From: a virus
Reading direction: 5' to 3' (one strand)
DNA length: 34,173 bases
Virus record (IMG/VR): IMGVR_UViG_3300013132_000131
Span: 1-34,173 of that record
How positions within the stretch are numbered: position 1 is the first letter of the stretch; the number at the start of each line of letters is the position of its first letter. The notes under the pieces are model-generated. The model searched no databases, was not told the DNA's origin, and worked only from the letters and a program-made list of their open reading frames with translations. The translations under genes were made by a program, and so were the position numbers. This document shows positions 1 through 34,173 of this stretch, piece by piece.

Positions 1-1
1 A

Positions 2-3000
2 ATTCTCGGCACATTTGGGTTAGGTCTGGTTGCTTTAGAATCTGGATTGACTGGTATTTTATTAATTGCTGCTACGATAACTGCTGTTTCTTATATATTG
101 GGTGTTGGTAAGTATGATAAATATCCAAATGTTGCTTGGACCGCTAGTGTTGGATTGGCAGCAACTGCGTTAGGTCTGCCGGCTTTAGCTTTAGGTGTTG
201 CAATTCTCGGAACACTGGGTCTTGGTATGGTTGCTTTAGAAATGGGTCTATCTGGAATCCTATTAATAGCTACTACAATAACTGCTGTTTCTTATATATT
301 GGGTGCTGGTAAGTATGATAAATATCCTACTCCTTCTTGGGTGGGTAGTGTTGCATTGGCTTCATCTGTATTTGGATTACCAGCGTTGGCTTTGGGTGTT
401 GCAATTCTTGGAACATTTGGATTAGGTATGGTTGCTTTGGAGTTGGGTCTTTCAGCTATTTTATCAATATCACACACAATGGTTGCTGTTGATAAGATAC
501 TTTCTCGTGGATCATGGGATAAGGGTCCGACAGAGGCTTGGTCAAAAGGAGTTTCTTCAGCTCTTAGTGCCTTTTCACCGGTTTATCAAATTTTATCAGA
601 TTCTCAAGATTGGTTTTTTAAAGGACCATCAATTTCTGATTTTTCATCAGCAATTCAAACTATATCTATGGGTATAGTTACTGCTGCTAAGAATTTGGCG
701 GTTGGTGATGGTGTTTATAAAAATGGTCCGACAGAGGCTTGGTCAAAAGGAGTTGCTACCGCAATTAAAGGATTTTCTTCAGTTTATGAAATGTTGGATG
801 ATTCCATTGGTTGGTTTGCTGGTCCTAGTATTGAAGATTTTTCCAAAGCAATTCAAACTATATCTACTGGTATAGTTACTGCTGCTAAGAGTTTAGCAGT
901 TGGTGAAGATGTTTATAAAAATGGTCCGACTGAAGCCTGGTCTAAGGGAGTTGCTACTGCAATTAAAGGATTTTCTTCAGTTTATGAAATGTTGGATGAT
1001 TCCATTGGTTGGTTTGCTGGTCCTAGTATTGAAGATTTTTCCAAAGCAATTCAAACTATATCTACTGGTATAGTTTCTGCTGCTAAAAGCTTAGCAGTTG
1101 GTGAGGGTGTTTATAAAAACGGTCCAACGGAAGAGTGGTCAAGTGGAGTTTCATCTGCATTGAGAGCATTTTCTCCTATTTATCAGTTGTTGTCAGATTC
1201 TGATGGTTGGTTCGATTCTCCACCGAGCATTGATGATTTTGTCATTGCAATTAAATCTATGGCTGGTGGTATAGTTGAGGCGGCTAAAAGTTTGGCAGTT
1301 GGTGAGGGTGTTTATAAAAACGGCCCAACAGTTGAATGGGCTGATGGTGTTTCTTCTGCTTTAAGAGCGTTTACTCCTATTTATAAATTATTATCTGATA
1401 GTAGTGGTTGGTTTAATTCTTTACCTGATGTTGATGATTTTGTTACCGCTATTAAGTCTATGTCTGGAGGTATAGTTGAGGCAGCTAAGAGTTTAGCGGT
1501 TGGTGAGGGTGTTTATAAAAATGGACCAACAGTTGAGTGGGCTGATGGTGTTTCTTCTGCTTTAAGAGCGTTTACTCCTATTTATAAATTGTTGTCAGAT
1601 AGTAGTGGTTGGTTTAATTCAGCGCCAGATGTTGATGATTTTGTTACTGCTATTAAGTCTATGTCTGGAGGTATAGTTGCCGCTGCTAAGAGTTTAGCGG
1701 TTGGTGAGAGTGTTTATAAAAATGGTCCTAGTTTTGAATGGTCAAATGGTGTAGGATCTGCTATTAAGGGATTTATGCCCGTTTATAAGATATTATCAGA
1801 TAGTAGTGGTTGGTTTAATTCAGCACCTGATGTTGATGATTTTGTTTCAGCAATCAAGTCTGTTTCAGCTGGTATAGTTGCAGCGGCTAAGAGTTTAGCA
1901 GTTGGTGATGCTGTTTATAAAAATGGTCCTAGTTTTGAATGGTCAAATGGTGTAGGTGCTGCTATTAAGGGTTTTATGCCTGTTTATAAGATGTTATCTG
2001 ATAGTAGTGGTTGGTTTAGTTCGGGGCCTGATGTTGATGATTTTGTTTCAGCAATCAAGTCTGTTTCAGCTGGTATAGTTGCGGCAGCTAAGAGTTTAGC
2101 AGTTGGTGATGGTGTTTATAAAAATGGTCCTAGTGCTGAATGGTCGAGTGGTGTTAGTGCTGCTATTAAGGGATTTATGCCTGTTTATAAGATGTTATCT
2201 GATAGTAGTGGTTGGTTTAGTTCAGCTCCTGATGTTGAAGAATTTACTTCTTCGATTAGATCGGTTTCTATGGGTATAAAGAGTGCTAGTGTTATATTAG
2301 CAGGTGGTAATTATACTAAGTATCCGAGTTCTGAGTGGTCATCTGGTGTTTATAAGGCTATTTCAAAATTCCAGAGAATTTTGAATTCGACATCAATTTT
2401 TAATTTTATTAAAATGTCTAGTTTTAATAAGTTGGTTAATTCTATTGTTGAGACTTCTCGTAAATTATCAAAAGTTAAATTTAGTACTGTTGCTAATAAT
2501 AATTTAAACAATATGATTAATAGTATTAGGTCATTTAATAAATTAAAGAACAGTTTGAGGTTTGGATTTGGTAAATCATCAGTTGAGTCTATAGTTGATG
2601 AAATTGTTAGAATATCTATTAGATTTTCAAATAATTCTAAGTATTTTTCAAATAATATGTCTAATAAATATATTAAAAATATGATATCAAATATAAGTAG
2701 TTATGTTAAACTACTTAAAACAATTAAAGATAGTCAAAAGAAAGGTTTAATCGATTCTAAAACTTTTGATAAAAAGTCAATTAATAATATAACTGATGGT
2801 ATAGTTAAGATGGCTAAATCATTTGACAAGTTGTCAAAATCTTTAAGCAAATTTACATCATCTATTAAGAATGTTAATACTGATAAATTAAAACAATTAA
2901 ATGATTTGACATCTAATATCGCTACTTTATCGGTTGTTGATGCTAAGGCTCTTGATAAGGTACTTAAAGTTTTGGAATCTAGATCTTCAGCTTTATCTAA

Positions 3001-3253
3001 AATGTTAGAGGGTAAATCTAAATCTGGTTCTGGTGTTGGTAAGAAAGATGGTGAAAAGACCGGGGTTAATTCTAAGACTATTGTTGGTAAAGATGTCAAG
3101 AAGAGTCCAGAGCTGATTAGATTAAATACAATAGCTCAATTATTATTCAATTTAAACCAAATCTTCTCTGAGGGTTCTGCATTTGATGACTTTATTTATA
3201 AAAAATTAGGTGAAAGTGGTGGTGGTGCCGGTCCTGCTTCACAAACTAAGTAA
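2..3253 (+). CDS. Repeat-rich tail protein, probable tape measure (5' end outside window)
   Basis: The frame is open from base 2 and the first residues already belong to a repeat, so the gene starts upstream of the window; the TTG at 47 is not a real start. Residues encoded from about 107 to 2310 form at least eleven tandem units of 65-67 residues. The first units are hydrophobic (ALALGVAILGTFGLGMVALE); the later ones share a YKNGP...EWs.GV...L.dS.GWF...P..ddF..aI pattern followed by AAKSLAVG. The last ~310 codons are non-repetitive, Lys/Ser/Asn-rich and probably helical. A long, repetitive, partly hydrophobic protein beside tail genes fits the tape measure, which sets tail length and is ejected with the DNA. 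The functional call is inference; another long virion protein is possible. Confidence 0.6.
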   Translation: MLGTFGLGLVALESGLTGILLIAATITAVSYILGVGKYDKYPNVAWTASVGLAATALGLPALALGVAILGTLGLGMVALEMGLSGILLIATTITAVSYILGAGKYDKYPTPSWVGSVALASSVFGLPALALGVAILGTFGLGMVALELGLSAILSISHTMVAVDKILSRGSWDKGPTEAWSKGVSSALSAFSPVYQILSDSQDWFFKGPSISDFSSAIQTISMGIVTAAKNLAVGDGVYKNGPTEAWSKGVATAIKGFSSVYEMLDDSIGWFAGPSIEDFSKAIQTISTGIVTAAKSLAVGEDVYKNGPTEAWSKGVATAIKGFSSVYEMLDDSIGWFAGPSIEDFSKAIQTISTGIVSAAKSLAVGEGVYKNGPTEEWSSGVSSALRAFSPIYQLLSDSDGWFDSPPSIDDFVIAIKSMAGGIVEAAKSLAVGEGVYKNGPTVEWADGVSSALRAFTPIYKLLSDSSGWFNSLPDVDDFVTAIKSMSGGIVEAAKSLAVGEGVYKNGPTVEWADGVSSALRAFTPIYKLLSDSSGWFNSAPDVDDFVTAIKSMSGGIVAAAKSLAVGESVYKNGPSFEWSNGVGSAIKGFMPVYKILSDSSGWFNSAPDVDDFVSAIKSVSAGIVAAAKSLAVGDAVYKNGPSFEWSNGVGAAIKGFMPVYKMLSDSSGWFSSGPDVDDFVSAIKSVSAGIVAAAKSLAVGDGVYKNGPSAEWSSGVSAAIKGFMPVYKMLSDSSGWFSSAPDVEEFTSSIRSVSMGIKSASVILAGGNYTKYPSSEWSSGVYKAISKFQRILNSTSIFNFIKMSSFNKLVNSIVETSRKLSKVKFSTVANNNLNNMINSIRSFNKLKNSLRFGFGKSSVESIVDEIVRISIRFSNNSKYFSNNMSNKYIKNMISNISSYVKLLKTIKDSQKKGLIDSKTFDKKSINNITDGIVKMAKSFDKLSKSLSKFTSSIKNVNTDKLKQLNDLTSNIATLSVVDAKALDKVLKVLESRSSALSKMLEGKSKSGSGVGKKDGEKTGVNSKTIVGKDVKKSPELIRLNTIAQLLFNLNQIFSEGSAFDDFIYKKLGESGGGAGPASQTK
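107..2310 (+). repeat. Tandem ~201-bp coding repeats
   Basis: Unit boundaries, taken at the GKYDKYP / GVYKNGP position, fall near 107, 308, 509, 710, 908, 1106, 1307, 1508, 1709, 1910 and 2111. The spacing is 201 bp, except 198 bp for the units starting at 710 and 908. A last degenerate copy (NYTKYP, near 2309) follows after about 195 bp. Every spacing is a multiple of three, so the reading frame is kept. Bases 761-877 and 959-1075 are identical. Confidence 0.9.
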
Positions 3254-3282
3254 ACTAATTTAATTAAATTCATATAATTCAT

Positions 3283-3717
3283 ATGAAAAATATTGGATTC
3301 TTTAAAAAATTGAGATTATTCAAAACTTTTAGGAAAACTCTAAAAGAAAATAGTGATGTTTTGAATAGAGATTTTGGTATCAGAGTTGATAGAGCATATA
3401 GGTTATATACTGTTTTAAATATTCCTGAAGAATTAATCGGTGAGGCATTTACTTTACGAAAAAGTGATATTGATAGGATATCCGAGCCTTATATTAGAGA
3501 GTTTTCAAATGAATTGGCAACTTTTTTAAATTCAAAGGGTTTGAATGAAATGTATGATTTCTATGAGGTGTCAAAAGTTGATAAATTTTCTTGGAAAGTT
3601 GTTATAGGATTTAAATTATTTAGATCAAATGAGTTTTATGATAAATTCTATTTTAGATTTTTGCCAATATCTTTATTATCAATTTTAATTATCACACTTT
3701 TATTTATTTTCATATAA
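3283..3717 (+). CDS. Hypothetical protein with C-terminal membrane anchor
   Basis: A 144-residue protein of unrecognised family. The N-terminal 20 residues are basic (KKLRLFKTFRKTLK). The middle is a mixed-charge soluble region, and the last ~20 residues form one very hydrophobic segment (LPISLLSILIITLLFIFI) with no tail after it, so a C-terminal membrane anchor is likely. The ATG lies 29 bp after the stop of the tape-measure candidate and is preceded by an A/T-rich leader without Shine-Dalgarno. It is co-directional with the next three small genes and probably belongs to the same late transcript. A role in tail assembly or at the membrane cannot be told from sequence. Confidence 0.7.
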   Translation: MKNIGFFKKLRLFKTFRKTLKENSDVLNRDFGIRVDRAYRLYTVLNIPEELIGEAFTLRKSDIDRISEPYIREFSNELATFLNSKGLNEMYDFYEVSKVDKFSWKVVIGFKLFRSNEFYDKFYFRFLPISLLSILIITLLFIFI

Positions 3718-3762
3718 ACTTTTATCTAATTGCGTTTTATAAATAAAAAACAATATTATAAA

Positions 3763-4200
3763 ATGGCAAAAGAAACTTACTATGAAGTTGATTCAACTAC
3801 TGAGGAATTATTTATGGATATTTTCAATAGAAAATCATTCACAATGAATATCAGATTCCTTTTTCAAGGAAATTCAAAGCAAAAACAATTAATTAAAGTA
3901 TCTAAGATATCAGATCAATATGCATTTGCTCTTGGTAAAGAATTATTAATTTCAATTAATGAAGATTTATTAAATGCTTTTGATGACGATTCAATCACAA
4001 TTCTTATTGAGCAAGAAATTGATAAGATTAATATCAATATGGAGAGTGGTAAAATTAAATTAGTTGGTACTGATTTAAATACTTTCACATCTATTGTTAA
4101 TAAATGGGGAGTCGAAAAAGTGGCGAGGGCTAACAAGGTAGAGGAATTGTTTGTAGATCAACAAAAAGACGCTAAAGGCGATGAAGAATTTATTATTTAA
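3763..4200 (+). CDS. Hypothetical phage protein
   Basis: A 145-residue acidic protein. The ATG at 3763 (MAKETYYEVD) is chosen because it follows the A-rich leader typical of this genome; a TTG 33 bp upstream would only add a run of Lys/Tyr/Asn. The middle holds an ordered-looking segment (ILIEQEIDKININ, then GKIKLVGTDLNTF) and the C-terminus is charged (DQQKDAKGDEEF). I do not recognise the family securely. Its place between the tape-measure candidate and a terminator suggests a late structural or assembly protein. The next gene starts 2 bases after its stop. Confidence 0.65.
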   Translation: MAKETYYEVDSTTEELFMDIFNRKSFTMNIRFLFQGNSKQKQLIKVSKISDQYAFALGKELLISINEDLLNAFDDDSITILIEQEIDKININMESGKIKLVGTDLNTFTSIVNKWGVEKVARANKVEELFVDQQKDAKGDEEFII

Positions 4201-4202
4201 TT

Positions 4203-4448
4203 ATGAGTATAGGAAATAGATATTTAAACGCGTTAAAAAAGAGATATGAAGCTGAAATGGCTGAGGCTGAGGCTAACTTATCACTTTATTTTTCTGATAG
4301 AAATTTAGCAGCTATCGGAGAACATTCTGATTTAATGGATGAACATGATAAGTGGATTGAGAAATACACTAATGCTAAAGATAAGTTAGAAACTTTAACA
4401 TCATTGAATTTTAATGATGTTAATTCTATGGAAAGAATTAACAGTTAA
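4203..4448 (+). CDS. Small helical hypothetical protein
   Basis: An 81-residue protein, mainly predicted helix with Glu/Ala/Lys-rich heptad-like stretches (KKRYEAEMAEAEANLSLYF, then KWIEKYTNAKDKLETL). Start and stop are tightly packed between neighbours: the ATG is 2 bases after the preceding stop and the next gene begins 24 bases after its own stop, so it is translated from the shared transcript. No enzyme motif, membrane segment or signal peptide. A small coiled-coil assembly factor is possible, but this is inference. Confidence 0.65.
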   Translation: MSIGNRYLNALKKRYEAEMAEAEANLSLYFSDRNLAAIGEHSDLMDEHDKWIEKYTNAKDKLETLTSLNFNDVNSMERINS

Positions 4449-4472
4449 TCTGTAAAAAAATAAAAATAAAAT

Positions 4473-5153
4473 ATGTCAAATCAAACAATTGAAACAAATG
4501 TAGTTAGACCTGAAATTTCATTTTTCGAAAATGAAACAGAAAATTTAATCTTAACACCTTTTTATGAATCTGAATTAGAGAATAAAATCTCAACTATTGA
4601 GGAGTATTTAGAGAAAAATACTGGTAAAGGTAAAAATGATACTGAGAAAGATGAATTATATTCTCAATCTCAAGAATTGTGGAAGAATTATGCTACAACA
4701 TTAAGAGATACTAAATATAATTTTCATTTAAATAGATCTCAGTGGAAGTTTTTAACAGACTTAGTTCTTTCTAAATTAGAGTATGATGTGAATTCAGTTT
4801 TCTTTGCTATTGAATTAACTGATCTTTTGGGATCTATGAGAGATGCTAAATATACTAATGATACTGAATTGGTTTCTTTTCCAGTTAATGCTACTGAGAT
4901 TACTTATGTTTATCATTTAATTGCTCAATATAAGGTTAAGGGATTAACAAAGGATGCTTATATGTTCTCACAAGTATTGAAAAGAATTGGATCTATTTCT
5001 AAAGTATTTAATTATTATGATAATTATGGTAAGAATCTATCATCTGATATTCAAGATTGGGTTACTTCATTTGAGGAAGGTGTTGAATTAGAGCCAAAAA
5101 AGAAGAAGTCTAAAAAGACTACAGAAGTAGAAACTGAAACTACTACAAATTAA
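4473..5153 (+). CDS. Hypothetical protein, last gene of the tail cluster
   Basis: A 226-residue protein preceded by an A-rich leader (AAAAAATAAAAATAAAAT) directly before the ATG. The N-terminal ~75 residues are acidic. The central part is helical with aromatic residues (WKNYATTLRDTKYNFHLNRS, WKFLTDLVLSKLEYDV). The C-terminal ~25 residues are a low-complexity Lys/Thr/Glu tail (KKKKSKKTTEVETETTTN). It is the last gene before the convergent terminator at 5155-5182. Its position downstream of the tape-measure candidate is compatible with a tail assembly factor, but no recognisable chaperone motif is present. Confidence 0.7.
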   Translation: MSNQTIETNVVRPEISFFENETENLILTPFYESELENKISTIEEYLEKNTGKGKNDTEKDELYSQSQELWKNYATTLRDTKYNFHLNRSQWKFLTDLVLSKLEYDVNSVFFAIELTDLLGSMRDAKYTNDTELVSFPVNATEITYVYHLIAQYKVKGLTKDAYMFSQVLKRIGSISKVFNYYDNYGKNLSSDIQDWVTSFEEGVELEPKKKKSKKTTEVETETTTN

Positions 5154-5154
5154 T

Positions 5155-5182
5155 AAAAAAACCTCTTTAAAGAGGTTTTTTT
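5155..5182. terminator. Bidirectional terminator
   Basis: A seven-base A tract, the arms CCTCTTT / AAAGAGG and a seven-base T tract form a fully symmetric hairpin between the convergent genes ending at 5153 (+) and 5181 (-). It can act as an intrinsic terminator in both directions. The minus-strand stop codon overlaps its edge. Confidence 0.9.
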
Positions 5183-8100
5183 ATTTTATATAAGCAATTG
5201 GTTCAAATGGTCCGATTGGTTCAATATATTTTATCGGTGAACTTAAATCTTTTAGAGTTCTTATTTCATAGTTTTTTCTATCTCTATAAATCATACCATA
5301 TCCATTATCACAAGTTAATTCTATCGTTACAAATGGATCTATGTTTGCATCTAAAGTAAAATTGAATGGTGTTAAATTATCACCTTTTCTATTTTCATTT
5401 ATAGTCTGTACGGGCTCATAACCTATTTTTCTCCATTCTGTAATTATTACCCAGTTATAACCATCTCCGTTATCTATGGATGGTGGTGGATATTGGTAGT
5501 TTAATCCATTTAGTTCATATGTTATTGGATTTTCAATTTCGTTTCCTAGACCTGTGTATGAGTAGTATTCATTTTCATATCTAACTATGTTTCCAACTTC
5601 ATAATTACCAGTAGGTTCCCATTCTGATATTAGTGCTTCCCATTTAATGGGGCTGTTCATTTTATTTGAGTTTATAACAGATTCGTATATATTCCCATAA
5701 TAGATAACTTTTTCACCCTTAGAATATTCAGTAAATGCTTCCCATTCTTTGTAGGTTTTCCAAGTCCTTATTTTAATATCATAATAGTCTGGTAATTTTA
5801 TTTTATCCAAATATTCGTTATGTGGTTTTATATTAAGATCATTATTTATTATTGTATATAAATCTAGCACACAGTTATAAACGGTTGATCCTGAATTTAT
5901 CGGTAGTAGATAAGCTTCATTTAATTTAAAGGATATAGGTGTCATATTTTCACTATTTTTGAAAATTCTAACATCTGAAAGTTTGTGATTTATTGTTGTT
6001 TCTGCATTTAAATAAGAGTTACCCGTTACATCTAATATCTTATGTGTTAATGGTATTATATTCCCTTTTAGCCATTTTTTTAATCCTTGTAGTTTTATCG
6101 TTACTTCATCTAATGTGTAGTTTAGTATTATATCACCATATTTATTTGTTATATCATATGATAAGTTGAATAGATTGGTTTCTTCAAAATTTTCATTAGG
6201 CATGGTATTTTTAAGAAAGTCATTATCATTCCAACCTTCTATTGTGTTGTCAAATATATCAGGTATTTCAACTTTAAATAACTTTAAGAAATTTGGTGAT
6301 TTGTTATCTATATTTTTATAATATTCATTTAATTTTAGATCATTATATCCGAAATAATTTATTGCGTTTATTATAGACTTATATGATCCTACATATGGGA
6401 ATATTTCATTTCTAACTAATAAGAGTTCTTTTCTTTTTTTGTTTAAGAAAGTCCAGTCTATTCCTCCTTCGTAGATATCATAATCTTTAAAGATGTAAAT
6501 ATCATTTGGTGATATATTTTTACCGATATTATTTAATTGCGTTTTAAATCTAAAATCTTCTATTTCTGTTTGTCCATATACATTGAATCTTCCTATTTCT
6601 TTATCTAATACTTTGAATGTTGTTTCGGTTCTTAATGATATTGTTGGGTGTAGTATAACTGATGTTTCAGGATATAACATATCCGTAGCTATATTTAGAA
6701 AATCAACGACTAATTGTTTAGCATACACTTCTCTTATTTTGAATATGGATCCATTATTTTTTGATGTGTATTGATTCTCTTTGCTTGTTAAGTCCTTTAT
6801 TGTTAGAGATATTAATTGTCCTGTTTTTAATCCTCTTCCTGTAAAGTAGATATTATCATTAGTATTTATTGTTATAACACCTCTTTTATCGGTATCTGAA
6901 CTTGTTAATATTAGTCCCAGAGTTTCGAATTTTAAGGTTGGTGTTTTATAATCGGAGTTTGATTGTATTTTAAATTCAATATTTTCTTTCTTAAACATTT
7001 GTAATACAGAAGATTTAGGTCCTTCGTCATTGGATTTAAACCCAATGAATAATTCTATCGCTTCTGGTTCTGATGAAAAGTTTTCTGAATCATTTATATA
7101 ATCAAGTGATTTTGCTACAACATCAAAAACGGTTTGTTGATATTCTGGTTTATCTATTTTGCTTAGATCTTTATTTGCGGTCTTATTTAATGGTACATCA
7201 ATAAGTGGTGATGTTCCCGTGTATTTATATGAACTAGTGCCGGATGATATTTGATCTCCTGATATATCATAAAGAAAAAATTCTGGATTACTATCATCAT
7301 ACCATTCCCAGTAATATTTTACCGGAACTTCACCGATATAATTTTCTCTGGGTCTTCTTACATACTCTCTACTTTTTATCCATATATTTTCTCTTGATGT
7401 GTAATTTAGATCCAATGTTCCGTATATATCCTCTTTTATAGATTCGTTTATTTCACTTTTATAATTAATGACATTGTCATAATAGACATTTATTTCATAT
7501 AATTTATTGTTGTTGTTTATTAATATTTTGTTTCTATCTGTGTTGAATATGATTTTATCATTCACATCAGATGTGTTTGGTAATTGTTTAGATTTTAGAG
7601 TTTTTCCAAATTGATCTAGTATTGATATTTTATTTTTTTCATAAATATAAATAAATGAGTCATAATAATTTATGCATATTGATATCAAATTAATATCTGT
7701 ATAGTTGTAGATATTTGTATTATCGGTATTATTTAGATTGTTTATAAATGAAATCTCGTTGTCTTTTAGAGAGACTATGTTATTGCCTATTGTGTTGGAT
7801 TTTACAATATCACTCGATTTTAGTATTGGTCTCACTGTATCATCTATAATTCTATATAAATTTCTTGAGGTGTCTCTTACTATTATACTCCCGTTTGTTG
7901 AGTCATATTCAATAAAACTTTTATCTAAGTTGGATAATTTAAATGTTTTTAACCATACTGATTTTGAACTAATTTGATATATATCATCACCACTACTTTT
8001 TATTAAGTATATTTTATTTTCCTTCTCATTTACTTTTGTTATAGATATAGATTTAGATGGTAAACTAATTATAGTTTTTGATGTGATTATGTTGTTATTG

Positions 8101-10895
8101 TCGTTATTTGTGATATAATAATCACCAGTTAGATTATTAATAGATATTGTTTTAAAATCTACTTTTGTAGTGAGTATTTTACTTGTTATATCTATAATAG
8201 GATCTACAGTTATTAAACTTTTTTTTAATAAACAATAAATAAGATTATTGAAATTGTTATATTCTAATTTTATACCATCGTCAGTTCCTAAGTTTATTGT
8301 ATTTTTTATTTTATTTGTAAATGAATCTATCTTTATTAATATTGTATTTGTTGATTTTTTAGCTAAAATATAATATGAGTTAGATAGTTGAACAGTTAAT
8401 ATGTCATAGATTTTATCTACAGATATTTCAATTTCATTTAAGTCAAAATCTTTAACATTTGATTCTATTTTTGTGGAGAATAAAGTTTTGTTGAAATGAT
8501 TTAAATTTAGATTCGAATCTTTTATAAAATCAGGTGTATAACTTGCTGTTATTCCAAATCCTAAACTAAATCCAATTGTGTTGTAAGCTGATGAATTATA
8601 AATTGAGTTAGTTAGACCCCAGAATGGTCCTTTGTAGCTAAGACCTACTTTATTTTTATCTACATATTGAACGTTATATTCTTGGTTATCCCAAACAAAT
8701 CCCGAGTTATTAATTGATATTATCATCCCGGTTGATATTCCTATATTTTCAAAATTTTTATCATCAAACTCATCATCTTTTAGTGTTATTTCGTTTGAGG
8801 AGATAACAATTCCCTTATTTCCAGTTTTTTTATTTAAAATATAAAAGTCTTCATTTCCAGGTATTTGTATTCTACCGTTATTTATTGATATATCTATTCT
8901 ATTGTTTGGGTATATTGTATCGACTTTAATTGAGTTATTTATATTCTTAACTATTATTCCATATTCTAATAATTTAATTCTCCATTTATTTACCCATTCT
9001 CTTAGAGTTATAGGTATTGTTGTGGACATTTTTATTTCATATGGTGTGTCATTTATTGTTATCGTTAAGTTTTTTGTTAAAGTTTTTGGATCATCACTTG
9101 TTAAGTTTTTAAAAACTAATAATGAGTTTTCTACATAGAAATTTCCACCGGATCCAACCTCAACTTTCAGTGATAATGGTACATTTGGGAAAAATGTTTT
9201 TAATATTATTGAGTTTTGGTAGTTTGATGATATTCCAATAAAATCAATTTCTGCTACGATTCCAATGGTGTATAATTTCACATAGTTAATCGTTAACCAA
9301 TTTCGTAGAGTTCTGTCTATTGTTCTTTCTAAATTTGGTATTCCTCCATTGTAAATCCATATAACATCTGACTCGTAAATTTGTCCGTTTATTGTTAATT
9401 TAATTCCCCAGTCGTCAATATCTGTGAATACTACATTATATTGTGTATTATTTGAATAATCATAATTTAACTCATGATTTAGATCTTCTGATATTTCTAT
9501 TAGTTTTTCGTTCTTTTGAATGGTTGATGATACTAAGACCTTATTGTCTGTTGTATAGTAGAAGTTAACCTCTGCATATTTTGAAGAATATTTTAAGTCA
9601 GCTTTCAACTCATTATTTGAAAAATATAAATCAATATTATAGAGATCTAAATCATTTTTAAATTTCTCAGCTACTGATGATAATGTTGTTTCAGCATCTT
9701 TTGTCCAACCATATTCAAAGTAATCTTTATTTGTTGTTAGATATATTTGACATTTTTGTAAGTATTCATCTTTCAAACCGCTTACTGGTAGGTATTTCGT
9801 TTTATTCCAATAATCTGAGTTTTCTGGTGTTATTGTTGAGTTATTTACTTGATCTTGTGTATATGCTTTTACACATTCCCATATTTGATTATTATATATG
9901 ACTTGTGATTGTGTTGCATAGTAAGTTTTATTTAAAACTTTATTAAATTGTGGTATAATATCCACTCTATAATAATTTATATTTTGTTGTGACCCTGATA
10001 TTGTAAATTCCGATCCAGGCTTCAGGTTTGTTGGAATTTCTAAAAAGTTATTAAAATATATTTTGCTATCTTTTATGTTTATTTCACCCTCATATATTTT
10101 TGGTAAATCACTTTTTGTTATTACTTCAATTGAAAAAGTTCCGGATCCAATTAATTTACTTGGATTTGTCGAGTATTCGAAATGTATCAGATCTATTAAT
10201 TTATCATTTAATATAGTGTATGTACCATCATTTAAATTGCTATTTACTACATTGAGTTTTTTACCATTGAATAACTTATCATAAAAATTTGGTTCATTCC
10301 AATTTGATAAATTATTCTCAAACTTTGAGTTTACATAGTTATAAATTCCTATTGAATTTACCGAATTTAATAGATATAAGTCTTTCCATGTTTCCGAATT
10401 TGAATATATCGATGAGTATTTAGATTCAAATGTTGCATTATCAACATCTGATATTATCATTATAGCATCATTTTTGGTTGACACAACAGTATAAACTCTC
10501 ATATCATCTGTAAATTCTAATATTGGATTGTTAAAGCTGACTAATGTACCAATTGGGAATTTTATGTCAAAATTATCACCATATATCCACTTAGAATAGA
10601 AGTTCCAATCGTTATTTACTGGCTCTATATTAGTTATTATTTGCTTTTGTAGAGTTTTCTCATAGAAGTGTACACCCCATTCGTTAAATAATTGAAATTT
10701 ATTTAATGACAATCTATTTGGTGATTCTAGTTCAATAGAAGGTACTTTTTCCATAACATATAAACCATATGTTTTATATGTATCTGATGAGTTTTCATGA
10801 AAAAGGATATCACCTTCAAATCTTTCATCTATAAAATCATATTTGAAATTTAAACTATCTCCTTCTTTGTTAAAGAAAATTAATGATTCAGACAT
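5181..10895 (-). CDS. Giant baseplate / tail-fibre-type structural protein
   Basis: A 1904-residue, Asn/Ile/Ser-rich, beta-dominated protein without signal peptide or membrane segments. Residues ~322-370 and ~1713-1760 resemble chitin-binding-like CBM5/12 modules (YSKGEKVIYYGNIYES followed by a Trp; YNNQIWECVKAY), and ~1758-1825 may be a third copy. Residues ~830-1140 are a run of short repeated beta strands (e.g. YYILAKKSTNTILIKID) resembling a beta-propeller. Residues ~1487-1530 (VRNEIFPYVGSYKSIINAIN, then YFGYNDLKLNEYY) recall the insertion domain of baseplate tail-protein-I families. The mix of a baseplate-like domain and glycan-binding modules suggests a host-recognition structure at the tail tip. 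It is convergent with the tape-measure cluster and has its own late-type promoter. Exact T4 equivalent unknown. Confidence 0.65.
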   Translation of the reverse strand: MSESLIFFNKEGDSLNFKYDFIDERFEGDILFHENSSDTYKTYGLYVMEKVPSIELESPNRLSLNKFQLFNEWGVHFYEKTLQKQIITNIEPVNNDWNFYSKWIYGDNFDIKFPIGTLVSFNNPILEFTDDMRVYTVVSTKNDAIMIISDVDNATFESKYSSIYSNSETWKDLYLLNSVNSIGIYNYVNSKFENNLSNWNEPNFYDKLFNGKKLNVVNSNLNDGTYTILNDKLIDLIHFEYSTNPSKLIGSGTFSIEVITKSDLPKIYEGEINIKDSKIYFNNFLEIPTNLKPGSEFTISGSQQNINYYRVDIIPQFNKVLNKTYYATQSQVIYNNQIWECVKAYTQDQVNNSTITPENSDYWNKTKYLPVSGLKDEYLQKCQIYLTTNKDYFEYGWTKDAETTLSSVAEKFKNDLDLYNIDLYFSNNELKADLKYSSKYAEVNFYYTTDNKVLVSSTIQKNEKLIEISEDLNHELNYDYSNNTQYNVVFTDIDDWGIKLTINGQIYESDVIWIYNGGIPNLERTIDRTLRNWLTINYVKLYTIGIVAEIDFIGISSNYQNSIILKTFFPNVPLSLKVEVGSGGNFYVENSLLVFKNLTSDDPKTLTKNLTITINDTPYEIKMSTTIPITLREWVNKWRIKLLEYGIIVKNINNSIKVDTIYPNNRIDISINNGRIQIPGNEDFYILNKKTGNKGIVISSNEITLKDDEFDDKNFENIGISTGMIISINNSGFVWDNQEYNVQYVDKNKVGLSYKGPFWGLTNSIYNSSAYNTIGFSLGFGITASYTPDFIKDSNLNLNHFNKTLFSTKIESNVKDFDLNEIEISVDKIYDILTVQLSNSYYILAKKSTNTILIKIDSFTNKIKNTINLGTDDGIKLEYNNFNNLIYCLLKKSLITVDPIIDITSKILTTKVDFKTISINNLTGDYYITNNDNNNIITSKTIISLPSKSISITKVNEKENKIYLIKSSGDDIYQISSKSVWLKTFKLSNLDKSFIEYDSTNGSIIVRDTSRNLYRIIDDTVRPILKSSDIVKSNTIGNNIVSLKDNEISFINNLNNTDNTNIYNYTDINLISICINYYDSFIYIYEKNKISILDQFGKTLKSKQLPNTSDVNDKIIFNTDRNKILINNNNKLYEINVYYDNVINYKSEINESIKEDIYGTLDLNYTSRENIWIKSREYVRRPRENYIGEVPVKYYWEWYDDSNPEFFLYDISGDQISSGTSSYKYTGTSPLIDVPLNKTANKDLSKIDKPEYQQTVFDVVAKSLDYINDSENFSSEPEAIELFIGFKSNDEGPKSSVLQMFKKENIEFKIQSNSDYKTPTLKFETLGLILTSSDTDKRGVITINTNDNIYFTGRGLKTGQLISLTIKDLTSKENQYTSKNNGSIFKIREVYAKQLVVDFLNIATDMLYPETSVILHPTISLRTETTFKVLDKEIGRFNVYGQTEIEDFRFKTQLNNIGKNISPNDIYIFKDYDIYEGGIDWTFLNKKRKELLLVRNEIFPYVGSYKSIINAINYFGYNDLKLNEYYKNIDNKSPNFLKLFKVEIPDIFDNTIEGWNDNDFLKNTMPNENFEETNLFNLSYDITNKYGDIILNYTLDEVTIKLQGLKKWLKGNIIPLTHKILDVTGNSYLNAETTINHKLSDVRIFKNSENMTPISFKLNEAYLLPINSGSTVYNCVLDLYTIINNDLNIKPHNEYLDKIKLPDYYDIKIRTWKTYKEWEAFTEYSKGEKVIYYGNIYESVINSNKMNSPIKWEALISEWEPTGNYEVGNIVRYENEYYSYTGLGNEIENPITYELNGLNYQYPPPSIDNGDGYNWVIITEWRKIGYEPVQTINENRKGDNLTPFNFTLDANIDPFVTIELTCDNGYGMIYRDRKNYEIRTLKDLSSPIKYIEPIGPFEPIAYIK

Positions 10896-10912
10896 TTAAT
10901 TAATACTTTTTT

Positions 10913-10928
10913 GATATATATTAAAAAA
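10913..10928 (-). promoter_or_regulatory. Putative late promoter of the giant tail gene
   Basis: Read on the minus strand, TTTTTTAATATATATC lies about 18 bases upstream of the ATG at 10895 and matches the element found before many structural genes here. It is the minus-strand half of a divergent pair with 10947-10960. Confidence 0.55.
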
Positions 10929-10946
10929 CACTTCTTTGATAATTTA

Positions 10947-10960
10947 TTTTAATATATAAG
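10947..10960 (+). promoter_or_regulatory. Putative late promoter of gene 10982
   Basis: TTTTAATATATAAG lies 22 bases before the ATG at 10982, followed by an A-rich leader without Shine-Dalgarno. Same motif as before the genes starting at 20523 and 28039. Confidence 0.55.
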
Positions 10961-10981
10961 GTGTAAAAAATAATTAAAAAA

Positions 10982-11764
10982 ATGAAGATTCTTAGATTTT
11001 TTGAGAAGAAAAAGGAAGATGATGTATTAGAACCTGGTTTTGATATAAAGTCTTTAGAACCAAAAGAAGATGATTTGGTTGGATTTGTAAGCGATTACGA
11101 AGAGATTAAAGATAAGGAAGTTAATAAAATTAAAAAAGAAATTCAAAATAATGGTGAAACACCTGGTTTGAAAAAGTCTATCAAGAAATTTGAAGAGTTT
11201 TCTAGTGAGTTTAGCATCTCTGAGAATATTAGATACCATTTCGATAATTCAATTTCTGTTATAGAGAATATTTTTAGACCAGGATCAGAAGAATTTTTTA
11301 ACTTATTAGTAGAAGGTAGAGAATTATATGAAAGTGGTAGATACTCTTTTAATGATTTGGATATTGAATTATTTGAGAAAACAGATATTGGTAAATTTGG
11401 ATATTTTAGAGGTCAATTAGTTCCATTAGATCTTCCAATGGAGATTATTGAGGAATTAAATGAGGCTGAGTATAAAGGTAGAGATGTTAAATTGAATAAA
11501 CCTATGAGAAGTACCGGTCCTAAAAAGTATAAAGTTTATGTTAAAAATCCAAAAACTGATAGAGTTATGTGTGTTAATTTTGGTGATGTTAAGGGTGGAT
11601 TGACTTCTAAAATTAATGATCCCGTGGCTAGAAAATCATTTGTATCACGTCATAGATGTAAAAGAAAATGGAAACCAATGGATAAATTATCAGCTGGTTA
11701 TTGGTCCTGTCATCTACCTCGATATAAGAATTTAGTTAAATCATCTCATGGTGGTTATTGGTAA
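10982..11764 (+). CDS. Phage protein with C-terminal RHRC/YWSC module
   Basis: A 260-residue protein. The N-terminal ~85 residues are highly charged and probably disordered or helical. The middle is acidic. The C-terminal ~85 residues contain KYKVYVKNPKTDRVMCVNFG, then ARKSFVSRHRC and SAGYWSCHLPRY. I recognise this Cys/His/Trp pattern from uncharacterised phage proteins, where it recurs as a terminal module; its function is not established to my knowledge. Conserved cysteines and histidines could bind a metal (inference). It has its own late-type promoter and is divergent from the giant tail gene, which suggests a virion or assembly role. A homing endonuclease follows 47 bases after the stop. 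Confidence 0.6.
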   Translation: MKILRFFEKKKEDDVLEPGFDIKSLEPKEDDLVGFVSDYEEIKDKEVNKIKKEIQNNGETPGLKKSIKKFEEFSSEFSISENIRYHFDNSISVIENIFRPGSEEFFNLLVEGRELYESGRYSFNDLDIELFEKTDIGKFGYFRGQLVPLDLPMEIIEELNEAEYKGRDVKLNKPMRSTGPKKYKVYVKNPKTDRVMCVNFGDVKGGLTSKINDPVARKSFVSRHRCKRKWKPMDKLSAGYWSCHLPRYKNLVKSSHGGYW

Positions 11765-11797
11765 TTTAAAAGATATTTATAGGGTGTGTATTATATA

Positions 11798-11810
11798 ATA
11801 ATATATATAC
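11798..11810 (+). promoter_or_regulatory. A/T promoter-like element before the homing endonuclease
   Basis: TAATATATATAC sits immediately before the ATG at 11812, so close that a transcript initiated here would be leaderless. It may instead be a fortuitous match, with the gene read from upstream. Confidence 0.3.
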
Positions 11811-11811
11811 T

Positions 11812-13230
11812 ATGATAAATATTTTATATGAAATTTTAATAGATAGTGATCGAGAACTTATTAAAAATAGTGGAGTCTATCAAATAAGAAATAAAAATAA
11901 TAATAAAGTTTATATTGGTTCGACTTCTGGTAGGTTATCAAGAAGGTTGACATCTCATATTAGTGATTTAATAAATAATAGACATCACTCAAAGCACTTA
12001 CAGAGGTGTTTTAATCAAAATCCAAACTTTGGATATTTTGAAATATCGATATTAGAGGTTTGTCCGCCAGAAATCTCATTACAAAGGGAGCAAATTTATT
12101 TAGATTTATATAAACCTTATGATGATAGATTTGGATATAATACTAATCCTAAATCATCTTCCTGTTTGGGAGTTCGAAGAAGTAAAGAGGAAAAGATTAA
12201 GTTATTTGAAAGAATGAGAAAGTTGAGTGATGAACAGATAATTGGTATTTTTAATCTTAGAAATGAATTAAAATTGAGTAATGGTGAAATATCAAAGGTG
12301 ATGGGAATTAATGGTAATCATGTCTCCTCTATTTTGAACAGAGTTAAAAAATATGAATATGTTAAAGAGAAATATGATTTAAAATTAGAAGTAAATCGAT
12401 ATAAAAAATTCAATAGAGATGATGTTTTGAAAATACATGACATGTATGAGAATGAGAAATTGAGTATATATGATATATCAAAATTGACGGGGTTTGAAAT
12501 AATTTCATTAAGACATCTTATTTACAATCAAAATATCTATAAAGTTGAAAAGGATGGTTTGATTTTTAATATTGAGAAGCGGAAAAATAAAATGAAAATT
12601 AATAGAAAAAGTGGAATAAAAATTAATAAGATTATAATAAAAGAAGAAATTATAAAAGATGTTTTTGAACTAAGACACATTTTTAATTTTTCAAATAATG
12701 ATATTTGTGACAAATTGAAAATTAATTCTAAAGAAGTTGATTTGATACTATCTTTTAGATATCAGAGACGAAGATATAATCAAATTTACTTGGAATTGAA
12801 AACCAAATATAATCTTAGACAAAGAAAAAATATATTAACAGAGGAAGATATTATCGATATTTTTAAAGATTATAATAGTGGTCAGTATTTAATTACTGAA
12901 TTAATTGAAAAATATAACTATAATAACATTGGTTTATTACTTTCAAATGATGAAGATTTATCAAAATACTACAGAGATATAATTTTAAATAACAATTTAA
13001 TTGTATGTAAATCATTAACTAAAAATATTGAAATGAAATCAAAATTAATGATTGATATAAATAAAAAAAGATCTAAAAATTATAAACTAACAGATCCATT
13101 TGGTGTTGAATTTTTTATAAAAAATCTATCGGAATTTTGTTCAGATAGAGATTTAGACCCTGGTAATTTATCAAGAGTTTCTAAGAATGGTAGAAAGCAC
13201 AAGGGTTGGAGTTGTATTTGTTTGGATTAA
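11812..13230 (+). CDS. GIY-YIG homing endonuclease
   Basis: A 472-residue free-standing endonuclease that would cut DNA at or near its own insertion site. Residues 21-23 (GVY) and 34-36 (YIG) are the GIY-YIG signature, followed by an arginine-rich helix (GRLSRRLTSH) holding the catalytic Arg and by E93 in QREQIYLD, the probable metal-binding Glu. The nuclease core therefore looks intact. Residues ~140-330 hold several helix-turn-helix-like DNA-reading units (e.g. LSNGEISKVMGINGNHVSSI). The last ~50 residues (DPFGVEFFIKNLSEFC, then KGWSCICLD) match the C-terminal DNA-binding module common in phage homing endonucleases. It lies between two unrelated phage genes with no sign that it interrupts either. 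Confidence 0.88.
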   Translation: MINILYEILIDSDRELIKNSGVYQIRNKNNNKVYIGSTSGRLSRRLTSHISDLINNRHHSKHLQRCFNQNPNFGYFEISILEVCPPEISLQREQIYLDLYKPYDDRFGYNTNPKSSSCLGVRRSKEEKIKLFERMRKLSDEQIIGIFNLRNELKLSNGEISKVMGINGNHVSSILNRVKKYEYVKEKYDLKLEVNRYKKFNRDDVLKIHDMYENEKLSIYDISKLTGFEIISLRHLIYNQNIYKVEKDGLIFNIEKRKNKMKINRKSGIKINKIIIKEEIIKDVFELRHIFNFSNNDICDKLKINSKEVDLILSFRYQRRRYNQIYLELKTKYNLRQRKNILTEEDIIDIFKDYNSGQYLITELIEKYNYNNIGLLLSNDEDLSKYYRDIILNNNLIVCKSLTKNIEMKSKLMIDINKKRSKNYKLTDPFGVEFFIKNLSEFCSDRDLDPGNLSRVSKNGRKHKGWSCICLD

Positions 13231-13264
13231 AATAAATTAAATTAAATATTTTTATATATAGTAT

Positions 13265-13537
13265 ATGATTTTACCATTTAAAGAAACTAAGATTGGGTGC
13301 AATATATTCATTAGAGAGTTTTCTCAATATACTGAATCTGATGAGATGATCTGGCATACTGATAAGGAAGATAGAATTATTGAAAATATTGGAGAAACTG
13401 ATTGGCTTATTCAATTTGATAATCAACTCCCTAAAAAGATAGATGGTAGAATATCTATACCAATGGGTGTTTACCATAGATTGATAAAAGGTACTGGTGA
13501 CTTAAAAATAAAACTAATAAAAAAACCACTCAATTAG
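13265..13537 (+). CDS. Small cupin-like protein
   Basis: A 90-residue protein. The motif WHTDKEDR, followed by a DW.iQFDN segment, a Pro/Gly turn (PMGVYHRLIKGTGDLKIKL) and alternating short hydrophobic strands, resembles small cupin-like proteins of T4-type phages. The two histidines (WHTD and YHRL) are where a cupin would hold a metal, but no substrate can be named. The stop codon lies inside the loop of the following terminator. A TTTTTATATATAG element at 13249-13261 is only 3 bases from the ATG, so the gene is probably also read from upstream. Confidence 0.6.
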   Translation: MILPFKETKIGCNIFIREFSQYTESDEMIWHTDKEDRIIENIGETDWLIQFDNQLPKKIDGRISIPMGVYHRLIKGTGDLKIKLIKKPLN

Positions 13538-13548
13538 AGTGGTTTTTT
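13519..13548. terminator. Bidirectional terminator
   Basis: A seven-base A tract, the arms CCACTC / GAGTGG with loop AATTA, and a six-base T tract lie between convergent genes. The plus-strand stop codon (TAG, 13535-13537) lies in the loop and right arm, so gene end and terminator overlap. Confidence 0.88.
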
Positions 13549-13549
13549 A

Positions 13550-14680
13550 TTATTCTACTTTTGATTTATAATTATCAGTGTATATTTTTATTATTTCATC
13601 ATATTCATTTATCACACCATTTTTAAAGGATTCGTTTTCATACTTTTGTTTTAATATGTATTCTTTTATATAATTTTCATAATCTAATTTTATAGATATG
13701 TCTAAATTATCTTCATCAATTTGAATAGTTTCTGAAATAATTTCCTCACCATCATCTCCTTTTTGTACGATATCATCTATATATTCGACTGATGAGAAAT
13801 TCCCATTTTCTAACATCATTTCTAATTTTCTTCTTAATTTTCGATTGTTTATAAGAAGATTGTTTGAGATTGATATATCAATATAATCTTTAGTATCTTT
13901 TAATTCATCTAATTTATCAATATCGTCTTCTGTTATAACCTTAAATTTTCTAAATATTGGTGATACTTTATTTGGAAAAAATATCTCTTCATCTGTATCT
14001 GTGTCTATTACAAATATTCCTTTTTGATCTCCTATATCATTTCGATCCATTTGGAAAATAGATCCTATAAATTTGAAATTGTTATTAACCTGTACAAGAT
14101 GCACATGACCAGATCTCACTTTTCTAAATGATTTAAAATCTTCTATATCAATTTTATCATTATTTTTATGAGCTACTGATGTTAAGTGCATTTTACAACC
14201 GTTTAAGTCTGAGTGGCAAAATAGGTAATCGCAATTTTTATTATCATTTATTGTTTTTATTTGATCTAATTTCTTTTCAATATAAGGCATCATCAATATT
14301 TTTAGTCCATTATATTCTAATATTGATGTTTTATCATAAATTTTAACATTTGGGATATATTTAAATGGTCTAACTGAATTTATTTCAGATGCGCTTTTTG
14401 AGTATAGGTCATGATTTCCTATTATTATGTGTAGTGGTGCTATTTTTGATATTTCTTCAATTATATCCATTCCGTAGTTTAGTAGGTTTATGGGTATGAT
14501 ATTTCTGTTATCAAAGAGGTCTCCTAGGTGTGCAATTATATCTCCTTCTTTAACTTCTTTTTTTAGTAGTGGAATTAGAAACTCTGAAAAATATTGTTGA
14601 TGTATTTTATACCATTTATCAACTGAGTTTGGATATCCCAATCCGATGTGGGTATCTCCAATTAGGAAAATTTTACTCAT
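13550..14680 (-). CDS. 47: Recombination endonuclease subunit gp47 (SbcD/Mre11 family)
   Basis: A 376-residue metallophosphoesterase-type nuclease. All core motifs are visible: GDTH (8-11), GDLFDNR (53-59), GNHD (88-91), CHSD (155-158) and GHVH (191-194), which together bind the two metal ions. In T4, gp47 pairs with the ATPase gp46 to process double-strand ends for recombination-dependent replication. A gp46 gene is not in this window. The C-terminal ~120 residues are charged and would contact gp46. Length is close to T4 gp47 (about 340 residues). It is divergent from the tail tube gene; TTATATAATATT about 20 bases upstream of its ATG may be its promoter. Confidence 0.88.
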   Translation of the reverse strand: MSKIFLIGDTHIGLGYPNSVDKWYKIHQQYFSEFLIPLLKKEVKEGDIIAHLGDLFDNRNIIPINLLNYGMDIIEEISKIAPLHIIIGNHDLYSKSASEINSVRPFKYIPNVKIYDKTSILEYNGLKILMMPYIEKKLDQIKTINDNKNCDYLFCHSDLNGCKMHLTSVAHKNNDKIDIEDFKSFRKVRSGHVHLVQVNNNFKFIGSIFQMDRNDIGDQKGIFVIDTDTDEEIFFPNKVSPIFRKFKVITEDDIDKLDELKDTKDYIDISISNNLLINNRKLRRKLEMMLENGNFSSVEYIDDIVQKGDDGEEIISETIQIDEDNLDISIKLDYENYIKEYILKQKYENESFKNGVINEYDEIIKIYTDNYKSKVE

Positions 14681-14727
14681 TCATAATTATTATTTTAATA
14701 TTATATAATCGTCTTTGTTTTAAGTTG

Positions 14728-14766
14728 AAAATGGAAAAAAATTAGTTTTTTAGTTTAATATATATG
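14728..14766 (+). promoter_or_regulatory. Strong late promoter block of the tail tube gene
   Basis: An A tract and a T tract (GGAAAAAAATTAGTTTTTTA) are followed by GTTTAATATATATG. The same arrangement, nearly base for base, stands before the tail sheath gene at 31056-31093. The ATG is about 84 bases downstream, so the leader is long and contains the small hairpin TAATTG-GTAA-CAATTA (14815-14830). Confidence 0.6.
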
Positions 14767-14849
14767 TAAAGTGTATAAAAAACAAGAGAAAAAAAATAAA
14801 AAATATATACTTTATAATTGGTAACAATTAAAAAAAAATAATAAAAAAT

Positions 14850-15470
14850 ATGCCATTACCACATTACACGCAAATCTCTAATGTTGGATCTCCGGGTGGA
14901 CCAGGTACATTTCCAGATGAGATAGTTTACACTAACTTGTTTGAGGTTACATTTGTACTTCCTACTATTTTGCAGAACCAACAAAGAAACTCGGTATTAT
15001 TATTGGAAAATGCCACTAGTGTTGACTTCAACCTTACAGAGTTTGACTTCACACAAAAAGAACAAAGATTTAAATATTCAACTAGAGTATTTCAAACTAC
15101 ACCAGCTAAGACTAGTGGTGAGATTAGTATTAAATTTCAAGTGAATGTTAATCAAGTTGGATCTATGGAAACTTGGTCTACATTAAAAGCATGGTATGAC
15201 TTAGTATTTAATTCTCAAGATGGGACAATGCATTATAAGTCTGATATAATCGGAACTATCATTGTTAATCAACATGATAAAAAGGGTGTTGTTTTGAGAA
15301 GAGTTACTTTCCAAAATGCTCAAATTAAGAAAATTGCTGGATACGGTCTTGATTGGTCAACGAATGGTACAATTGAAACTCTACAAGTTGATTTCGTATG
15401 GGATTACTTTGTTGATGAGTATATTGATCCACCATTTGGAGTTACACCTCCTATGATACCTGGATATTAA
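14850..15470 (+). CDS. 19: Tail tube protein (gp19-like)
   Basis: A 206-residue protein that would polymerise into the inner tube of the contractile tail. The sequence EIVYTNLFEVTFVLP near the start, the central beta-rich region, and the C-terminal GLDWSTNGTIETLQVDFVWD segment match the pattern of T4-type gp19 tube proteins (T4 gp19 is about 163 residues; this one is somewhat longer). The gene stands alone with its own promoter block, long leader and terminator, as expected for an abundant structural protein. The promoter block is shared with the sheath gene at 31122, which supports coordinated high expression. The main alternative is another beta-rich tail protein. Confidence 0.75.
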   Translation: MPLPHYTQISNVGSPGGPGTFPDEIVYTNLFEVTFVLPTILQNQQRNSVLLLENATSVDFNLTEFDFTQKEQRFKYSTRVFQTTPAKTSGEISIKFQVNVNQVGSMETWSTLKAWYDLVFNSQDGTMHYKSDIIGTIIVNQHDKKGVVLRRVTFQNAQIKKIAGYGLDWSTNGTIETLQVDFVWDYFVDEYIDPPFGVTPPMIPGY

Positions 15471-15471
15471 T

Positions 15472-15506
15472 AAAAAAAAGTTCACAATTAATGTGGACTT
15501 TTTTTT
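15472..15506 (+). terminator. Terminator after the tail tube gene
   Basis: An eight-base A tract, stem GTTCACA / TGTGGAC (one G-T pair) with loop ATTAA-type sequence, and an eight-base T tract lie immediately after the TAA. Confidence 0.85.
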
Positions 15507-15509
15507 ATT

Positions 15510-15523
15510 ATGTTATATAACAT
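15510..15523. promoter_or_regulatory. 14-base palindrome ATGTTATATAACAT
   Basis: A perfect inverted repeat directly after the tube terminator and about 60 bases before the late sigma factor gene. Its centre (TTATATAA) resembles the late-promoter core. Confidence 0.5.
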
Positions 15524-15541
15524 GAAGGACATCGAAAATCA

Positions 15542-15565
15542 TAAGTTTATAATGTTATAAACTTA
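15542..15565. promoter_or_regulatory. 24-base inverted repeat before the late sigma factor
   Basis: Arms TAAGTTTATAA and TTATAAACTTA (11 bases each, perfect) are separated by TG, ending 18 bases before the ATG at 15584. It could be an operator or an RNA hairpin controlling gp55. TAAGTTTA inside it differs by one base from the host -7 consensus TAnnTTTG, so a promoter may overlap it. Confidence 0.55.
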
Positions 15566-15583
15566 AAAAATAAACGATTATGG

Positions 15584-15949
15584 ATGTATTTAAATAACAA
15601 AGAACTTTATATAGAATTAGTAGTGAGTAAGGCGCAGGGAAGATTAACAAGAAATGCACAAAAGATGTTAGAACTTCTGGCAAAAAAGACAATAAAAAAA
15701 ATGAGATATTGGTCCAATGATGATAAAATGGATTGTTATCAAAGTGGATTACTTTATATCTTTCAAAATTGGTATAATTTCAACGAGGACAAATCAGTTA
15801 ATGCTTTTGCATATTTTACCGAGATATTTAAGCGAGGTATAGCGAAAGGTTACAATGATCTTTATAAAAAGAAGGGTGATAATGAACACCAGATAAGGTT
15901 AATTTCTATAGAAGGTAGTAATGAGGGAATGGGTCTACATTCATTATAA
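15584..15949 (+). CDS. 55: Late-transcription sigma factor (gp55-like)
   Basis: A 121-residue protein. SKAQGRLTRNAQKMLELLAK, then KKMRYWSNDDKMDCYQSGLL, YIFQNWYNFN and NAFAYFTEIFKRGIAKGYND follow the pattern of T4-type gp55, a minimal sigma factor that directs host RNA polymerase to late promoters. The aromatic-rich NAFAYFT segment corresponds to sigma region 2, which melts and reads the promoter. It is shorter than T4 gp55 (185 residues). The ATG at 15584 is chosen because an overlapping ATG at 15580 opens only a five-codon frame. Two palindromes precede it. It is the natural partner of the TTTwATATATA elements in this window. Confidence 0.8.
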   Translation: MYLNNKELYIELVVSKAQGRLTRNAQKMLELLAKKTIKKMRYWSNDDKMDCYQSGLLYIFQNWYNFNEDKSVNAFAYFTEIFKRGIAKGYNDLYKKKGDNEHQIRLISIEGSNEGMGLHSL

Positions 15950-15951
15950 TT

Positions 15952-16170
15952 ATGGAAAGAAATATACCTAACTTAGATTCTTTTTGTTTATCACCAATAG
16001 TTGGTGATGTGAAAACCGAAGAAAATTATAAAAATCAGATTTATAAATTTGAAAGAAATATTGAAAAAGGTCTTTTAGATATATTTAAAAAATTGGGTAT
16101 GAATGTAATTGTTAAGACAGACCTTATAATAATGAACTCACTACCTCTCGATATTTCAGCTCATATATAA
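15952..16170 (+). CDS. Hypothetical protein, probably frameshifted at its 3' end
   Basis: A 72-codon frame starting 2 bases after the gp55 stop, so translationally coupled to it. No family recognised; the middle is helical and charged (YKNQIYKFERNIEKGLLDIF). It ends at a TAA inside ATATATAAA. Removing one TA from the ATATATA run at 16163-16169 joins it to a further 57 codons of coding quality ending at 16343, giving a protein of about 129 residues. The present frame is therefore likely a truncated version caused by dinucleotide slippage, a real contraction/expansion switch, or a sequencing error. Confidence 0.55.
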   Translation: MERNIPNLDSFCLSPIVGDVKTEENYKNQIYKFERNIEKGLLDIFKKLGMNVIVKTDLIIMNSLPLDISAHI

Positions 16171-16343
16171 ATGATGCATATGATTATAGATATTTTAATA
16201 GAGAGATAGTAAAATATCTTATGGAGAGGGATATCTATAATTTCAGATTTTACATATATGTGGATATAACTAATATATCTTCTGATAATTGGACTCCATT
16301 TAATGAAATAGTGAAGTATCATTTTAGATATTACGAAAAATAA
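16171..16343 (+). pseudogene. Likely 3' part of the preceding gene in another frame
   Basis: Bases 16170-16343 read in the -1 frame give NDAYDYRYFNREIVKYLMER, then DIYNFRFYIYVDITNISSDN and a final TPFNEIVKYHFRYYEK before TAA. The first ATG in this frame is at 16221 (40 codons). The frame is open back to 16116 but has no plausible start there. The amino-acid composition looks like a real protein, so this is either the frameshifted tail of gene 15952 or a separate 40-residue peptide. Confidence 0.45.
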
Positions 16344-16369
16344 AAAGACATTTTATAAAACTTTTTTAC

Positions 16370-16377
16370 TATATTTG
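16370..16377 (+). promoter_or_regulatory. Host-type (Bacteroidota) promoter -7 box
   Basis: TATATTTG matches TAnnTTTG, the -7 box used by Bacteroidota primary sigma factors, 14 bases before the ATG at 16392. No clear -33 TTTG was found. Flanking bases (ACTATATTTGTA) are shared with the site at 27971-27978. Confidence 0.6.
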
Positions 16378-16391
16378 TAAAAATAAATATT

Positions 16392-16694
16392 ATGAATAAA
16401 GTTATTTTTCAGTTTTGGGAAAATTCTATTGAGGATTTTGATGTTATACCAGATGGGTGTTCATTGCACATAGATGATTTGGAATATGTTAGATGGATAG
16501 AAAATATTTACTCTGATAGAGATGTTAATTTGGTCCCGCAGGAATATGATAGGATTGTTGGTGATAGGTTAATTGCTTTTATCGAGGATGATTTATTTAC
16601 AAAAGTCGAGAATTTTAAGACTGTTAGATTATCTCAAAACCAATTAAATAATTTAATTTTAATGGATGAAATAGTTATCAAAGATATTGATTAA
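16392..16694 (+). CDS. Hypothetical early protein
   Basis: A 100-residue acidic protein with no recognised family. Notable segments are DVIPDGCSLHID, LVPQEYDRIVGDRLIAFIED and LSQNQLNNLILMDEIVIKDI. It has a single Cys and no membrane segment. It is directly preceded by a host-type TATATTTG promoter, so it is probably transcribed by unmodified host RNA polymerase early in infection, unlike the neighbouring structural genes. Its last 4 bases overlap the end of the convergent gp4 gene. Confidence 0.65.
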   Translation: MNKVIFQFWENSIEDFDVIPDGCSLHIDDLEYVRWIENIYSDRDVNLVPQEYDRIVGDRLIAFIEDDLFTKVENFKTVRLSQNQLNNLILMDEIVIKDID

Positions 16695-17215
16695 ACATTG
16701 AACTTTTTAAGATGTTCTTCGGTTATGATTATAAAATCATAACCTTTTTTATTGCACCAGTTTATCATAGTTTCCCATTTTTGTTTATTCTTATAAGCCA
16801 TTTTTAGATCATATTCAAAGTTTTTCAATTTTTTTCCTTTATCTTCTGGGACTTGTAGTCTGCCTTCTGTTAGTGCTTGTACAAAATTATATTCTTTTTG
16901 TGGTTTAACTTCAGCAACAACTTGTCTCAGAACTCCATTTATCCTCATTTCATAATAAAAGTCTACATGGTACACATGATTTTTAACTTTAGTATCGCCA
17001 TTTTCAAAATGAGTCATTTGATATGGTATTTGCAAACACTCGGCTCCCCATTTAATTATTTCTGGTTTTAGATCGAGCCATGTCATAATCTTCTTTTCCC
17101 AAGAACTTCTATAAAATAACCCACCTTGTCCATTTAATTTAATAACTTTATCTTTATTTGTTGGTATATAGAGTCCTCCATGGTATTTAGAATTATTTGG
17201 TTTCGAATTTAACAT
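16691..17215 (-). CDS. 4: Head completion protein gp4-like
   Basis: A 174-residue protein. KYHGGLYIPTN, then YRSSWEKKIMTWLDLKPEII, KWGAECLQIPYQ, HVYHVDFYYEM and VVAEVKPQKEYNF follow the T4 gp4 (gp50/65) head-completion family, about 150 residues in T4. The Asp in HVDFY and the EVKP motif resemble a PD-(D/E)XK nuclease core, consistent with an endonuclease-like fold in this family. In T4, gp4 is needed for packaged heads to become competent for tail joining. It is divergent from gene 17259 across a 43-base spacer holding a symmetrical promoter, and converges with gene 16392 with a 4-base overlap. Confidence 0.75.
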   Translation of the reverse strand: MLNSKPNNSKYHGGLYIPTNKDKVIKLNGQGGLFYRSSWEKKIMTWLDLKPEIIKWGAECLQIPYQMTHFENGDTKVKNHVYHVDFYYEMRINGVLRQVVAEVKPQKEYNFVQALTEGRLQVPEDKGKKLKNFEYDLKMAYKNKQKWETMINWCNKKGYDFIIITEEHLKKFNV

Positions 17216-17227
17216 AAGTTTAATTTC

Positions 17228-17246
17228 TTTTATTTATATATAAAAG
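17228..17246. promoter_or_regulatory. Symmetrical divergent late promoter
   Basis: TTTTATTTATATATAAAAG lies between the divergent genes starting at 17215 (-) and 17259 (+). Read either way it gives TTTATATATAA, the late-type core, 12-16 bases from each ATG. One element may serve both genes. Confidence 0.5.
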
Positions 17247-17258
17247 AAAAAACTTTCT

Positions 17259-17945
17259 ATGGGTTTATTAGATGATAGAGTTAAACTCAGTTTGTTGGTC
17301 AATGGTAATGGATTAGCAGATAACTATAAGAATAATTGCCTCTATTTGATGGATAAAATAACAAAGAGTAGTAAAGAATATACTGCTATCGGTATAAATG
17401 ATATAAAACCTGGTAGTTTTTATTTTATTCAATATGTTGATCCTTCAAATTGGATGGCTTGGTCTCCGGTTTTTATTGTTGATTGGAAAAAATTTGACAA
17501 TAAGATAGTTGTCTTTGCTGTTAATTTTAACTTTATACCATTGGAGGTTCGTACTGTTATATTTGATCCTTATTTTGTTGAGAAAAATTTTAAAGATGGT
17601 ATTCCACTTAAAGTTAATTATAAGGGTATGTATGATGAGTTGTTGAAATGGGGATTTGAATACTCATTAGTTGAGTATAATGCTATTCAAATAAAGATGA
17701 TTCATCGAATTGATATGGATGAAGTTCCTAGATTTTTGATGTCGGGTCATCCACTAACTAAATATGATCCTCAGAAGTTAATTCAAATATGGACTAAAAA
17801 GTTAGAGACTAGAGATCAAAGACATAATGAAATGATGAATTCACTTATTTCTGATTTTTACGAGATGGATGGTAAAATCAAAGAAAAGTATGTTGCTCTT
17901 AAAGGTCATATACAAAGAATACAAAATTCTTTAAGAAGATTTTAA
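17259..17945 (+). CDS. Hypothetical phage protein
   Basis: A 228-residue protein. The central part (INDIKPGSFYFIQYVDPSNW, then WSPVFIVDWKKFDN, VVFAVNFNFIPLEVRTVIFD) resembles the PG.fY.f.Y..........P.v.........g.N..ylP..vR layout seen in T4-type virion proteins of uncertain role, but the match is by eye and weak. The C-terminal ~70 residues are helical and basic and could form a coiled coil. It shares a bidirectional promoter with gp4, which favours a late virion-assembly role. No T4 gene number is assigned. Confidence 0.6.
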   Translation: MGLLDDRVKLSLLVNGNGLADNYKNNCLYLMDKITKSSKEYTAIGINDIKPGSFYFIQYVDPSNWMAWSPVFIVDWKKFDNKIVVFAVNFNFIPLEVRTVIFDPYFVEKNFKDGIPLKVNYKGMYDELLKWGFEYSLVEYNAIQIKMIHRIDMDEVPRFLMSGHPLTKYDPQKLIQIWTKKLETRDQRHNEMMNSLISDFYEMDGKIKEKYVALKGHIQRIQNSLRRF

Positions 17946-17963
17946 ATTTCATCAAAAATTCAT

Positions 17964-17971
17964 TATATTTG
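17964..17971 (+). promoter_or_regulatory. Host-type promoter -7 box
   Basis: TATATTTG followed by TAGA, as at 27971-27978, 21 bases before the ATG at 17993. It lies between the stop of gene 17259 and gene 17993. The -33 region is not recognisable. Confidence 0.6.
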
Positions 17972-17992
17972 TAGAGTTAATCCTGTAAAATT

Positions 17993-18442
17993 ATGAAGTA
18001 TTCAGTTTATATGTCGTTGGCTCAGAAATTGAGATCTTATGGTCAAAAAGAAAAAGCATTGGAAGTTATTAAACATGCCAATTCTATAGAAGAAAGAAAA
18101 ATAAATCAAATTGATTTTGATATTTTAGTTGGTAGAGTTAAAGCTTTTAATGGTGCTAAATTTGATTCTGTTCAGGTTCTTAGAGAAAAAGAGGGAAACA
18201 CAATTATGTGTATTTTTAAATCAGGTATTAGTAATACACACCGAATAAATTCAACAATTAAAAGTGACGGTAGTTTAGTTTGGTCTGACGGGAATTTATT
18301 TGAAAATAGAAAGTCTGTTAATAACTTTAACACATTAGTAAATCATCTAAAAAACTACAACAAAGATATTATTAATATTTTAGAAGAAATGTCCTTAGTG
18401 GATAGAGAAATAAAAGTTATACCAAGAACTTATTACAAATAA
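17993..18442 (+). CDS. Hypothetical early protein
   Basis: A 149-residue basic protein of unknown family. The N-terminal third is helical (YMSLAQKLRSYGQKEKALEV) and could be a TPR-like helical hairpin. The middle has beta-type segments (FDSVQVLREKEGNTIMCIFK). The C-terminus is helical and charged. It has its own host-type promoter and is followed after one base by gene 18444, with a terminator after that, so 17993-18680 looks like a two-gene early unit inserted between late genes. Confidence 0.65.
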   Translation: MKYSVYMSLAQKLRSYGQKEKALEVIKHANSIEERKINQIDFDILVGRVKAFNGAKFDSVQVLREKEGNTIMCIFKSGISNTHRINSTIKSDGSLVWSDGNLFENRKSVNNFNTLVNHLKNYNKDIINILEEMSLVDREIKVIPRTYYK

Positions 18443-18443
18443 T

Positions 18444-18680
18444 ATGAGCAAACGTGATTTTGATTATGAGATAATTAAAGATGCGATCTGTGAATCAGAT
18501 CCATCTGTAACTAGAAAGAATATTATATTTGAGAATGTATATGGTCCTCAAAATGGGTATATTATGGCTCCTTATAGAGAACTCGTATGGAGCAATAAGT
18601 TTTCAATATCAGTTGAAGAGTATGAGTTTAGATTAAAACAAAAACTCAGAGAGGAAAAAATAAACGATTTAGGGATATAA
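18444..18680 (+). CDS. Small hypothetical protein
   Basis: A 78-residue protein whose ATG begins one base after the stop of gene 17993, so translational coupling is likely. Mixed charge, with an aromatic-rich centre (IIFENVYGPQNGYIMAPYRE) and a charged helical C-terminus (RLKQKLREEKINDL). No recognised family, membrane segment or cysteine motif. It closes the two-gene unit driven by the promoter at 17964, and the terminator follows directly. Confidence 0.6.
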   Translation: MSKRDFDYEIIKDAICESDPSVTRKNIIFENVYGPQNGYIMAPYRELVWSNKFSISVEEYEFRLKQKLREEKINDLGI

Positions 18681-18681
18681 G

Positions 18682-18703
18682 AGAGGATTTAATCCTCTTT
18701 TTT
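18682..18703 (+). terminator. Terminator of the 17993-18680 unit
   Basis: Arms AGAGGATT / AATCCTCT followed by a T run ending at 18703, immediately after the TAA of gene 18444. Confidence 0.85.
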
Positions 18704-18721
18704 CATTTTAGGGAGATAGTA

Positions 18722-18734
18722 TTTTTATATATAC
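18722..18734 (+). promoter_or_regulatory. Putative late promoter of the portal gene
   Basis: TTTTTATATATAC lies 19 bases before the portal ATG at 18754 and just after a terminator, so the portal gene needs its own start of transcription here. Confidence 0.55.
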
Positions 18735-18753
18735 CATTAAAATTAATTTTTTA

Positions 18754-20493
18754 ATGGCTTCTTATAATTATAGAAATAATAATAACAGTGGTGATGGAAT
18801 GGGTTTTGTCAACTCTGCTGTAGAAAATAAAGGTCTATTTAATAGAATACTTCGTAATTTATCCAATTATGGTATGAATTATGACGATATGATCATTAGA
18901 AACCAAGTTGGTGTTGGTATCAATGAAGATCCATATGCTGCAAAGGGTGATTCTATGTACAATTTCTTTTCACAAAGGGCAGTCGCTTCTGTATTAAATA
19001 GAAAATCAATACCATATTTAGATAGATCTTATCCAGATAAAAGAAGAATATTAAGAGAATATTCCATTAAGGATGAAATTAGAGATTTTATTAGTGCTAT
19101 AGCTGATGAATCAATTGTATATAATGATACAAAGGATTTTTGCTCACCATCTCCTTTATCAAATGATTATTCTAAGGAGATAACGGATAAGTATCAGGAG
19201 TATTTTGAGAAAGTGTATAATAAATATGGTTTCTCTGATAGTGTAACTGCATATCAAATGATGAAAGATTTCCTTATTGATGGTTATGTTGCAATTGAGT
19301 TAGTTTGGGATGATAAAAAGAAGAATATTATCGCATTTAATAGGTTAAGACCAGAGAGTATAGTACCTGCTTATGAGCCAAATATCGGGCATCTATGGAT
19401 TCAATTTCCAGAAGATCCACAATTGAGGAGAATATTTTTAGATTCTCAAATAGTATTTATATCATATTCATCACAGAATGATTATTCTGAAACTTCTTAT
19501 GTTGAGGGTTTGATAAAGCCGTATAATCAATTAAAAATATTAGAGCAGACTAGAATTATGTTTAACATAATGAATGCTACTATCTATCAAAAGTTTACTA
19601 TTCCTATTAAGGGTATGTCTCGACAAAAAGCTGAAGAACAAATTGGTCAATTGATTCAAGATTATTCAGAAGAAATTGAATTTGATGAAACATTGGGTAC
19701 TATTAATGTTAATGGTACTAAACACATACCATATAATAAACAAGTTTGGTTTCCTGAAGGTGATGCTGGTACTCCAAATATGGAGTTAATGACACCACAA
19801 GGTCATGATTTAAATGAGGAATCTATGTTAAAATGGTTTCATCAGGCTCTTAAAAGAGCTTCTAAAATACCAGTTACTAGGTTTGAAGCAGAGAGTGGTG
19901 GTGGAACATTTATATCAGATCAAGCTGGTTTAACAAATGATGAGGTTAAGTTTCATAATTTTATTGGTAGGTTAAGAGCTAATTTTAAAGAATTGATTGT
20001 TAAGCCTATAAAGTTGCAAATGTTGGTTGAGTTTCCAGAGCTTGTAGAAGATGAGGTTATAATGAATGAGATGGATATTGATTTTAATTCAAATCAAATC
20101 TTTGAAGAGTGGAAGAAAATAAACAATTTGGCTAAAAGAGCTGAGGCAATTGGGACATTAACTGGTATTATGAATGGTGAGAAACCTTATTTCCATATAG
20201 AGTGGATTATGGATCATGTATTTAAGTTAACTCCTGAAGAAAAAGCAGAAAATCAAAAATACTGGGCTAAAGATGCTGCTGGTGTTGGTTCTGGAGGAGC
20301 TCAGGCTAGTGCTCAAAGTGGAATGGATGTAGGCGCTCAGGGTGGAATGGATACTCAAGGTGGAATGGATACTGGCGCTCAAGGTGGAATGGATACTGGT
20401 GCTCAAGCACCACCTGCTCAAGGAGGTCAAACTGCTCCAGAACCACCAGCTCAGGGTGGTGCTCAAGGTGGAAGTTCTGAATTTGAGTTTTAA
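18754..20493 (+). CDS. 20: Portal protein gp20-like
   Basis: A 579-residue protein, close to T4 gp20 (524). It would form the dodecameric ring at the head vertex through which DNA is packaged and ejected. The pattern SIKDEIRDFISAIADESIVY, then KDFLIDGYVAIELVWDD, NRLRPESIVPAYEPN, a long helical region with SMLKWFHQALKRASKIPVTRFEAES... followed by LTNDEVKFHNFIGRLR and ELIVKPIKLQML is typical of T4-type portals. The last ~70 residues are a Gly/Gln/Ala/Pro low-complexity tail with repeated QGGMDTGA, ending in SSEFEF. Late-type promoter upstream; homing endonuclease immediately downstream. Confidence 0.9.
   Translation: MASYNYRNNNNSGDGMGFVNSAVENKGLFNRILRNLSNYGMNYDDMIIRNQVGVGINEDPYAAKGDSMYNFFSQRAVASVLNRKSIPYLDRSYPDKRRILREYSIKDEIRDFISAIADESIVYNDTKDFCSPSPLSNDYSKEITDKYQEYFEKVYNKYGFSDSVTAYQMMKDFLIDGYVAIELVWDDKKKNIIAFNRLRPESIVPAYEPNIGHLWIQFPEDPQLRRIFLDSQIVFISYSSQNDYSETSYVEGLIKPYNQLKILEQTRIMFNIMNATIYQKFTIPIKGMSRQKAEEQIGQLIQDYSEEIEFDETLGTINVNGTKHIPYNKQVWFPEGDAGTPNMELMTPQGHDLNEESMLKWFHQALKRASKIPVTRFEAESGGGTFISDQAGLTNDEVKFHNFIGRLRANFKELIVKPIKLQMLVEFPELVEDEVIMNEMDIDFNSNQIFEEWKKINNLAKRAEAIGTLTGIMNGEKPYFHIEWIMDHVFKLTPEEKAENQKYWAKDAAGVGSGGAQASAQSGMDVGAQGGMDTQGGMDTGAQGGMDTGAQAPPAQGGQTAPEPPAQGGAQGGSSEFEF
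20317..20480 (+). repeat. Short coding repeats in the portal C-terminus
   Basis: Repeated GGTGGAATGGATACT-type units encode QGGMD repeats followed by Pro/Gln/Gly-rich sequence. A likely site of copy-number variation through slippage. Confidence 0.7.
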
Positions 20494-20507
20494 TTTTTAA
20501 TATATAT
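20494..20507 (+). promoter_or_regulatory. Putative late promoter before gene 20523
   Basis: TTTTTAATATATAT begins one base after the portal stop and lies 16 bases before the ATG at 20523. Same motif as at 28005-28020. Confidence 0.5.
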
Positions 20508-20522
20508 AAATAAAATTATTAT

Positions 20523-21173
20523 ATGTATAGTATTTATGTATTGAAATGTCCTATTTCAAATGAAGTTGGATTCCCAAATATGATTACTCAGTCTTTTCTC
20601 TATTTTAGCTCTTGTTTGTCCAACATATCTAAAAAAACTAAAAAAAAGTATTCACATAAAGATAATTGGATATTAAAACTATCTAGATTAGAATTGAAAC
20701 CAATTATAGAGAAGATTGAGGAAATATCTTTGGATTCAGATCTATCATATGTTTTGGAGAGAGAAACATATTGGATTTTAAAATATCGAAGTGGTAATTT
20801 AGTTAACGCTACTGATGGTGGTGAGTATAGTATAAATAATAAAAGAGGTGTTCATAAACCAATGAATGGAGAGAATAATCCAATGTGGGGTAAAAAACAT
20901 AGCGATTTTAGTAAAAAAATTATGAGAGAAAAAAAATTGGGTTTATATAATGGTGTTGATAATCCAAGATCAAAGGTAATTTATCAATATGATAAAAATC
21001 TAAAACTTTTAAAAAGCTGGAATTATGCTAAAGAATGTGCTGAATTTTATAAAATTTCAAGAGGTAATATTTCAACTTGTGCAAAATTTAATTCAACCAA
21101 AGATAAAGATGATAAATATATAACATGTTCCGGATTTATATTTTCATTCATAGAATTAAATTCTAAGTTATGA
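20523..21173 (+). CDS. Degenerate GIY-YIG homing endonuclease
   Basis: A 216-residue protein with the architecture of a GIY-YIG homing endonuclease: N-terminal nuclease-like domain (SIYVLKCPISNEV), E79/E81 in LERETYWILKYR, then LVNATDGG, a NUMOD3-type module (GENNPMWGKKHSDFSKKI, ~117-133) and an IENR/NUMOD1-like DNA-reading module (VIYQYDKNLKLLKSWNYAKE onward). In relatives the NEV motif is followed by R-Y-I/V-G-K-T and an arginine helix; here this is GFPNMITQSFLYFSSCL, so the YIG triad and the catalytic Arg are missing although the frame is intact. It probably binds DNA but may not cut. It follows the portal gene directly and could be a recent casualty or a repurposed regulator. Confidence 0.75.
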   Translation: MYSIYVLKCPISNEVGFPNMITQSFLYFSSCLSNISKKTKKKYSHKDNWILKLSRLELKPIIEKIEEISLDSDLSYVLERETYWILKYRSGNLVNATDGGEYSINNKRGVHKPMNGENNPMWGKKHSDFSKKIMREKKLGLYNGVDNPRSKVIYQYDKNLKLLKSWNYAKECAEFYKISRGNISTCAKFNSTKDKDDKYITCSGFIFSFIELNSKL

Positions 21174-21243
21174 ATTAATATGAAGATTAGCTAATATAGA
21201 ATTATTCTGCTCGTGGTGAGTTTTAGAAATTATTATAAAAAAG

Positions 21244-21269
21244 AAAACCTCTCAAATGAGAGGTTTTTT
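21244..21269. terminator. Bidirectional terminator
   Basis: Arms AAAACCTCTC / GAGAGGTTTT with loop AAAT, ending in a T run, between the convergent genes ending at 21173 (+) and 21268 (-). The preceding 70 bases (21174-21243) hold nothing recognisable. Confidence 0.9.
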
Positions 21270-21726
21270 ATGCTACATTGTTCCAATTTTCATTTACATA
21301 GAAATAAACAAATTGTCCACTATCATTAAATTTCATTGATAGTTCTATTTTTAAACCAGAATCTAATATGTCTATTATAGTTCTACCTAATTCTGTTTGT
21401 AGTGGTCTCCATTCAATTTCCAATTCTTCTACAAAATCATCTTTAATTATCATAGATATTCCTTTAACAGTGAAAGCAATATCTGATAACATTGGATCAA
21501 ATTCATATCCACTAATTTTACCATATTCATTAATATCCTCAATATCAAATTGCACTCTCTTACCTTCTAATAAAGTATTTAGTTTAATTTCTCTTTTAAA
21601 TTGAGTCCATTGTGACCATTTTTTGAATTTATACTCAAATTGAGATAGTTTGATTCCATCTAGATAGAACTTATACTTTCTATTTTTTAGATGTGATTCA
21701 CCATCTACTCTAAACATTTGGCCCAT
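21268..21726 (-). CDS. Hypothetical protein downstream of the RNase R gene
   Basis: A 152-residue protein, beta-rich by appearance (KYKFYLDGIKLSQFEYKF, GKRVQFDIEDI, ELSMKFNDSGQFVYFYV) with a central helical stretch (LQTELGRTIIDILDSGLKIE). No family recognised and no membrane or signal segment. Its ATG begins 4 bases after the RNase R stop on the same strand, so the two are co-transcribed and likely coupled. That linkage is the only hint at its role; a partner or accessory of the RNase is possible. Confidence 0.65.
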   Translation of the reverse strand: MGQMFRVDGESHLKNRKYKFYLDGIKLSQFEYKFKKWSQWTQFKREIKLNTLLEGKRVQFDIEDINEYGKISGYEFDPMLSDIAFTVKGISMIIKDDFVEELEIEWRPLQTELGRTIIDILDSGLKIELSMKFNDSGQFVYFYVNENWNNVA

Positions 21727-21730
21727 TTTA

Positions 21731-23662
21731 TTAAAATTTTAAAAAATCTATTTGTTTCTTTTCTAAGTTTGTTGATTTTACAACTACTTTTATTCTATCA
21801 CCCAATCTTATTTCTTCTCCTAATTGACTTATTGCTACATATCTATCTGGATAGGCAATCCATTTTCCTTGTAATTCTGATAATCTTATTAAGCCTTCAC
21901 ACTTATTCTCTTCTATCTCAACATAGATTCCTCTATCTAAAACTCCAGATACTATACCTTCGAAAACTCTCCCTATTTTATCACTAAGGTATTCCACTTG
22001 TTTATATTTTATGGAATCTCTTTGAGCTTTTGCTGAGACTACTTCTTGTTTGGATATCCATTCACATTTTGAACTTAAATCTCCAGGTGATAATTCTCCT
22101 TTGTATTTTTCTTGTCCTAGTGCCTTTGAAAGTAATCTATGTGTTAAAATATCACTATATCTTCTGATAGGTGATGTGAAATGAGAATAGTGTTGGAATC
22201 CTAGTCCATAGTGTCCAATTTCTCTGGTTGAGTATTTTGCTTTTTGTTGAGCTCTTATTATTAGAGTTGTTATTATATTCTCTTCAGCTTCTCCTTTTAT
22301 CTTTTTGATAAGATCATTTATAACTAATTTAGTTTTCTCAGGAGTATCTCCAAAGTGTATTACATGTCCTAGTCCTGATATAAAAGATTTAAAGTGTTCT
22401 AATTTTGATTCTTCTGGTTCCTCGTGTATTCTATTAACACAAGGTAGGTTTCTAGACTTTATAAATTTTGCGACCTCTCTATTAGCTAATAACATATATT
22501 CTTCTATAAGATGGTTAGCTTCTTTTTGTTCTTTTAGATAAACTCCTATTGGTTTTTTATTATCATCAGCTAATTTGAATTTAACTTCAACTCCGCCTAT
22601 TTCCATAGACCCGCCTAGCATTCTTCTCTTTCTCATTTTTCTAGCCAATCTATTTAGTTCTAATATTACATTATCACAATCTTTCCACTCTTCAGAAGCT
22701 GATCCTCTATCTATTACTTCCTGAGCCATTTCATATGAGTAATCTCTATTAACATTTATTATAGTTTTTCCAAACCAAGTACTTTCTATTCTTCCATCAT
22801 TGTTTAGTTCTACTATAACAGAAAAGCATAATTTATCACTACCTGATTTGAGTGAGCATATTCCATTACTTAATCTTTTTGGTAGCATTGGTACACATCT
22901 ATCTACTAGATATACTGATGTTGATCTTCTCAGAGCTTCTTTATCTAATTCTGATCCTGGTTTTATGTAATGTGTTACATCTGCTATGTTTATGGAGATA
23001 TATCTTTTCCCGTCTTTAAACTCTAATCCTATGGTATCATCTGCATCTTTTGAATCGTGAGGATCTATTCCAATTGTTGTTACACCTCTTAAATCTCTTC
23101 TTCTGGATATTTCTTTTTCTGTTATAATTTCTGGCATTAGTTCTGCCTCATTTAGTACTTCTTGTGGGAAATCAACCGGGAGACCATATTCATACATTAT
23201 GGCATTCATTTCAGTTTCATTTTCTCCTATGAAACCTAATACTTTTTTAATTTTAGCGTTGGGTGATTTTGAATCTTCCCATCCTATTAATTCTACTAAT
23301 ACTTTTTGATTATCTTCTGCGTTATGTGATCCTCTTATATAAAAATCTGTATGTATTTTTGGATTATCTGGTATAACGAATGTGTGGTCTTTTTTTACTT
23401 GTGTAGTTCCTACAAATTCTGTTTTAAATCTTTTTACAACTTCTATAACTTCTCCTTCTAATTTTTTACCATTATTGAAAAGTTTAATTTTTACTGTATC
23501 TAAGTGTAATGATTTTCCGGTTCTTTTTTTGTGTATATAGAATTCTTTTCCTTCGAATTTAAGTGTGGCGTTGCCGACTACTGAAAATTCTATTTGGGAT
23601 TCAATAATATCCCCTTCTTTAAATTTAGCCATCTTGGTTTTTATTTTTATCTCGTTTGACAT
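21731..23662 (-). CDS. rnr: RNase R/RNase II-type 3'-5' exoribonuclease
   Basis: A 643-residue protein with the RNB catalytic domain. IDPHDSKDADD (199-209) supplies the acidic residues that bind Mg2+, and HFTSPIRRYSDILTHR (~490-508) is the second hallmark of the family. The N-terminal ~150 residues contain cold-shock-like beta segments and the C-terminal ~75 residues are an S1 RNA-binding domain (GRVFEGIVSGVLDRGIYVEI). Bacterial RNase R is about 700-810 residues, so this is a compact version with all catalytic residues. Two starts are possible: 23662 (MSNEIKIK), inside the upstream gene, or 23632 (MAKFKEGD), which follows an A-rich stretch like other starts here and leaves only an 8-base overlap. 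It would degrade structured RNA during infection. Confidence 0.88.
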   Translation of the reverse strand: MSNEIKIKTKMAKFKEGDIIESQIEFSVVGNATLKFEGKEFYIHKKRTGKSLHLDTVKIKLFNNGKKLEGEVIEVVKRFKTEFVGTTQVKKDHTFVIPDNPKIHTDFYIRGSHNAEDNQKVLVELIGWEDSKSPNAKIKKVLGFIGENETEMNAIMYEYGLPVDFPQEVLNEAELMPEIITEKEISRRRDLRGVTTIGIDPHDSKDADDTIGLEFKDGKRYISINIADVTHYIKPGSELDKEALRRSTSVYLVDRCVPMLPKRLSNGICSLKSGSDKLCFSVIVELNNDGRIESTWFGKTIINVNRDYSYEMAQEVIDRGSASEEWKDCDNVILELNRLARKMRKRRMLGGSMEIGGVEVKFKLADDNKKPIGVYLKEQKEANHLIEEYMLLANREVAKFIKSRNLPCVNRIHEEPEESKLEHFKSFISGLGHVIHFGDTPEKTKLVINDLIKKIKGEAEENIITTLIIRAQQKAKYSTREIGHYGLGFQHYSHFTSPIRRYSDILTHRLLSKALGQEKYKGELSPGDLSSKCEWISKQEVVSAKAQRDSIKYKQVEYLSDKIGRVFEGIVSGVLDRGIYVEIEENKCEGLIRLSELQGKWIAYPDRYVAISQLGEEIRLGDRIKVVVKSTNLEKKQIDFLKF

Positions 23663-24002
23663 CTAGAGTTTTCCTCATTTTATCCATTACTTTTTCATTT
23701 TGTATTGGATAATCAACTCCGAATGATTCTCTGAGGGTTTTTTTTCTTTTTGGTTCAGAACATTTTCTACATAAGTAATCTCCCCATTTTTCATTATCAT
23801 AAAGTAGATAGTTTTTATAGATTATGTTTTTTTCAATTCCACATGAGTCACATTTACACTTTATTTTAAAATGAGATCCTTTGGATAGTAGTTCTGGTGG
23901 TATAATGATAGTTTCTCCGATAGTGGTTTCATAACCAAGATCAGTAAAATAATTTAAATTATTTATATTAATTTTTATATTTATTTCTCTAGTGAGAATC
24001 AT
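23625..24002 (-). CDS. Truncated homing-endonuclease N-terminal fragment
   Basis: A 125-residue protein. It contains a CKCDSC...CRKC zinc-binding pattern, then one copy of the repeat RESFGVDYPIQNEKVMDKMR that occurs five times in the complete endonuclease at 25299-26945, and then stops after a short unrelated tail (DVKRDKNKNQDG). The catalytic VSR-like domain is absent, so it cannot be an active nuclease. The 3' end overlaps the start of the RNase R gene. It is best read as the remnant of an endonuclease inserted upstream of RNase R, with the 3' part lost; a residual DNA-binding role is possible. Confidence 0.65.
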   Translation of the reverse strand: MILTREINIKININNLNYFTDLGYETTIGETIIIPPELLSKGSHFKIKCKCDSCGIEKNIIYKNYLLYDNEKWGDYLCRKCSEPKRKKTLRESFGVDYPIQNEKVMDKMRKTLDVKRDKNKNQDG

Positions 24003-24093
24003 GTTATATTATTTATTATATTTTATATATTAATTTTAATGGATTGTTTAAACAAAAATAATTATTTCTATATAATTTAAAGAGAGAGATATA

Positions 24094-24107
24094 TTATAAT
24101 ATATATC
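24094..24107 (+). promoter_or_regulatory. Putative late promoter of gp26
   Basis: TTATAATATATATC lies 20 bases before the ATG at 24127, followed by an A-rich leader. Confidence 0.5.
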
Positions 24108-24126
24108 AAAAAAATAATAATTAAAT

Positions 24127-25074
24127 ATGTCACAAAATGAAATGAGTGAAGAAGATTACTTAAAAAGACATCTTCAAGATTTAGAAGATGGTAAGAAATC
24201 TCAAAATTTTATAAATTCTGATATTCCGGTATCTAATACAAATACATCTGCAGATAGTAATAGAGCATCTGATCTACAATACTTCAATTTTGATGTAAAA
24301 GAATTGCCTTGTGGTCAATTCTATCCAGTTGGTACACTTTTTATGGTTAGACCTGCTCAAGTTAAAGAAATTCAAGCATATTCCATGGTTGATGATAATA
24401 ACTTTTATGATATTGTTGAGAAAATGAATGATATGTTACAATCATGTGTTAGAGTTAAGTATGCTGATGGTAGAATTTCATCTTATATGGATATTAAAGA
24501 TCAGGATAGATTATTTCTAATATTTTTAATTAGAGAATTAACCTTTCAACAAGGTAATGGTCTATCCGTTAACTTAACATGTAAGTGTGGTGAAGAGAAT
24601 GTTATAGAATTGAAAAGAGATAACTTTGTTTATCATGAGATAGATGAGAAGTTATTAAAGTTTTATAATAAAAACACCGGATCATATCACTTCAATACTG
24701 TTAATGGTAAAAATTTTGAATTGACTCCTCCAAATATTGGATTACAAAAGGCATTTACAGATTATATTATCAAAGAAAATAATGATAAAAGAAATCCAAA
24801 CTTAGCTTTCTTAAAAATTATTCCTTTTATGTTAGTTGGTAGAAGTAACATTACATATGATGGTATTAAGGCTAAATTAAAAGAGTTTGAACAAATGGAT
24901 CAAACATCATTTCAATTTCTTAATGCTGCTGTTGGTAAAATGACATTTGGTATCAAAGAATTGAAAAAGACTTGTTCGTGTGGTGAGGAGATCCGCACGG
25001 AAATGCAGTTTCCCAACGGAGCCTCAGGTATTTTCGTTATTCATGACGCCTTTGAAGCATATATTAAAGAATAA
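24127..25074 (+). CDS. 26: Baseplate hub protein gp26-like (T4_baseplate family)
   Basis: A 315-residue protein. After a ~50-residue polar N-terminus, the segment VKELPCGQFYPVGTLFMVRP, then AQVKEIQAYSMVDDNNFYDI, LQSCVRVKYADG and DRLFLIFLIRELTF matches the T4 baseplate protein family that includes gp26 (208 residues in T4). Two CxCG pairs, CKCG (152-155) and CSCG (283-286), could together bind a zinc ion. The gp51-like gene overlaps the 3' end, as expected from the T4 gene order 26-51. Bases 24985-25050 are about half G+C (34 of 66) and use codons such as CGC, ACG and CCC that are rare elsewhere in this window. Confidence 0.75.
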   Translation: MSQNEMSEEDYLKRHLQDLEDGKKSQNFINSDIPVSNTNTSADSNRASDLQYFNFDVKELPCGQFYPVGTLFMVRPAQVKEIQAYSMVDDNNFYDIVEKMNDMLQSCVRVKYADGRISSYMDIKDQDRLFLIFLIRELTFQQGNGLSVNLTCKCGEENVIELKRDNFVYHEIDEKLLKFYNKNTGSYHFNTVNGKNFELTPPNIGLQKAFTDYIIKENNDKRNPNLAFLKIIPFMLVGRSNITYDGIKAKLKEFEQMDQTSFQFLNAAVGKMTFGIKELKKTCSCGEEIRTEMQFPNGASGIFVIHDAFEAYIKE

Positions 25075-25291
25075 GCTTCTTTTACAAAAACACTTTCATA
25101 CACAGGAATGGTCGATGGATAATTGGCCATTCTGGATGTTTGAAGAAAATATTAAGCTTGTTAACGAGATTATTGAAGAAGAAGATAAGCAACGAAAATC
25201 AGAGGAAGACTCACAGAGGTCTGGGATGCCAGATACTTCATCTATGATGAAAAATGCTACTAATTTCGCAAGTAATATTCCTAAATTTTAA
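25043..25291 (+). CDS. 51: Baseplate hub assembly protein gp51-like
   Basis: An 82-residue protein read in the +1 frame relative to gp26. The ATG at 25043 (MTPLKHILKNKLLLQKHF) overlaps the end of gp26 by 32 bases; a GTG at 24980 would extend the overlap to 95 bases. The segment EWSMDNWPFWMFEENIKLVN followed by a charged EEEDKQRKSEED helix resembles small proteins annotated as gp51 in T4-type phages, which act in baseplate hub assembly. In T4 gp51 is longer (249 residues). The order 26-51 and the overlap support the call; a programmed +1 fusion to gp26 is an alternative. Stop codon lies just before the terminator. Confidence 0.55.
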   Translation: MTPLKHILKNKLLLQKHFHTQEWSMDNWPFWMFEENIKLVNEIIEEEDKQRKSEEDSQRSGMPDTSSMMKNATNFASNIPKF

Positions 25292-25314
25292 AACCCAGTT
25301 AAAAACTGGGTTTT
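25290..25314. terminator. Bidirectional terminator
   Basis: Arms AAAACCCAGTT / AACTGGGTTTT with loop AAA. The stop codons of both convergent genes (25291 +, 25299 -) lie in it. Confidence 0.9.
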
Positions 25315-26945
25315 ATTTCAAATTTTATTTTACCACAATCCCAAATTTTATTTAAGTTTATCTTTGATGTGTATTGGCTTTCGGTTAGATTTGTATCTAA
25401 TATTTTTAGTTTTGATTTTGTGAAATTTTGTTTATGTTTTCTTTTATTATCTATAATATATTTATAATCTGGTCCAGTTTCATTTATTTTATTGAATCCT
25501 AGTTTAAAATATAAATTTCCAATACTCCAATCAAGATCTGCATAGCTTATAATTCTATTTGGCTTGAATTCTTTTATAAAATAATTAAGTAGTTTAGAGG
25601 CTCCTCCAACCACATTAGTATTTAATAGGTTACAAAATCTAGAAAGGTTCCATTCCTCTTCTTTCATTTTAATTCTACCTTCATTTTTATTAAAAGTCAT
25701 GACCGATACCAATTCATCATCATGGAATAATCCAATTTTTATATTTGATCTATCAGATCCCTGTATGTGATTTTTATTTAAAAAATCGGTTGTGTTATCT
25801 ATTTCCTTTATGATGCATTTTCTGGCCCATATTTTTCTTTGGTTTATTTTCAATAAGTTTTTTATTTGACTTTTAATAATTTCACCTTTTAGATTCCAAT
25901 CGTCTTCCCATATGTGTATTATTCGTATACCTCTTTCTTTAAAGAAATTGGTTTTATCTATATGGTAGTTTTTATTTTTAAATTTATCTGAATGCCAGTA
26001 AAGACCGTTGAATTCAAATCCAATTTTTAAATCGGGTAAATAAATATCAATTTCAAAGGAGTCTCTATATGGATTTATAATATCTCCATTATATAAAGAA
26101 CTAATATAATTGAATAATTCAACTTCTTTTATAGAATTATGTTCTCCTATTGGGTAACATATTGTACACAATTCTATATTATTTTTAGTTCTTCCGTAAT
26201 AATTATCAGTACTTATTTTAAATAAGTGGTTTTTTGAGCACTTGAATATGTTAAATCCCTCTTCATATTCAATATAATTTACATCTTTGCATATTTTAAA
26301 ATTAGATCTACCCTCTTCAGTTTTAAAAACATGATCTTTTGAATATTTTTCTAAACAAGTTTTTTTAAATTTCTCTTTATACTCTTTGGTTTTTGTATAA
26401 CTATCAACTCCCCATTTTTCTAAACAAGTTTTCTTTGATTTTTCTAAATATTCTTCGGTTTTTGAATAATTATCAACTCCCCATTTTTCAATATATGTTT
26501 CTTTTGATTTCTTTAAATATTCTTCGGTTTTTGAATAATTATCAACTCCCCATTTTTCAATAGATGTTGATTTTACCTTATCTTTATATTCATCGGTTTT
26601 CGAATAATGATCAACTCCGTATTTTTCAATTAAAGTTTTCTTTGAATTTTCTCTTAATTCTTTATTATTCGATGAGCATTTGTTTGAGCAAAAACTTTTA
26701 TAACCATCTTTCCAATTCATATTAAATGAAACTCTGTTCATTGAGCATTCTTTACAATAAACATAATCCGGCTTATTGCTTACCCAGTGCCATATTTTTT
26801 GTCTAAATGGTATTTCTAAATTTTTGGTATATTCAATTATGGTTTGGTATAATGAATAGTTATTATTCTTTATATATGATTCTCTTAATCTATTTGGTGA
26901 TTCAGATACGATATTATCTATTACTTCGAGTCTTTCTTGAACCAT
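25299..26945 (-). CDS. VSR-like (EDxHD-type) homing endonuclease with repeats and GNAT-like domain
   Basis: A 548-residue protein in four parts. Residues ~60-92 hold a CKEC...CSNKC zinc motif. Residues ~105-210 are five tandem 23-residue repeats (IEKWGVDNYSKTEEY...), probably DNA-reading. Residues ~295-350 contain FEIDIYLPDLKIGFEFNGLY followed by WHSD and later IHIWEDDW, the layout of the very-short-patch-repair-like EDxHD homing endonucleases, with acidic and His residues in place. Residues ~375-500 (LVSVMTF, LSRFCNLLNTNVVGGASKLL, ADLDWSIGNLYFKLGF) resemble an acyltransferase (GNAT)-like fold found at the end of such proteins; its role is unclear. It lies between gp51 and the UVR gene. Probably active. 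Confidence 0.82.
   Translation of the reverse strand: MVQERLEVIDNIVSESPNRLRESYIKNNNYSLYQTIIEYTKNLEIPFRQKIWHWVSNKPDYVYCKECSMNRVSFNMNWKDGYKSFCSNKCSSNNKELRENSKKTLIEKYGVDHYSKTDEYKDKVKSTSIEKWGVDNYSKTEEYLKKSKETYIEKWGVDNYSKTEEYLEKSKKTCLEKWGVDSYTKTKEYKEKFKKTCLEKYSKDHVFKTEEGRSNFKICKDVNYIEYEEGFNIFKCSKNHLFKISTDNYYGRTKNNIELCTICYPIGEHNSIKEVELFNYISSLYNGDIINPYRDSFEIDIYLPDLKIGFEFNGLYWHSDKFKNKNYHIDKTNFFKERGIRIIHIWEDDWNLKGEIIKSQIKNLLKINQRKIWARKCIIKEIDNTTDFLNKNHIQGSDRSNIKIGLFHDDELVSVMTFNKNEGRIKMKEEEWNLSRFCNLLNTNVVGGASKLLNYFIKEFKPNRIISYADLDWSIGNLYFKLGFNKINETGPDYKYIIDNKRKHKQNFTKSKLKILDTNLTESQYTSKINLNKIWDCGKIKFEIKPSF
26328..26630 (-). repeat. Tandem 69-bp coding repeats in the homing endonuclease
   Basis: Five units of 23 codons begin (in protein) at residues 106, 129, 152, 175 and 198. 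The central copies are almost identical at the DNA level (CAACTCCCCATTTTTC and TTCTTCGGTTTTTGAATAAT recur), which suggests recent unit duplication. Confidence 0.8.
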
Positions 26946-26957
26946 TTATTGTAAAAT

Positions 26958-26980
26958 TTTATATAATTATATATAAAATT
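26958..26980 (-). promoter_or_regulatory. A/T promoter-like element before the homing endonuclease
   Basis: On the minus strand, AATTTTATATATAATTAT lies upstream of the ATG at 26945. It resembles the late core TTTwATATATA but is embedded in very A/T-rich sequence. Confidence 0.35.
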
Positions 26981-26993
26981 TTTAATATGTTAT

Positions 26994-27022
26994 AAAAAAC
27001 CTATCTCTATGATAGGTTTTTT
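26994..27022. terminator. Terminator of the UVR gene
   Basis: Arms AAAAAACCTATC / GATAGGTTTTTT with loop TCTAT. The minus-strand TAG of gene 27951 lies in the loop. The terminator separates it from the homing endonuclease downstream on the same strand. Confidence 0.88.
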
Positions 27023-27951
27023 ATTTTATTAATTTTGTCTCTTATTTCAGCAGCCATTTCATAAAGTTCTGCATTTAAATATTCTTGCAATTTTCTTTCT
27101 AGTTTAGAAAGGTCTGGTTTTATTTCTTTTGTCTCAACAACTTTAACTTCTTCTTTTTTAGATTCTTCTTTTTTAACTTGTGGTATTTCTATAGATTTTG
27201 ATTTTTTGTAAAGTTCTTTTATTTGATTTCTGATAATAATAGCCTTTTCAAAGTTTTGAGTTTTTATACAATAATTTAGTTCTTTTTCTAATGATTTTAT
27301 AGTTTCAATATCTAAATTGGATATTTTCTCGTTTAAGAGGGAAGCTTCCTCATAATTTTCGGATTTAACGGCTTCTTCTAATTTATTATTTAATTTTTCT
27401 ATATAATCTCCTTTTTCCTTTCTAACTTTTGTTTTCTTTGTAATTAGTTCTTTACTATTATTTATAATCATATTAATTTCACCTTTTGATAGGTAGGAGA
27501 ATTTAAGGTTGAAAATTTTCTCATTATTTATTTCGTGAAATATTTCTTCACCCTCTTGTGTAAGATATACTCTATCACATCCTGATATTTTTAGTGTTTG
27601 TAGACTTAATTTTAATTCATTTAAATTTGATTTTTTTAAATTTATAAATTTTGTCTTACCTAATTTTGGTATTTTTACATATGAAAAATCAGTATCTGGG
27701 AAATTTTTAAGGTATTCAAATGATAATATATCTCTATATCTTTCTATTACATAAAGGTTATCTTTATCTGACATTGCTCCTATGAATACATGATACTCTC
27801 CTTCTTCGATTGCAAATAATCTTTCAAATTTCCAATTCTTGTGGTTTAAAAGAATTTCTATTTCTTGTAAATCTATTTCATCGCATATAGCACCTATTTG
27901 TTGTCTATTGTACTTTTTAAGATTGATACATTTTAGAGTAGCTAGATTCAT
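27007..27951 (-). CDS. Protein with three UVR motifs
   Basis: A 314-residue protein. The N-terminal ~165 residues are a mixed alpha/beta domain of no recognised family. The C-terminal half holds three UVR-type helical hairpins: KLNNKLEEAVKSENYEEASL (~185-213), LEKELNYCIKTQNFEKAIII (~218-247) and LERKLQEYLNAELYEMAAEI (~282-312), separated by a Lys/Glu linker (PQVKKEESKKEEVKVVETKE). UVR motifs mediate UvrB-UvrC contact and occur in McsA and ClpC-type proteins, where they serve protein-protein binding. No nuclease, ATPase or kinase motif is visible, so an adaptor for a host repair or protease complex is an attractive inference. It has a host-type promoter, pointing to early expression. Confidence 0.7.
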   Translation of the reverse strand: MNLATLKCINLKKYNRQQIGAICDEIDLQEIEILLNHKNWKFERLFAIEEGEYHVFIGAMSDKDNLYVIERYRDILSFEYLKNFPDTDFSYVKIPKLGKTKFINLKKSNLNELKLSLQTLKISGCDRVYLTQEGEEIFHEINNEKIFNLKFSYLSKGEINMIINNSKELITKKTKVRKEKGDYIEKLNNKLEEAVKSENYEEASLLNEKISNLDIETIKSLEKELNYCIKTQNFEKAIIIRNQIKELYKKSKSIEIPQVKKEESKKEEVKVVETKEIKPDLSKLERKLQEYLNAELYEMAAEIRDKINKIKNLS

Positions 27952-27970
27952 ATTTTGTTTTTTATTTCTA

Positions 27971-27978
27971 CAAATATA
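27971..27978 (-). promoter_or_regulatory. Host-type promoter -7 box of the UVR gene
   Basis: Minus-strand TATATTTG followed by TAGA, 20 bases before the ATG at 27951. Same core and flanks as at 16370 and 17964. Confidence 0.65.
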
Positions 27979-28004
27979 GTAATTTTTATAAAAATATGAA
28001 AATA

Positions 28005-28020
28005 TTTTTTAATATATAAT
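28005..28020 (+). promoter_or_regulatory. Putative late promoter of gene 28039
   Basis: TTTTTTAATATATAAT, 19 bases before the ATG at 28039, divergent from the host-type promoter of the UVR gene. Confidence 0.55.
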
Positions 28021-28038
28021 AAAAAATATTTTGATAAA

Positions 28039-30495
28039 ATGAGGTATATAGATAATAGAGAAACTTTTATACAAAGGAGTATTTCTAAAAAATTTGAGAA
28101 AACTCCATATTCTGAACACAATTTCCCAATTTATGAAGAGTATTCTGGTAGTGGTAGTGGAAAGGCAATGTTCACTAATAATATTGGTTGGAATGATTCT
28201 TTACTGGGTCGTTTAATAAATCATATTATAAGAAAGATTAAAATAAAATTAGCATCGGTCGTTAAAATACCTAGATTGATTAATAGACTTAATGCTGAGT
28301 TTGAAAAAATACACACTAATGGTTTATTATTGGCTACTTATGATGCTGATATTAAATATAAAATGGAATTTATCAAGGTGGAGGTTTATTCTTTTATTTT
28401 TGAGTTAAAAAAATCTATATCAGAGGGTGATGATGTATCTATTATAAAAAATTTGGCTAAGTCTGCATTGGAAAGCTTAGAGAAGGAGGATGATGAATTA
28501 GAGAATAAGAAAGAAATGATTGATGAGTTAAAAAAATTCTTAGATTTCTTAGAAAGTTATAAACCAGTTTCTAAAAATAGCTCAGGTGGTAATTCAACTG
28601 ATGATAATGGTTTATTTGTTGATAAATATGATTTATTGGTTAGTAATTTGACTTACTTATCAAAGATGTTGACTCAGTATAAGAGTATTAAAACAGATGT
28701 TGTTTCTCCTGTAAAAAAGGGTGTTCCGGTTAAAGAGAGTTTGATATTTGACTATCGATCATTTGTTGATGGTTTAAATGAGAGTTCTAATCCAGCAACT
28801 GCGTCTGTTATATCAAAAGAGCAGAAATATGCTTTTGATGCTTTTTCTAAACTAAAAGTTCAATTTCAAAACTTAGACAAAACTTTAAAAGGTTCAAAGG
28901 ATCCAATTGTTTCTACTGAACAATTATCAAAGATAATCTCAAATAAAGATAGTGAAGTTTATAAAAATTTCATAATTAAACTATATGTTGATATTGTTAA
29001 AAATTTAAATGGTCTTAATAAGACATTTATCGCGCCAAATTCGCCTCTGTATGAAAATTGGAATCTTAGAATTGATAAGTTGACTACTAGTGAGTTTTCA
29101 TCAATATCTGATAAAATGTCAAGATTTGCTTCTGTTGCTTTAAAATTCAAAAAGGCTGAAGAAGACGGAAATTCTCTTTATAATGAATATAATTTCGATG
29201 GTGTTGATTTGGGTAAAAATCTAAAGGGTTATGTTGATACTATGTCTCAGATAAAGTCTTTAAAGATTAATAAATCTAATGATGTTGATAATAGTGAGAT
29301 TGATAATAGTGAGATTGAGAAGTATTTTGAAGAAAATTGTAAATTAGTATTTTCTTTTGAGGTTGATGAAAAGATAGTTGAGGAGTTAAATGTTGAGCTT
29401 AAAAATATTAAAGTTCAGAGAGGATTTATTATTGATGGATTCGATCCGATTATTGAAATACTAAGAATTTTCAATCAAGCCTATAAAATATACATGACTC
29501 CGATTATATCTAAGAGAAGTCAAAACTTAGATGGTTCTGTAGCAGGTCCTAGTCCTGGAACATTATTGGAATATACTGATATGGGTAGTCAAGGTCCTTG
29601 GAGAAACAATAAGTTGTTTGATCAATGGGAAGACGCAGTGTTTAACATTTTGGGTGAAAGAAAGTATCAAGTTATTTTTGATAAGGATACTGTTCTTAGA
29701 GTTGGTGATGAGTTAAGAGAAGGTAAGGGTCCGAGATTAAGACAATTTATGACAGATTTATTAGATGGATCAAAACTTTATAAACCTGGTAGTGAGGGTA
29801 AAGGATCTCAGGCTAAATTACTTGATGAGTATTTTGATAAACCACCTACAGAAACACCTGTTAATACAGAACCTACTGGAGGATCTGGTACTGTAAGTGC
29901 TAATACTTCTATGCAAACTACTATAAATGAGAATTCAAAAGAGATACAAATATTAAAATTAAATGGTCCGGGTCCAGTTTATATACCTAGTAGAGGAACT
30001 TTCTTTATAATAGAGGGTACTTTAATTTCAGTAAATGAGTCTGCTGGTAGTCCGGGATCTCTTATTCAAATATTCGCACATTATATTGGAGATAATAAGA
30101 TTGCATTTGTTAGAAGTTTTGGTCCTTGGAAGAGACTTTTGGAACCTGTTAAGATAGAAAAAAATGAATTAAATAAAATGATTGAAAAGCCTAGACAGGA
30201 TAATGGCAACGCTTATAGTATAAATTATTTCAATTTAAACGACTTTAGAGTTTTACAAGTAAATAAAGAAGTTAAAATTACATATACTACAAAGGAAAAT
30301 TATTCAAAAAGTACCGAAATTGCTTTATCTATTAAAGATATTTATAAAATTTGTTTAAAAGAAGACGGTAAAGAAATGGTGAATTTTGATTTATCTAAAG
30401 ACTTTAAAGAATTTGAGCAAAAGTTTAGAACAATGGGTGTTGATTTTGGTTTTGTTCCAAATGCTAAAAATAAAATTGAAAAATACACAAAATGA
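28039..30495 (+). CDS. Large probable virion or head-internal protein
   Basis: An 818-residue protein of unrecognised family. The N-terminal ~45 residues (ending IYEEYSGSGSGK) look like a short leader before a Gly/Ser linker. Residues ~60-480 are helical and Lys/Glu/Ser-rich, with probable coiled-coil segments. Residues ~540-620 are basic and ~625-650 a Thr/Gly/Pro linker (TETPVNTEPTGGSGTV). The last ~170 residues look like a beta-rich globular domain (GPVYIPSRGTFFIIEGTLIS). No enzyme motif seen. It has a late-type promoter and overlaps the next gene by ATGA, and the tail sheath gene follows, so a virion or assembly role is likely. Confidence 0.65.
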   Translation: MRYIDNRETFIQRSISKKFEKTPYSEHNFPIYEEYSGSGSGKAMFTNNIGWNDSLLGRLINHIIRKIKIKLASVVKIPRLINRLNAEFEKIHTNGLLLATYDADIKYKMEFIKVEVYSFIFELKKSISEGDDVSIIKNLAKSALESLEKEDDELENKKEMIDELKKFLDFLESYKPVSKNSSGGNSTDDNGLFVDKYDLLVSNLTYLSKMLTQYKSIKTDVVSPVKKGVPVKESLIFDYRSFVDGLNESSNPATASVISKEQKYAFDAFSKLKVQFQNLDKTLKGSKDPIVSTEQLSKIISNKDSEVYKNFIIKLYVDIVKNLNGLNKTFIAPNSPLYENWNLRIDKLTTSEFSSISDKMSRFASVALKFKKAEEDGNSLYNEYNFDGVDLGKNLKGYVDTMSQIKSLKINKSNDVDNSEIDNSEIEKYFEENCKLVFSFEVDEKIVEELNVELKNIKVQRGFIIDGFDPIIEILRIFNQAYKIYMTPIISKRSQNLDGSVAGPSPGTLLEYTDMGSQGPWRNNKLFDQWEDAVFNILGERKYQVIFDKDTVLRVGDELREGKGPRLRQFMTDLLDGSKLYKPGSEGKGSQAKLLDEYFDKPPTETPVNTEPTGGSGTVSANTSMQTTINENSKEIQILKLNGPGPVYIPSRGTFFIIEGTLISVNESAGSPGSLIQIFAHYIGDNKIAFVRSFGPWKRLLEPVKIEKNELNKMIEKPRQDNGNAYSINYFNLNDFRVLQVNKEVKITYTTKENYSKSTEIALSIKDIYKICLKEDGKEMVNFDLSKDFKEFEQKFRTMGVDFGFVPNAKNKIEKYTK

Positions 30496-31055
30496 GATAT
30501 TTAAGAGATTGGGGTCTTTGGTTAGAGAGTTTAGAAATTAAAGACTCTGATACATCGGATATTAAAAAGGCTAAAGAGAAGTTAAACACTCTTGAGGATC
30601 AGATTAAGGAATTTAATCTTAAATGTAAGGATATTGATACTGCGTATTCCACTAATGATGATAAAAAAATATCTGATATGGAGAAAAAGATTTTTGGTGA
30701 TAAGGATATTAGGAATGGTCCAGATAGAAATGAATTCTTAGTTAAATATTTAAATATTGCTAAAAAGAAGAGAGAAATAGATAGGGGTGTTAATACGATA
30801 GCAACTGATAATTTAAATCTTCAAAAATCTCAAGATATATTAAATATAGCAACTGATAAGGGTATTAAAGATCAGTATAATAAAGAAATACCTAGGATAA
30901 AACAAAAAATACAAAACACAAAAAATAACATTGAGAAGAAAAAAGTTGATGCCTCTAATAGTTTAAAAGATATCCAGAGGGAGATAGATAATAGAAGAAA
31001 AGAAATGATAGAGTACATCACAAAGATTCAAATGGAGGATAATAAAAAGTATTAA
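30492..31055 (+). CDS. Coiled-coil protein, possible scaffold or internal protein
   Basis: A 187-residue protein, nearly all helix by composition, with long charged heptad stretches (AKEKLNTLEDQIKEFNLKCK and IPRIKQKIQNTKNNIEKKKV). Its ATG overlaps the stop of the preceding gene (ATGA at 30492-30495), which implies translational coupling and a shared function. The N-terminus MRYLRDWGLWLES resembles in length and style the short targeting leaders that T4-type prohead proteases remove from head-internal proteins, but the match to the cleavage consensus is partial. No recognised family. Confidence 0.65.
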   Translation: MRYLRDWGLWLESLEIKDSDTSDIKKAKEKLNTLEDQIKEFNLKCKDIDTAYSTNDDKKISDMEKKIFGDKDIRNGPDRNEFLVKYLNIAKKKREIDRGVNTIATDNLNLQKSQDILNIATDKGIKDQYNKEIPRIKQKIQNTKNNIEKKKVDASNSLKDIQREIDNRRKEMIEYITKIQMEDNKKY

Positions 31056-31093
31056 AAATGGAAAAAAATGGTTTTTTATACTTTATATATATG
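31056..31093 (+). promoter_or_regulatory. Strong late promoter block of the tail sheath gene
   Basis: AAAATGGAAAAAAATGG, a T run (GTTTTTTATA) and CTTTATATATATG, nearly the same as the block at 14728-14766 before the tail tube gene. The sheath ATG is 29 bases further on, after an A-rich leader. Confidence 0.65.
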
Positions 31094-31121
31094 ATAACAC
31101 AAAAAAAAATAATTAAAAAAT

Positions 31122-34100
31122 ATGGCAATTCAAATTGGAAAATACAAAAGACCAGGTATATTTATCGAGGAATTTGATAAATCCATTATTCCAACACCAC
31201 AATCAGTTGATCAGTTGACCAACTTGGTTATGGGTGTTTCGAAAAAGGGACCTGTGAATACACCAGTTAAAGTTAGTACTCTTGGTGAGTTCGAAGCTAT
31301 TTTTGGTGAAATTGACAGAAATTTAGAGAGAAAGGGATCTTTCTTTCATAGGACTGTTTCTAAGATGTTAGAAAGTTCGCCTGTTTATGCAATGAATTTG
31401 TTATTAACAAATGATAACTTAGACAGAGTTGAATATCAAACATTATCAACATCGTCTGATATTTTAAATGATCCTAAAAGATTAGGTCCATTTAGAAGAT
31501 TTCATGACACAACTGGTTTCTGGAAAAAAGATACTGAGTCATTTCTTAACTTAGTTAGAGCTAACTCATCCGGTCACACACAAAGACCTCTTAATATTAC
31601 AAATTTATCTGATAAACCAGTTTCTGTTTTTATTTATAAATCGAGAGTTACTAATTATGACATCACTGCTGAATCTTGGTATGGTGTTGGTAAAGTTCCG
31701 GCTTTTATTAATAGAAACGACTTAATCAGTGATTATATGGTTGATGTTGTTATCGTTGATGGTAACTGGTCTGATTATAGAACTTTGGCTCAAGATAAAG
31801 AATGGAGTAAATATTTCTTCTTTGATAATAAACTTGGATCGGGTATTAGAAAAAATCTAGTTTTAGATTTCATCAGAAACAGAAACGTTAAATTATTGGG
31901 TTATTATGAAGGACTTTCTTTGATTCCATATTTTAGAGATCGTTTAAATAATAATTTATTTATTGAGACTAACCTTAATAGAGATACTAACAAGACAGGT
32001 ATTTTTTGTTCTTATAACCTTGATATTTTTGAGACTGATGGTCTTAATATTGTTGTTGATTTAGTGGGACATACGATTGCTGCTAAAAATGAGAACACTA
32101 TTGATTTCTTATCTTATAAAGCAAATATTGCAGAAGAAAATATCTTTTCTGTTAAACCATTGGATTTACCAGGAAACGTTACTGCTAACTTAGGTGGTAT
32201 GACATGGAGTAACACATCAATTGTTGTTTCTGGTACTCTGAGTACTAACTTAATATCAAATAGATCTAGTTTAGCTGATACGCAATTTAAATATAAAGAT
32301 CATTTGTCATCGCAAGCACACTTCTATGGTGGTATTGCAAATGATGGGTATAAAACATCTGCTTCTAATTATAATTATAATTCAACAAACACTACTGGTC
32401 CAACATTTTCTGGAGTTCAAGCTTCTAATTATTATATGAATAGAACATCTTGGTTCGCTGAATCTACTTATTGGGGTATAAGATTGGATAGTGCTGTTTA
32501 TGATAGTGATAGTATTGGTTTGAATTCGAGTAATGAATATTACTCAAATGCTGCATCTCTTAGTATAAAATACTTGGTTCATCCTAGTTCATATTTTGTT
32601 ATTAATGATCAATATAGAGATATTAAAGTGGAGAATCTTGTTTTAAATACGGATGGATTTAGAGAAGTTACATTTACTATTAACGCTTCTACTTTAGGTG
32701 ATTTTTCAGCTACACAATCGGTTACAGCTGTTGCTTATTATGAGTTTAATACATCTCAAATAAAAATTAAAGTGGGTGTTAGAAATGCTGCTTCAAATGG
32801 TATAACTGGTATAACTGCTAATGATGTTGTTTTAAATACATTCCAATTTAAGTATAGAATGGTTGATGGTGTTAATAAATTTGTACCATTCAATCGTTGG
32901 AATATTTCTTATGATATTAATAATAATAGATTAGAAGGTAGATATACTCCTGTTTATAGTGGTTTATATTATGGAGTTGGGAATAATTCATCAAATGGTG
33001 TCTGGAATATTTTACAACCAGATAATGTTACTTTTACTAATTTATTTCAAAACCATTGGTTGAACACATCAGTTACTACTCAAAGTAGAGGTGAAAATTA
33101 TGCTAAAATAGAACCGATACACATCGATACTTCTTTTGTTCCACTTAATGGGAATTTATATCCAAATCCATTAATACATGATAATAGTGATTTTATTGGA
33201 TCTTTTTATAAAAATACAGCACCTTCTGATAAGTATTTATTTGATGATCCTAACGCTCTTATAGGTGCTTCCGGAAGTATATCTTATACTGGTGGTAAAT
33301 ATAACACTACTGGTGGAAGAGGATTTGCATATGATGCTAGAATGTTTACTTATACAAACATTGATAGATGGGATTATGCTGATTTGGTTCCAGTTTTTGC
33401 TACAAATTCAAGCAACGGTAATGTACAAGTTGGTAGATGTACTTTCTGGTATGATAGTGCTACATCTCAATTATTTGCATTGAAGGATCCGGATAATACT
33501 GATAATTCGAGTTCTAATAACGGCACTAATTGGAATCCATCTATAAATCAATTAAAGAGAGGTGATAGTGTTGTTGTTTATAAATTAAATAGTGGTAATC
33601 CATTTGTGCGTGGTAATAAGATTATTGTTGGTGATAGTGAAAAATTAACATTTTCATCAACTGATACAGCTTCAACCCCTATTGCATTGATAGTTGATAG
33701 AGTTGTTGGTAATAGAATATACTTCTTTAATAGTTTTAAAGAGGGTGCATTATTTACAAATTTAGAATACCCTGGTCCTCTTACCGAATCTGATTTTATA
33801 TCAACTGATTTTTTAAGTGGTGGTGATTTCATGATTGGTACTATGTCTAAGACATTGAGTAAGAGTGATCTTAATATTTTGCAATTTGTAACAGTAAATG
33901 GGAATATTCAATTGAAGAAATATACTAACGATCCTATACAACTTCCGAATTTGGAAGTTAAAATTGGTAGCGCTACTGGTACAATCGCGTTTACTGCAAG
34001 TGTGACTATTATAGGTGCTTCTGGTTCTACGGTTTCTATTGGTGGTAGTGATTTCTCAATTTCGATTAACCTTCCTAGATTTCATCCAATTGGTCTTACA

Positions 34101-34173
34101 GCTGGTACAACATTTGTTATTGGATCTCAAAGTTTTAATCAAACTGCTAACAATAAGTTTTTAGGTACTGCTA
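31122..34173 (+). CDS. 18: Tail sheath protein gp18-like (3' end outside window)
   Basis: The frame is open from the ATG at 31122 to the end of the window (1017 codons, no stop). The start MAIQIGKYKRPGIFIEEFDK, then LTNLVMGVSKKGPVNTPVKV and STLGEFEAIFGEID is the conserved N-terminus of contractile sheath proteins; the part VSKMLESSPVYAMNLLLTND continues the family pattern. T4 gp18 is 659 residues, so this sheath is far longer, with extra beta-rich, Ser/Asn/Thr-rich sequence from about residue 330 onward (e.g. GGKYNTTGGRGFAYDARMFT), probably additional domains on the outside of the tail. The C-terminal polymerisation domain lies beyond the window. It would surround the tube and drive contraction. 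Confidence 0.85.
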   Translation, partial: MAIQIGKYKRPGIFIEEFDKSIIPTPQSVDQLTNLVMGVSKKGPVNTPVKVSTLGEFEAIFGEIDRNLERKGSFFHRTVSKMLESSPVYAMNLLLTNDNLDRVEYQTLSTSSDILNDPKRLGPFRRFHDTTGFWKKDTESFLNLVRANSSGHTQRPLNITNLSDKPVSVFIYKSRVTNYDITAESWYGVGKVPAFINRNDLISDYMVDVVIVDGNWSDYRTLAQDKEWSKYFFFDNKLGSGIRKNLVLDFIRNRNVKLLGYYEGLSLIPYFRDRLNNNLFIETNLNRDTNKTGIFCSYNLDIFETDGLNIVVDLVGHTIAAKNENTIDFLSYKANIAEENIFSVKPLDLPGNVTANLGGMTWSNTSIVVSGTLSTNLISNRSSLADTQFKYKDHLSSQAHFYGGIANDGYKTSASNYNYNSTNTTGPTFSGVQASNYYMNRTSWFAESTYWGIRLDSAVYDSDSIGLNSSNEYYSNAASLSIKYLVHPSSYFVINDQYRDIKVENLVLNTDGFREVTFTINASTLGDFSATQSVTAVAYYEFNTSQIKIKVGVRNAASNGITGITANDVVLNTFQFKYRMVDGVNKFVPFNRWNISYDINNNRLEGRYTPVYSGLYYGVGNNSSNGVWNILQPDNVTFTNLFQNHWLNTSVTTQSRGENYAKIEPIHIDTSFVPLNGNLYPNPLIHDNSDFIGSFYKNTAPSDKYLFDDPNALIGASGSISYTGGKYNTTGGRGFAYDARMFTYTNIDRWDYADLVPVFATNSSNGNVQVGRCTFWYDSATSQLFALKDPDNTDNSSSNNGTNWNPSINQLKRGDSVVVYKLNSGNPFVRGNKIIVGDSEKLTFSSTDTASTPIALIVDRVVGNRIYFFNSFKEGALFTNLEYPGPLTESDFISTDFLSGGDFMIGTMSKTLSKSDLNILQFVTVNGNIQLKKYTNDPIQLPNLEVKIGSATGTIAFTASVTIIGASGSTVSIGGSDFSISINLPRFHPIGLTAGTTFVIGSQSFNQTANNKFLGTA

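Follow-up and report, generated by a model that had tools for sequence, protein, structure and literature searches.

A phage protein with three UVR motifs

Which cellular or viral machinery would be addressed by a phage protein that carries three UVR motifs? The question is raised by the open reading frame at 27007–27951 (−) of a 34,173-nt window, i.e., the whole stretch of viral DNA that was analyzed (IMG/VR record IMGVR_UViG_3300013132_000131). The original prediction, made from the sequence alone, described an early protein with a novel N-terminal domain and no catalytic motif, expressed from a host-type promoter, and proposed that it is an adaptor or inhibitor that captures host nucleotide-excision repair or the Clp protease system. 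Its portal, sheath, tail tube, head closure, gp47-like nuclease and late sigma factor mark the window as T4-like. The nearest named relatives, LR745206 (635 kb) and LR756502 (642 kb), share with it a putative baseplate protein at 75% identity. Genomes over 634 kb fall within the Mahaphage clade, with predicted Bacteroidetes hosts (PMC7162821); we assign the window to the Mahaphage-type phages of Bacteroidota, whose genomes exceed 600 kb. The features of the locus are as follows:

27007–27951 (−): whole ORF, ATG start, 314 aa; N-domain, degenerate second N-domain copy (probable) and three UVR hairpins
27757–27951 (−): N-domain, residues 1–65, common to the whole family, predicted β-α-α-β-β, 35.7 bits
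27442–27657 (−): probable degenerate second N-domain copy, residues ~99–170, based on profile scores in orthologs
27313–27405 (−): UVR copy 1, 27.2 bits
27205–27303 (−): UVR copy 2, 38.1 bits
27118–27204 (−): Lys/Glu-rich charged linker from UVR 2 to UVR 3, pLDDT 41–63 around residues 251–280
27016–27111 (−): UVR copy 3, 27.8 bits
27971–27978 (−): TATATTTG, Bacteroidota-type −7 box (TAnnTTTG), 27 nt before the ATG
28009–28018 (+): TTAATATATA box before divergent gene G, late-promoter candidate
28039–30495 (+): gene G, divergent neighbor, 818 aa, no known family

The Pfam UVR model (PF02151) matched the whole protein in three stretches (E = 1.8e-20), and all three copies exceeded its curated gathering cut-off of 21.5 bits, as predicted. 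UVR was the only Pfam family above the cut-off, and BFN was not matched. In support of hairpins, AlphaFold2 predicted three helix pairs (residues 183–196/200–212, 215–230/234–252 and 281–293/297–312), mostly with pLDDT of about 80–97. All three copies were also kept in an ortholog of 57% identity and in two further orthologs. A search of PHROGs yielded no virion family (best E 0.0085, a partial match of unknown function), and the absence of a catalytic motif stands. A Foldseek search with the whole-protein model returned noise, in which Staphylococcus aureus ClpC entries appeared with probabilities of 0.33–0.80 and low TM.

Three known identities were considered and rejected. UVR copy 2 matched the C-terminal UVR of McsA, the protein-arginine kinase activator (NCBIfam, E 3e-8), but the 33.6 bits compare with a full-length cut-off of 210, and only the UVR part is alike. 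UVR copy 3 weakly matched NCBIfam UvrB models through the UVR motif alone; the helicase and nuclease domains of UvrB and UvrC are missing, and the UVR residues are of another class. Finally, no BFN (DUF151) domain (PF02577) was found, though the UVR residues are nearest to those of the BFN-UVR class.

The N-domain and its exchangeable tails

The single-domain N-domain model showed a β-α-α-β-β order followed by one helix (pLDDT 79), and the profile behind the 35.7-bit score was built from single-domain members only. The N-domain had no significant match in Pfam, PHROGs, PDB sequences or NCBIfam, and a genome scan with one 8-residue pattern (13 stretches), which is a narrow test, found no cellular relative. 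To this extent the predicted novelty held, but about 40 distinct relatives were recovered from viral contigs by iterated profile searches, the contigs being fetched by synteny and by N-domain. In ortholog L001, a second N-domain copy reached 13.2 bits, more than any of 2000 shuffles (best 9.4); L030 and L031 gave 7.5–8.6 bits, and a second match was likewise seen in G001 and G002. The window protein may hold such a degenerate copy too, although its own support is poor (3.2 bits).

Of about 38 family genes whose placement could be judged, 36 are divergent from gene G, and the window protein has both the N-domain and this placement. The exceptions are L116 and L119, and a second family copy in G004 also lies elsewhere; L127 is too short for placement. 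Tandem copies occur in L042 (two) and L132 (three). The C-termini of the family vary: four members end in three UVR copies, L037, L082, L133 and L143 in one, most in a DUF6576 hairpin, and others in a weak IDEAL-like hairpin (E about 0.01 only). Since a single type of N-domain is followed by UVR x3, UVR x1, DUF6576 or an IDEAL-like hairpin, the tail is an exchangeable module. The N-domain tree, of moderate support and with some long branches, requires 4 tail changes where the minimum possible is 3, and splits the UVR x1 members between two positions.

A literature search on DUF6576 found no paper. Each of six host genomes has one DUF6576, mostly in a membrane protein of 288–338 aa. In some other phage proteins the hairpin is N-terminal, and such hairpins may therefore be general pairing modules. 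Separately, we observed that giant phages carry several DUF6576 hairpins each (L197–L220), on otherwise different proteins and at either end, and that two proteins of related phages exceeding 400 aa (L192 and L189) end in a UVR-like tail and are otherwise without known domains.

Promoter boxes

The host-type promoter of the original prediction was confirmed by the TATATTTG box, and in 30 of the 40 family members TAnnTTTG was found in the 100 nt that precede the gene (2.7 expected by shuffling), mostly 24–40 nt ahead of the ATG; it is lacking in some tandem copies that lie downstream. In the window, it stands close before only three genes (16392, 17993 and the 27007–27951 ORF). The TTAATATATA-type box also precedes several other window genes on both strands. 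Judged only by promoter type, the 27007–27951 gene is probably made early by host RNA polymerase.

UVR class of the phage copies

We compared the phage UVR copies with those of six Bacteroidota genomes, whose UVR matches were of the UvrB, UvrC, ClpC and BFN types. No McsA was among them, which makes McsA, as a target, unlikely. UVR motifs being short, classes were called from only 32 residues, by gap-free BLOSUM62 comparison anchored on a conserved aromatic residue. The leave-one-out control placed 21/21 host UVRs in their own class, with one ClpC and one UvrC left out as missed by the anchor pattern. The nearest class was BFN-UVR for 14 of the 16 phage copies and ClpC for the other two, whereas UvrB or UvrC was nearest for none; single-UVR members reached the within-class range, and the copies of the window protein were less close. 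Moreover, no UvrB or UvrC was recognised among the UVR matches of related phages.

In plants, UVR-DUF151 proteins, EXE1/2 and ClpF were enriched with CLPC1-TRAP (PMC8889267), and a UVR–UVR contact between ClpF and ClpC has been suggested (PMC7966870). As in ClpF and UVR-DUF151 proteins (UVR2-4), which are CLPC1 interactors (PMC8889267, PMC7966870), the UVR of the window protein is joined to another domain, and its class is nearest to BFN(DUF151)-UVR; unlike them, it has neither YccV nor DUF151, and its N-domain is phage-specific. Because the nearest cellular UVR relatives bind ClpC, the UVR tail probably plugs a phage-specific domain into a degradation machine, the host's or the phage's own, and not into DNA repair. 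L009, L011 and L015 are BFN/DUF151 proteins encoded by phages; they bear a UVR tail, as their host counterparts do.

ClpC and ClpP of related phages

A ClpC-like ATPase with a UVR M-domain is encoded in LR745206, LR756502 and IMG/VR G003–G005, in most of them together with 2–3 ClpP-family proteins (L016, L014, L186, L187, L190; L169–L176). The ClpC-like proteins are 55–73% identical to cellular ClpC, with best matches in Bacteroidota. They start at D1 (TPVLD at residue 40, versus 182 in Pedobacter ClpC) and lack Clp_N, but retain the UVR, Walker and VGF (ClpP-docking) motifs. No Clp_N was found in LR756502, LR745206, G003 or G004, whereas LR756501 has a Clp_N-bearing homolog instead. ClpP-family proteins occur in 7 of 12 related records, 2–3 in each; some of these proteins are full-length, and some are short and perhaps head-maturation proteases. 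The N-domain gene and the ClpC gene occur together in G003, G004, G005 and LR745206, whereas LR756502 has ClpC and no N-domain family member. Neither ClpC nor ClpP was seen in the 34-kb window or in the fragments of the two phages nearest to it.

Once its NTD is deleted, S. aureus ClpC forms planar hexamers rather than the resting state; the NTD is where characterised ClpC adaptors bind, MecA also binding the M-domain tip; and M-domain contacts repress ClpC activity, de-repression being toxic (PMC12583610). A phage ClpC that has no NTD would therefore require a different docking site, and the candidate that we infer is the M-domain. In the literature searched, we found no description of an NTD-less phage ClpC or of a tail-swapping N-domain family.

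Proposed function and its alternatives

The reading that we prefer, at a probability slightly below one half (about 0.47), is that the protein resembles an adaptor or regulator which docks on the AAA+ unfoldase ClpC via its UVR tail, with the N-domain as the specific part. Host RNA polymerase would make the 314-aa protein, probably early. Its UVR hairpins would pair with the M-domain of ClpC, a coiled coil that itself contains a UVR, be it that of the host and/or the NTD-less one of related phages, the triple tail giving avidity on a ring-shaped partner. The N-domain would then bring a partner to ClpCP for unfolding or degradation, or change the activity of ClpC, and in relatives a single UVR or a different hairpin (DUF6576, IDEAL-like) would take the position of the triple tail. 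The contact with ClpC, the M-domain as its site, the timing and the partner of the N-domain are the steps that we infer, and the M-domain/UVR dock follows the suggestion made for ClpF.

Docking on ClpC is the best supported of the explanations considered. Several points nevertheless speak against it: characterised adaptors use the NTD, neither ClpC nor ClpP turned up in the window or in the fragments of its nearest kin, LR756502 pairs its ClpC with no member of the family, the UVR class call compares few residues, and hairpins of this sort may serve pairing in general. Capture of the host excision repair proteins UvrB and UvrC, which the original prediction had put beside the Clp system, is very improbable: the weak match of UVR copy 3 to UvrB models speaks for it, but none of the 16 phage UVR copies grouped with host UvrB or UvrC under a control that placed every host UVR correctly, and no such protein was recognised among the UVR matches of related phages. 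The Clp half of that proposal gained indirect support from the UVR class, the CLPC1 interactors, and the ClpC and ClpP of related phages. Docking could also serve an opposite end, with the UVR array occupying the M-domains of host ClpC and blocking or de-repressing ClpCP, either to protect phage proteins or to poison host proteolysis. Three tandem copies would suit such multivalent masking, the M-domain repression and toxic de-repression cited above (PMC12583610) would fit it, and so would the NTD-less ClpC carried by related phages. However, most family members have a single hairpin and a conserved N-domain, which would be superfluous in a pure blocker, and we hold an anti-adaptor of this kind to be quite improbable.

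If ClpC acted on the protein itself, the N-domain could be a Cro-like DNA-binding domain and the UVR, DUF6576 or IDEAL tail a degron, making the protein a regulator that is a ClpCP substrate rather than an adaptor. Lambda Cro structures were indeed the best PDB matches of the N-domain in Foldseek (probability 0.75, weak E of 0.2) and have the same β-α-α-β-β order; moreover, in nearly all members the family gene and gene G diverge, one side having a host-type box and the other, in the window, a late-type one. Yet a profile comparison with nine Cro proteins (hhalign) was not significant (P 0.11), Pfam gave HTH_26 in 1 of 29 family members (0.061) and no Cro-type match above noise, Cro is without a tail, no operator was found, and L116, L119 and the second G004 copy lie away from gene G. 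We therefore regard such a regulator as unlikely. It is improbable, too, that the UVR hairpins are only self-association modules of a structural or assembly factor encoded beside virion genes. The location among tail and head genes and the occurrence of UVR-like and DUF6576 hairpins on unrelated phage proteins fit that explanation, but the gene is opposite in strand to its late-gene neighbor and has a host-type box, its UVR copies resemble ClpC-interacting classes, and no virion family was matched.

A wider and rather doubtful extension of ClpC docking is that Mahaphage-type phages run a private degradation system of NTD-less ClpC, phage ClpP rings and hairpin-tagged proteins. Such a ClpC, probably de-repressed for want of an NTD, could not be steered by host adaptors that bind the NTD; UVR, DUF6576 and IDEAL hairpins would be its exchangeable addressing modules, with the window protein as the triple-UVR adaptor among them.

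By its UVR class and by gene content, the window protein is a candidate for the functional class of ClpC adaptors such as MecA, ClpS, Gp53 and ClpF. Phage Clp adaptors (PMC6873191) and phage-encoded Clp parts (PMC7824862) are already known. The adaptor-like Gp53 of Bacillus phage SPO1 is likewise proposed to engage host ClpC, and no enzyme domain was recognised in the window protein; however, the SPO1 host is a Firmicute, and the text consulted mentions no UVR tail (PMC6873191). Similarly, jumbo phages tap Clp systems through ClpS, ClpP, ClpA and ClpX, but that survey, as searched, gives neither a UVR-tailed adaptor family nor an NTD-less ClpC (PMC7824862). If docking on ClpC is correct, giant phages would redirect proteolysis via the middle domain of ClpC and not by the NTD route of characterised adaptors. 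A function would thereby be given to the UVR tail of BFN-UVR proteins and to DUF6576, both of them short modules, and the tails would form a natural set of ClpC-addressing tags that could be tested in vitro as well as in Bacteroidota.

Other genes of the window

A homing-endonuclease gene at 25299–26945 (−), absent there in L001, lies between the UVR gene and a baseplate-type gene. Farther away, 5181–10895 (−) encodes a protein of 1904 aa that matched no PHROG; its neighbors are on the other strand. The edge-open protein at 2–3253 (+) has many near-identical repeats of ~70 residues (YKNGPT..W....DSxGWF) and resembles a long virion protein, for instance a tape measure. The baseplate-type gene at 24127–25074 (+) overlaps a +1-frame ORF at 24980–25291 (+) by about 95 bases, as in L001, L003 and L004. 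The DNA of the overlap is nearly invariant across the four phages, which differ elsewhere, and this suggests dual coding or a programmed frameshift leading to a longer C-terminus.
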